Positions 1-48,382 of a stretch of 48,382 bases of DNA are shown piece after piece (position 1 is the first letter of the stretch; each line of letters starts with the position of its first letter). Position numbers and translations under genes: made by a program. Source of the DNA: Nitrospirota bacterium (GTDB lineage: Bacteria > Nitrospirota > Leptospirillia > Leptospirillales > Leptospirillaceae); assembly GCA_021801345.1 (NCBI GenBank), contig JAJYYA010000054.1:1-48382 (forward strand), read 5' to 3'. The notes under the pieces are model-generated. The model was not told where the DNA came from and did no database searches. It worked only from the letters and a program-made list of their open reading frames with translations.

Positions 1-30
1 CCTCGAAAACGACCCCAGGTTGGCCCGCAA

Positions 31-1550
31 GTGACAAGTGCCGATAACGCACAGGAGCTTCTTCTCGAGATGAAGTCGGCCTTGCTTCGGCAGATTCAGG
101 AGGCTCCGGACGGATCCGATGAAAAGAATCGTCTTGAGGATCTCCTCTCCCTTCTTTCCAGCCGGAAGGCCCGCGAGGCCTCCTCTTCGTCTCGCAAAGA
201 CTCCTCAAAAGCCCCGAGTCTGTCGTTTGCCTCGATCATCGGGGAGATGAGCGAGCCGATGCTTCAGTCCTCCAAGCGATTGGACTTCGGCGCCATGGAA
301 CGAGCCGTTAAAGATCGGATGCTCGAGGAGGCCGCCCGCAACATCGAGTCTCGTCTTAATGAAGAGATCATGCGACACCCGGCGCCCTTCCTCTGTCCGG
401 CATGCGGACGCGACCTTCAGAACAAGGGGATGAAGTCCAAGACATTTACGGCCTCTTTCGGGGCGGTCACCCTTCGGAGGCGTACGGATTTTGTCGTTCC
501 TGCCAAAAAGGAGTCTTCCCCGACGATGCCCGTCTGGGACTCGACGGGAGTGGCATCTCTCCCGAAGTCCAGTATTTGGCGGGCCTCTTCGGAGCCGAAA
601 CGGACTTTCTGAGATCTGACGACTGACTTTTCCAGGCGGCCCGGATCCGGCTTCCGGAAAAGCAGGTCGAACGCATTGCCGAATCCCTGGGAGAACAGAG
701 TGCGAAAGATGAGCGGGAGCATGTGGAACCCGATCATCACCGACGACCCATCCAAAGGATTCTCTATGCCGGCATGGACGGAACCGGCGTCCCGATGCAG
801 TCACGCGAGACAGCCGGGAGAAAAGGCAAACAAAAAGATGGCTCCTCCAAGACCCGCGAGGCCAAGAGGGTCGACTTCCGGGAGGCTAATACGATCAACG
901 AGCTTGGAGTTGCGATTCGGGACCCCGGATCGGTCTCCTACTCCGCGGCGATAGAAAGCGCCGCCTGCCCGGACAACGGCAGTGAAATCTCGGAGTTTGC
1001 CAAGCAAGTCGAGCGCGAGGCAAAGCGGAGAGGGGCCGGACAGGCACTTTGCCTCGTCGTCATCGGAGATTGCGCTTCCTGGATCTGGAAGAACACAGAA
1101 TACCTCTTTCCTGGAGTCCTCTGCATTGTGGACCGATTCCACGCAAAGCAGCACCTCTCCGAACTCTCGAAGGCGCTTTTTGGCGCCACTCCCAAGGCGG
1201 AGGAATGGGCGCATAGTCGATACGAGGAACTCGACGGGGGACGCATGGACGATCTGCTCAAGGAGATCGGTATCTATGCCGACCGCTTCCCGGAAGCCGA
1301 ACAATGTCGCACATACTTTCAGAACAACCGGGAGCGAATGCGCTATCCGGAGTTTCGTGCAAAGGGGCTCTGCACCTCGAGCGGAGTCGTCGAGGCCGGC
1401 TGCAAGTCGATCGTCGGGGGCCGCCTCAAAAAGTCGGGAATGCATTGGAGCGTCGCGGGAGCGAATGCGATCATGGCCCTTCGATGCAGCATCAAGAGCG
1501 GCCGCTACGAGTCGTTCCGGGAACGCAAAGTCAGTAAACTAGCGGCCTGA
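31..1550 (+). pseudogene. ISKra4-family transposase, broken
   Basis: DDE transposase of the ISKra4 type, split by two lesions. Frame 1 (from a GTG at 31) carries an N-terminal helical part and a first zinc-knuckle pair (CPAC near 403). Near 480 homology jumps by -1 into frame 3, which carries the second pair (CRSC) and the typical GLDGSGISP segment. In frame 3 a TGA at 624-626 interrupts the gene; beyond it the frame continues to 1550. The catalytic core is recognisable: Asp in AGMDGTGVP, Asp in VIGDCASW and Glu in SGVVEAGCKS. I see no slippery heptamer at the shift, and the extra in-frame stop argues for decay rather than programmed frameshifting. The frame is open to the window edge, so the true start may lie upstream. 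The 1551-1654 stretch downstream is AT-rich and holds no gene; element ends were not resolved. Confidence 0.85.
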
Positions 1551-1654
1551 ACGGAATGGAACGCAATATAATTATTTATTAACAATAACTTGATAGAAAA
1601 TTTATTGAGTCATAAAATTTGTCGTTCACCCCTTTCTCCCGACAGACTATGGGC

Positions 1655-2899
1655 TCAGGGATCTTCCCGTTGCGGGCTTTCGCGGTTCCGGGGGGACAAA
1701 AGAGCGGAGCCTCCCCCCGCAACAAACAGCGCGGCTCCGGAGAGAGCCACCCCCGACAGGAGAAGAAGGGTCCGGTCGTATCCCCACAGATCGAGGAGAC
1801 GTCCCGAGAGAAGCTGGGAAAGGCTCGCTCCGGCCGAGACGACCCCTCCCACGATCCCCTGGAGGAGATTGAAGCGGCCGGTTCCTCTGGCAAAGTCCGC
1901 CACCAGTACCGGAAGGACGACAGACAGGACCCCCATCACTATCCCGTCCAGGACCTGCCCCACCAGAAGCCCTCCCAGCATCTGCATCTCTGCGAGGAGT
2001 CCTCCGCGAAGAGAGAGCAGAAGGAGGGACAGCCCAATGAAAATCCCCCCCGACGGGACCTTCCGGAGAAGAACAGGGGCCAGGAGTGAAGAAGGAATCA
2101 TGATGGCCTGAGTCACAAGAACCAGCATGGCGATGACCCGGGCCGGCGAATCGGAGCGAAGGATTGCCGAGAGCTTGTCCCCTGCCAGGGGCAGCATCGC
2201 CGTATTGGCGACAAAGAAGAGCAGGATAAAAAGAAGAAAAAGGAGAAAGGGAGGCGTCAACAAACGGCGAACCGGAAGGGGGTCGCCCTTCTCGGCCGCT
2301 TCGCGCGCCCGCCGGGGATCGATCGCCGCAGCCGGTACCCCGAAAAGGATCAACCCGGCCAGAAGGGCCGACAGACCATAATAGGCAAAGATCGCAAAAT
2401 AGCTTCCGTGAAGGGCGATCCAAAGAACGGAGACCGCACCAAAGACCGACCCCGCATGGCTCGCCCCCTGAGAGTGACCCGTCAGCCGGGGAAAGCCTTT
2501 TGATCCCACGAGCCCCATCGCCACCGCTCCCAGGACCGGAGTAAAGCCGGCCTGGGCCACCCCCAGAAAAAGCTGGGCCATAAGGGCTCGCACCAAGGAC
2601 GGGTGGTCATAGAGCAGGAGACAGCCAATGGAGAAAGAGACCGAAAGGAGAAAGAACAAGAGCCGTTTCGAGAGGATCCGGTCGGCCATCAGACCTGCCA
2701 GCGGCCCAAACAGGAGGAGCAGCAGGCTCCCGACGGCCAGGACAAATCCCACATCCTTCGACGGCCAATGCTCTCCGAGGAGCAAATCGATGCTCATGAG
2801 GGGCATGATCCCGGTCTGGATGTCCCCCAGAAGAAAGTTCGCCGCGAGAAAGGGGATGCGTCCGGGAACGCTCTCCCGGGCTTCCCCCACTCCCGTCAT
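1655..2899 (-). CDS. MFS transporter
   Basis: Major facilitator superfamily permease of 414 residues with about 12 hydrophobic segments, acting in the inner membrane. After the first helix (AANFLLGDIQTGIMPL) the loop between helices 2 and 3 carries GLMADRILSKR, the usual MFS G-x-x-x-D-R-x-x-x-R/K signature. A charged central loop (RRAREAAEKGD) separates the two six-helix halves, and the C-terminus is charged and cytoplasmic. The ATG is preceded by GGAGAGG about 7 nt upstream. Substrate is not predictable from sequence; drug or metabolite efflux would be a guess. It sits between the decayed transposase and the murI-rph-rhodanese group, on the same strand as the latter but about 140 nt away, so it may be transcribed separately. 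Confidence 0.85.
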   Translation of the reverse strand: MTGVGEARESVPGRIPFLAANFLLGDIQTGIMPLMSIDLLLGEHWPSKDVGFVLAVGSLLLLLFGPLAGLMADRILSKRLLFFLLSVSFSIGCLLLYDHPSLVRALMAQLFLGVAQAGFTPVLGAVAMGLVGSKGFPRLTGHSQGASHAGSVFGAVSVLWIALHGSYFAIFAYYGLSALLAGLILFGVPAAAIDPRRAREAAEKGDPLPVRRLLTPPFLLFLLFILLFFVANTAMLPLAGDKLSAILRSDSPARVIAMLVLVTQAIMIPSSLLAPVLLRKVPSGGIFIGLSLLLLSLRGGLLAEMQMLGGLLVGQVLDGIVMGVLSVVLPVLVADFARGTGRFNLLQGIVGGVVSAGASLSQLLSGRLLDLWGYDRTLLLLSGVALSGAALFVAGGGSALLSPRNRESPQREDP

Positions 2900-3040
2900 C
2901 CGTTCCCCCTCTCCATGATAATGTCCTTTCCACCCTCAAAAGAAGAGCCTCAGGAAGGGGCAGAGACGCTCCTCCCTTCCAACAGACCCGGACCGGATCT
3001 GAAAAACAGGTCCTCCTCTCGACACATTCCAGAAAAGGAG

Positions 3041-3490
3041 CTAGGGAAGGGCGATCTCCTTCTCGAGCCCTTCGCCCCAAGGGCTATGGTGCCCCCGGAG
3101 CTCCCCCTTCCGGTTCTCCTCGAGGACGGAGGCGGGGGGCCGTCTTCCCGGCTCAAGACGATAGCGGGGGATTCGGGAATCGATCTCGCAGGACCACGCG
3201 TCGATCCCTCCCTCGAGGTTGTAGACCGTCTTGTAGCCGTTTTCGAGGAGGAGATAGCAGGCCAGAAGGGAGCGCACTCCCGTGTGGCAATAGACGATGA
3301 CCGGATGGTCGGCGGGAATCTTTTCGAGATTCTCCGGAAGGCGGGAAAGGGGAATATGAAGGGAGTCGGGAAAACGCACATACCGGTGCTCCCATCCTTC
3401 GCGAACATCAAGGAGAACGGGAGTAGGCTCCCCGCTCGCCCTCCCCCTGCCGGAGAGGATCTCCTTCATGTTCTCGCAGGACAACCGCAT
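3041..3490 (-). CDS. Single-domain rhodanese-like protein
   Basis: Rhodanese (sulfurtransferase) domain protein, 149 residues from the ATG at 3490. The fold markers are in order: LLDVREGWEH near residue 27, then PVIVYCHTGVRS with the candidate catalytic Cys68 in the active-site loop, then NLEGGIDAW. A longer frame reaches 3682 but runs back inside rph and encodes Ser/Arg-rich shadow sequence, so the internal ATG just after the rph stop was chosen; its ribosome-binding site is weak. The family moves sulfane sulfur or detoxifies cyanide; the physiological acceptor is unknown. It follows rph by 58 nt and is probably the last gene of the murI-rph unit. The last 40 residues after the domain are charged and not recognised. 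Confidence 0.8.
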   Translation of the reverse strand: MRLSCENMKEILSGRGRASGEPTPVLLDVREGWEHRYVRFPDSLHIPLSRLPENLEKIPADHPVIVYCHTGVRSLLACYLLLENGYKTVYNLEGGIDAWSCEIDSRIPRYRLEPGRRPPASVLEENRKGELRGHHSPWGEGLEKEIALP

Positions 3491-3548
3491 CCCCTTGTCG
3501 CCCAGGAGGAGGCGCCCATACTCCCGGGCGCGCTCCGACGGGCCCGAA

Positions 3549-4265
3549 CTAGAGGGAGACGAGCCGTCTCTGAAGGTCGACAATCTCCGAGATTCCTTTC
3601 CATGCGAGATCGAGAAGCCGGTCCATCTCCTTGCGGGAGAAGGAGCGGTGCTCGGCCGTCCCCTGGACCTCGACGAGTTCACCCTTTCCCGTCATCACAA
3701 CATTCATGTCGACATCGGCCGACGAGTCCTCGGTGTAGCAGAGGTCGAGACAGGGCTCTCCGTCGACAATCCCCACCGATACGGCCGCCAGATAATCCCT
3801 GAGAGGACTTTCCTTGATAAGCCCCACCTTCCTGAGATTGGAGAAGGCCAGCGCCAGCGCCACGAAAGCCCCCCCGATCGAGGCGCATCGCGTCCCTCCG
3901 TCCGCCTGTATCACATCGCAGTCTAAGGTGGCGGTCCTGACACCCATCTTCTCAAAGTCAACGACGCTTCTGAGGCTGCGCCCGATCAGGCGCTGGATCT
4001 CCTGGGTCCGACCGCTCTGCTTTCCCTTTGCCGCCTCGCGGGGAGAGCGTTCGTGGGTGGAGCGGGGAAGCATGCCGTATTCGGCGGTCACCCATCCCCG
4101 GCCCTGATCCTTCAAGAAGGGGGGAACTTTCTCCTCGAGGCTCACGGTGGCAAGCACCTGTGTAAATCCCATGCGGATAAGCGAAGAGCCCTCCGCATAT
4201 CGGTTGGGAGAGGGGTCGATGGACAAGGTGCGAAGCTGGTCGGGCGCGCGGCCGTCGGATCTCAC
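3549..4265 (-). CDS. rph: Ribonuclease PH
   Basis: Phosphorolytic 3'-to-5' exoribonuclease that trims the 3' ends of tRNA precursors, 238 residues, the normal family length. It starts with [11 protein letters not shown], the conserved opening of RNase PH. Further family marks are [37 protein letters not shown] (RNA-binding arginines), [13 protein letters not shown] and the phosphate-site region [18 protein letters not shown]. The GTG start overlaps the murI stop in a GTGA tetranucleotide, implying translational coupling. murI next to rph is a familiar bacterial arrangement, which supports both calls. Confidence 0.96.
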
Positions 4266-5149
4266 AAAAAACCTCCATTGGAAGAGACAAGAGAAAACTC
4301 CCTTGCGGGAACCACGGTCTCCCGCACATCTTCCACGGGACGACCAAGCAGATGCTGTCCGACTCGCCGGAATCGCTCCCGACCGTCGGTGACAAGAAAA
4401 GAGATTCTTCCCGACTTTTCAGGCGCGGGAGCCCTGTGCCGAAGAAACTCGGCCCGCGCAAGCTCTCGCCCCGGGTCGACGAAGACGATATGGGGGAGGA
4501 TACGCCGCAACATCGGAAGAAGCGGGGGGTAGTGGGTGCAACCGAGAATGAGGGTGTCGACCTCCGAAAGACGCCCTTCGACAAAGGGGGCGAGATACTC
4601 CCGAGCGATGCGCTCGGGGATCTCCCCGTCGATCCACCCCTCCTCGACCATCGGGGCGAAGAGGGGACAGGCGACCCCCTCCACTCTCGTCTGCCCCCCT
4701 CCGATCCTGGACAGGATTGCAGGGTAGGCTCCGCTCCGGATCGTTCCTTCCGTCCCCAAAACTCCGATGTGGCCCGTCCGGGTCTCCGCCAATGCCGCGC
4801 GGGCTCCGGCCTCGACCATGCCGACGACCCGGAGAGTCGGGTAGCGGGAGACCAATACGTCGAGCGCCTGGCTCGAGACGGTAAAGCACGCGGCTACGAG
4901 AGTTTTCGGACGGAAGCCCACCAGAAGATCGGCGTCTTCGACGGCAAATCGGCAGATGGCCTCCCGCGACTTTGTGCCGTAGGGAAAGCGGGCCATATCG
5001 CCGAGGTAGAGGAAGTCCTCACCGGGAAACAGCTCGAGAAAGTGGCGAAGAACGGAGAGCCCCCCCATCCCCGAGTCGAACAGGGCAAAACCCGGAGCCT
5101 CGCCGTTTTTCCAAAGATCCCCGTCTTCGACCACACACCCTCCGGCCAC
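4262..5149 (-). CDS. murI: Glutamate racemase
   Basis: Interconverts L- and D-glutamate for peptidoglycan, in the cytoplasm; 295 residues. Family motifs: [10 protein letters not shown] (residues 24-33), [11 protein letters not shown], and LGCTHYPPL with the second catalytic Cys204. The first catalytic cysteine (Cys88) is present, but its motif reads AACFTVSS where the family normally has ACNTAS, so the substrate-contacting Asn and one Ala are replaced. Frame and flanks are clean, so this looks like real divergence rather than a sequencing slip. The start is uncertain: GTG at 5149 has no good ribosome-binding site, while GTG at 5134 follows GGAGGG closely; the extra 5-20 residues are not conserved. 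First gene of the murI-rph-rhodanese unit. Confidence 0.92.
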
Positions 5150-5228
5150 CTGGTTCCGCCCGCCTTGTCCGCCGGGCTCCCGGCGGCATTTTTTTCCTTC
5201 AAATTATCTCAGCAATCATCGCTTTTTG

Positions 5229-5262
5229 CAAAAACAAAAAAGGGGGGCTCAAGGCCCCCCTT
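5229..5262 (-). terminator. Rho-independent terminator after hsp20
   Basis: A seven-pair G/C stem (GGGGGGC with GCCCCCC, five-base loop, 5242-5260). On the minus strand it is followed by TTTTTTGTTTTTG. It lies about 80 nt past the hsp20 stop and about 80 nt before the murI start, so it isolates hsp20 from murI. Confidence 0.88.
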
Positions 5263-5343
5263 CATGCGACTTGTTGTCCGGCCCCTTAAGAAAGGGGCTC
5301 TGAGTACGGGTTACGTGTCCGGACCACCTTCCTGTCCTTGCCT

Positions 5344-5796
5344 TCAGTCGACGCTGATTTCGACGGCAAGGGGTTTTGCCTCCGCCCGCTTTTCGATCCG
5401 GACCGTCAGAACACCGTCTTTCATGTTGGCGGAGATCTTCTTTGGATCGGCATCCTCGGGAAGAGTGAAGGAACGAAGGAAGGCCCCGTACTCACGCTCG
5501 ACGCGGTGGTAGCGTACCCCGTTCTTTTCCGCGGTGCGAATCCGCTCCCCCGAGAGGGAAAGAACATTGTTTTCAACAACGAGCTTCACCGCCTCCTTGC
5601 TGACCTCCGGGAGTTCGGCCTTGATCAGGTAAGCGCCCTCCTCCTCGGAGATATCGACGTTCGGCGACCACTCGACCGTTCTTTTCGCCTGCCTCTCCTC
5701 GGCCCGACCATCGGTCGACCGAAGGATGAAAGGGGTTAAACGGCGGGCGAGGTCATCAAACTCCTTGACGGGATCCCAACGAAGCACACTGGCCAT
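5344..5796 (-). CDS. Small heat-shock protein, Hsp20/alpha-crystallin
   Basis: ATP-independent holdase chaperone of the cytoplasm, 150 residues. After an N-terminal MASVLRWDPVKEFDDLARR arm, the alpha-crystallin domain runs from about residue 42 (VDISEEEGAYLIKAELPEVSK) to about 138. It includes the conserved GAFLRSFTLPEDAD strand pair and the A-x-x-K-x-G-V-L motif (ANMKDGVLTV). The ATG at 5796 follows AAGGAGA at 7 nt and matches the family's usual start. An upstream ATGATG at 5862 also has an AAAGGA site and would add a His-rich 22-residue lead, so two starts may be used. It is a single-gene unit with its own sigma70-type promoter and terminator. No CIRCE or ROSE-like element was recognised. 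Confidence 0.93.
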   Translation of the reverse strand: MASVLRWDPVKEFDDLARRLTPFILRSTDGRAEERQAKRTVEWSPNVDISEEEGAYLIKAELPEVSKEAVKLVVENNVLSLSGERIRTAEKNGVRYHRVEREYGAFLRSFTLPEDADPKKISANMKDGVLTVRIEKRAEAKPLAVEISVD

Positions 5797-5883
5797 TTTG
5801 TTCTCCTTTTTGAAGGCCGGGCGAAAGTCCGGCGCATGTGGATGCCTGGGATGTTTCATCATTTTGGTGTTCCTTTCAATTAA

Positions 5884-5911
5884 AATATACCCCGGATTTT
5901 CAGGCTGTCAA
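5884..5911 (-). promoter_or_regulatory. Sigma70-type promoter for hsp20
   Basis: On the minus strand: TTGACA (5906-5911), 16-nt spacer, TATATT (5884-5889). The -35 overlaps the last bases of the pseudouridine synthase gene. The predicted start near 5877 leaves a short leader to the ATGATG at 5862 and about 80 nt to the preferred ATG at 5796. Confidence 0.75.
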
Positions 5912-6702
5912 GACCGATGAGAGAGGCCGGAGACCTCCCATCGCCCCCATACGACTCCGGCTTTTCCTGCCTCATCTGTCGCGTCCGCCATCGTCCCCGG
6001 CAAAAGCTCCCCCAGAAGAAACGGCCCGAACTCCTGCCGGATCAGATGCAGGACCTCATAGCCGTAAAAGGCGAGAAAGTTTCGTATCTCCCGATTTTTC
6101 CCCTCGACAAGCGAGATTCGAAGCCAGGAGGACTTCTCTTTCGAACTCTCCTCCTCCACCCCGATTCTCCGATAGCCGGCGGCCTCCCCCGCCCGACCCG
6201 ACAAAAAAAGCTCCCGGTCCCGAATCGACAGGGATGGGCGGATCTTGACCCGATAGAGGCGCCGGACACCCGCCTCCGGGGCGAGAAATCGGTCCCAGCG
6301 TTCGGGATAGTTTGTCAGAAGAAGAAGGCCCGCCGAGGCGGCATCAAGCCTCCCGAGCGGCCGGATCCGTCCCCAGGAGGGGTCCCCCCAGGGCGTTCCG
6401 GCCAGGCAGTCCGAGATGACCTTGCGCCCTTCGGTGTCGGAGAGGCTTACCAGAACCCCGCGGGGCTTGTTGAAGCGAAGCAGAAGGGGCGGAGGGGGAA
6501 AAAGAGGCCGTCCATCGAGACAAAACGGGGGGAGGGTCTGGAGCGTCGGGTCGGCCCCGCGAACAGAAGAGACGCCGACCGTCCGGTCGGCCCTCACACG
6601 GACGCCGCCACACGTGAGGCGCCCCTCGGCGATCCAGCCGTGAACCTCGCTCCGGGAGGCGATCCCGGCCTTTGACAGCCATCGATCGGGGGTATGCGCC
6701 AC
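5908..6702 (-). CDS. RsuA/RluB-family pseudouridine synthase
   Basis: rRNA pseudouridine synthase, about 264 residues. An N-terminal S4 RNA-binding domain (DRWLSKAGIASRSEV onward) is followed by the catalytic domain with RFNKPRGVLVS, the catalytic-Asp motif GRLDAASAGLLLLTN, and EGKNREIRNFLAFYG near the end. Family consensus at the motif is GRLDxxTxGLLLLT, so Ser-Ala replaces the usual Thr-containing pair; Asp is intact. The start is hard to fix: the frame runs to a TTG at 6777, but the DNA above 6702 is AT-rich and regulatory-looking. GTG at 6702 places the S4 domain at the usual distance from the N-terminus, although no good ribosome-binding site precedes it. The target uridine is unknown. 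Confidence 0.85.
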   Translation of the reverse strand: MAHTPDRWLSKAGIASRSEVHGWIAEGRLTCGGVRVRADRTVGVSSVRGADPTLQTLPPFCLDGRPLFPPPPLLLRFNKPRGVLVSLSDTEGRKVISDCLAGTPWGDPSWGRIRPLGRLDAASAGLLLLTNYPERWDRFLAPEAGVRRLYRVKIRPSLSIRDRELFLSGRAGEAAGYRRIGVEEESSKEKSSWLRISLVEGKNREIRNFLAFYGYEVLHLIRQEFGPFLLGELLPGTMADATDEAGKAGVVWGRWEVSGLSHRS

Positions 6703-6746
6703 CAAATTGGCATCATAAATTATTTTTTTCAGAATTCTCCCGAAAA

Positions 6747-6762
6747 TGTGACCTCCGTCACA
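6747..6762. promoter_or_regulatory. CRP/FNR-family-like operator
   Basis: Perfect TGTGA-N6-TCACA palindrome, identical to the classical CRP half-site layout. It lies in the AT-rich divergent region between the pseudouridine synthase (about 45 nt above its GTG) and the plus-strand promoter of the lytic transglycosylase (centred about 100 nt above its start point). Which gene it controls is not decided by sequence. Confidence 0.5.
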
Positions 6763-6819
6763 CAAAACGGAGAACAATCTCGTTAATTACCAACATATTA
6801 GCATCATATAACGATTTTA

Positions 6820-6848
6820 TTGACCTCAACCACCCCGTCGACTATAAT
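6820..6848 (+). promoter_or_regulatory. Near-consensus sigma70 promoter
   Basis: TTGACC (6820-6825), a 17-nt spacer and a perfect TATAAT (6843-6848). It faces the lytic transglycosylase; predicted start near 6855. This is the best promoter match in the window. Confidence 0.8.
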
Positions 6849-6854
6849 GGGGGT

Positions 6855-7086
6855 ATTGGTCGCTCTCCCCATCGGCCCGTATTTGTACTTCGCCCCACCG
6901 GGACCATGCACCCCGGTGAGGCTGCCGTGTCCGTGTCGGGCATCGGCGCGATGGAGAGTTCTTCCGGGGCCCCTTTTGCCAGGATCCTCGCTCAGGCATC
7001 ACGCAGGCGGCGAACAGCAACCGAACGGCAGGGGCCGGTGAAGAACGTCAGGGAGCGGAACAGCAACCCCTTCAGGAGGTTGTGCA
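6855..7086 (+). other. Long structured 5' leader of the transglycosylase gene
   Basis: About 230 nt lie between the predicted start point and the TTG start codon, with no conserved ORF. Visible structure: CACCGGG pairs with CCCGGTG across a nine-base loop (about 6896-6918). An outer stem can pair CTCTCC..ATCG near 6866 with CGATGGAGAG near 6950. The 11-mer GAACAGCAACC occurs twice (7012-7022 and 7058-7068), the second copy just before the AGGAGG ribosome-binding site. It does not match a riboswitch class I know. It could be a regulatory leader or a separate small RNA. Confidence 0.4.
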
Positions 7087-7710
7087 TTGAACTGGATGAT
7101 CCATCACTCTGTCGCATGGTGCCTCGGCGCCCATCTTCTTTCTCCGACCGTTCCCTACGCCCACACAATCACCCGCATCTCATGTCAAAACCATATCAAT
7201 CCCGTCCTCGTGGCAGGGATCGTCGCCCAGGAGTCTCGCTTCAACGCCCGGAAGCGCCGTTATGAACGAGGCATCCACGACACGTCGATCGGCCTTATGC
7301 AGATCACCACACGAACCGCACGTTGGGTCGGATTTCGGGGCCCCATCCGGCGCCTGTACAATCCGGTCGTCAACATCACCTACGGGACGCGCTTTCTGGC
7401 ACTTCTCCTGAGAAAGCATCCCTACGGGGCGGACGCGATCGCCGCCTACAACGCCGGAAAACCGCGCTGGCGCCACGGAGGCTACGTCAACAGCCGGGGA
7501 TCGCACAACGTCGAACGGTACGTCGTCCGCGTCGAAAGCTGGTCTCGCCACTTTAAAACCATGGCTCACAAGGAATTCGAGAGCATGGTCCTGCTCGCGA
7601 AAAAGCAAAACCGATCGCCCCTAATGCACTCCGACGGGCGCTTTTTTGCTTGGCTCAACTGGCCCCCCGGCACCCTTTATCCGAATATTGGTGGAGGCGT
7701 GACCGACTAG
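7087..7710 (+). CDS. Lytic transglycosylase, SLT domain
   Basis: Murein lytic transglycosylase, 207 residues. SLT fold marks: VAQESRFN with catalytic Glu49, SIGLMQIT near residue 67, YNPVVNITYGTRFLALLL, and AIAAYNAG. The first 25 residues are moderately hydrophobic and end in PYAHT, so export is plausible. The start is TTG at 7087, because AGGAGG stands 7 nt upstream; the ATG at 7096 is too far from it. The enzyme would cleave the glycan strand with formation of 1,6-anhydroMurNAc. The last 30 codons overlap a convergent gene and run through a terminator hairpin, which is odd. Transcription is likely from the promoter at 6820-6848. Confidence 0.88.
   Translation: MNWMIHHSVAWCLGAHLLSPTVPYAHTITRISCQNHINPVLVAGIVAQESRFNARKRRYERGIHDTSIGLMQITTRTARWVGFRGPIRRLYNPVVNITYGTRFLALLLRKHPYGADAIAAYNAGKPRWRHGGYVNSRGSHNVERYVVRVESWSRHFKTMAHKEFESMVLLAKKQNRSPLMHSDGRFFAWLNWPPGTLYPNIGGGVTD
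7611..7650. terminator. Bidirectional terminator inside overlapping 3' ends
   Basis: A CGCCC/GGGCG stem flanked by A-rich and T-rich arms; the plus side ends in CTTTTTT, the minus side in TTTTGCTTTTT. It serves the convergent pair but sits inside the last 30 codons of the transglycosylase and on the stop codon of the minus-strand gene. Confidence 0.6.
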
Positions 7711-7953
7711 GTGCGTGTTCCGGTAGCGCAGGAAGTGTTCCGCATTGACAATGACGCTGTCGGCACGTGAAGCCAGCTTTTTGTGCTGGAGCGACTTGTA
7801 GAGGAGCGTCATCCCTGCCAGGATCACGAGTCCTCCGATGGTCAGGGCCACAGCGCCCCGAACGGGGTGTCGGATACCAAGGCCCAGGGAGATTGAAACG
7901 CCTCCCAGCGCGATGACGATCGTCGAAAGAAGAACCAGTATCAGCAGGGCCAA
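7621..7953 (-). CDS. Small membrane protein of unknown function
   Basis: Unrecognised 110-residue protein with two strong hydrophobic segments (about residues 2-25 and 33-50, joined by GIRHPVRGA) and a basic, hydrophilic C-terminal half. The start is TTG at 7953, decided by AAGGAGG 6-7 nt upstream; no ATG is available. It has its own promoter and a 5' hairpin. Its last 90 nt overlap the convergent transglycosylase gene. The first half is clearly a membrane hairpin. The second half, which is the overlapping part, may simply be whatever the frame encodes. No function can be assigned. Confidence 0.65.
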   Translation of the reverse strand: MALLILVLLSTIVIALGGVSISLGLGIRHPVRGAVALTIGGLVILAGMTLLYKSLQHKKLASRADSVIVNAEHFLRYRNTHLVGHASTNIRIKGAGGPVEPSKKAPVGVH

Positions 7954-7992
7954 GGCACTCCTCCTTATATTGAATGAGATAGTGAGACGCTG

Positions 7993-8031
7993 TTTGAAGG
8001 GGGTCCGGCCATCTCCCGGCCCCCATTCAAA
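7993..8031 (-). other. 39-nt inverted repeat at predicted mRNA 5' end
   Basis: TTTGAA, GGGG and CCGG pair in order with CCGG, CCCC and TTCAAA around a seven-base loop. The repeat starts almost at the predicted transcription start of the small membrane protein gene and ends about 40 nt before its TTG. No T tract follows, so a terminator is unlikely. A 5' stabilising hairpin or operator is possible. Confidence 0.5.
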
Positions 8032-8060
8032 AGAATAGTCCGAATTTCCAGAAAGGGCAA
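8032..8060 (-). promoter_or_regulatory. Probable promoter of the small membrane protein gene
   Basis: Minus strand TTGCCC (8055-8060), 17-nt spacer, TATTCT (8032-8037); each hexamer matches consensus at 4 of 6. The rest of the gap between 7953 and 8321 holds pyrimidine-rich DNA with no gene that I can support. Confidence 0.45.
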
Positions 8061-8320
8061 CGTCTTTCTCTTAACTTTTCCCTGATCGCTTGCCACGAAC
8101 CCTCTTTTCCCCACCTCTCCGCCCCAGCGCAAGCGAGTCTGCCCTCCTCGGATCACGGCCCCTTTCTTTTCCTTCCCCCTCTTTAGCCCCTCTCAGACCT
8201 CCGCCTTTAAGATCCCGTCCGGAATATGCTATTCTCAAAATCATAGACAGCGGCCCGGAGCCATCGTCATCCGGCACCGGGCGACTTCGTGACCGATTCC
8301 CTTCTTCCCAAGGAGCCCCT

Positions 8321-8752
8321 ATGGACCTGACAAAGAAATTTCCCAGAAGTCCTGTCGACAAACTTCATGGCATCGACCATCTCCGTCGCCTCATCGACAA
8401 GGCCCGCGCCCATAATGCCGGTACCCTGGGGGAATACAACTACAACTGCCCCATGGATCAGCTTCTCCTGACCCACCTCGGCATCTCGGCCGAAGACTTT
8501 GCCCGGATCGTCGCGACCCATACCACCGACGAGACCGTTTACGCCGAGCTTTGGAAGCGCTTTCCCAAGGCACTTTCCCCCGAGGCCGTCGCCGCCTTCA
8601 ATGCCCGTTACGAAGCCGCCGCCCCCGACACTCCCGAGAAGCAGGCCTGGTTCGACTCGGTCAGAAACGCCATCGATCCCTCCCGCACAGATATCCGAAC
8701 CTGGGTTCGGCTTCTGGACCTCGAAGAAAAGAGGCACGTTCCTGTTCTTTAA
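8321..8752 (+). CDS. DUF5069 domain protein
   Basis: 143-residue cytoplasmic protein of the DUF5069 family. The family opening is clear: MDLTKKFPRSPVDKLHGIDHL, then RLIDKARAHNAGTLGEYNYNCPMDQLLL, then HLGISAEDF. The frame is open further upstream to 8090, but that part is Pro/Ser-rich shadow; the ATG at 8321 has AAGGAG 6 nt before it. The molecular function of the family is not known to me. It is followed after about 130 nt, including a hairpin, by the M16 peptidase pair on the same strand, so co-transcription is possible but not shown. Confidence 0.9.
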   Translation: MDLTKKFPRSPVDKLHGIDHLRRLIDKARAHNAGTLGEYNYNCPMDQLLLTHLGISAEDFARIVATHTTDETVYAELWKRFPKALSPEAVAAFNARYEAAAPDTPEKQAWFDSVRNAIDPSRTDIRTWVRLLDLEEKRHVPVL

Positions 8753-8809
8753 CCTGACCGCATTTCGCCCGGCTTCACCTGTGGCTCTTTGATCCCCGCG
8801 GCGCGAGAA

Positions 8810-8839
8810 GGGGGCGCATGCCCTCTTCCTTGCGCCCCC
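8810..8839 (+). repeat. Intergenic GC hairpin before the M16 genes
   Basis: GGGGGCGC pairs with GCGCCCCC over a 14-base loop. There is no T tract on either strand, so this is not a standard intrinsic terminator. It lies between the DUF5069 gene and the first M16 gene. Confidence 0.45.
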
Positions 8840-8879
8840 ACCAAGAACTTTGCCAGCCTCACCAGAAGGGGGCACATTC

Positions 8880-10307
8880 ATGTCTACCATGTTCAGGCCC
8901 TGTCGATCGTTTTCGTCGTTTACCTTTCTCTTTTTCATTCTTCTTTCCGGAGCCTCCCTCATCGCCCCCGCCTTTGTCCGGGCCGACGCCTCCTCCCCCG
9001 CAAACGGCGGCTCCTTCCGTTTCGTTCCCCGGGTCCACCACCTCAAAAACGGACTGACGCTCCTCACCGTCGACGACCCCTACAGTCCGACACTCACCTT
9101 CCAGGTCTGGTACCGGGTGGGCTCGCGCAACGAAACGAATGGACGAACGGGCATCTCCCACTTCACCGAACACATGATGTTCACAGGAACGAAAAAGTTC
9201 CCCCACGGCGCCCTCGACAGGCTCGTAAGCGAGGTCGGAGGCCAGAACAATGCCTTCACCGACTACGACTTCACCGCCTATTTCGAAAATGTCGCCCCCG
9301 ACAAGATCGACCTTCCCGTCTCCATCGAGGCCGACCGCATGACCCACCTCCTTCTTAAGCCTTCCCAGGTCGAAAGAGAGCGCCGCATCGTCCTCGAGGA
9401 GCGCCGCAACGACTACGACGATCCGACGCAGAAGCTCGTCGAAAAGGTCTACTCCACCGCCTTTGCCGTCCATCCGTACCACAACCCCGTGATCGGCTGG
9501 GAGAAAGACATCCAGCACACCACCCGGAAGGATATCCTCCATTATTATAAGGCTCATTATATGCCCAACAACGCGACCGTCGTCGTCGTCGGCCCCCTCG
9601 ACGATGCCGCCGTCCTCAACTCCGTCACCCGCGCCTTCGGAGAGATCCCCCGCGGTCCTCTTCTCCGTTCGAGGATTCCCCGGGAGCCGCTCCAGCACCA
9701 TCTGCGCATGACCGTCGTCCGCAAGCCGGCCATGCTTCCGATCACGATGATGGCCTTCCATGCCCCCAACTTCAAAAGTCGCGATGCCATGCCGCTTCTG
9801 GTTTTGACTCAGGTTCTCTCGGGAAGCCGGAGCGCCCTCCTCTACCAGGATCTGATCTACCGTCACCCGGTCGCAGTCGATGCGGAGGGAAGCTACGACC
9901 CCATGACCCACGACCCGGGACTCTTTTACTTTTACGCCCAGGGACTCCCCAAAACGACCCCCAAGATTCTTCGCCGACGCCTCGACGCCGTGATCAGAAA
10001 GGTTCAGCGAACCTCCGTCGATCCGACGCTTCTCGCCCTGGCCAAAAAACAGATCCTGACCCAGTTCGTCATGAACCAGGAGTCGGCCTTCGGCATGGGG
10101 ATGATGCTCGGCATGATGAGCGCCGACAGGATCCCCCTCTCCTATCTGACCGACTACGTCCAGAGGATCAATGCCGTGACCGCTGGCGATCTTCGGCGCG
10201 TGGCCCGTCGCTATCTCGTCCCCAAAAACGAAACCGTAGGCTACCTCTTTCCTACGGGAGGACGCGTTCCTCCAAGCTTTTCCCGACCGGGACGGATCGT
10301 CCGGTAG
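8880..10307 (+). CDS. M16 family zinc metallopeptidase, catalytic subunit
   Basis: Secreted M16 (pitrilysin/insulinase-like) peptidase, 475 residues from the ATG at 8880. A signal peptide (hydrophobic FTFLFFILLSGASLIAPAF, probable cleavage after VRA) directs it to the periplasm. The inverted zinc motif HxxEH is intact as HFTEH (His94, Glu97, His98), with the downstream Glu in RRIVLEERRNDYDDP. The C-terminal M16 half follows from about residue 220 (ILHYYKAHYMPNNATVVVVGPL). It stands directly before a second M16 gene lacking the zinc motif, the usual arrangement of two-subunit bacterial M16B peptidases. Some 50-60 nt separate the two genes. Substrate unknown; envelope peptide turnover is likely. 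Confidence 0.93.
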   Translation: MSTMFRPCRSFSSFTFLFFILLSGASLIAPAFVRADASSPANGGSFRFVPRVHHLKNGLTLLTVDDPYSPTLTFQVWYRVGSRNETNGRTGISHFTEHMMFTGTKKFPHGALDRLVSEVGGQNNAFTDYDFTAYFENVAPDKIDLPVSIEADRMTHLLLKPSQVERERRIVLEERRNDYDDPTQKLVEKVYSTAFAVHPYHNPVIGWEKDIQHTTRKDILHYYKAHYMPNNATVVVVGPLDDAAVLNSVTRAFGEIPRGPLLRSRIPREPLQHHLRMTVVRKPAMLPITMMAFHAPNFKSRDAMPLLVLTQVLSGSRSALLYQDLIYRHPVAVDAEGSYDPMTHDPGLFYFYAQGLPKTTPKILRRRLDAVIRKVQRTSVDPTLLALAKKQILTQFVMNQESAFGMGMMLGMMSADRIPLSYLTDYVQRINAVTAGDLRRVARRYLVPKNETVGYLFPTGGRVPPSFSRPGRIVR

Positions 10308-10370
10308 ACATACGGATTTTTTAGAGTCCGCACCCGACCACGGAGCTTTTTTTCTTTAAGGAGAACCGCC

Positions 10371-11828
10371 ATGACAGCTTTTTCACGACAACCCGGACTT
10401 TTTGCCTATGCCCTTCTTCCGACCTGTCTGCTTTTAGCCTCCTGCGCCCACACGACGCTCCCTTCGCAAGAGACCGCCACCCGGTCGAAGGCCGATCTCG
10501 TCTCCGGCCGCACGACCGTCTATCCGATTCCGGCGATGAAGACCTCCCTCACCCGGACCGTCCTTCCCAACGGACTCGAAGTCCTCATCCTTCCCCGACC
10601 CGACCTTCCGCTTGTCTCCTTTCGTCTCGGGATCCGCGCCGGCTCAGCCTCCGACCCCCGGGGCCTTGCAGGAACCGCCTCTCTGGCCGCAAGCCTTCTC
10701 ATCCGGGGAACCGCCGGCCACGACACTCTTTCTCTCTTCCGGACCATCGATCAGACCGGCGGAAATCTTGAAGCCTCGGCCAACCGCGACATGACCGTCC
10801 TCTCAGGCGACAGTCTGAGCGGGGAGGCCCCGACCCTTCTCGGGCTTGCGGCGGAGATGGTGACCTCTCCGACCTTTCCCCAGGGCGAGTTCGACAAGAA
10901 GAAGGCCTCCGTTCTGGCCTCCCTCTCCGAGGAGGAAAACCACCCCGGTCCGATTGCCGCCGAACTTTTCTACCGCCTTCTCGAAAAGGGCACCCCCTAT
11001 GCGACCCCTTCCGGGGGAACTCCTGCTTCGCTTAAAAAGATTTCCCGCCAGGACCTTCTCGACTTTGTCCACCGACACTACCGTCCGGACCACGCCGTTC
11101 TCGTCTTAGCCGGAGACCTCACCCCGGAGACCGGCCTTGCCCTGGCGAAGAGGAGCTTCTCCCGCTGGACCTCCCCTCGTCCGACAGAGTCCCGGCCGGC
11201 CTCATTCTCCCCTACCCCCATGACGGGAGTCTTTCTCGTCGACAAACCCGAGCTTCGCCAGTCCACGGTCCTCACCGGGACCACCGGGATTGCCCGCAAG
11301 GATCCCTCCTTCTATAACGCCCTCGTTTTCAACATGCTGCTTGGCGCCTCCCAGACATCGACCCTCAACCGGACCGTCCGCCAGAAGATGGGCCTTGTCT
11401 ACTATATTCACAGCGCCCTCGTCGCCTCTCCCGAGCCGGGCCCCTTCATCGTCACCTTTCAGACCTATGCCAAAAACACCGGGAAGGTCCTCGACCTCAC
11501 CCACACGATCCTGGGAGACGCCCTCAGGACGCCTCCCACACCCGAGGCGGTCGACGCCATCCGACGCCAGCTGACGGGGGGATTCCCCTTTCTCATGAAC
11601 ACCACGCCAAAGCTTGCCGAACTTCTTCTCGTCATCTGGTCGGACGGACTCGGCTACACCTACTTTACCGACTACCCGAAAGAGGTCGCGAAGGTGACGC
11701 CCGCCTCGGTTCTGGCGGCCGGGCGCTCCCTTCTCAAAGACAAGCCCGTTGTGACCGTCATCGTGGGTCCGGCGACGGCCCTCAAGAAGGCCGGAGTGAC
11801 AGGTTCGGCCCCTCCTCCCGCAGACTGA
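10371..11828 (+). CDS. M16 peptidase-like lipoprotein, non-catalytic partner
   Basis: 485-residue M16-fold protein without the zinc motif: where the catalytic subunit has HFTEH, this one reads GTASLAASLLIRGT. Other M16 landmarks remain: VLPNGLEVLILPRPDLPLVSF, QTGGNLEASANRD and a C-terminal RRQLTGGFPFLMNTTPKLAEL. The N-terminus is a lipoprotein signal (LLPTCLLLASC), so it should be lipid-anchored at Cys25. A good AAGGAGA site precedes the ATG. Inferred role: the membrane-tethered R/Y-motif-like partner that shapes the substrate chamber of the preceding peptidase. A strong terminator follows. Confidence 0.9.
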   Translation: MTAFSRQPGLFAYALLPTCLLLASCAHTTLPSQETATRSKADLVSGRTTVYPIPAMKTSLTRTVLPNGLEVLILPRPDLPLVSFRLGIRAGSASDPRGLAGTASLAASLLIRGTAGHDTLSLFRTIDQTGGNLEASANRDMTVLSGDSLSGEAPTLLGLAAEMVTSPTFPQGEFDKKKASVLASLSEEENHPGPIAAELFYRLLEKGTPYATPSGGTPASLKKISRQDLLDFVHRHYRPDHAVLVLAGDLTPETGLALAKRSFSRWTSPRPTESRPASFSPTPMTGVFLVDKPELRQSTVLTGTTGIARKDPSFYNALVFNMLLGASQTSTLNRTVRQKMGLVYYIHSALVASPEPGPFIVTFQTYAKNTGKVLDLTHTILGDALRTPPTPEAVDAIRRQLTGGFPFLMNTTPKLAELLLVIWSDGLGYTYFTDYPKEVAKVTPASVLAAGRSLLKDKPVVTVIVGPATALKKAGVTGSAPPPAD

Positions 11829-11863
11829 GACGTCAACACCCGATCTCGGCTGTCTTTCTCAGG

Positions 11864-11909
11864 ACGGTCTTCGGAAGAGATTGAAAGTGCTTCCGAAGAC
11901 CGTTTTTTA
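11864..11909 (+). terminator. Strong rho-independent terminator
   Basis: A perfect 14-base-pair stem (11864-11877 with 11890-11903), a 12-base loop and six T residues. It ends the M16 pair. Confidence 0.95.
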
Positions 11910-12265
11910 CACCTGCTTATCTCTTTCTCCCCTTCGTTCACTGCCTGCTCGAAAGGAATCGGCCTCCGATCAATCGCCGTTCTTTTTACCGCTTTTTTTG
12001 GGTTTTCCGATGGGGGCACTCTCATGGAAATCACACCTGCCAAGAGGTCGGAGTCTTCCCGACGGCGTTCTCTGATACCAAATTTGACGTGGAGGGAGAG
12101 AGGCAGATCAAGGGTTCGAGAAGGCAGAGGCACGCGGGAGGGCAAGGGTCGGGGATTTTGGGAAAAATGACGAAGGACAGACGGATCCTTCCGGGGACTT
12201 CAAAGGACAAAAGAGACGCGGCACGGCTTCCAGCGTCATGCTGGATTTGAGGAGTTTCTCAGGCT
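11910..12265. other. Intergenic stretch without a supported gene
   Basis: About 355 nt between the M16 terminator and the 3' end of the next minus-strand gene. A plus-strand 48-codon Arg-rich frame (12024-12170) exists, but it lacks a convincing ribosome-binding site and resembles nothing known. Short T tracts (near 11985 and 11993) have no stem. I see no tRNA or promoter of quality. Confidence 0.6.
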
Positions 12266-12715
12266 TTATCGGGCGGCAAAGGCATAGAGATACTGCCATG
12301 TGGCAGGAGTCTGCGGATCCTCGATGTCAAAGAGAACGGGAAGAATCCGCCCCTTCTCGTCGGAGAGTTCGAGGACGACGAGGTGGTAGGAAAGGAATTT
12401 GATACGGGAGCGATCGGTAAGGCGATAGGCGTGGCCCTGGGAGACCATGGGAGGAAGCATGGGCCCAAAGTCCTTGACCGACATACCGGAGGTGACGGTG
12501 TCGGAGTCAAAGCTGACAGGAGGCTTTTTCTCCGGGGATCCGGAGTTTCTGGAGGAAGAGGAGGGGGGGAGGCGCACACCCGCTTTCATGAGTATGCGCA
12601 TGTGACGGAGCTCGCCCTTGAGGTTTCCGATCTGGATCTGCTCGTAGGTGACGATCGCACTCGAGACGAGAAAGAGAAAGAATGTACCCCCAATAACGAT
12701 CGTCCGCTCGTGCAC
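12266..12715 (-). CDS. Membrane-anchored protein of unknown function
   Basis: 149 residues from the GTG at 12715, which has GGGAGG 5-6 nt upstream; an earlier frame start at 12760 lacks support. One N-terminal transmembrane segment (IVIGGTFFLFLVSSAIVTY, residues about 6-24) is followed by a short coiled stretch (QIQIGNLKGELRHMRILMKAG), a Ser/Pro linker, and a compact C-terminal domain of about 70 residues (HAYRLTDRSRIKFLSYHLVVLELSDEKG onward). It looks like a bitopic protein with an outside-facing domain. I do not recognise the family. It follows the COX24/bS22-like gene by about 60 nt on the same strand. Confidence 0.7.
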   Translation of the reverse strand: MHERTIVIGGTFFLFLVSSAIVTYEQIQIGNLKGELRHMRILMKAGVRLPPSSSSRNSGSPEKKPPVSFDSDTVTSGMSVKDFGPMLPPMVSQGHAYRLTDRSRIKFLSYHLVVLELSDEKGRILPVLFDIEDPQTPATWQYLYAFAAR

Positions 12716-12775
12716 GGCTCCCTCCCTTGGACTCCACCAACCCTTTGATCTGTGTCGCAAATACCCGGGAGCGGG

Positions 12776-12865
12776 CTACTTCTTCTTGTGGCGGGACTGG
12801 CGACGAAGCTTCTTGTACTTGTGCTTCCGGATCTTCTTGCGGCGCTTCTTGACGACACTTGACAT
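12776..12865 (-). CDS. Small basic AURKAIP1/COX24-domain protein (bS22-like)
   Basis: A 29-residue, extremely basic peptide opening MSSVVKKRRKKIRKHKYKK and ending RQSRHKKK. The pattern SVxKKRRKxxxKHKxKKxxRRxR is that of the AURKAIP1/COX24 C-terminal domain. In bacteria this occurs as a very small protein; in mycobacteria the similar bS22 is a ribosomal subunit protein. It is too short for ordinary ORF calling. The ATG at 12865 has a GGAGAG site about 11 nt away, and the stop is a TAG. Inferred role: ribosome-associated rRNA-binding peptide. It lies downstream of eno-ftsB on the same strand. Confidence 0.85.
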   Translation of the reverse strand: MSSVVKKRRKKIRKHKYKKLRRQSRHKKK

Positions 12866-13005
12866 ACGCTCTGGCTCTCCACGGGGCTCCCCCGGACCCT
12901 CCGGGCGGGAACTCCCTCTCGTTTTACGGTCCTGACACAGACTCAAGAACCTGGGGTTCGAATTTATGAATAAAGTAGGATGTTACTCCATTGGGTCCTT
13001 AAAAA

Positions 13006-13365
13006 TCAACGATTCTCCGTCTCGCTCTCCGACCTTGGAAGAACGAGGATCTCTCCCGGCCTCAGGCGATGCTCCCTCTCCCGGGCTTGCCGCTCAAGTT
13101 CGAAGGGATCGGTGCGAAGGGCCTCCGCTCTCCGGTTTAGATCGGCCACCCGGGCATCGATTCTTTGCAGGGTCCTCTTCGCCTCCTTCTCGGCCAGCAT
13201 CGAGGAAACGAGGGGACCGACCCCCGTGGTCGAGGAGAAAAGCGCCGTAAGGGCCCAGAGCCACAGTCCTGTCCCGAGGATCCAGTAGAAAACCAGCTGG
13301 CCGTTGCCTCCCTCGGACAACTCCTTTTTCTTGCGGGAGGAAGGCTTCCCCAAACCGTGGCCCAT
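13006..13365 (-). CDS. ftsB: FtsB/DivIC-type septum formation initiator
   Basis: 119-residue bitopic protein: basic cytoplasmic lead (KPSSRKKKELSE), one transmembrane helix (LVFYWILGTGLWLWALTALF), then a periplasmic coiled coil (MLAEKEAKRTLQRIDARVADLNRRAEALRTDP) and the short FELERQAREREHRLRPGEILVLP tail typical of FtsB/DivIC. It acts in the divisome with FtsL and FtsQ to relay activation of septal peptidoglycan synthesis. It starts 6 nt after the enolase stop; eno-ftsB linkage is common in bacteria and supports the call. The N-terminal basic extension is somewhat longer than in E. coli. Confidence 0.9.
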   Translation of the reverse strand: MGHGLGKPSSRKKKELSEGGNGQLVFYWILGTGLWLWALTALFSSTTGVGPLVSSMLAEKEAKRTLQRIDARVADLNRRAEALRTDPFELERQAREREHRLRPGEILVLPRSESETENR

Positions 13366-13371
13366 CGTCGC

Positions 13372-15149
<1,778 letters not shown>

Positions 15150-15251
15150 GATCCCCTCCCTCTTTCCCACCCTCTGCCGAAGCGATCCCTGACACGATCC
15201 GGGAGTGCGCCGGGAGGAGCCGTCTTAAGGACTCGTCCGGGGGAGAGGGGG

Positions 15252-15920
15252 CTACGAGCCCCCCGCCCCCATTTTGAAGGAAAGAAGCCGCCTTGACCAG
15301 TGCCACTTTCCGGTCGCCGACCACCCGCCTTCTCCGACGAAGCCGACCCCTTTGGCGTAGTACTCGTAGAGAATCTGGGTCGAACGCCGGCTGATGAGAT
15401 TGTAGGAGAGGCGCCGTCGCACCACCCAGCAGACGAAGGTTCCCGCCGGGAGCGTGATCCGGACCTTCCCCCAGACCCGGTCGTGGATCCGGTTCTCCCC
15501 GTCCTCTCCGCTCCAGGAGTCGCCCTTCCGGAAGGGCAGGCGAACCCGGACAAGCGGGGGGTGGTAGTCGAAGACGGAGCGGGAAAAGGCCGAGGTGCTC
15601 GAGTTTTTTGTGAAGGTTCCCGTCGCGGGGTCGAAGCGGTAGACCGAGACGATCGTCCGCGTGGGGAAGTTCAGGTAGGCGATCTTCCGGGTCACCTCGA
15701 GATCCGTTTGCGGCCCCTTCCCGGCTCCGGGAATTGGCCGGAGCGTCTCCTGCACATGGATCTTTCCCCCCAGACCGTCGAAGGTCTTTTGCATCGGAAC
15801 AAGCGGGAGGTAGTCCAGAGTTCCCCCGGCCGCGGCCGAAACCGCTCCCGGAAGGCTCCCCACACCAAGGGAGAGTGGCAGCAGGAGGCCCAGGATGCGC
15901 AAAAGCCGGATCTTTTTCAC
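15252..15920 (-). CDS. Secreted protein of unknown function
   Basis: 222 residues with a clear signal peptide (RLLRILGLLLPLSLGVGSLPGAVSA, cleavage before AAGG). The mature part is predicted to be mostly beta: an N-terminal segment (IHVQETLRPIPGAG, KIAYLNFPTRTIVSVYRFD), then DYHPPLVRVRLPFRKGDSW, and a C-terminal VRITLPAGTFVCWVVRR ... YAKGVGFVGEGG. The last resembles the closing strands of DUF3108-like periplasmic proteins, but I cannot place it firmly. The GTG start overlaps the gatB stop as GTGA, so it is the distal gene of the gatC operon. No link with tRNA amidation is evident. Confidence 0.75.
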   Translation of the reverse strand: MKKIRLLRILGLLLPLSLGVGSLPGAVSAAAGGTLDYLPLVPMQKTFDGLGGKIHVQETLRPIPGAGKGPQTDLEVTRKIAYLNFPTRTIVSVYRFDPATGTFTKNSSTSAFSRSVFDYHPPLVRVRLPFRKGDSWSGEDGENRIHDRVWGKVRITLPAGTFVCWVVRRRLSYNLISRRSTQILYEYYAKGVGFVGEGGWSATGKWHWSRRLLSFKMGAGGS

Positions 15921-17401
15921 GACGTTCTCCCGAGCTTCTCCCGAAGGATCTCCCCGACCTTCTCGGGGTTGGCCTTTCCCCGGGATTTTTTCATCACCCC
16001 CCCCACGAAGAAGGCGAAAAGACGATCCTTCCCCCCGCGGTAAGCCTCGACCTCGGCGGGGTTTTCCGCGAGGACCGCCTCCACGAACGCCAAGAGCTCC
16101 CCGTCCCCGGAAATCTGCGCAAGCCCCGCCCGGGAGACGATCGCGAGAGGATCGGTCCCCTCCTCGGCCGCCGTCTGGTAAACCTCCTTGGCCTGGGAGA
16201 AGGAGAGCTCCCCGGAACAGACCTTGACGATAAGGGGAACGGTCCGCGCAGCCGAGGTCTCCCCGGAAAGAACCGCCTCCCCGCGCCGGTTGAGCTCCCG
16301 GAGCACCTCGGAGAGGATGAAGGAGGTCCAGCGCTCACGGCCCTTTCCTCCGGCCGACTGGGGGATCGTCTCGAGAAGGGCCAGACCCTCCTCGAAGTAG
16401 TCGGCCAGCGCCTCTTCTCCGACTAAGGTCTCGGCGTCGGCCACCGTGAGCTTGGCCGAGGCGACAAGTCGGGCCGCCCGGCTCTCAGGAAGTTCCGGCA
16501 TTCCCCTCCGCTCCTCCTCGATTAAGGCTGGATCGACCACGAGGGGCGGCAGGTCCGGATCCGGGAAGTACCGGTAATCGAGCGCCTCCTCCTTGCTTCG
16601 CATCGGCTTTGTCCGGCCGGAGGAGGGGTCGAAGAGGCGGGTCTCCTGGCGGATCGTCTCCCCGGCCTCGATCGCATCGATCTGCCGGTCGATCTCAAAG
16701 AGCATCGCCTTGTGGACGAAGCGGAAGGAGTTGACGTTCTTGATCTCGACGCGGCATCCGAACGCCCCCCCCGGTCGACGGACCGAGAGGTTGATGTCGC
16801 AACGGAAGGAGCCCTCCTCCATGTTTCCGTCGGAGACGCGGGTCGCCCGCAATAGCTGCCGGAGGCGCTTGAGATAGTCCACCGCCTCGTCCGGGCTCCG
16901 GATGTCGGGCTCGGAGACGATCTCGAGAAGCGGCACCCCCGCCCGGTTCAGGTCGACATGACTCTTGTCGGGGATACCGGCGTGGAGGTTCTTGCCGGCA
17001 TCCTCCTCGAGGTGCATCCGGTGGATCCGGATCGTCCGCTCCCCTTCCGCGGTCCTGACCCGGAGGGATCCCCCGGAAAGAAGCGGGTGGGAGTATTGCG
17101 AGATCTGGTATCCCTTGGGAAGGTCGGGGTAGAAGTAGTGCTTCCGCTCGAAGACGCTGACTAGGTTCACCGTGCACCCGGCGGCAAGCCCGGCGCGAAG
17201 CCCGAGGCGGACGGCCTCGGCATTCAGGACCGGAAGCGTTCCGGGATGGGCAAGACAGACCGGACAGACAAGGGTGTTTGGGGGGGCGCCGAAGCGGTTC
17301 TCGCACCGGCAGAACATCTTTGTCCGGGTCAGAAGCTGGGTGTGGACCTCAAGCCCCACCACCACCTCCCACCCCCGGAAGAGAGGGCTCCCGACGCTCA
17401 T
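15917..17401 (-). CDS. gatB: Asp/Glu-tRNA amidotransferase subunit B
   Basis: GatB, 494 residues: the tRNA-binding and kinase/transamidase subunit that turns Glu-tRNA(Gln) and/or Asp-tRNA(Asn) into the amidated forms. Hallmarks: WEVVVGLEVHTQLLTRTKMFC, the zinc and substrate region NTLVCPVCLAHPGTLP, KHYFYPDLPKGYQISQY, and DLNRAGVPLLEIVSEPD, followed by the C-terminal helical and YqeY-like domains ending VGEILREKLGR. The ATG follows GGAGGAG. The start overlaps the gatA stop as ATGA. Its presence implies at least one missing aminoacyl-tRNA synthetase (GlnRS or AsnRS). Confidence 0.97.
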   Translation of the reverse strand: MSVGSPLFRGWEVVVGLEVHTQLLTRTKMFCRCENRFGAPPNTLVCPVCLAHPGTLPVLNAEAVRLGLRAGLAAGCTVNLVSVFERKHYFYPDLPKGYQISQYSHPLLSGGSLRVRTAEGERTIRIHRMHLEEDAGKNLHAGIPDKSHVDLNRAGVPLLEIVSEPDIRSPDEAVDYLKRLRQLLRATRVSDGNMEEGSFRCDINLSVRRPGGAFGCRVEIKNVNSFRFVHKAMLFEIDRQIDAIEAGETIRQETRLFDPSSGRTKPMRSKEEALDYRYFPDPDLPPLVVDPALIEEERRGMPELPESRAARLVASAKLTVADAETLVGEEALADYFEEGLALLETIPQSAGGKGRERWTSFILSEVLRELNRRGEAVLSGETSAARTVPLIVKVCSGELSFSQAKEVYQTAAEEGTDPLAIVSRAGLAQISGDGELLAFVEAVLAENPAEVEAYRGGKDRLFAFFVGGVMKKSRGKANPEKVGEILREKLGRTS

Positions 17402-18888
17402 CGAACTCCTCCGGCCCCGGCGCTCATGGCATGGAACGGGGGAAGGCCGGGATCGTAGTAGCGAGAGATCTCGCCCGCCACCTTCAGAAGGCGGCCTTCG
17501 GACCACGGGGGGCCGATGAGATGGACGCCGACGGGGAGCCCGTTTTTGTCTCGGCCCGCCGGCACCGAGAGTGCGGGAAGGCCGGCAAGGTTGGCAGTGA
17601 TGGTATAGATGTCGGAGAGATACATGGAGAGAGGGTCTCCGGTCTTTTCCCCGAAGGCGAAAGGGGGTGTGGGAGAGGTAGGGGTCACAAGGAGATCGCA
17701 TCGGGTAAAGGCCTCGAGAAAGTCCCGGCGGATCATCGCCTGCACCTTCCGGGCCTTTTTGTAGAAGGCCTCCTGATAGCCGGCCGACAGGGCGAAGGTG
17801 CCCAAAAGGATCCGGCGCTTGACCTCGAGCCCGAAGCCCTCGTCGCGCGTCTCCTCGTACATCTCCCGAAGAGCCCCGGCCTTCGCGGTCCTGCGTCCAT
17901 AGCGCACCCCGTCGAAACGGCAGAGGTTCGAGGCCGCCTCCGATGTCGCCAGAACATAGTAGACATTGATCCCGCTCGCGGAGTGGGGGAGCCCGACCGG
18001 CTCCTCCCTCGCCCCCGCGCCGACAAGCCTTTGCCGAACCTCGCCGATCCGCTCCCGGATCTCGGGGTCGAGCCCCTCCCCGAAAAGCGCCTCGGGGATC
18101 CCGAGGCGCAGGCCCGAGAGGCTCGTCCGGTCGAAGTCCCGGCGCATCTCTTCAGGATCCCGGGCCACCGTGGTCATGTCGAGCGGGTCCTGTCCGGCCA
18201 TCGCCACAAGGCACTCGAGAGCGTCCTCCGCCCCCGTGGCGAAGGGACCGATCTGGTCGAGGGAGGAGGCGAAGGCCACCAGCCCCGACCGGGAGATGCG
18301 TCCGTAGGTCGGCTTGACCCCGATCACTCCGCAGAAGGCTGCCGGCTGGCGGATCGACCCTCCGGTGTCGGAGCCTAAGGCAAGCGGGGCGATCCCGGCC
18401 GCCACGGCCGCCGCAGACCCTCCCGAGGAGCCGCCGGGAACGCGCCGGAGATCCCAGGGATTCTTCGTGGGACCGAAGGCCGAGTTCTCGGTCGAGGAGC
18501 CCATGGCAAACTCGTCGAGGTTGGTCTTGCCCAGGACGACCGCCCCCTGGGCGAGAAGGCGCCGGACCGCCGTAGCCGTGCGAAGAGAGCGATACCCCTC
18601 AAGAATCCGGGAGGCGCAGGTCGTGGGAGATCCCTTGATCTCGAGATTGTCCTTGATCATGACCGGAAAGCCATAGAAGGGCGAGGGGGCCCCCTCCCGC
18701 TGTCTCCTGTTGTCGAGCTGGCGAGCCCTGTTGATCGCGTTGTCGCTGAGAAAGAGGCAGGCGTGGAGGGTCCCGTCGATCTCCCGGGCCCGCCCGAGGA
18801 AGTAGCGGGTCACCTCTTCGATGGAAAAACGCCCTTCGTCGCGCCCTGCGGCAAACTCCGCCATCGACGAGAAAAACGGATTCCTCAC
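17398..18888 (-). CDS. gatA: Asp/Glu-tRNA amidotransferase subunit A
   Basis: GatA, 496 residues, the amidase-signature subunit that hydrolyses glutamine and channels ammonia to GatB. The Ser-cisSer-Lys triad is visible: Lys79 in MIKDN, cis-Ser in PGGSSGGSAAAVAAG (about 154) and nucleophile Ser178 in GSDTGGSIRQPAAFCG. The C-terminus holds PTSPTPPFAFGEK and the ending typical of GatA. The GTG start has AAGGGGGAG upstream and overlaps the panD stop as GTGA, so GatA translation is coupled to PanD. Confidence 0.97.
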   Translation of the reverse strand: MRNPFFSSMAEFAAGRDEGRFSIEEVTRYFLGRAREIDGTLHACLFLSDNAINRARQLDNRRQREGAPSPFYGFPVMIKDNLEIKGSPTTCASRILEGYRSLRTATAVRRLLAQGAVVLGKTNLDEFAMGSSTENSAFGPTKNPWDLRRVPGGSSGGSAAAVAAGIAPLALGSDTGGSIRQPAAFCGVIGVKPTYGRISRSGLVAFASSLDQIGPFATGAEDALECLVAMAGQDPLDMTTVARDPEEMRRDFDRTSLSGLRLGIPEALFGEGLDPEIRERIGEVRQRLVGAGAREEPVGLPHSASGINVYYVLATSEAASNLCRFDGVRYGRRTAKAGALREMYEETRDEGFGLEVKRRILLGTFALSAGYQEAFYKKARKVQAMIRRDFLEAFTRCDLLVTPTSPTPPFAFGEKTGDPLSMYLSDIYTITANLAGLPALSVPAGRDKNGLPVGVHLIGPPWSEGRLLKVAGEISRYYDPGLPPFHAMSAGAGGVR

Positions 18889-19478
18889 CGCTCCCCCTTC
18901 CGGTTTTTTCTCCCGGCCTGAACCGGCTTACCCGGCTGAGCCGACTGAACTGCCTTGGCCGCCGGGGTTGCCGGGGCCGCAGACCTCCCGGAAGTTTTCC
19001 CGAGCTTCGGAGAAGGCCCCTTCGCGCTCTCGGCCGGCGCCTTTTTGCTTCGGGGAAGAGACTTGCCGGCCGAACCTTTGGCGACCGGGGCTTCGGAAAA
19101 GATCTTCCCCGCGGACTCGGCCGTCTTGTGCGCCCGGACGGCATTCTTCGGGTCGACCATCACGATCACGGGCCGATGGCTCGGGACCTCCTCAGGAGCC
19201 AGCAGGCCGTAGGAGAAGATGATGATCCGGTCTCCGACGGCCCCCTTCCGGGCGGTGGGACCGTTTAAGCAGACGGTCCCGGATCCTCTTTTTCCTTCAA
19301 TGACATAGGTGGAGAAGCGCTCCCCGTTATTGAGGTTGCTGATCACCACCTCCTCGTAGGGAAGAATGCCGGCCGCCGCCATCAGGTCGGTGTCGAGCGT
19401 CAGGCTTCCCTCGTACTCGAGCTCGGACTGGGTCACGGTAGCGCGGTGGATCTTGGAGCGCAGAAAAGATCTCAGCAT
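18885..19478 (-). CDS. panD: Aspartate 1-decarboxylase with long low-complexity tail
   Basis: Pyruvoyl-dependent enzyme making beta-alanine for pantothenate and CoA. The core (residues 1 to about 120) is typical: MLRSFLRSKIHRATVTQ, the self-cleavage site Gly24-Ser25 in YEGSLTLD, ISNLNNGERFSTYVIEGKRGSG, and SYGLLAPEEVPSHRPVIVMVD. The family normally stops near residue 126; here about 70 more residues follow, rich in Lys, Ala, Ser and Pro with repeated SAGK/AGK-like words, ending RKNRKGER. The tail is in frame and merges into the gatA start, so it is probably real and disordered. Placement inside a gatC-gatA operon is also unusual. Confidence 0.92.
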   Translation of the reverse strand: MLRSFLRSKIHRATVTQSELEYEGSLTLDTDLMAAAGILPYEEVVISNLNNGERFSTYVIEGKRGSGTVCLNGPTARKGAVGDRIIIFSYGLLAPEEVPSHRPVIVMVDPKNAVRAHKTAESAGKIFSEAPVAKGSAGKSLPRSKKAPAESAKGPSPKLGKTSGRSAAPATPAAKAVQSAQPGKPVQAGRKNRKGER

Positions 19479-19482
19479 GGTC

Positions 19483-19770
19483 CTACCGTCCCTCCTCAAG
19501 AATCCTGGGAACCCTGAAAAATCCCCCTCCGGCATCGGGTGCCAGGGCGAGGGCCTCTCTCGAGGCCTCAAAAGGAGCGGGCCTGTCCTCCCCGGGACAA
19601 AACGCCCCGAGGAAGGCTCCCTCCTCCTCCGCCACCGGGACCTTTCCCAGCGCTTCCACATAGCCCAGAATGGAGGAGATCTCCCCCGTCATCCGCACCG
19701 CCTCCTCCTCTGTCAGAGCCAGGCCGGCAAGGCGCGCGACATGAAGCACGTCCTTCTTTTCGAGATTCAC
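19483..19770 (-). CDS. gatC: Asp/Glu-tRNA amidotransferase subunit C
   Basis: GatC, 95 residues, the small linker wrapping GatA and GatB. It opens VNLEKKDVLHVARLAGLALTEEE, the family N-terminus, continues with the helix TGEISSILGYVEALGKVPV, and ends in the FRVPRILE segment, the usual GatC terminus (family VPRVLE). GTG at 19770 is preceded by GGAAGGA about 9 nt away; the upstream continuation to 19887 includes promoter-like DNA and is not used. First gene of gatC-panD-gatA-gatB-secreted protein; 4 nt separate it from panD. Confidence 0.93.
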   Translation of the reverse strand: MNLEKKDVLHVARLAGLALTEEEAVRMTGEISSILGYVEALGKVPVAEEEGAFLGAFCPGEDRPAPFEASREALALAPDAGGGFFRVPRILEEGR

Positions 19771-19803
19771 CGCAAAGATCCTTCCCCGCACGTTGTTTTT
19801 GAC

Positions 19804-19821
19804 CCGTCCCCAAGGGGACGG
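19804..19821 (-). other. Hairpin in gatC leader
   Basis: CCGTCCCC and GGGGACGG form a perfect eight-pair inverted repeat separated by two bases, 34 nt above the gatC start codon and inside the predicted leader. There is no T tract. It may be a leader hairpin or protein site. Confidence 0.4.
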
Positions 19822-19875
19822 CCAGGAGAGCGGACAGCCCGTCCCCACCCGGGGGAGCACACCCAAGGCCTTCTG

Positions 19876-19903
19876 ATTATATCCCATTTTGGGACTCCCT
19901 CAA
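19876..19903 (-). promoter_or_regulatory. Promoter of the gatC operon
   Basis: Minus strand TTGAGG (19898-19903), 16-nt spacer, perfect TATAAT (19876-19881); start near 19869. The spacer contains TCCCA-N3-TGGGA, a small inverted repeat placed where a repressor would act. The -35 region lies beyond the helicase stop, so the operon is independent of the upstream genes. Confidence 0.65.
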
Positions 19904-19938
19904 AAGCCTCCGAAGCCGAAACTCTCTTCTCCCTTGAC

Positions 19939-22326
19939 TTAGGATTCGTCCCTCTCTCCGACCGGCGTCAGGTTGGCAAGACGCGCCAGAAGCGTCCGAG
20001 ACTGTCCGTCGGCAAACCTGACCACCACCTCGAGATCGGGGTCCGGCCGGCGCGCATCGACGACCAGCCCCTCCCCGAACCTCGGATGATGGACCTTCCG
20101 GCCGACCCATTCGCGCCGGACCGGCCACTCGGTCCGGGGGGGCACAAGAGGCTCGGAAGGGGGGCCGTTTCCGCTTCTTCCCGGACGCGCGGCAAGGGGA
20201 GGGCTGGAGGCTCCCCCGCCCTCCCCCGCTCGCCGGGGGGCAAAGGACGCCGGCGCTTCCCGCGGAGCCCCTCCCCGCGGGGACCAGGAAGAACGCCCTC
20301 CCTCTTCGCGAGCCCCCCCCGATCGGGCAAAACCCGAAGGAGCGCCCGGTGACGCCCGGACAAACTCGGGGCGATCTCCCTCGGCATGCGCGTCGGGGAT
20401 ATCCCGAAGAAAGGGCGAAGGCCCGTAGGACTGCGTCTTCCCATAGAGCCTTCGCGTCCGAGCCCACGAGAGGTGGAGCCTCTCCCGGGCACGGGTCATC
20501 GCCACGTAGAAAAGCCTTCGCTCCTCCTCCACGTCGCTTTGCGATCGTCCTGCCGCAAAGGAGCGAAACGGAAGGATCTGGTCCTCGACCCCCACCACCA
20601 TGACGAGATCGAACTCGAGCCCCTTCGACTGGTGGATCGTCATAAGCCCGACCCTCTCCCGGCTCCCCTCCTCCGCTCCCTCCAGGGAGAGGGCGAGTTC
20701 TTCTAAAAAGGCGGCAAGCGGCGAGGCGCCAGAGGCGGCGAAAGGCTCTGAGATCTCGGCCTCCGGCCGGAACTCCCTCGCCAGGGAGAGGAGTTCCTCG
20801 AGACTTCCCTCCCGCCTTTTCCGGATCTCCTCGTCCTTTTCCCGGCCGATCCATTCCCGGTACCCCGTCACGGCCACCACCCGTTCGAGAAGCGCCAGAG
20901 GAGAGAGTCCCTCCAAGGCGGCCCGCGCCCCTCCCTCGATAAGGGTCGCCAAGGAGGACAGGGGGGCTCTCCGCCCCCCTCTTTCTGCGAGCCTTTTGAG
21001 AAGCTCGATCCCCGACAGATCGGGGTTGGCGCCCGAAAGACCCAGGAACTCCTCCTGCCCCTCCTCCCCCTGTCCGCGGGGAGGGACGTTCAGGATGCGC
21101 AAAAGGCTCAGCCGATCATGGGGGTTTGCCAGAACCCGAAGGTAGGCCAGAAGATCCCGGGCCTCGCGGCTTTCGAGAAGCCCCCCGCCCCCGGGCTTGA
21201 AGAAGGGAACGCCCGAGAGCGTCAGTGCCTTCTCGAGGGGGATCGACTGGGCGTTCGTGCGAAAGAGAACGGCGGCCTGGGCGGGGCTTCCTCCGCCGGA
21301 GATCCACTCTGCAAGCCGTGAGGCGACGCCCCGCGCCTCCGCCTCCTCGTCGGGATATTCGGAAAGGGCGACCGGCCGGCCCGCCCCCCGTACCGCCATC
21401 ACGCTCTTGCTGTACCGGCCATCGTTTTTTGTGATGACGGCGGAGGCGGCAGAGACGATGGACGGGGTCGACCGGTAGTTCCGGACAAGAAGCACGCGGG
21501 AGGCTCCCGGATAATGCTCTCCGAACCTCTGGATATGGGCCACCTCCGCCCCGCGGAAGCGATAGATGCTCTGGTCGTCGTCCCCCACGACGGTGACGTT
21601 TCTCCGGTCCCGGGAGAGGAGACGGATCAGCTCCTCCTGGAGGGGATTGGTGTCCTGGTACTCGTCCACCAGAAGATGGTGGAACTCCTGGCGGAGGGTC
21701 CGGGCCACCTCCATATCCGTCGAAAGCAGCGCCACCAGCCGGCACAGGAGATCGTCGTAGTCCAGAGAACGATTTCTTTTCAGCCCCTCCTCATACTCCC
21801 CGTAGCAGGTCGCGATAAAGCGCTGGGTCCCGAAAAGCCGGCGGGCGAGTTCGGGATCCGGCCTCTGACGGGCATTCTTCCAGCGGCTGATCTGGCGCAG
21901 GACGTCCTGGATCGAAAGATCTTCCTCGGAGACCTTGTGGCGTCTCATGATCTCCCGGACCAGAGTCTTCTGGTCTCCCGAGTCGGAGACGGTAAAGTCG
22001 GCCGGGAGTCCGGCGGCGGAGGCAAATCGCCGGAGAAGGCGGGCGGAAAGGGAGTGGAAGGTCCCGACAAAGGGAAGGCGAGCGCCGGGCAGGCGCAGTG
22101 CGATGCGAGCGACAAGCTCCCGGGCGGCCTTTCTCGTGAAGGTCGCGACAAAGAAGCTCTCCCCCCCCCGACCGCTTTGGGCGATCAAAAAGAGAAGCCT
22201 CTCGATCACGACGCGGGTCTTGCCCGAACCAGCCGGAGCGAGCACGAGGAGCGGTCCTCCCTCATGGCGGACGGCGGCCTCCTGTTCCGGGTTGAGGGGG
22301 ATCTCTTCCGACGTCTGGGAGATCAA
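19939..22326 (-). CDS. UvrD/PcrA-type superfamily 1 DNA helicase
   Basis: 3'-to-5' SF1A helicase of 795 residues. Motifs in order: Q-motif LNPEQEAAV, Walker A APAGSGKTR (Lys36), Ia FVATFTRKAA, Walker B LLVDEYQDTN, III VGDDDQSIYRFRGA, IV VRNYRST, V IHQSKGLEFD, VI FYVAMTRARERL. After the helicase core comes a Gly/Ala/Pro/Arg-rich disordered linker of about 100 residues, then a Tudor-like C-terminal module (GRKVHHPRFGEGLVVDA...VRFADG) like that by which PcrA contacts RNA polymerase. The start is TTG at 22326 with AGAAGGATC upstream, overlapping the previous stop as TTGA. Likely roles are nucleotide excision repair and clearing of stalled complexes. UvrD, PcrA and Rep cannot be separated by eye. 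Confidence 0.94.
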   Translation of the reverse strand: MISQTSEEIPLNPEQEAAVRHEGGPLLVLAPAGSGKTRVVIERLLFLIAQSGRGGESFFVATFTRKAARELVARIALRLPGARLPFVGTFHSLSARLLRRFASAAGLPADFTVSDSGDQKTLVREIMRRHKVSEEDLSIQDVLRQISRWKNARQRPDPELARRLFGTQRFIATCYGEYEEGLKRNRSLDYDDLLCRLVALLSTDMEVARTLRQEFHHLLVDEYQDTNPLQEELIRLLSRDRRNVTVVGDDDQSIYRFRGAEVAHIQRFGEHYPGASRVLLVRNYRSTPSIVSAASAVITKNDGRYSKSVMAVRGAGRPVALSEYPDEEAEARGVASRLAEWISGGGSPAQAAVLFRTNAQSIPLEKALTLSGVPFFKPGGGGLLESREARDLLAYLRVLANPHDRLSLLRILNVPPRGQGEEGQEEFLGLSGANPDLSGIELLKRLAERGGRRAPLSSLATLIEGGARAALEGLSPLALLERVVAVTGYREWIGREKDEEIRKRREGSLEELLSLAREFRPEAEISEPFAASGASPLAAFLEELALSLEGAEEGSRERVGLMTIHQSKGLEFDLVMVVGVEDQILPFRSFAAGRSQSDVEEERRLFYVAMTRARERLHLSWARTRRLYGKTQSYGPSPFLRDIPDAHAEGDRPEFVRASPGAPSGFARSGGAREEGGRSSWSPRGGAPREAPASFAPRRAGEGGGASSPPLAARPGRSGNGPPSEPLVPPRTEWPVRREWVGRKVHHPRFGEGLVVDARRPDPDLEVVVRFADGQSRTLLARLANLTPVGERDES

Positions 22327-23654
22327 GATCCTTCTGCCCCTTCTTCCTCGAGAATGCGCGAGCGCCAGAGGCCGGCGAAGCGGGCGTTGGCCTCCTCGGC
22401 CTCATCCTTGGCCACAAAAAAGATCTCACGGCCCGTCGCGGAGAAGGAGGGGCGGCAGTTGACCAGCCGGGCGGTGGCATCGACGGGAAGGATCTTGTTG
22501 GGGCTTCCCCCCTCGACGTTCTGGAGGACCGGCTCGGTGGGCCAGGTCCAGAAAGGCTTTGAGTCGGGCCGGGTCCTGAGATAGAGAAAGGAATCGCCGC
22601 TGGGGCTAAAGCTCGGATAGAGATTGTAGCCGGACTTGACCACCGGGACAGGGCTCTCCTCCCCCGGGCGCAACAGGGCCAGACCGCGTCCGCCTCCCTC
22701 CGCCTGCATCTCCATGAGGACGCCCTTCCCCCGGGGAGAGACCAGCGGGTAGAAAAACTCCCGGTGGACGAGAACGGGGGTAGCCTCCCCCGTCGCGAGG
22801 TCGATGCGAATGACGGTGTTCCGGCGGGAGGGGCTCTCGATGCGGTGGTCCCGGCTGTGGAACCAGATCTCCCGCCCGTCCGGGGAGAAGGAGAAGTGAT
22901 CGATGTGCTCGGGGCTCCTGTAGAGCTCCCGGCTCCCCTTCCCCGGCTCCCATGCGAAGAGAAGGGACTCCTCCCGGTAGCGGCCTTCCCGGTAGCGGAC
23001 GATATAGACCAGACTCTCCCCGGCCGGCGACCAGTGGAAGTCCCCGAGAACCTCCTCCTGGCTGTGGCGGGCGGCAGGCCAATCGATCACATTCACCGGA
23101 TCTTCTCCCAGCGGTCCGCACACCGTCAGCTGGTCGCCCAGCACGATGTGGCGCGTCGTCTTCCAGAGGATTTTCCGGGTATAGGGCTTCCAGCGCTGGC
23201 GGGTATGAATGGCCAGGAGACGGCCCGAAGAAGAGACCAGAAAGGACTGGGGGCGGATCTCCTCAGGGTCGAAGGGGAAGGGGACCACCTCCCCCGTGTG
23301 GGTGTCGAGGCGCATGAGGGACCAGCGGGCGCCGAAGTGCTCCCAGTTCTTCCGGTCCTGATGAAAGGTCACGTACCGGCTGTCGGGGCTCCAGGCAAAG
23401 ACGAGCTCGTTGGCCCCTCGCCCCCGCTCCCGGTAGTTGACCGCGACGAGGTTGTTCCCCACGTCGTGAAGAATCCCGCGACTGGCCGCGTCGATGACGG
23501 TGAGACAGCCCAGGTCCCGGGTCTCGTGGATCGTATCGGGATCGGTCAGGCGCACGCAGGCAATCTTCGTTCCGTCGGGAGAGGCGGACGGGACGACAAC
23601 CTCGACCTTGCCCGGCAGGATTTCTTCGGTTTCGATGGTCCATTTTTGCGTCAT
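22323..23654 (-). CDS. TolB-like beta-propeller protein
   Basis: 443-residue protein made of WD40-like PD40 repeats: VPSASPDGTKIACV, FAWSPDSRYVTFH, FHWSPAGESLVYIV, FSFSPDGREIWFHS, PSFSPSGDSFLYLRT and PSFSATGREIFFVA, each with the S-P-D/S-G core of TolB and dipeptidyl-peptidase propellers. No signal peptide is visible (it starts MTQKWTIETEEILPGK), so unlike TolB it should be cytoplasmic. No catalytic C-terminal domain follows. Position between glmS and the helicase gene (27 nt after glmS, TTGA overlap with the helicase) suggests co-transcription but gives no clear function. A binding scaffold is the safest reading. Confidence 0.8.
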   Translation of the reverse strand: MTQKWTIETEEILPGKVEVVVPSASPDGTKIACVRLTDPDTIHETRDLGCLTVIDAASRGILHDVGNNLVAVNYRERGRGANELVFAWSPDSRYVTFHQDRKNWEHFGARWSLMRLDTHTGEVVPFPFDPEEIRPQSFLVSSSGRLLAIHTRQRWKPYTRKILWKTTRHIVLGDQLTVCGPLGEDPVNVIDWPAARHSQEEVLGDFHWSPAGESLVYIVRYREGRYREESLLFAWEPGKGSRELYRSPEHIDHFSFSPDGREIWFHSRDHRIESPSRRNTVIRIDLATGEATPVLVHREFFYPLVSPRGKGVLMEMQAEGGGRGLALLRPGEESPVPVVKSGYNLYPSFSPSGDSFLYLRTRPDSKPFWTWPTEPVLQNVEGGSPNKILPVDATARLVNCRPSFSATGREIFFVAKDEAEEANARFAGLWRSRILEEEGAEGS

Positions 23655-23681
23655 GAAAAAAGACTCCTCGGAGAACGGTTT

Positions 23682-25490
23682 CTATTCGACAGTGACCGAC
23701 TTGGCGAGATTCCTCGGCTGATCGACGTCGTTGCCCATCAGAACGGCGGTCCGGTAGCTCAGAAGCTGAAGGATGGCCGTCGCAAGAAACACCCCTTCCC
23801 AGCCGTTTCTCTCCGGAAGAAGGTAGGATGGAAGGGGCTGTCCCGGAGCCGGGGAGGCCACCGTCACGACCGTCCCCCCCCGGGCCTCGACCTCCCGGAT
23901 ATTGGACCACTCCTTGGCGGCAAGATCCGGATCGACGAGCGGGGCGACAACGAGAACCCCCGGCTCGATCAGCGCGATGGGGCCGTGCTTGAGCTCCCCT
24001 CCCGGATAGCCGTCGGCCGGACGGTAGGTGATCTCCTTGAGTTTTAAAGCCCCTTCGATGGCAAGGGGATAGTCGAGGCCCCGGCCGATGAAGATCACGA
24101 AGCGGGAGGCGGCAATTTTTTCGGCCAGCCGGTCGAGCGCGGGAAGGTCGAGCGAGCCCAAAAAACCCTCGAATCGGGCCGGGGCCCGAACGAGAATCTC
24201 GAGGGCCTGCCTGGTCTTCTCCGCCTCCCGGCGTCCGAGGTGAAGCGCCAAAAGCCAGACGGCCGTGATCTGGGCGATGAAGGCCTTTGTCGAAGCCACG
24301 CCGATCTCGGGGCCGGCCCTTGTGAGAAGCGTGGCCTCGGCCTCCCGGGTGACCGACGAGCCGGGCACATTGGTCACCGCCAAGGTCAAAAACCCTTCCC
24401 GGCGCGCATGCTCCAGGGCTCCCAGCGTATCGGCCGTCTCCCCCGACTGGGTGATGCCGACGACCCAGGCCCCCTTTCGGATCCTCAGGGGACGGTAGCG
24501 AAACTCGGAGGCGATTTCCACGCGCACCGCGATGTCGGAGAGAGATTCGATCATCAGCCGTCCGAGGAGGGCGGCGTGGTAGGAGGTTCCGCAGGCGACG
24601 AAGACGATCTCGGGGGGCGAGGGGCCCAGACGGGAGAGCTCGGAGAGCATCACCCGACCATGGCCGGGACCCAGACGTCCTTCGAGGGTATCCATGATCG
24701 CCCGGGGTCCCTCGAAGATCTCTTTTTCCATGAAGTGCCGGTAATGCCCCTTCTCCGCGGCAACCGGGTCCCAGGGGACCTCTTCGAAGAGGGGCAGGAG
24801 CGGGGAACCGCCGTCGACGGGGAGAAGGGAGAGCCCTTCCGGTCCCACCACGGCCATGACGTCGGGGGGAAGAGGCATGACCTTCCGCGTCCACTTGAGG
24901 AAGGCGGGAACGTCCGAAGCAAAAAAATAGGCGTTTTCGCCCTCTCCGAGAAGAAGCGGAGCTCCTCGCCGTACGGCTACGATCTCTCCCGGACGTTCCT
25001 CGCAGAGGACCGCCAGGGCGTAGCTCCCGGAAATCTCCCGAAGGGCCAGTCGCACGGATTCGGAAAGACTCCCCGTCTCGCGGAAGAATCTGTGGACAAG
25101 ATGCGCCACCACCTCGGTGTCGGTCTCGGAAGAGAAGACGAAACCCTCCCGGGAGAGCGTTTCCCGGAGCTCCCGGTCGTTCTCGATGATCCCGTTGTGG
25201 ACCACAACGATGGGGCCGGAGCGGTGCGGATGGGCATTTTCCTCTGTCGGGGCGCCATGGGTCGCCCACCGGATATGTCCGATCGCCGATCCCGAAACAC
25301 CCGAGCGTCCCTCGCAGGCCGCGACAAGGCCGGCGAGCTTCCCGGAAGCCCGGACCACTTCGATTTTTTTTTCTTTGTCAAAATATGCCACGCCCGCCGA
25401 GTCGTACCCGCGATACTCCAAGCGGGAGAGGGCTTCGAGCACGAGCGAGACCGGTTCTTCCAAACCGTTATAGCCGATGATTCCGCACAT
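23682..25490 (-). CDS. glmS: Glucosamine-6-phosphate synthase
   Basis: Glutamine:fructose-6-phosphate aminotransferase (isomerising), 602 residues. N-terminal class II glutaminase: catalytic Cys2 in MCGIIGYNG, RLEYRGYDSAG, GHIRWATHG and VVHNGIIEND. The C-terminal half has two SIS sugar-phosphate domains (FVACGTSYHAALLGR, ITQSGETADTLGA, GRGLDYPLAIEGALKLKEITY) and the characteristic ending LAKSVTVE. It supplies GlcN-6-P for UDP-GlcNAc. Its ATG overlaps the glmU stop as TGATG, coupling the two enzymes of the same pathway. No glmS ribozyme is expected or seen. Confidence 0.98.
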   Translation of the reverse strand: MCGIIGYNGLEEPVSLVLEALSRLEYRGYDSAGVAYFDKEKKIEVVRASGKLAGLVAACEGRSGVSGSAIGHIRWATHGAPTEENAHPHRSGPIVVVHNGIIENDRELRETLSREGFVFSSETDTEVVAHLVHRFFRETGSLSESVRLALREISGSYALAVLCEERPGEIVAVRRGAPLLLGEGENAYFFASDVPAFLKWTRKVMPLPPDVMAVVGPEGLSLLPVDGGSPLLPLFEEVPWDPVAAEKGHYRHFMEKEIFEGPRAIMDTLEGRLGPGHGRVMLSELSRLGPSPPEIVFVACGTSYHAALLGRLMIESLSDIAVRVEIASEFRYRPLRIRKGAWVVGITQSGETADTLGALEHARREGFLTLAVTNVPGSSVTREAEATLLTRAGPEIGVASTKAFIAQITAVWLLALHLGRREAEKTRQALEILVRAPARFEGFLGSLDLPALDRLAEKIAASRFVIFIGRGLDYPLAIEGALKLKEITYRPADGYPGGELKHGPIALIEPGVLVVAPLVDPDLAAKEWSNIREVEARGGTVVTVASPAPGQPLPSYLLPERNGWEGVFLATAILQLLSYRTAVLMGNDVDQPRNLAKSVTVE

Positions 25491-26926
25491 CAGGTGGATT
25501 CCTTCTTCTTGTCATGTTTCCGACGTTCCCGGCGTCGTTCATGGTAGCGGGTCGCCCCTTCAGGCCGAAGATCGGGAGTTGGCCGGGTGAGGTAGAGGGC
25601 TCCGGAGGGAAGATCGCCGATGACCGTCGAACCGGCGGCGATGACCGACCCGTCGCCCACGGTCAGCGGCGCCACGAGCTGGGTGTCGCTTCCCACGAAG
25701 ACATCCTCCCCGATCACCGTATTGAACTTCTCGTAGCCATCGTAGTTGCAGGTGATCGTCCCCGCGCCGATGTTGGTGCGAGCGCCCACCGTGACGTCTC
25801 CAAGATAGGAGAGGTGGTTGGCCTTGGCCCCGGGACCCAAAACCGCCTTCTTCGTTTCGACGAAGTTGCCGATATGGACCTCCGTCCCGAGCTCTGTGCC
25901 GGGACGAAGATGGGCGAAGGGGCCGACCACCGCCCTCGGACCGACGACGGCGGAGCTTGCCACCACATAGTCCCGGAGAACCGCCCCATCGCCCACCGTG
26001 GTATCGAGGAGATGCACCCCCATGCCGATCCGGCAGGAGCCCCCGACTTTCGTGGCTCCCTCGAGAAAGCTCCCCGGAAGGACGAGCGTTCCGGGACCGA
26101 TCGTGACCTCCGGGCCGATATCGGTCCGGAGGGGATCCTGAAGGGTCACCCCCCGAGCCATGTGGAGGCGGTTGATCCGTTCCCGGAGAACGGCCGTGAC
26201 GAGCGAGAGCTCCTCCTGGGTATTGACCCCCCTCATGGCCTCGGGAGAGACGGAGAGCGTCAGAACCTCTCCGTTTCGCGAGACGACCCGTGACACAAGG
26301 TCGGTCAGGTAGCGCTCTCCCTTTCGGGGGTCGGGGGCGATCCGCCCCGCCGCCTCGAGCAGGATCGTCCGGGGGATGAGATAGATCCCGGCATTGACCT
26401 CCCGGATCGCTTTCTCCGGGGGGGAGGCGGCGCTCTCCTCGCAAATGGCAGTCACCCTCCCCGACGGATCCCGCAGGATGCGGCCATACCCCGTCGGATC
26501 GTCGAGATGTGCGGTCGCCAGAACCAGGGCTTCTGGCCGGTCCTGCCCGAGTGCGACCAGAGACTCGAGGAGCGTCTCCTCGACGAGGGGACCGTCCCCG
26601 TTCAAGACCAGAAGATGGGTCGAGGAGCCCGAGAGGAATGCGGGGGAGGAGATGACCGCTTCGCAGGCCCCGAAGGTCCCGTCGGGAACCTTTTGGACGA
26701 CATAGAGCGGCGGAGGGGATCCGGGGGCGCCCAGAGGCTCTTCCCCCAGAACCCCCCCCGGCGGAACCACCACATGGACCGCTCCGACCCTCTCGTGAAG
26801 ACGGACGAGCGCCCGGTAGGGGTAGGAGAGAAGCGGGGCGCCCAGAACCGGCGAGAGCACCTTGGGGACGGACGAGCGCATCCGGGTCCCGGAGCCGGCG
26901 GCCAGGAGAACCCCGTCAATGATCAT
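25490..26926 (-). CDS. glmU: Bifunctional GlmU uridyl-/acetyltransferase
   Basis: GlcN-1-P acetyltransferase and GlcNAc-1-P uridyltransferase giving UDP-GlcNAc, 478 residues. The N-terminal nucleotidyltransferase has LLAAGSGTRMRSSVPKVL, LNGDGPLVEE and EVNAGIYLIP. From about residue 250 a left-handed beta-helix of hexapeptide repeats (IGPGTLVLPGSFLEGATKVG..., GDVTVGARTNIGAGTITCNYDG, IGEDVFVGSDTQLVAPLTVGDG) forms the acetyltransferase. The basic tail RRRERRKHDKKK is unusual but short. It overlaps the DUF502 gene upstream by 11 nt and glmS downstream by 1 nt. Confidence 0.97.
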   Translation of the reverse strand: MIIDGVLLAAGSGTRMRSSVPKVLSPVLGAPLLSYPYRALVRLHERVGAVHVVVPPGGVLGEEPLGAPGSPPPLYVVQKVPDGTFGACEAVISSPAFLSGSSTHLLVLNGDGPLVEETLLESLVALGQDRPEALVLATAHLDDPTGYGRILRDPSGRVTAICEESAASPPEKAIREVNAGIYLIPRTILLEAAGRIAPDPRKGERYLTDLVSRVVSRNGEVLTLSVSPEAMRGVNTQEELSLVTAVLRERINRLHMARGVTLQDPLRTDIGPEVTIGPGTLVLPGSFLEGATKVGGSCRIGMGVHLLDTTVGDGAVLRDYVVASSAVVGPRAVVGPFAHLRPGTELGTEVHIGNFVETKKAVLGPGAKANHLSYLGDVTVGARTNIGAGTITCNYDGYEKFNTVIGEDVFVGSDTQLVAPLTVGDGSVIAAGSTVIGDLPSGALYLTRPTPDLRPEGATRYHERRRERRKHDKKKEST

Positions 26927-27563
26927 GGAAGATCTCGTCGGGGGCCTTGGCCACCGGCAGCCGCTCCGGCATCCCGAGCCCTCCGGAAAGGATCATCCGT
27001 ATCCCCTCCTCGACAGGGATCTGGGTCTCGAGGACCATCGACTCCGGCACGAAGGCCTGAACGCCGATATAGAGGTTGTTGCTCGGAAAGAAGATCGACC
27101 CGTAGCGGACCGGATCCCCCTCCAATGTGACCCACTGGGTCAGAAATCCCATCGTATAAGCCCCGGAACGGGGATATTCGGCCAGGACGACCTTTCTGAA
27201 CCCCTTTCCCCCGGAGGGGGAGAAGGCATCGAGGATCGTCTTGATCGCGGTATAGAGCTTTGTAAAGATGGGAATGTGGTTTAAAAGCCCCTCGAGGAGC
27301 CGGAGAAGTCTCCGGCCGATGACGTTTGTCGCGACCATGCCCGTGAAGAAGATGACGGCGATGAGAACGGCGACGCCCAGACCCGGGATCGGGCGTCCGA
27401 CGACTAGGAGAACGAGGGGGTCGAGCAGAGAGTCGAGAAAAAGAAAGATCCGGGTGAAGATATAGCCCGAAAGAGCGACCGGAAGAACGATGACGAGCCC
27501 GGTGATGAACTGGGTCCTCAGTGTGGTCCGTAGACGGTCACCGCTTGACTGGATCCACCCCAA
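26916..27563 (-). CDS. DUF502 family membrane protein
   Basis: 215-residue inner-membrane protein of the DUF502 family. Two hydrophobic segments, FITGLVIVLPVALSGYIF (about 19-36) and GLGVAVLIAVIFFTGMVATNVIG (about 61-83), precede a soluble part with the family words IPIFTKLYTAIKTILDAF, YPRSGAYTMGFLTQ and FFPSNNLYIGVQAFVPESMV. The start is TTG at 27563 with AAGGGGG before it. Family function is not established; membrane trafficking and envelope links have been suggested for plant relatives. Co-transcribed with glmU through an 11-nt overlap. Confidence 0.88.
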   Translation of the reverse strand: MGWIQSSGDRLRTTLRTQFITGLVIVLPVALSGYIFTRIFLFLDSLLDPLVLLVVGRPIPGLGVAVLIAVIFFTGMVATNVIGRRLLRLLEGLLNHIPIFTKLYTAIKTILDAFSPSGGKGFRKVVLAEYPRSGAYTMGFLTQWVTLEGDPVRYGSIFFPSNNLYIGVQAFVPESMVLETQIPVEEGIRMILSGGLGMPERLPVAKAPDEIFHDH

Positions 27564-27614
27564 AGGGGCCCCCTTCCTGATTTTCCCGGATACTGTTACC
27601 TGGGATTATCCTAC

Positions 27615-28121
27615 CTATTTTGACGCTCCGGGGGCAAGGGTTCCCCCTCCGGAGCGCACCCATCTGTCGACAGATGTTCTGAGGGCCACCCGCCGCCCCT
27701 TCTCCCGAAAGCTGACGGCCGGCAGATCAGAACTCTTCATGGTCGTCTGCCACGCATGGGCATACTCTACAAAGACCTCGTCGAGAAGCCTTCCCCGCTC
27801 CTTTTCCGAAAGCCTCTCCCAAGCGGAGCCGACCCGGACCCGGAGGACCTGTCCGCCGAACCGGATCCCCGCTCCTTCAAAGACGCTGCCGTCCGTCCTC
27901 CCAGAAGAGAGGATCCGGGCCGCCTCCCGCGAGAGGGACTCTTCGCGCGCCTTCTCGCCGGAACGTCCGGAGGAGCCTGCCGCCGGACCCGAGATCCGGA
28001 CCATCGTCACCACAAGAACGACCAGAAGGGCCCCGCCCAGGATCCCCGCCGCCCATTTTCCCGCCATCGCCTTCCCCTTTTCCCGGGCCGTTCCGGCATT
28101 CGTCTTTTTCCGGTCGGGCAT
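27615..28121 (-). CDS. Membrane-anchored protein of unknown function
   Basis: 168 residues from the ATG at 28121 (GGAGA about 8 nt upstream). A basic lead (PDRKKTNAGTAREKGKAM) is followed by one transmembrane helix (WAAGILGGALLVVLVVTMVRI) and an outside domain of about 115 residues without cysteines, containing RILSSGRTDGSVFEGAGIRFGGQ and a helical LSEKERGRLLDEVFVEYAHAW. Not recognised. It is divergent from the secreted NHL-like propeller gene with 81 nt between, and is followed after about 50 nt by DUF502-glmU-glmS. It may be the first gene of that long run. Confidence 0.65.
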   Translation of the reverse strand: MPDRKKTNAGTAREKGKAMAGKWAAGILGGALLVVLVVTMVRISGPAAGSSGRSGEKAREESLSREAARILSSGRTDGSVFEGAGIRFGGQVLRVRVGSAWERLSEKERGRLLDEVFVEYAHAWQTTMKSSDLPAVSFREKGRRVALRTSVDRWVRSGGGTLAPGASK

Positions 28122-28150
28122 GAGACATTCTCCAGCCAATATTGTATCAT
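28122..28150 (+). promoter_or_regulatory. Possible promoter of the NHL-like gene
   Basis: GAGACA (28122-28127), 17-nt spacer, TATCAT (28145-28150), facing the gene at 28203. On the other strand an extended -10 (TG-A-TACAAT, 28141-28149) faces the anchored-protein gene, so the two promoters would overlap face to face. Confidence 0.4.
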
Positions 28151-28202
28151 CGATGACAAAGGTCCGGGAGAAATATTCCCCTATCGAAGGAGCCTCCTCT
28201 CC

Positions 28203-29771
28203 ATGACATCGTCTTTTCTCAGAAAAATCGCCTTTTTCTCCGCACTGACACTCCTTCTTGTTCTTCCCCTTAAAAGCTTCGGAGGATCCAGAAGCCACCG
28301 CTTCTATCCCTCGACGAGCCCACAGTTCGCCTCCCAACTCGAAATCGAGACGGTCTCCCTCCTCTTCCGGAACAACAACATCCTCGCCTCGGACACCCGC
28401 CACACAATCATCTTCATGAATGTGAGCGGCCTTCCCGAGAGGGTTCCCCAGCTCGAAGGAACCGGGTCGTCGGTGGTCGTAAGCTCCGGACAGGCGGCGG
28501 TCGTCGCGGGAAACACCCATACCGCGCCACTTCCCACAGCGATCCCCGCCCCGGCGCTATCGGTGGGGATCGATCCCCTCTCCGTCGCCGAGTCGGGGGG
28601 GATCCTCTACATCGCCGACGGGAGCGGACGGATCGACGCCTTGAACCTCACCTCCCGAACCCGGGATGTGATCCTGATCCCCGACGCGAAGATCCGCCTG
28701 AACGCGGGAGCCCATATTTCCAAACTCCTCAAGCGGTCCCCGACCATGGGCAAGCTCCTGGGAATGGCGACGACCCTCGCCATCGATCCCGGCAAGATCT
28801 CGGTCGTAGCCGGTGGCGGCACGACCCCTCTTGGAGACCTTCCGATCGATGCCCTCAGGGCAAGGATCAGTCCCATCGGAATCTCCGTCGACCGCGACGG
28901 GATTTATGTCGTGGGAGAGACGGGACACATCCTCTATATCAACAATACCCCCGCCCTTCGCGAGGTTCCGGTCCGGGAAGGCCGTTCGACCCGGATCGTC
29001 GGCGTGCGCCCCGGACAGATATTTCTCGTGGCAAGCCGGGGGGAAGAGCACGATGCACGGCCCGGCGCCGACCCTTCACCCGCACTTCCCGCCTCGATGA
29101 ATCCCACCACGATCATCGCCTCGGAGGGCCGGATCTTCACCGCCGACCAGGATGGCAACATCGACATGATCAACCTCACCACCCATCCCCTGAGCCTTCC
29201 GGGGGATCCGGGGAGCTCGGCCCCCCGGACCCTTGAACCGGGAATGGTTCTTCGCATCGCGGGGGGAGGAACTCACTTCGTCGACTTCTCCCCGATCTCC
29301 GCCCTGGGCGCGATGATCCGGCCCCGCTCGCTCGCCTACGACCCGCGCGGCCTGCTCTATATCGGAGACATCGAAGAGACGCGTCAGGCCGGACGGGTTC
29401 TGGCCGTGAACGTCTCCGACCATCCGATCCCGCTCCCGCTGATGCGCCACGGGACCTTCAGGAAGATGACCGTCGATCCGGGAGCGATCGTCTCGATCGC
29501 GGGCAACTCCCGCCGTCGACCGCTGGCCGCCACCACCCCCACCCCGGCCGGAGACGCCGGCATCGAACCGGTCCAGCTCTCCTACCGGAACGGCCTTCTG
29601 GCGATCGGCGACCTCCTCGGCTCGGTCGACCTTGTCAACATGACCTTCAGGAATCGCCGGACCTTCCCGAACGACGTTCACGCCTCGCTGATTCTCCCGC
29701 CCGGCACCATTCTCTCCCTCATGGGCAACGGCTTCGGATCCTCCGAAAAGCCCTCAGACGAGACGAACTAG
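28203..29771 (+). CDS. Secreted NHL-like beta-propeller protein
   Basis: 522 residues with a signal peptide (RKIAFFSALTLLLVLPLKSFG). The mature protein repeats a motif of about 60-100 residues combining a strand like GGILYIADGSGRIDALNLT, DGIYVVGETGHILYINNT, GRIFTADQDGNIDMINLT, GLLYIGDIEETRQAGRVLAVN or NGLLAIGDLLGSVDLVNMT with a G-x-I-x-x-I/V-A-G-x-G/N segment (PGKISVVAGGGT, PGMVLRIAGGGT, PGAIVSIAGNS, PGTILSLMGNG). This is NHL-repeat style. A periplasmic or outer-surface binding protein is likely; the ligand is unknown. It is a single-gene unit between its own promoter region and a good terminator. Confidence 0.8.
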   Translation: MTSSFLRKIAFFSALTLLLVLPLKSFGGSRSHRFYPSTSPQFASQLEIETVSLLFRNNNILASDTRHTIIFMNVSGLPERVPQLEGTGSSVVVSSGQAAVVAGNTHTAPLPTAIPAPALSVGIDPLSVAESGGILYIADGSGRIDALNLTSRTRDVILIPDAKIRLNAGAHISKLLKRSPTMGKLLGMATTLAIDPGKISVVAGGGTTPLGDLPIDALRARISPIGISVDRDGIYVVGETGHILYINNTPALREVPVREGRSTRIVGVRPGQIFLVASRGEEHDARPGADPSPALPASMNPTTIIASEGRIFTADQDGNIDMINLTTHPLSLPGDPGSSAPRTLEPGMVLRIAGGGTHFVDFSPISALGAMIRPRSLAYDPRGLLYIGDIEETRQAGRVLAVNVSDHPIPLPLMRHGTFRKMTVDPGAIVSIAGNSRRRPLAATTPTPAGDAGIEPVQLSYRNGLLAIGDLLGSVDLVNMTFRNRRTFPNDVHASLILPPGTILSLMGNGFGSSEKPSDETN

Positions 29772-29827
29772 AGCGAGCTAGTTCTTTCGGGTCCCTCGTT
29801 TCATTCGTGCAAATGTTTCCAGGAAGA

Positions 29828-29857
29828 GGGGCGAAGAGGATAACGCGCCCCCTTTTT
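29828..29857 (+). terminator. Rho-independent terminator after the NHL-like gene
   Basis: GGGGCG (29828-29833) pairs with CGCCCC (29846-29851) over a 12-base loop, followed by C-TTTTT. A smaller hairpin (GAACTAG with CTAGTTC, 29765-29784) spans the stop codon just upstream. Confidence 0.8.
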
Positions 29858-29867
29858 CAAGGAGTCG

Positions 29868-30812
29868 TCAGGCGCTTTGAAAGGGCGATTCAAGAAGGCG
29901 CAGAACCGGAGAGGCCCCGAGGGACGGGTCGGGACAGTCCATCTCTGCCAGGGCGCCCAGAGGCCATGTCGCCATCGGTCGACCATGGCCGGGAAGGGAG
30001 GAAAAAAGGATCGGAAGATCTCCGACGACGGCTGCGACAAGCTCCTCCGACGATCCGGCCGGATCGTCGCTTCGGACGGGCGTTCGGAGAAAGGGGCCCA
30101 CCACCACCCCGGCAAGGCCTTCGAGCGCCCCCGAGAGAGAGAGGGTCCGGAGGGCTCGATCCACGGCATAGAGCGGCTCGTCCACATCCTCCACTAGAAG
30201 AATGGCCCCGGAGAGATCCGGCATAAAGGGGGTTCCGCAGAGGTGGGCCAACGACTCGAGGTTGCCCCCCAGAAGCCGCCCCCGGGCCCGGCCCGGCCGA
30301 AGGGTCCGACACTCCCCCAGGGGAAGAGTCTCCCCGGCCCCAACGCTCCCCGAGACCATCCTCCACCAGAGAGCAAAGCTCTCCTCGCACGAAAGCTCCC
30401 GGGCCGTCGGCCCCCAGAAGGTGACAAGACGCATTCGCTTCCAGAGCGCCGCATGCAGATAGGTCGCATCGGAGAAGCCGCAGAAGAGCGGTATCTTCTC
30501 GGGGCTCTGCCAGGCGGGATCGACCCACTCGCCCAAAATCCTGATGGCCCCCGAGCCCGCCCGGTAGGAGAGCACCCCCTCGCCGAACTCTCCCGAAAGC
30601 GCCCGGGCAAAGTCCCGGGACCGGAGCCGGTCCGAAGCGAGGTAGGGGCCGGCCCCCGGCTCCTCCTGACCAAAAAGCTCCGGGCTCAGGCCAACCTGGC
30701 GCAGCCGATCCGAGACCTCCTCCCACTCGGGAAAGGACGCCCCGAGAGAGGGGCGGGGAAGGAGCAGCCGGTCTCCCGGCCGGAGGGGGCGGAAGGGGTG
30801 GATCGGGAGCAA
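29868..30812 (-). CDS. LD-carboxypeptidase, peptidase family S66
   Basis: Muramoyltetrapeptide LD-carboxypeptidase of 314 residues; removes the terminal D-Ala from tetrapeptides during murein recycling. Catalytic triad positions fit the family: Ser114 in FCGFSDAT, Glu208 in LLVEDVDEP and His276 in LPGHGRP. The N-terminus has the usual LRPGDRLLLPRPS opening, and KRMRLVTFWGPTA corresponds to the GPxx segment. No signal peptide, as in cytoplasmic LdcA. The start appears to be TTG at 30812, because the opening motif begins a few residues later; its ribosome-binding site is poor. It lies 6 nt after the RHH gene stop, in the parA unit. Confidence 0.9.
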   Translation of the reverse strand: MLPIHPFRPLRPGDRLLLPRPSLGASFPEWEEVSDRLRQVGLSPELFGQEEPGAGPYLASDRLRSRDFARALSGEFGEGVLSYRAGSGAIRILGEWVDPAWQSPEKIPLFCGFSDATYLHAALWKRMRLVTFWGPTARELSCEESFALWWRMVSGSVGAGETLPLGECRTLRPGRARGRLLGGNLESLAHLCGTPFMPDLSGAILLVEDVDEPLYAVDRALRTLSLSGALEGLAGVVVGPFLRTPVRSDDPAGSSEELVAAVVGDLPILFSSLPGHGRPMATWPLGALAEMDCPDPSLGASPVLRLLESPFQSA

Positions 30813-30818
30813 CGGCGA

Positions 30819-31061
30819 CTACCCGTCCTTCATGAGATAGTCCAGAACCATCTCCCGAAAGGCCCCGGAGAGCTCCTGTCCCCGCTCCTCCATCTTGAAG
30901 CGAAGAGCCTCGAGAAGCTCTGCGGGAAGCGCGACCGAAAGAGGCACCTCTCCTTTGGCTCCCTCCGGGGAGGAAGCTTCGGGGACGACCCCCCGGTCGA
31001 TAAAGTCCGAGACGGCGGGAGCCCGCACAATCTCTCGAAGCGTGGGACGGGGGGCCTTCAC
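30819..31061 (-). CDS. Ribbon-helix-helix-like partner of ParA
   Basis: 80-residue protein. The N-terminal 35 residues (VKAPRPTLREIVRAP, then a Gly/Pro/Ser linker) are probably flexible. The C-terminal part, VPLSVALPAELLEALRFKMEERGQELSGAFREMVLDYLMKDG, has the strand-helix-helix pattern of MetJ/Arc DNA-binding proteins. The GTG start is decided by GGAGG at normal spacing and overlaps the parA stop as GTGA. A ParA with a small downstream RHH protein is the architecture of type Ib plasmid partition systems (ParF/ParG-like), in which the RHH partner binds the centromere and represses the operon. Confidence 0.75.
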   Translation of the reverse strand: MKAPRPTLREIVRAPAVSDFIDRGVVPEASSPEGAKGEVPLSVALPAELLEALRFKMEERGQELSGAFREMVLDYLMKDG

Positions 31062-31699
31062 GGCGACCTCCGGAGCTCGACGGAAAGAATCTCTTCTGCC
31101 AGGGCGCGGTACTCGCCGGAGGACGGGCCGTCGGGATAAAAGTCGATGATGGTCTGGCCGGCGGTGACCGCCTCGGCTAAGGCGATCCTCTGGTGGATGG
31201 CGGTCTCGAAGAGGGGGTAGGGGAACTCCCGGAGAGCCTCGATCGATTCGCGGGAGAGCCGTGTCCCCTGAACCTTCCTGTTCAGGAGGAGACGGGTCAC
31301 GAGCCCCCGGTTGATCTGCTCCGCCCGGCGAATGAGCGCGACGATCTCCGTCCCGGACCAGAGGTCGAGGGGACTCGGCTGGAGCGGAACAATGGCGAGA
31401 TCGGCCACGACGAGGGCCGACCGGGTAATGGTCTCCATCCCGGGGGGCGAGTCGACGACGACAAGGTCGTATTTCTTGGCGAGCCGCGGGAGCTCCTGGT
31501 CGAGGACCGGCATGGGAAGGGCGATCACCCCCACCGGAAAGGCGCCCTGGGAGAGGCCCCGCCATTTCATGGCCGAACCCTGGGGATCCGAGTCGACAAG
31601 AAGAACCTCCATGCCCCGGTGGGCGAAGACGCCCGCGAGGTTCATGGCGGTCGTCGTCTTTCCGCATCCGCCCTTCTGGTTGGCAACCACGAGGATCAC
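31058..31699 (-). CDS. ParA-family partition ATPase
   Basis: 213 residues, the short ParA/MinD-like type. Deviant Walker A KGGCGKTTTAMN (Lys9 and Lys14), A' motif LLVDSDPQGSAMKW, Walker B LVVVDSPPGME, then LVTRLLLNRKVQGTR. It lacks the N-terminal helix-turn-helix of long ParA proteins. The GTG start has AGGAGA about 9 nt upstream. Together with the coupled RHH protein this is a complete two-gene partition-type cassette on what looks like a chromosome; the cargo could be a replicon, an integrated element or a protein complex. A 15-bp palindrome lies just upstream. Confidence 0.92.
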   Translation of the reverse strand: MILVVANQKGGCGKTTTAMNLAGVFAHRGMEVLLVDSDPQGSAMKWRGLSQGAFPVGVIALPMPVLDQELPRLAKKYDLVVVDSPPGMETITRSALVVADLAIVPLQPSPLDLWSGTEIVALIRRAEQINRGLVTRLLLNRKVQGTRLSRESIEALREFPYPLFETAIHQRIALAEAVTAGQTIIDFYPDGPSSGEYRALAEEILSVELRRSP

Positions 31700-31723
31700 G
31701 TGGGTCTCTCTCCTCTGTTGAGC

Positions 31724-31738
31724 GGGACACGTTGTCCC
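31724..31738. promoter_or_regulatory. Palindrome upstream of parA
   Basis: GGGACACGTTGTCCC: perfect 6-bp arms around a 3-bp centre, 25 nt above the parA start codon. This is the place where an RHH partner would bind for autoregulation or as a centromere-like site. It occurs once in the gap. Confidence 0.5.
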
Positions 31739-31759
31739 CGGGTCACTCTCATCGTCCTC

Positions 31760-32485
31760 TCAGGGTGCCGACGCAAATTCGCGGACCTTCTCGCCGATCG
31801 TTTGGCGGGCGATCTCGAAGAGGACCTTTCCCTTTTCGGCGGTCGACAGGGAAGGATCCGACCCCATGCGGCCGTCCGGGTAAAGGGCGCGAAAGCGTTC
31901 GGGTCCGAGCGGCCACTCATGATGGGGGTCGGGGGCCCGTCCCGGCGCGATCGGACGTTCGAGATTCGGGAAGAGATGCCAGGTCACGGCGACCTCGCCG
32001 CAGGTGGCATGGTATCCGTTCGACTCGCCGAAGAACGCCTTTTCCTTTTCAGTCACCTCGGGGAGAAGCCACCAGTTGGAAAGAGCCGTCCGGGCCTCGG
32101 GGTGCCCGAGAAGAAACTCGGAGAAGGCGGCCTTGAGGGAGGAGTCGTTCCCTCCGTGGCCGTTCACGAAGTAGAACCTCCGAAAGCCGTTGCGGTAGAA
32201 GCCGGAGAGAATCTCGCAGACGAGAAGGATCAAGGTCCGGGGGGAGAGGGAGGTCGTCCCCGGAAATCCCAGGTGGTGGTGGGACATCCCGTAGGCCAGA
32301 GTCGGGGCGACGAACTCTCCCAGATCCTCCCCCACCGTCCGGGCCAGGGCTTCGGCCACCAGGTGGTCGGTCCCGATCAGACCGTTGGGGCCGTGCTGCT
32401 CGACCGATCCCACCGGAAGAAGAAGAAGCGTCGAGCTCCGAAGCCTTCGCTCGACCTCCGGCCAATTCGTTCCCGCGATCTGCAC
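31760..32485 (-). CDS. Creatininase-family metal-dependent amidohydrolase
   Basis: 241 residues of the creatininase/MftE fold. Metal-site motifs: LPVGSVEQHGPNGLIGTDH (Glu, His, Asp), YGMSHHHLGFPGTTSLS, FYFVNGHGGNDSS, and CGEVAVTWHLFP with the late Glu. GTG at 32485 follows AGGAGGGGG. Family members hydrolyse cyclic amides (creatinine, formamide intermediates) or trim peptide cofactors such as mycofactocin; no mycofactocin genes are near. The true substrate is unknown. It precedes parA by about 60 nt on the same strand. Confidence 0.9.
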   Translation of the reverse strand: MQIAGTNWPEVERRLRSSTLLLLPVGSVEQHGPNGLIGTDHLVAEALARTVGEDLGEFVAPTLAYGMSHHHLGFPGTTSLSPRTLILLVCEILSGFYRNGFRRFYFVNGHGGNDSSLKAAFSEFLLGHPEARTALSNWWLLPEVTEKEKAFFGESNGYHATCGEVAVTWHLFPNLERPIAPGRAPDPHHEWPLGPERFRALYPDGRMGSDPSLSTAEKGKVLFEIARQTIGEKVREFASAP

Positions 32486-32703
32486 CCTGCCCCCTCCTCA
32501 AAATCGATCCCTCGTCCCGACTTGTTCTATACCCGAACTCACCATCATCCTACCACAAAAGAAACCTCCGACGGATTCCTTCGACCGGGCGGGGAACACC
32601 CCGATCGTGTCTCCCTTTCGGCAATGGGTTTCCGATTGACCTCAAAAGGTCCACCCTTGCAGCTTCTTCTCCCTACGGACGGTCAAACTCCATCCACCAG
32701 ACT

Positions 32704-32934
32704 TCACTGCGCCTCATCGGCCATATCCGACAGAAGAGCGTTGCACCATACCGTTGCAACGGCCTCGCGCTCTTGATCGGCGGCCATCGCCCGGTATCCA
32801 TCGTCCAAAGACGTATCGAGCACATGAGGCCTGAGCAGATCCTCGATGAACTGGCTCATGTGCCGTCTGCCGACCGTCCGGTACAGTCCCTCGTATACGT
32901 CTTCATCGAGCGATATCGTCACTTTCTTGTGCAT
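32704..32934 (-). CDS. RHH antitoxin-like DNA-binding protein
   Basis: 76 residues from the ATG at 32934. HKKVTISLDEDVYEGLYRTVGRRHMSQFIEDLLRPHV is a clear ribbon-helix-helix domain of the antitoxin type. The acidic C-terminal half, DDGYRAMAADQEREAVATVWCNALLSDM, resembles toxin-binding tails of MazE/VapB-like antitoxins. A TTG nine codons upstream is possible but lies in the predicted operator. No toxin frame is adjacent: 32486-32703 downstream contains no supported gene, and upstream is the divergent ODP gene. Probably a solitary antitoxin or a regulator that outlived its toxin. Confidence 0.72.
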   Translation of the reverse strand: MHKKVTISLDEDVYEGLYRTVGRRHMSQFIEDLLRPHVLDTSLDDGYRAMAADQEREAVATVWCNALLSDMADEAQ

Positions 32935-32946
32935 CGTTTCCGTCCC

Positions 32947-32963
32947 TATTGTTTTAGTCAATA
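32947..32963. promoter_or_regulatory. Possible autoregulatory operator of the RHH gene
   Basis: TATTG-N7-CAATA inverted repeat, 13 nt above the ATG of the RHH antitoxin-like gene. Confidence 0.4.
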
Positions 32964-33075
32964 CATAATCACCCGTAACATGTCTTTTCGTTTCAAATTG
33001 GGGCTCTTTGGGTCTCCCGGAAAAATTCCCAGAGTTCTATCCGCGGATCCGAAGGTGTCGCACCCTTTTTTGTAC

Positions 33076-33104
33076 TTGCAAGCACTCCCCCAACAAGGTA
33101 TCAT
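33076..33104 (+). promoter_or_regulatory. Promoter of the ODP/GGDEF-EAL operon
   Basis: TTGCAA (33076-33081), 17-nt spacer, TATCAT (33099-33104); about 60 nt above the GTG start of the diiron protein. Confidence 0.6.
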
Positions 33105-33166
33105 CCGGGAAATAATCATCAGAACAATATATCGTCTCCTATCTTGCCTCGGAAAGGGATACCGCC

Positions 33167-33901
33167 GTGACAGAAGTTCTCTTCGACGAGGGACCACACA
33201 AGTTTATCCTTCTGGGCTTCGGCGAGTCGTCGAGGGAGGAGGGGATCCCCTCGAACCAGTACCTCGTCGTGCACGGAGCGGAGGCAGCGATCTTCGATCC
33301 GGGAGGGTCGGGGCTCTTCCCCATCCTCTCCGCCCGGATCTCCGAATGGGTCGCCCTCGAAAAGATCCGCTCCATCTTCCTCTCCCACCAGGATCCCGAC
33401 GTGAGCGCCGGACTCAACGTCTGGATGGAGGTGACGGGAGCAAAGGTTCACCTCTCCCGCCTCTGGACCCGCTTCATGCCTCACATGGACCTCGTCCATT
33501 CCGAGAATCTCGTTCCCGTCCCCGATAAAGGAGGAACGGTCGAGGTCGTCCCGGGATTTTCTCTCGTGACCCTCCCCGCCCATTTTCTTCACTCCCCGGG
33601 CCAAATCAACGTCTACGATCCCCAATCGAAGATCCTCTTCACAGGAGACATCGGGGCGGCGGAACGCTCCAACGGCACAATCTTCGTCGACGACTTCGCG
33701 GAACATCTTCCTCACATCGAGGCCTTCCACAGACGCTACATGGCGGGGAACCGCGCCCTGAAAAAGTGGGTCCGGGAGGTCGAGCGCCATGACGTGGCGG
33801 TCATCGCCCCCCAGCACGGCCCCCTCTACCGTGGACAGGCCCGGGAGGATCTTCTCCGCTGGCTCTTCGACCTGCGCTGCGGCATGGACTTTTATGAGTA
33901 A
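33167..33901 (+). CDS. MBL-fold diiron protein, oxygen-binding ODP type
   Basis: 244-residue metallo-beta-lactamase-fold protein like the beta-lactamase half of flavodiiron proteins, without a flavodoxin domain. Metal ligands can be followed: HQDPDV (H-x-D-x-D, near residue 75), His in LPAHFLHSPGQ, Asp in LFTGDIGAA and His in PQHGPLYRG. Also typical is IPSNQYLVVHGAEAAIFDPGG at the start. In the family (studied in Treponema denticola) such ODPs bind oxygen at a diiron centre and serve as sensors. GTG at 33167 follows GGAAAGGGA. The end overlaps the GGDEF-EAL start by 8 nt, so the two are made together and probably work together. Confidence 0.85.
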   Translation: MTEVLFDEGPHKFILLGFGESSREEGIPSNQYLVVHGAEAAIFDPGGSGLFPILSARISEWVALEKIRSIFLSHQDPDVSAGLNVWMEVTGAKVHLSRLWTRFMPHMDLVHSENLVPVPDKGGTVEVVPGFSLVTLPAHFLHSPGQINVYDPQSKILFTGDIGAAERSNGTIFVDDFAEHLPHIEAFHRRYMAGNRALKKWVREVERHDVAVIAPQHGPLYRGQAREDLLRWLFDLRCGMDFYE

Positions 33902-36002
33902 GATCTCCACGCCCTCCTTCGAGGAGGCCCGCAGGGAGATTGCCCGCCGGGTCGGCACGGTGCTTGAGCAGGGCCTCGAGGAAGACTCCCTTTTCCAAGG
34001 GGCGCGCCAGGCCATTGCGACAGCTCTCGAAGCCGCAGAAAAATCCCAGGACACCTCCCCTCTCACCCGGACCCTGACCGGCACTCTCAGCGCCATCGAC
34101 GCCCTCCTCGCCCGGCAGACCGCCCAGAAAATGACTCACCTGGACCTGCTCCGGGAGAGCCTCGCACACTCCCTTGAGACTCTGCGCACCCTCGCGCGGA
34201 CCACGGCCGACATCTCCGTCCTCTCCTTCGAGATCCGGCTTCTCGAGCGCTTCATCATCACCTCCGACGTGATCCACGACTGGAAGGAGCACATCCGGAC
34301 GATGCTCGACGACATCAATACCGTCGTCGAGGTCTACTTCCTCTTTTCCCTCTTCCAGGCCGGGGAAAACGGCTACGAGATCGAAGTCTTCTGGAAGGGA
34401 CTCCCCCACCCCGACTCGAAAGAGCTCCTCGACTCCCTCGTCATCGAGAGGCTCCACTCCTTCGAGGGCTACGACCCGACCCTCGAACCCCGCATCGTCC
34501 ACAACATCTCCGACCAAGGGCTGCATCTCCCCCCTCTTTCTGAGGAGTCGCTGCAGCTCTCCACCAAGAGCCTCTATCTCGACCGGCCCCGGGTCGGAGG
34601 CATCGTGGGGGTAGGCATCAACTACGCGACGGCGCAGCACCCGGTCAAGGTCCTGGTGATCGAGAGCATCATCACAAGCATCCTCAATGTCGTAGGATCG
34701 GTCAAGGCGATCTACAAGTATACGAAGGACCTCGAGTACTACGCCGTCCGGGATCCTCTGACCGGCCTTTTCAACCAGAGGGTCTTCTGGGAGCTTCTCT
34801 CCTACGAGATCGGCCGGAGCCAGCGCCACGGAAACCAGCCCTTCTCGATCATGATCATCGACGTGGACGACTTCAAAAAGATCAACGACACCTATGGCCA
34901 CACCTTCGGAGACCAGTTTCTCCAGAACATCGCCGAGCTGATCCGAAGCACCGCCCGGAAGGAGGACATCGTGGCCCGCTACGGAGGCGACGAGTTCGCC
35001 GTGATCCTTCCGGAGGCGGCCTCGGAGCACGCCGTAGCCATGGCCAAACGGATCGGGGAGAACTTCCAGAAGTTTTCCCTCGAATCCCCCGAAGGGGTCC
35101 GGGCCAAGAGCTCCGTCTCGATCGGGATCGCCTCCTGGCCGGAGCACGCCAGCGAACCCAAGGACCTCTTTCTCGTCGCCGACAACATGATGTACCGGGC
35201 CAAGGCCCAGGGAAAGAACGGCCACTGCCTTCCCACCGACTCGGACGTGGTCGAGGTCCTCCGGAGCGTCAGCGAAAAGTATCTTCTGCTGCAGAAGGCG
35301 ATCGAGGAGCGCTCGATCCTGCCCTACTTCCAGCCCATCGTCTCGGCCACGACCGGAAAGGTCGAGGCCTACGAGGTTCTGATGCGCGTCATGTACCGCG
35401 GCAAGGTCCTCCCCGCGGGAGAGTTCATCGAGATCGCAGAAGAGAGCGGCCTCATCTCGAGCCTCGACTTCATCGTCATGGAAAAGGCCTTCGCCCATGC
35501 CGTCGCACGGAAGTTCGGGGGACTCCTCTTCATCAACCTCTCGCCCAAGGCCATCGTCACCGCCGACTTCATCCCCCAGATCAGGAGGACGATCCGGGAG
35601 ACCGGCATCGATCCCCGACAGATCGTCTTTGAAATCACCGAGCGCGAGACGGTAAGAAACGCCACCCTCCTCGAGATCTTCATCACCGAGCTCAAGGCCG
35701 ACGGCTCCCGATTCGCCATCGACGACTTCGGCTCGGGATTCTCCTCCATGACCTACCTCAAACGCTTCTCCGTGGACTTCCTGAAGGTGGAGGGAGACTT
35801 TATCAGAAACCTCCCGGAGACAGGCAGCATCGACCGGGCCATCGTCGCCTCCGTCGCCACCCTCACCCGGGAGATCGGCATCCAGACCGTCGCCGAGTCG
35901 GTCGAAAGCCCCGAGATCCTCGAAGAGGTCCGCCGCTACGGCCTGACCTTAGCCCAGGGCTACGGCATCGGACATCCCCTTCCCGAGATCCCTCCGGCAT
36001 AA
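33894..36002 (+). CDS. GGDEF-EAL cyclic-di-GMP protein
   Basis: 702 residues. Residues 1 to about 285 form an N-terminal region with helical parts (LLERFIITSDVIHDWKEHI) and a possible GAF-like sensor; no membrane helix. The GGDEF domain (about 285-445) has DPLTGLFNQRVFW, IMIIDVDDFKKINDTYGH, an RxxD inhibitory site (RKED) and an intact RYGGDEFAVIL. The EAL domain (about 470-700) has YEVLMRV in place of EALLR (metal Glu kept), FINLSP, FEITERET, AIDDFGSGFSS, DFLKVEGDFI, VAESVES and AQGYGIGHPLP, so both activities look possible. Context makes the diiron protein its likely input, hence oxygen- or redox-controlled c-di-GMP. A terminator follows. Confidence 0.95.
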   Translation: MSKISTPSFEEARREIARRVGTVLEQGLEEDSLFQGARQAIATALEAAEKSQDTSPLTRTLTGTLSAIDALLARQTAQKMTHLDLLRESLAHSLETLRTLARTTADISVLSFEIRLLERFIITSDVIHDWKEHIRTMLDDINTVVEVYFLFSLFQAGENGYEIEVFWKGLPHPDSKELLDSLVIERLHSFEGYDPTLEPRIVHNISDQGLHLPPLSEESLQLSTKSLYLDRPRVGGIVGVGINYATAQHPVKVLVIESIITSILNVVGSVKAIYKYTKDLEYYAVRDPLTGLFNQRVFWELLSYEIGRSQRHGNQPFSIMIIDVDDFKKINDTYGHTFGDQFLQNIAELIRSTARKEDIVARYGGDEFAVILPEAASEHAVAMAKRIGENFQKFSLESPEGVRAKSSVSIGIASWPEHASEPKDLFLVADNMMYRAKAQGKNGHCLPTDSDVVEVLRSVSEKYLLLQKAIEERSILPYFQPIVSATTGKVEAYEVLMRVMYRGKVLPAGEFIEIAEESGLISSLDFIVMEKAFAHAVARKFGGLLFINLSPKAIVTADFIPQIRRTIRETGIDPRQIVFEITERETVRNATLLEIFITELKADGSRFAIDDFGSGFSSMTYLKRFSVDFLKVEGDFIRNLPETGSIDRAIVASVATLTREIGIQTVAESVESPEILEEVRRYGLTLAQGYGIGHPLPEIPPA

Positions 36003-36065
36003 AAGAGCCTCACTCTCCCGGCAGAGCCGCCCTCCCGCATCCCTGACTTCCCGGTTCGAAAAACA

Positions 36066-36093
36066 AAAAAGGCAGGGTTTCCCCTGCCTTTTT
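36066..36093. terminator. Bidirectional rho-independent terminator
   Basis: GGCAGGG (36071-36077), four-base loop, CCCTGCC (36082-36088), A tract before and T tract after. It ends the GGDEF-EAL gene on plus and the PorE/ForE-like gene on minus. Confidence 0.92.
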
Positions 36094-36196
36094 GTTGGTA
36101 TCGAAAGATTTTCGGAATATCGGAAGATCTGACTTGCGAGCTCTCACACTTTCTCGCGCAAGAACTCCCTCGCTCTCACACTCTCAGAGGTACCGA

Positions 36197-36778
36197 CTAT
36201 CCGGCCTTGCTGTTTGTCTTCATCTTCTTGATGGCGGCGGAGAGCTGGTCGAACTTCTCAGCCGAGTTGTCCCGGATGGTGAGGTTGGCGTCTTCGTGTC
36301 CCGCATGGGAGCAAAAAGCCATGGTATAGCAGCTCGTCCCGCCCCGGATAATCTTGAGCGAAAGATTGGCATAGTGGCAATGGACGCCCACGAAGAGGCA
36401 GACATCGATCTTGTTGTGCCAGATCGTGAGGTTCGGATGGTTCGGATTGATCTCGAACTCCGGCTCGATCTTCGGGTACTTGGGCCGATAGTCCGCCATG
36501 GGGATGATCTTGATGTTGTTGGACTCGGCGCACCGGAGAACCGCATCGGCCACCTTCCGGGTCTTGGCCGACCACTCCCAGAGGACGAGGGGGCCGGGGA
36601 AGAAGGTCGGAACCTTCGCCGTCGCAAGCTTTCTTGCTGCGGTTTCAATGGCCTCCTCTTCCGAGGCGGGAACGCCTTCGATCAGGGCAAAGCCTGGCTC
36701 GGGGGGCGGAACCCCCATGGAGATGGCCGCCGGGGGAAGGATCCCTTCGGGTCCGGGAAGAACTTTATAGGTCGTCAC
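36197..36778 (-). CDS. PorE/ForE-like 2-oxoacid:ferredoxin oxidoreductase accessory subunit, copy 1
   Basis: 193 residues. I recognise it as the family often labelled CO dehydrogenase beta subunit-like, whose members are the small extra subunit of five-subunit pyruvate/2-oxoglutarate:ferredoxin oxidoreductases in reductive-TCA bacteria. Marks: KVPTFFPGPLVLWEW, IIPMADYRPKYPKI, NPNHPNLTIWHNKIDVCLFVGVHC and RGGTSCYTMAFCSHAGHEDANLTIRD, with a Rossmann-like pattern and conserved Cys/His. GTG at 36778 has AGGAG about 8 nt before it. No other oxidoreductase subunit is adjacent. A second copy of identical length lies at 46763-47344. It has its own promoter and terminator. Confidence 0.75.
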   Translation of the reverse strand: MTTYKVLPGPEGILPPAAISMGVPPPEPGFALIEGVPASEEEAIETAARKLATAKVPTFFPGPLVLWEWSAKTRKVADAVLRCAESNNIKIIPMADYRPKYPKIEPEFEINPNHPNLTIWHNKIDVCLFVGVHCHYANLSLKIIRGGTSCYTMAFCSHAGHEDANLTIRDNSAEKFDQLSAAIKKMKTNSKAG

Positions 36779-36871
36779 AAAAAACTCCTCTCTGGTTTCA
36801 ATCCTCGCTCGCGCCCGTTTGACAGGGGCTCACGGCTCTCCCGACCCCCCTCTTTTCCGAACCGTCCGGTC

Positions 36872-36888
36872 CTGTCCTGACAGGACAG
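36872..36888. promoter_or_regulatory. 17-bp palindrome in the leader of PorE/ForE-like copy 1
   Basis: CTGTCCTG-A-CAGGACAG, perfect 8-bp arms, extended by CCGAAC/GTTCGG outside a mismatch region. It lies about 45-60 nt downstream of the predicted start point and about 95 nt before the start codon. Operator or RNA hairpin. Confidence 0.5.
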
Positions 36889-36939
36889 TTCGGGCATTCT
36901 CCGGCTTTGGGGGGTTCGGTCGAAAATAATCGATGTGAA

Positions 36940-36969
36940 ATCCTACCATGCTTTCGTTTTTTCGGTCAA
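36940..36969 (-). promoter_or_regulatory. Promoter of PorE/ForE-like copy 1
   Basis: Minus strand TTGACC (36964-36969), 18-nt spacer, TAGGAT (36940-36945). Predicted start near 36933 gives a leader of about 155 nt. Confidence 0.5.
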
Positions 36970-37047
36970 TACTATCCGGTCCTTTTGGCCATTCCGGACC
37001 TTTTCGAACCTGTCGAGAGGGCTCCTCTCCTGCATATCCCTCCCCCG

Positions 37048-38142
37048 TCAGGAAGCCGGATCAAGAAGAAGCGGGAGGCACCGGTTCCCGAACGAGACAG
37101 GCGGATCCCCCTCCCAGAACCGCCCCGCAAGAACGCTTCCGCAGGTGAGGCACTCTCCGGAGGGCCCCACATCATATCGTTCGATCCGGTAGCCGTCCCG
37201 CTCGATCTGCAAAGACCGACAGGAGGGACAGAGGGTCCGGCCCCCTTCCCGATCCCGGATGTTCCCCGTATACACATAATGAAGCCCCATGGACAGGGCT
37301 CTTCTTCTGGCCGCGTCGAGTGTTTCGAAGGGTGTGGGGGGAAGCTCTGCCATCCGGTAGTCGGGATGGAAGGCGGAGAAGTGAAGAGGGACGTCGGGCC
37401 CCAGCTCCCGGAGAATCCACGCGCAAAGCTCCGAAATTTCCCGCTCGGAGTCGTTTTCGCCGGGGATCAAAAGCGTCGTAATCTCAAGCCAGACCGAACT
37501 CTCCCGGCGGATGTGGAGGAGGGTTTCGAGAACGGGGGCGAGATGGCCCCCGGTGAGCCGGTGGTAGAAGGACTCGGAGAAGGACTTGAGGTCGACATTC
37601 GCCGCGTCCATATGCGAGAAGAACTCGCGTCGGGGATCCTCCCGGATGTATCCGGCCGTCACCGCCACCGTCCGGATCCCCCGGGCCCGGCAGGCCTTTG
37701 CCACATCGATCGCGTATTCGGCGAAGACGACCGGGTCATTATAAGTAAAGGCCACGCTTTTGGCCCCCGCACGCTCGGCCGCCCGGGCGATCTCCTCCGG
37801 AAGGGCGGAGTCGGTGAGGCGGTCGGTCGATCTGGCCCGGGAGATGTCCCAGTTCTGGCAAAACTGACAGGACAGGTTGCAGCCGGCCGTCCCGAAGGAG
37901 AGGACGGAGGAGCCCGGATAAAAATGGGCGAGAGGCTTCTTCTCGACCGGATCGAGGCAGAAGCCGCTCGCGCGGCCCCAGGTGTCGAGGAGCATCCGAT
38001 CCCCCTCCCGAAGCCTCACAAAACACAGTCCCCTCTGGCCTGGAAGGAGACGGCAGTCGCGGGGACAGAGGTCGCAGACGATACGATCCTCCTCTCGGTG
38101 CCACCAGCGGGCCTCACTTGCCGTCTTCAAGGAGCCGGTCAC
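37048..38142 (-). CDS. amrS: AmmeMemoRadiSam system radical SAM enzyme
   Basis: Radical SAM protein of the AMMECR1-Memo-RadicalSAM set, 364 residues. An N-terminal zinc-like Cys cluster (VCDLCPRDCRLLPGQRGLC) precedes the cluster motif CNLSCQFCQNW (Cys88, 92, 95; the CX3CX2C form), then VAFTYNDPVVFAEY, VTAGYI, DAANVDLKSF and a late Cys pair set (LCPSC, CLTCG). GTG at 38142 is preferred over the ATG at 38157: it has GGAGG before it and forms a GTGA overlap with the upstream gene's stop, the habit of this genome. The reaction is not established; a modification dependent on the partner proteins is presumed. Confidence 0.9.
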   Translation of the reverse strand: MTGSLKTASEARWWHREEDRIVCDLCPRDCRLLPGQRGLCFVRLREGDRMLLDTWGRASGFCLDPVEKKPLAHFYPGSSVLSFGTAGCNLSCQFCQNWDISRARSTDRLTDSALPEEIARAAERAGAKSVAFTYNDPVVFAEYAIDVAKACRARGIRTVAVTAGYIREDPRREFFSHMDAANVDLKSFSESFYHRLTGGHLAPVLETLLHIRRESSVWLEITTLLIPGENDSEREISELCAWILRELGPDVPLHFSAFHPDYRMAELPPTPFETLDAARRRALSMGLHYVYTGNIRDREGGRTLCPSCRSLQIERDGYRIERYDVGPSGECLTCGSVLAGRFWEGDPPVSFGNRCLPLLLDPAS

Positions 38143-39524
38143 GGTGCCTCCGACCATTTTTTCACCGTATAGCGGGAGACCTCGATCCCCTCAGGCCATC
38201 CCCTCTCCGGAAGTCCCGCCTTCGCCTTGAGATGGCGCAGGAACTCTCCCGGTTCGGGAAGCTCCTCCCAAACCTGCGGAAGAAAGGTTCCCCGGCGGGC
38301 TCCCAAAGAGAGAACCACCCCGTCCGTTCCCGGGCGAAGACTCTTCAGAATCTCCTCCTCCGAGGAGGCCGAAAGAGGCTCCAAAGGAGAGAGCAGCGAG
38401 ACCTCAAAGCGCACACCCGGAAGCTCCCGTCTTTCGAGCGGGGGAAATCTTGGATCGTGGAAGGCCGCCGCGCGCGCGTTCGCCCTGAGATCCTCAAGGA
38501 GGGGACGGCGCGCCTCGAGGCTTCCGATGCACCCCCGGAGCCTCCCGTCCTTTGTCAGCGTCACGAAGGTCGCCCCCGGCCGGGCCAGCCACGAAGCCTC
38601 CTCCGGATCCGAACAGTCCTCTTTTCCCTCCAGTGTCCCCGCCACCGCCTCCCGGGCCAGAGAAAGGAGAAGCGCCCCGTCTCCCTCCTCCCCCGACCCC
38701 GGACCATCGGGTCCGGGATCCCTCGGCGCATAGAAGGCGAAGGCCCCGTACCCCACGACCCGGTCGGAGGGCCCGGCGGTCGAGCCTGAGTTTTCAAGAT
38801 CGATCAGGACGGGGGTGAGCCGCCACCGCCTGGCGGCCAGGAGAAGACCGTTGACGGGGAAGGCCCCGCACGCGGCCTCGGGCGACAGGGAGGGATCGAG
38901 CCTTCCGATGCTCCGGGCCGTCCGGGAGTCCCGGACCTGGGCGTCCTCCATGGACAGGTAGTGGGAGAGGTCGGAGCTGACCACAAAAAGGGTCTCCGGA
39001 CCTCCCCTCACGGCTTCGAGGACCGAAAGGAGCATCGAAGGATCCGCCTCCCCCACCACCAGGGGAAGAATGGAGAAGTTCCGGAGCGCTCTCTGGAGAA
39101 AGGGCAGCTGGACCTCGAGAGAATGTTCGAGCCTGTGAGCCTCAGGACTTTCGATCACCCCGGGAAGGGCGGCCACCCTCCGGACGAGCTCCGGATCGAC
39201 CAAAACGTCGCCCACCGGCGTCCGGAAGAGATCGGCTCCGGGAAGGGCCACCCCCCGAAAAAACACGCGATGGGAAGGACCGAGAAGAATCACCCGGGTC
39301 GGGGGTTCCGGGGCCGAAAGGAGAAGGGCGTAGGCCGAGGCGGCCACGGCCCCCGAGTAGACATAGCCCGCATGGGGGACGATCAGGGCCTTGGGGAGAG
39401 CATCCGGAAAGGGAAGTCCGGTTCTCCGGGCCTCTTCGAGAAGGGCGTCCACCCCGGCGACCAGCGCCGCCCTCTCCCCCTCGTAGAAGCTTCCCGCCAC
39501 CGCCGGCCGACGAACCCGCTCCAT
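38139..39524 (-). CDS. Fused AmmeMemoRadiSam B (Memo) and A (AMMECR1) protein
   Basis: 461-residue fusion. Residues 1 to about 265 are a Memo domain related to extradiol dioxygenases: RRPAVAGSFYEG, VPHAGYVYSGAVAASAYALL, LLGPSHRVFFRGVA, HSLEVQLPFLQ and VVSSDLSHYLS supply the candidate metal His residues. After a Gly/Glu-rich linker, residues about 280-460 are AMMECR1: GATFVTLTKDGRLRGCIGSLEA (LRGCIG is the family signature), AAFHDPRFPPL, VRFEVSLLSPLEPL. ATG follows GGAAGGGGAG. In many organisms A and B are separate; the fusion with the adjacent radical SAM gene confirms they act together. Confidence 0.92.
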   Translation of the reverse strand: MERVRRPAVAGSFYEGERAALVAGVDALLEEARRTGLPFPDALPKALIVPHAGYVYSGAVAASAYALLLSAPEPPTRVILLGPSHRVFFRGVALPGADLFRTPVGDVLVDPELVRRVAALPGVIESPEAHRLEHSLEVQLPFLQRALRNFSILPLVVGEADPSMLLSVLEAVRGGPETLFVVSSDLSHYLSMEDAQVRDSRTARSIGRLDPSLSPEAACGAFPVNGLLLAARRWRLTPVLIDLENSGSTAGPSDRVVGYGAFAFYAPRDPGPDGPGSGEEGDGALLLSLAREAVAGTLEGKEDCSDPEEASWLARPGATFVTLTKDGRLRGCIGSLEARRPLLEDLRANARAAAFHDPRFPPLERRELPGVRFEVSLLSPLEPLSASSEEEILKSLRPGTDGVVLSLGARRGTFLPQVWEELPEPGEFLRHLKAKAGLPERGWPEGIEVSRYTVKKWSEAP

Positions 39525-39668
39525 CGCTCCCCTCCTTCCCCTGACCGCACTTCTCTCTTTTAAGCTACCACGAACGCGCCGGGAGGCAAGAGAGCCCTTT
39601 GCCCAACGTCTTTTCGGAACCGTCCGTCCGGTCGAACCTTGTGCCCCGACAATTGCGGCCGGGAAGTC

Positions 39669-40022
39669 CTACAAGGGCCCGTCGCTCTCGCCGGGGGCAT
39701 GGACGAAGTGATCCTGCCGGCTGACCCCCACATCCGAGACATACATGATCCCCGAATAGCGCTCGAAAAGAGGCGTGAGCCCCTCGAGGATAAGCTCCAC
39801 CTGAGCCTCCTTCACGACAGTCATGAGGAGCACGAGGCTCGAGGTCTCGTTGTAGATCAGGTTCCCCTCGTAAAATCCGCTGTGGCCCATGCCGGAGACG
39901 TTGGGGATGATCGTATAGCCCGTGACGCGGACCCTAGACAGCAGGTCCCGGACGAACGGAATGCGTTCTCCGCTCACGATGATGTCCACCTTTTTCATGG
40001 GGGTGAGACGTGCTTTCTCCAT
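39669..40022 (-). CDS. PII-like regulator of the DAB operon
   Basis: 117-residue protein of the PII (GlnB/SbtB-like) superfamily. The ferredoxin-like repeats can be followed: KKVDIIVSGERIPFVRDLLSRVRVTGYTIIPNVSGMGHSG, then LVLLMTVVKEAQVELILEGLTPLFERYSGIMYVSDVGVSRQDHFV. The T-loop is replaced by GMGHSGFYEGNLIYNE, without the uridylylated Tyr of GlnB, as in PII-like proteins linked with bicarbonate or CO2 transporters. The start overlaps the dabA stop by one base (TGATG), the last gene of dabB-antiporter-dabA-PII. Inferred role: adenylate- or bicarbonate-responsive control of DAB activity. Confidence 0.85.
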   Translation of the reverse strand: MEKARLTPMKKVDIIVSGERIPFVRDLLSRVRVTGYTIIPNVSGMGHSGFYEGNLIYNETSSLVLLMTVVKEAQVELILEGLTPLFERYSGIMYVSDVGVSRQDHFVHAPGESDGPL

Positions 40023-43000
40023 CAGTCGGTCCTTTCGTGTTGGGACAGTGGGGTTCGGGCGACCTCGGACCATCGTCCGGGAGCCTGCCAACGGCTGAGA
40101 ACCCTCTCGGAGGGGTCGGCGGCGACGAGCCGGATCCAGCCGTTCGACAAGAGCCGGCGAAGAGGGGGGTTGTTCGTCACAACGCGGTCGATCCGGTCGC
40201 GGCCAGCCTCGACAACCACCATGAGGCGGACCGGCTCGTGGTAGAGACGCTCGCCCTCCCGGAGCGTCTGGGAAGGAAGACCGGGAAGGAGGTCGCTCTC
40301 GTTTCCCCACATGATGCCGACCGCCCCGGCCACGTTGTGGTAGATTTTGTTTCCTCCTCCGTATCGCTCGGGGTCGAGGAGAGAGAAGTAGTGTTCGGCG
40401 TTGATCCACTGGCCGACGACAAGGGGGCCGGTCATGATCGCCTCGAGGAGCCGCCCGTCCGGGTCTCGCGCCGGGTCGTAGGAGTGCAGAAAGGCCCGTC
40501 CGGCAAAGTTGGCCGTCCCGGCAAGGGAGCCGCCTCCCACCACGAAAAAGGCATTTTTCGAAAGTCCCCATTCGGGTCGGACCTCGGCGGCGTCGCAGGA
40601 GCGCCGGAAGAGGGCTCGGGCCGCCTCCCGGGGACCGGAGGGAGAGTCGAGGGAGGGAAGCTCCGCCGCCCGCTCCTCCGCCGCCCGAAGCCCCGCCTCC
40701 TCGAGATCCCGCCAGAGTCGCTTGAGATCCCGCCGATGCGTCAGCGGGACCGACTCGAGGTCGTAGAAGGCGATCCTGTCGGTCGTGGTGTTGTGCTCTC
40801 CTGCCAAAAAGTGCGTGTCGTAGGGAATCTCGATCCCCCGTCTTTTCAGGCTGTCGCGCACTGCCGGGTTATTGGCCATCTCGACAAAGACCCTGGCGTT
40901 GGGGATCCCGCGGTTACCTCCGCAGGCCCCGCAGTCGAGGGCGGATTCGAAAGGATTGTTGAAGGAGTCGGAGCCGTGGCCGCAGACTAAGACAAGGCGC
41001 GCAAAGTTCTCGGTCTGGCCGATCGTCCTGAGGCTGTTCTCCACATGGTAGGCCTGCTCCTCCGTCCCGAACCCCACCGTCATGATCGTCTCGAGGAGGA
41101 CCCGGCTCCGGCGCATGTTGATGGTATAGAGAGTCCGGAGCTTCTTGATGAGGTCGGCCTCTCCGGGCGCGGTGAGAAGAAGCTCCTCCCGGGTCCTCAA
41201 GGAAAATCCTTCCAGAAACCGCGCCTCAGAAAGCGCCGCCTGACGGACCTCCTCGACGGTTGCCGGGCTGACGGAGCGGGTATGGGAACCCACCACGTCG
41301 AGAAGGGCCTTGCGGATCTTCGCATGCTGCTCGGCCTCGATCATGGCCTGGGCCTCCCCCTCCTCCACCCGGGCGACGGTCAGGGCGGTGGCGATTTCGG
41401 GAAGGACGAGTCCCCGGAAAAACTCCCGGATCCGGGCAAAGGCCCCCGGAAAAAAGGTCCGCCCGAGAAAGGGCAAAAGATAGAACCAGCCGAGAGCCTC
41501 CACGAGAACATAGGGAGTGATGACGTGGTCCTTGAGCTCGTGGAAGAGATGGACGAGAGAGCGCGTCTTCTGGTGGCGGCGAAAGTGACGATCCGCACGT
41601 TCGATTTCGTAGGCGCGGGGGATCTCCCTCACCCGATGGCGGGGCGAGAGGAGGACCGGCGCCTGGACCTGCGTCCCGGCCTTCTGGTAGGGCTGGAACC
41701 TGAAGGGCACCCCGAAAAATCCCGCGATCCCGTGGGTCGCGTACCCTCCGAGAGATTCGATATGGCGTCGAAGCCGTTCGGAGCGGACATCGATGCAAAA
41801 GAACATCTGGGCGGTAGGTCGTGCCCGGACAGGGATCTTGGCCGGCTCTGCCCGCCGCTCGCGCCACGGCTCAAACAGAGCGAACAGCTCCTGGTCGCAG
41901 CTTTCCTCGAGAGCCCGCTGCCAAATCTCGTGGCGTTTCGGGAAGTCGAGGGTATCGGCGATCTGTTCGAACCGCTCCCACTCCCTGGTGTCGATCCTGC
42001 CGACCTCCTCCGGGGAGAGACCCAGAGCCTGGGCCACATGGTAGAGACGGCCGGAGCGGCTCCGGCTTCCTCCCTCGGCCCGAAGGGCCTCGAGCCACTC
42101 TTCGCGAACTTGGGAAATTCTCGCCCAGCGAGGGTCTCCCGGTTCGGGGAAGCGGTCGGCCAACGTCCCCAGCCGGGCTCCCCAGGCCATCGGAACACCA
42201 AATCGGGCCGCATAGTTACGCGTCAAAAGTTCCGGTGCGTTCGCGCCGATCCATTCCAGAACGGCCGGGATCGTTCCGGGAATGCCGAGACGGGTCCGGC
42301 AGACATGCTCGACCACAGCCTGCTCGTAAAAGAGCCTCACAGCAAGGACCATCACGAGGTCGACGGGGTAGGTCCGGGCCCAGGGATCGTCGCTCTTCGA
42401 ATTGCGCCACTTGACGTACCCCAGCCATCCCGGGAGGGCGGTTGCGTGGCGCTCGAGATAGTCGGTGAGTCCCGCCCTCGGGATCTCCATCGCCACCAAG
42501 GCGCCCATGAGGGTGTCTTCGGGATTTTCCGGAAGCTCGGGAATCTCGGCGTGAGCCTCCTTCAGTCCCCAGAAGAGGATCTCCCGGTCGGAGGCGGCCA
42601 TGCTTTGCCAGACCCGGTAGAAGCCCCGTTCGCGATGGGGAAGATTCCAGGTGGAGACCCCTTCGTCGAGGAAGGCCCCGAGCCATTTGATCATCAGCCG
42701 GTCGATCCGGTGTTTCCACCGGCCGTCGCAAAAGATGTCCACCCACTCGAGAAGGGTCAAGGAGGGGCCGGGACGGGGAAGATACGAGGCGGCCGGATCG
42801 GACCACGCGACCCCCGGAAGCTCGCCGTCGACAAAGCCTTTACAGGCCTCCCAGAGCCGGAGGCAGTAGGCCTCCTCTCCCTCTGGGCCAAATCGCGCTT
42901 CGTGGAGGGCGCGGACCTCGGCCTCGAGATCCCGGCGAAGCCTGAAAAAGGCCGGACGCCCTTCGGACATGATCGGATCGGAGGAGAGGGGGCGATCCCA

Positions 43001-43402
43001 CTCGTAGAGAAGGTGCCCTTCAAGGAGCTCGGGAAGGGCGCGTCCGAAAAGCCGTCCTCCGGCCTCTCCCACCGCCCCGATCCCGGAGACCTCCGACCGG
43101 AGGATGGAGTGCAGGGTCTCCCGGCCGATCCTTCCCCGAAAGTACAGCTCGCGCCAGTCGTCGGAGTCGAGAGAGATCCGTCCCCCCAGAAGGGCCGAGG
43201 CCTTACGGATCGCCTCGAAGAAGGGCAGCTCCTCAAACTCGTGGAGAGGATTGTGGTGGATAAAGGTCGTCATCCGGTAGACGAAGGAGAGCGACTCGGA
43301 GGCCAGCTCCACATGGGACCTGAGACCGATCCTCTGTCCGTCGGAGATGGCGGAGAGGTCCCATTTTCCCGCGCGGGGGGCGGAGGAGAGTGCGTTCTTC
43401 AC
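40022..43402 (-). CDS. dabA: DabA-type inorganic carbon accumulation protein (DUF2309)
   Basis: 1126-residue peripheral protein with the beta-carbonic-anhydrase-like zinc site of DabA: Cys536 and Asp538 in FFCIDVRSE, His809 in CGHGSDS and Cys824 in ALDCGACGG. The His-to-Cys spacing of 15 equals that of Halothiobacillus DabA (His524, Cys539). Also typical: FIHHNPLHEFEELPFFEA near the N-terminus and HYFSLLDPERYGGGNKIYHNVAGAVGIMWG near the end. The protein is longer than the roughly 830-residue type protein, with about 100 extra residues between Asp538 and His809. It should hydrate CO2 on the cytoplasmic face, driven by the membrane subunits. GTG at 43402 overlaps the previous stop as GTGA. Confidence 0.95.
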   Translation of the reverse strand: MKNALSSAPRAGKWDLSAISDGQRIGLRSHVELASESLSFVYRMTTFIHHNPLHEFEELPFFEAIRKASALLGGRISLDSDDWRELYFRGRIGRETLHSILRSEVSGIGAVGEAGGRLFGRALPELLEGHLLYEWDRPLSSDPIMSEGRPAFFRLRRDLEAEVRALHEARFGPEGEEAYCLRLWEACKGFVDGELPGVAWSDPAASYLPRPGPSLTLLEWVDIFCDGRWKHRIDRLMIKWLGAFLDEGVSTWNLPHRERGFYRVWQSMAASDREILFWGLKEAHAEIPELPENPEDTLMGALVAMEIPRAGLTDYLERHATALPGWLGYVKWRNSKSDDPWARTYPVDLVMVLAVRLFYEQAVVEHVCRTRLGIPGTIPAVLEWIGANAPELLTRNYAARFGVPMAWGARLGTLADRFPEPGDPRWARISQVREEWLEALRAEGGSRSRSGRLYHVAQALGLSPEEVGRIDTREWERFEQIADTLDFPKRHEIWQRALEESCDQELFALFEPWRERRAEPAKIPVRARPTAQMFFCIDVRSERLRRHIESLGGYATHGIAGFFGVPFRFQPYQKAGTQVQAPVLLSPRHRVREIPRAYEIERADRHFRRHQKTRSLVHLFHELKDHVITPYVLVEALGWFYLLPFLGRTFFPGAFARIREFFRGLVLPEIATALTVARVEEGEAQAMIEAEQHAKIRKALLDVVGSHTRSVSPATVEEVRQAALSEARFLEGFSLRTREELLLTAPGEADLIKKLRTLYTINMRRSRVLLETIMTVGFGTEEQAYHVENSLRTIGQTENFARLVLVCGHGSDSFNNPFESALDCGACGGNRGIPNARVFVEMANNPAVRDSLKRRGIEIPYDTHFLAGEHNTTTDRIAFYDLESVPLTHRRDLKRLWRDLEEAGLRAAEERAAELPSLDSPSGPREAARALFRRSCDAAEVRPEWGLSKNAFFVVGGGSLAGTANFAGRAFLHSYDPARDPDGRLLEAIMTGPLVVGQWINAEHYFSLLDPERYGGGNKIYHNVAGAVGIMWGNESDLLPGLPSQTLREGERLYHEPVRLMVVVEAGRDRIDRVVTNNPPLRRLLSNGWIRLVAADPSERVLSRWQAPGRWSEVARTPLSQHERTD

Positions 43403-44739
43403 AGGCGCGCCCCGCCGAACCAGCCCAGGGTTCCGGCAAGATCCGTGACGAGAAGAAAGAATGAGGCGGCTCCAAAAGCCCAGAGCTCGCCTGGCCAGAG
43501 CCCTTTGACGACTTCGCGATCCCCGCGGGAGAGCGGCGGCGGAACGGACGAGAAGTAGCGCCGCAGGGAGGCAAGCGCCAGTGCAAAGGTCAGGAAGAGA
43601 CCGATCAGGACGCCGACTCCCAAAGCGGGGGACTGTTCGAAGATCCCTTCGATCAGGCGCCATTCTCCCAGAAGCCCTCCCACGACGGGCAGGCTCATCC
43701 CCTGAAAGGCGGCGAGAAGAAAGGCCAGCCTAAGGGGGGCAATCATGGCCCCGGCCCCGGAAAGCCCCGCCACCGTCCGAACCCGGAACCTCGCAATGAG
43801 GGCGGAGAGAACAAGCCCCCCCAGAAGGGAGGCCTGCGGAAGGAGGACGGCCAGAAAAAGCCCCCCCTCACGGCCGGCGGCGGATCCGGTGAGAAGCCCG
43901 GCCACCATGGCCCCCATGCCCGCAGAGGAGAGTCCGTCGGCCACCTCGGAAACGTAATGGGCGGTCTTGGCCCGGACAAGACCCAGAAGGCCCCATCCGA
44001 GAACACCCCCCTCCAGAAGGGTTGTGTCGGGAAAGGCCAGGGAAGGCCAGACGCGAAGCAGGTCGAAGACAAGAAGAGGGGGAAGGCACAGAAAGAAAAG
44101 CATGTCGAGCTGAAGAAACTCCGGGGCCACGACTCTCTCCGATCTCCGGGAAAGAGGCGCCGGGAAAAATAGAAGAAGGGCGGCAAGGAGCAGTGCCCCT
44201 CCGGCCGGGGTCGAGAGAAGCGCCCCCTTGAAGGAGAGGGCCAAAAGAAAGATCGAGCCCGCAAGGATCCGAAGGAGAAAGGCATTTCGGTAAGCTCCGG
44301 GATAGGCCCCCCCCAGGAAGCCGGCCCCGCTCAGGAGAAAAAGCCCCAGAAGGCCTCCGCCGGCGAGGATCCCTGAGACTTCATTTTCCAGAAAGGCGGC
44401 GCTCCCCGCCGACAGGAGGAGGCAGGGAAGCCAGACGCCAGGACGCCGTCCGTCTTTTGACGATCCGGTCTTTTCCGTCTGGACAAGAAGGAGCGGAATG
44501 AGCACGACCCCGAGACAGAGCGAGAGAAGGAGACCCTCCCGGGAGAGTCCCCCGACCATAAAAAAGGAAGGGACCGGAAAAGACAGGATCCTGCCCAAAA
44601 GCCAAAGGAGAAAGAGCCCGACCGGAAGAACGGTCGCCACGGCCCGTCTTCGGCCGGACGAAAAGAGCGTCCGCAAGAGAGGCGACAGTAGCGGGAGAGC
44701 CAGAAAGGGAAGAATACTCAGGGGAAAAGCGGTCCTCAC
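43399..44739 (-). CDS. NuoM/Mrp-like membrane subunit between dabB and dabA
   Basis: 446-residue polytopic protein, about 12-13 hydrophobic segments, distantly of the proton-conducting NuoL/M/N-Mrp family. The K-bearing helix is degenerate: KTAHYVSEVADGLSSAGMGAMVAGLL stands where DabB has the AKSAQFPFHFWLPD segment, so Lys remains but the WLPD is lost. LPVVGGLLGEWRLIEGIF matches the late LPGxxGFxGE helix. GTG at 44739 overlaps the dabB stop as GTGA; the stop overlaps dabA as GTGA. Classical DAB has one membrane subunit, so this looks like a second antiporter-like subunit of a three-part complex. Alternatively it is a separate ion channel. Confidence 0.8.
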   Translation of the reverse strand: MRTAFPLSILPFLALPLLSPLLRTLFSSGRRRAVATVLPVGLFLLWLLGRILSFPVPSFFMVGGLSREGLLLSLCLGVVLIPLLLVQTEKTGSSKDGRRPGVWLPCLLLSAGSAAFLENEVSGILAGGGLLGLFLLSGAGFLGGAYPGAYRNAFLLRILAGSIFLLALSFKGALLSTPAGGALLLAALLLFFPAPLSRRSERVVAPEFLQLDMLFFLCLPPLLVFDLLRVWPSLAFPDTTLLEGGVLGWGLLGLVRAKTAHYVSEVADGLSSAGMGAMVAGLLTGSAAGREGGLFLAVLLPQASLLGGLVLSALIARFRVRTVAGLSGAGAMIAPLRLAFLLAAFQGMSLPVVGGLLGEWRLIEGIFEQSPALGVGVLIGLFLTFALALASLRRYFSSVPPPLSRGDREVVKGLWPGELWAFGAASFFLLVTDLAGTLGWFGGARL

Positions 44740-46445
44740 GCCCTCTCCTTTCCGTCGAAGAGCTCGCGAAGACGCCAGAGCAGGCGATCGACCGGTTCGA
44801 CCACCCTGTGGAGAAAGAGATGCTCGACCGAGCCCCTGTTCAGGAAAAAGAGATAGAGGGCCTCCTGGCGCGAAAGGATCCAGGAGGGAAGGATCTGACG
44901 CCCCCGAACCCCCCGGAAAAACGCCACGACCCAGCCCGCGACGATCACGAAGGTGATGAGAAGGACGATCGGGGTAAACATCACCCACCCGACTCCGCCT
45001 GAGGAAAAGTAAAGGGCCCGGGTGGCAGGATCGGGATAGAGAAAGAGGTTGAACTTGTGGGCCGCCCCGATATATCCGTAGACGAAGAGAACGAGAACGG
45101 CGGTCCAGGGAATGGCGGCGGCAAAGGAGTCGAAGAGACGGGCCCGGGTGAGGCTGATGGTCACCTGGGAGACCGTGACCCAGCTGAAGAAAAGAAAGAC
45201 GACCGTCCCCTCCTCGCGCGACAGATGGATATCGGCCAGCTGGTGGGCGCCCAGGACGATGACGAGGGGAAGCACCAGCGTCACGAGTGCGACCGGAAGT
45301 CCACGGGAGAGATGGAATCCCTCGGGTGTGGCGGGCTCTTCGGCCATCCGCCGGGGGATCGCAGGATCCTTCCGGGCGATCGCGATCGCCGTTCCCGACT
45401 CAAGGAAGAGGGTAGCCTTGAAGATGCCGTGGGCGATGAGGTGGAAGACGGCGAGGGAAAACGCCCCGAGCCCGCACTCCATCGTCATGTAGCCCATCTG
45501 CCCCATCGTCGAAAATCCGAGCTTTCGCTTGACGTCGCTCTGGGTCAGCATGGTCGAGGAGCCGAAGAGGGCGGTGAGGAATCCTACGGCAAAGACAAGA
45601 TGCATGGAGAGGGGGGAGTGGGCGAAGAGGATCGAGGTCCGGTTCATGAGGTAGCCGCCGGCGTTGACGATGCCGGCATGCATCAGCGCGGAGACCGGAG
45701 TCGGCGTCTCCATCGTGTCGGGAAGCCAGAAGTGGAAGGGGAACTGGGCCGACTTGGCCATGCACCCGACAAAGAGGCAGAGAACGAGAGCGGACAGCGT
45801 CCCCTGGGAGACCGCCTCGGGGGTATTTTTCAGGATCTCGGCGATCCGGTCGAGGTCGAGGGTGTGGAAGCTTTCCTTTGCGATGAGGATTCCCGCCAGC
45901 ATGAACATGTCTCCCGCCCGGTGGACGAGAAAGGTCTTGCCCGCCGTATCGACGGCATTTCGTCTTCGGCGGTTGTGCGCCATGAGAAGGTAGAGACCGA
46001 GGCTCATGAGCTGCCAGAAGACGAAGATGAGCAGGAGGTTGCGGCTGGTGACGAGCATGACGAGCACCGAGGTTTCGGCGGCGACGAGACCAAAGAAGCG
46101 GCCGTAGTCCGGCTCACCGAGGAGGTAGCGGAGAGAGTAGGCCTGGACCACCGTGCTCACGCCGGTGACGAGGAGGACCATGATGGCGGAGAGACGGTCC
46201 ACTCCCCACAGGGGTCCCCCGGCAAGCCCGGGGAGGGTGACGGGAAGACGAAGGAGCAGCGGCCCCGAGGCAATCACCTCCCAGAGGACGAAAAGGCCGA
46301 GAAAGAAAGAAAAAGCGGTCGAAACAAGGGCGATGAGGGCGGTCCGGGGGGACTTGACCCCGCACGCGTCAAAGAGAAAGAGAAGAAGAGCCCCCAGGAG
46401 GGGGAGGGCCGGCAGAAGAACCGCCGCCCCGTCCTGCATCGCCAT
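44736..46445 (-). CDS. dabB: DabB, NuoL-like membrane subunit
   Basis: 569-residue NuoL/MrpA-type membrane protein with about 14-16 helices. Family motifs: SLRYLLGEPDYGRFFG, FWQLMSLGLYLLMAH, KTFLVHRAGDMFML, KSAQFPFHFWLPDTMETPTPVSALMHAGIVNAGGYLMNR (Lys and the WLPD helix of the proton path) and FSTMGQMGYMTMECGLGAFSLAVFHLIAHGIFKATLFL (His/Lys path). A C-terminal amphipathic part ends in RLLWRLRELFDGKERA. ATG follows GGAGAG. DabB proteins pair with DabA for ion-gradient-driven CO2/bicarbonate accumulation. First gene of dabB-antiporter-dabA-PII. Confidence 0.94.
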   Translation of the reverse strand: MAMQDGAAVLLPALPLLGALLLFLFDACGVKSPRTALIALVSTAFSFFLGLFVLWEVIASGPLLLRLPVTLPGLAGGPLWGVDRLSAIMVLLVTGVSTVVQAYSLRYLLGEPDYGRFFGLVAAETSVLVMLVTSRNLLLIFVFWQLMSLGLYLLMAHNRRRRNAVDTAGKTFLVHRAGDMFMLAGILIAKESFHTLDLDRIAEILKNTPEAVSQGTLSALVLCLFVGCMAKSAQFPFHFWLPDTMETPTPVSALMHAGIVNAGGYLMNRTSILFAHSPLSMHLVFAVGFLTALFGSSTMLTQSDVKRKLGFSTMGQMGYMTMECGLGAFSLAVFHLIAHGIFKATLFLESGTAIAIARKDPAIPRRMAEEPATPEGFHLSRGLPVALVTLVLPLVIVLGAHQLADIHLSREEGTVVFLFFSWVTVSQVTISLTRARLFDSFAAAIPWTAVLVLFVYGYIGAAHKFNLFLYPDPATRALYFSSGGVGWVMFTPIVLLITFVIVAGWVVAFFRGVRGRQILPSWILSRQEALYLFFLNRGSVEHLFLHRVVEPVDRLLWRLRELFDGKERA

Positions 46446-46762
46446 TATTGGGATCTCTCCTCCCGGTCCCGTCCACGGGCCACGGAACGGGGAACAAAGG
46501 TTTCGTGTGCCTTCCCGACGGTACCACGCTAACGCGGTGAACCCGGCAGATCTCAGGAACTGGCTCAGCCCCGTCGCCGGGCAAATATTTGCCGGAGATC
46601 GGGAGCAAGGCCGAACATAAGACGGGCCAGTGGACGGTTAAGGGACGCGTGGCTCTTAAGGCCGAGGGGTGGGTGGAAGGCCGGATCGATGGCCGCGGAA
46701 GGACCCCGGATCCGGAGATCCGGATCCGGAAAGCCCCTTCCGGACGAACAAAAACGTTCCCG
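46446..46762. other. Region upstream of dabB with palindromes
   Basis: 317 nt without a gene. It contains a perfect 14-bp palindrome GGCAAATATTTGCC (46580-46593), about 135 nt above the dabB start. Nearer the previous gene are two copies of the palindromic 10-mer CCGGATCCGG (46706-46715 and 46720-46729) separated by AGAT. Directly beside them is a TCCGGAA/TTCCGGA hairpin (46725-46744). No consensus promoter for dabB was found; transcription could also read through from PorE/ForE-like copy 2. Confidence 0.5.
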
Positions 46763-47344
46763 CTAGAAGCCCCGGGAGTTCGATTTCATCTTCTTGAGAG
46801 CGTCCGTCAACTTGACGAAGGTCTCCGGCGTCGTGTCCCGGACCGAGAGGTTGGCGTCCTCGTGACCTGCCATGGAGCAGAAGGCCATCGTATAGCAATC
46901 GGTTCCGCCCCGGATGATCTTGAGGGCCAGGTTGGCCTGGTGGCAGTGGACCCCCACAAAGAGGCAGGCATCGATCTTGTTGTGCCAGATGGTCAGGTTC
47001 GGGTGGTTGGGATTGATCTCGGTCTCGGGGTCGATCTTCGGATACTTCGGCCGGTAGTCGGACATGGGAATGATGTGAACTCCGCCCTCGACGGCCGCCT
47101 TCTTGATGGCTTCCGCCATCTTGGCCGACTTTTCGTTCCACTTCCAGAGGACCAGGGGACCGGGGAAGAATGTGGGGACCTTGGCCCGGGAAAGGACGCG
47201 GGCGCTTTCCTCGATGGCCTGTTCCTGGGGAACGAGAACCCCTTCGATATGGCCCTGGCCCGGATCGGGCAGGGAGATTCCCATCATGGCGGCCGCCGGA
47301 GGCAAAAAGGCTTCCGGACCTGGCTTGACTCGATAGTTTGACAC
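46763..47344 (-). CDS. PorE/ForE-like 2-oxoacid:ferredoxin oxidoreductase accessory subunit, copy 2
   Basis: 193 residues, the same length as copy 1 and about two-thirds identical by eye. It shares KVPTFFPGPLVLW, IIPMSDYRPKYPKIDPE, INPNHPNLTIWHNKIDACLFVGVHC, RGGTDCYTMAFCSMAGHEDANLSVRD and the KKMKSNS end. The N-terminal third and the segment after PLVLW differ most. The start is GTG at 47344, preceded by AAGGGAT, which makes the N-terminus (SNYRVKPGPEAFLPPAA) align with copy 1; a longer frame to 47509 is not needed. No catalytic oxidoreductase subunits are adjacent. It stands 318 nt above dabB on the same strand, behind a good promoter. Confidence 0.75.
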   Translation of the reverse strand: MSNYRVKPGPEAFLPPAAAMMGISLPDPGQGHIEGVLVPQEQAIEESARVLSRAKVPTFFPGPLVLWKWNEKSAKMAEAIKKAAVEGGVHIIPMSDYRPKYPKIDPETEINPNHPNLTIWHNKIDACLFVGVHCHQANLALKIIRGGTDCYTMAFCSMAGHEDANLSVRDTTPETFVKLTDALKKMKSNSRGF

Positions 47345-47924
47345 GGGCGATCCCTTCGTTTCCGGATAAGGAGGGGGTGTTCCCGCTCCACGATTTAGGT
47401 CCCATCTCCAATTGCCTGCTGGCCGGACCCCCTCCGCGCACCCTCCGGAGCCCGTCTGACGGACACCCCGAAAATCCTGCCGGGTTCGTCGATCTTGGAG
47501 ACCAGCCATGTGATTTTTGCAAGTCGTTTTATTCTAAAGAGGCCGCCTTCCCAGGTCAAGCATTCTTCGACCAAACGGCCAAAACCAAAGGCAGAGACGA
47601 CTCCGTCGTCCGCGCATCCTTCCCCGGACTGAAGTCCCGAGGTTTGCAGCTCACGCGCACTGGATCAACGAAATAAGCAGTAAAATCACACATATATGGT
47701 TTGTCCACTTGCAATTATCTGAATTGCCCAATAAATCCACACTTCGAATATACTTCCTGCATTTTTCCCCTTTTTAAGTTGTTGCGACCTCTTTTTGAAT
47801 CCGGACCACATGTCTCAAGGTCGAATCCTTAGCCGATGGAGTTCGACAAAGAAGATTTTTCCTTTGTATTCTGTCATTTCAGGATGTGACTTCAGATACG
47901 CCAACAGCCGCATGAACTCTTCCG
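47345..47924. other. Intergenic region between PorE/ForE-like copy 2 and the TnpB element
   Basis: About 580 nt. The proximal 180 nt are the leader of the PorE/ForE-like gene. The distal part (about 47680-47900) is markedly AT-richer than its surroundings, consistent with insertion-associated or foreign DNA. A minus-strand frame of 32 codons (47815-47913) starts just beyond the element's hairpin; it is not recognised. Confidence 0.5.
47531..47559 (-). promoter_or_regulatory. Sigma70-type promoter of PorE/ForE-like copy 2
   Basis: Minus strand TTGACC (47554-47559), 17-nt spacer, TAGAAT (47531-47536); each hexamer matches 5 of 6. Start near 47524, leader about 180 nt. Confidence 0.65.
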
Positions 47925-47947
47925 CCACTAAGCTGACGCTGTAGTGG
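47925..47947 (-). repeat. IS605-type right-end hairpin overlapping the tnpB stop
   Basis: CCACTA and TAGTGG pair over an 11-base loop; the tnpB TAG lies in the 3' arm. Position and form fit the subterminal right-end hairpin of IS200/IS605 elements, which is also the 3' part of the TnpB guide (omega) RNA. The element should end within about 20 nt beyond 47925. Confidence 0.6.
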
Positions 47948-48382
47948 GGGTTTCCGGTCTCGCGACCGAACGTTCCTCTTTCGCCGAGGATGCGCGAAGG
48001 CGTTTGGGCCTTTGCGTCTTATTCTCCTCTCCGGAGGCTTTAACTTCGGACAGTTCCTGCCCTAGATGTTTACGTTTTCCGATCCCGCACCGCCGGACAG
48101 GCTTTTTCTGGATCTCGCCTTCCAGAAGAAGCCGGACTCCCCTTTTGGCAATGACCAGGCTTGCGTTTTGATCGGCGTTGTCCGTATGTCCGCAGCGCTG
48201 GCAGACGAACAAAGCCTGTGAGACTCTGTTGTCCGGGTGAATGTGCCCGCATTCGGCACATTCCTGCGAACTGTATTGCGGCGAAACCTTGATCACGAGC
48301 TTCCCGGCCCTATGGGCCTTGTACAAGAGACAGACCACGAACAGACCCCACATGGAAGAGAGTACGGCCCGGGCGAGACCGG
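47928..48382 (-). CDS. tnpB: TnpB (IS200/IS605 OrfB), C-terminal part, cut by window edge
   Basis: The last 150 codons of a TnpB RNA-guided nuclease gene; the 5' part lies beyond 48382. The frame reads GLARAVLSSMWGLF, YKAHRAGKLVIKVSPQYSSQECAECGH, VSQALFVCQRCGHTDNADQNASLVIAKRG. This is the zinc ribbon (CxxC twice: CAEC, CQRC) plus the RuvC-III DxxxN-type motif (DNADQNAS), both intact. The tail is basic and ends PETPTTASA at the right-end hairpin. No tnpA is within the window on this side. The nuclease end looks undamaged, so the gene may be functional if the missing part is whole. Confidence 0.88.
   Translation of the reverse strand, partial: GLARAVLSSMWGLFVVCLLYKAHRAGKLVIKVSPQYSSQECAECGHIHPDNRVSQALFVCQRCGHTDNADQNASLVIAKRGVRLLLEGEIQKKPVRRCGIGKRKHLGQELSEVKASGEENKTQRPKRLRASSAKEERSVARPETPTTASA

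Follow-up and report, generated by a model that had tools for sequence, protein, structure and literature searches.

The window, a stretch of 48,382 nucleotides, carries four overlapping genes in the order dabB-mid-dabA-PII, in which mid denotes the gene for the middle protein (Table 1). Overlaps of 4 nt with the sequence GTGA join dabB to mid (...GGGCGTGAGG...) and mid to dabA (...CCTGTGAAG...), and the dabA/PII junction is a TGATG overlap (...GACTGATGGAG...). These junctions had been described in the same way in the initial annotation and were confirmed when they were re-read; its further proposal, that the four genes are one co-translated set, is supported by the overlaps. Because the same tight overlaps are seen again in genus relatives (L034, L035 and L041), and because mid is under coding constraint, the operon layout is not a product of chance. 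Pfam families were matched by DabB (PF00361, 5e-55, plus PF00662), DabA (PF10070, 1e-239) and the PII-like protein (PF00543, 2e-20); the Pfam search gave no match for mid, and the Rfam search found no element.

Table 1. Features of the dab operon and of its flanks in the window.
Feature	Coordinates	Strand	Description
dab operon	39669-46445	-	dabB, mid, dabA and PII-like gene
dabB	44736-46445	-	569 aa; predicted NuoL-type proton-conducting subunit; PF00361/PF00662, match to DabB2
mid	43399-44739	-	446 aa, GTG start; predicted degenerate NuoM-type third subunit of DAB1-type complex
dabA	40022-43402	-	1126 aa, GTG start; long-type DabA, predicted beta-CA-like CO2-hydrating subunit
PII-like gene	39669-40022	-	117 aa; predicted CPII-type
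PF02552 gene, downstream	36197-36778	-	CODH/ACS-epsilon-like
Radical SAM gene	37048-38157	-	radical SAM protein
Memo-AMMECR1 gene	38139-39524	-	Memo-AMMECR1 fusion
PF02552 gene, upstream	46763-47509	-	CODH/ACS-epsilon-like
Sigma-70-like match	47531-47559	-	upstream of the upstream PF02552 gene
Transposon gene fragment	47928-48380	-	window edge; Cas12f1-like TNB domain (TnpB-type transposon protein)

The operon is bracketed, on the same strand, by two PF02552 paralogues that are 67% identical to each other. This bracket is also found in genus relatives with long enough contigs (L034, L035, L037 and L039-L042); in L053/L054 both copies lie upstream of dabB, and two more copies are situated side by side elsewhere in the genome studied here. 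The genes for the radical SAM protein and the Memo-AMMECR1 fusion, which lie between PII and the downstream PF02552 gene, occupy the same place in L034/L035 and were not found there in L037-L042. Because the sigma-70-like match is the sole one near the operon start, and because the scan listed no terminator-like site between the upstream PF02552 gene and dabB, the transcript may perhaps start at this match.

DabA and DabB retain all of the residues that work on DAB2 has assigned to catalysis or to the proton path, and they matched the DabA2 and DabB2 structure chains at 1e-89 (9rd0_A) and 6e-44 (9rd0_B), respectively. The DabA zinc ligands C536, H809 and C824 and the dyad D538/R540 are identical in 63 of 63 aligned DabA sequences, short ones included. 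The same count applies to the finger glutamate E635, the counterpart of DabA2 Glu444 and, in the alignment, of the FVE glutamate in short DabA. At a constant offset of -4, DabB K231, S252, H256, K306, S312, H335, H339 and K343 correspond to DabB2 K235, S256, H260, K310, S316, H339, H343 and K347, so that 8/8 proton-path positions are identical; these eight DabB2 residues were probed by mutation in DAB2 (PMC13144422). With an offset of -6, the first ion-pair residues are matched by DabB R176 and D179, and Q145 is found at the position of the closing glutamate of NuoL, where DabB2 has Ile. By homology and residue content, the operon belongs to the DAB/DAC (DabA-DabB) complexes, and one-way, proton-driven CO2 hydration is predicted for it by analogy with the DAB2 structure (PMC13144422).

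The sequence of mid alone is nearly unrecognisable, with a weak match to the NuoM model TIGR01972 (4.7e-5); the profile of the mid family finds E. coli NuoM (3e-20), and Nitrospira homologues of mid match TIGR01972 at 7e-24 in their second half (TM7-14). The AlphaFold model of mid, which is of modest to low confidence (pLDDT 62, pTM 0.64), gave matches to NdhD3/NdhB-type folds, the best being NdhD3 of NDH-1MS (6tjv_D; E 3.4e-4, TM 0.60). Judged by these profiles, mid is a degenerate NuoM-type subunit of NuoM descent, and its earlier description as NuoM/Mrp-like is supported as regards NuoM-type homology. The same description had credited mid with a Lys helix and an LPxxGGLLGE helix, had noted the lack of a WLPD segment, and had taken these features to suggest a modified ion path. 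LPVVGGLLGE is indeed present at residues 350-359, and WLPD is absent from the mid sequence, but the supposedly kept lysine (K258) and glutamate (E359) occur in only 7 of 22 homologues each and show no conservation outside the genus. By this alignment they are not family-wide catalytic residues, and the proposed ion path is not supported.

The alignment further indicates that mid is without the TM7 lysine, the WLP segment and the HxxxHxxxK helix of antiporter subunits, the antiporter KSAQ-PFH-WLP being replaced by LPL-P-H. Only eight columns are invariant among the 22 members, and these are mostly Pro and Gly, plus Arg319. Identity to the L034 proteins is 61% for mid versus 82% for DabB and DabA, so mid is evolving faster; differences from the L034 gene at codon positions 1/2/3 amount to 0.32/0.21/0.56, which points to coding constraint. 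Other candidate identities for mid were rejected. A duplicate of DabB is ruled out because the mid profile finds NuoM and not NuoL and gives no alignment to this DabB, a full antiporter by the missing Lys/His set, and a random overlapping ORF by conservation and codon-position bias.

Conservation of the middle gene between dabB and dabA, on which the initial annotation had made its three-subunit proposal depend, was borne out in many genomes when 98 distinct long-DabA loci, drawn from 61 relatives and a named genome scan, were surveyed. Because this DabA served as the query, the survey is biased to Nitrospirota; both Nitrobacter plasmid copies are included, and Gammaproteobacteria, H. neapolitanus among them, lie outside it. 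A separate mid accompanies dabB in 60 of the 98 loci, mid is fused to the C-terminus of DabB in 8/98, and 12/98 have no mid of either form, the remaining loci being cut or otherwise arranged. The gene occupies the same slot, with tight overlaps, across Nitrospirota, Nitrospinota and other phyla. Where they are complete, the reading frames of the fused genes (L055, L056, L057/L125, L061, L044, L110, L115 and L134) span 864-913 aa; the genes come from Nitrospirota, Planctomycetota (Scalindua) and a Myxococcota-type MAG. When trimmed to their core, separate mids share 33-41% identity with the C-terminus of a fused DabB, whole mids aligning onto the DabB part instead. For a model of the fused protein (pLDDT 70, pTM 0.73), the top Foldseek matches listed were mostly NuoL-type single chains.

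In a DabA tree obtained by a quick search, with a midpoint root and some long branches, the loci without mid group together in a single clade (SH-aLRT 100), as do the fused loci (SH-aLRT 99), and both clades are nested among mid-bearing lineages. The simplest reading of the sequence tree is that mid had one origin, one loss and one fusion. Absence of mid from orthologous operons, which had been named as a finding that would speak against a three-subunit system, was encountered in a single clade made up of 12 Nitrospira loci and reads on the tree as one loss. That mid touches DabB is well supported by the fusion, and because many genomes keep mid between dabB and dabA and one clade has it fused, it very likely belongs to the DAB complex. 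Seven Nitrospira-type operons (L046, L083, L097, L099, L102, L103 and L109) have a tandem pair of dabB genes, followed by mid, dabA and PII, and possibly each set there contains an extra membrane subunit.

Of the 96 long-DabA loci in which this could be evaluated, 89 have PII directly behind dabA and 7 have none; in 2 further loci the place of PII is cut off. A paper of 2017 (PMC5700660) had already pointed out a PII gene at the 3′ end of operons in one nuoL-ybcC clade. Of 123 plasmid records that bear a DabA gene, 3 carry a CPII-like PII, of which two are actinobacterial, with dabB-dabA-PII and no mid, and the third, from Nitrobacter hamburgensis, has the full four-gene order twice. The sole PDB relatives of the PII-like protein that reach E 0.01 are the Thiomonas CPII entries 5d4n and 5d4l (5e-25), from which about half of the aligned residues differ, as judged by eye. 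With CPII, and not GlnB/GlnK, as its nearest solved relative, the protein is classified as CPII-type. Two other PII genes are located elsewhere in the genome, which also harbors two further DabA genes; these encode short proteins (830-838 aa) in two-gene dabB-dabA loci, neither of which has mid or PII. A search of the genome for the RuBisCO large subunit gave no match.

The operon most probably encodes a DAB1-type, proton-driven, CO2-hydrating three-subunit complex with a dedicated CPII-type PII, in which mid would serve for coupling or as a scaffold; we hold this reading with good, though not complete, confidence. Its observed basis is the gene set, family membership, intact residues, conservation, fusion and CPII kinship, and the published work contributes the DAB2 mechanism and the fact that the Halothiobacillus DAB1 three-gene set works; from these we infer the role of mid, the activity of this copy and control by PII. 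Protons would enter through DabB, and the finger helices of DabA, with Glu635, would complete the periplasmic half-channel. At the buried DabA zinc site, CO2 would be converted into bicarbonate in one direction only, powered by the proton-motive force. The mid protein would pack against DabB and most likely act in assembly, at an interface or in coupling, rather than as a second proton pump, and the PII-like protein would most likely sense adenylate and/or bicarbonate and tune the complex.

If mid were instead a functional second proton channel, an extra proton would be used per CO2 hydrated and a larger bicarbonate gradient would result. The NuoM-type fold and descent of mid fit such a channel, antiporter subunits work in pairs in complex I and NDH-1MS, and a second dabB is located upstream in 7 Nitrospira loci; nevertheless, we regard it as improbable, given that the TM7 lysine, the PFH-WLP segment and the HxxxHxxxK helix are missing or replaced, that K258 and E359 are kept in 7/22 homologues only, and that mid diverges much more quickly than its neighbours (61% vs 82% identity, L034). 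There is similarly little to be expected of the explanation that the operon is DAB by descent while mid and PII are dispensable passengers held by operon linkage. Such passengers are hard to reconcile with the constant slot of mid and its tight overlaps across phyla, its fusion to DabB in one clade, its coding constraint, and the presence of PII after dabA in 89/96 evaluable long-DabA loci, even though the 12-locus clade with dabB-dabA-PII lacks mid and the actinobacterial plasmids do likewise. Three-subunit complexes reportedly need all of their subunits, a statement attributed to Schmid et al. in 2021; the existence of mid-less long-DabA operons argues against a universal need for mid.

For PII, a more serious alternative, although one that we place short of an even chance, is that it reports the carbon state to another target, an enzyme or transcription, and shares with the DAB complex the promoter alone. 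PII proteins act on many targets, and the title of one paper describes CPII as carboxysome-associated. On the other hand, PII is linked to dabA itself, both beside carboxysomes in Nitrobacter and here, where no RuBisCO large subunit was found, and the linkage persists in mid-less operons. Control of the DAB complex by PII is a reasonable guess by analogy with SbtA-SbtB, the comparison case for such control (PMC8438413). More tentatively, and with some doubt, the CPII-type PII might bind the three-subunit complex directly and switch CO2 hydration on or off according to how much adenylate and bicarbonate is present, mid being the membrane protein to which it docks or couples. If this is true, PII binding would give DAB a post-translational gate comparable to that of SbtA-SbtB, in a bacterium whose genome yielded no RuBisCO match.

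Among known systems, the DAB2 of H. neapolitanus (PDB 9rd0; PMC13144422) shares with the operon the DabA zinc site, the finger glutamate and the DabB proton path, but it has two subunits and a short DabA (870 aa), and the paper names no mid or PII. Questions that the DAB2 structure cannot answer, about the role of the third subunit and a possible gating of the pump, can be approached through the natural DabB-mid fusion, the one clade without mid and the tight link of CPII to long DabA. A further comparison is offered by the cyanobacterial NDH-1MS operon, ndhF3-ndhD3-cupA-cupS (PMC11456788). It encodes a NuoL-type protein, a NuoM-type protein, a CO2-hydrating protein and a small protein in the order found here, but as part of a ferredoxin-driven complex I. 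Because CupA and DabA are not known to be related, NDH-1MS and the four-gene DAB look like a parallel design, which supports, without proving, a role for mid beside DabB.

On plasmid 1 of Nitrobacter hamburgensis (NC_007959), two copies of dabB (565 aa), a hypothetical gene (253 aa), a DUF2309 gene (1037 aa) and a P-II gene agree with the operon in order and strand. An alpha-carboxysome operon is adjacent there, and the middle protein, which aligned with the mid family (prob 89%, 2e-6), corresponds to the C-terminal NuoM core only.

The closest precedent in gene order is DAB1 of H. neapolitanus (hneap_0907-0909 and PII), in which NuoL, a putative transmembrane protein, a 1046-aa DUF2309 protein (1126 aa here) and a PII/SbtB homologue follow one another (PMC4633670). 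Its middle protein is described as small, compared with 446 aa here, and the genes adjoin carboxysome and CbbOQ genes, whereas PF02552 genes flank the present operon and no RuBisCO large subunit was found. DAB1 has been explicitly termed a three-subunit DAC (PMC13144422), and carbonic anhydrase-free E. coli was rescued by dabAB1 together with the interstitial PF00361 gene (PMC7714395). Because a three-subunit DAB1 with the same neighbours, PII included, had already been described (PMC13144422, PMC7714395, PMC4633670), the premise of the initial annotation that the established DAB system has two subunits only is outdated, and the idea of DAB as a two-gene system is corrected. The four-gene order having been described in Halothiobacillus, the operon is a further instance of a known layout. 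What the present analysis adds is that mid descends from NuoM and has lost the ion-path residues, that it is fused to DabB in some loci, how the loci group into clades, and that CPII is linked to long DabA. Conservation of the four-gene DAB1 layout is wide and extends to an organism whose genome gave no match to RuBisCO.
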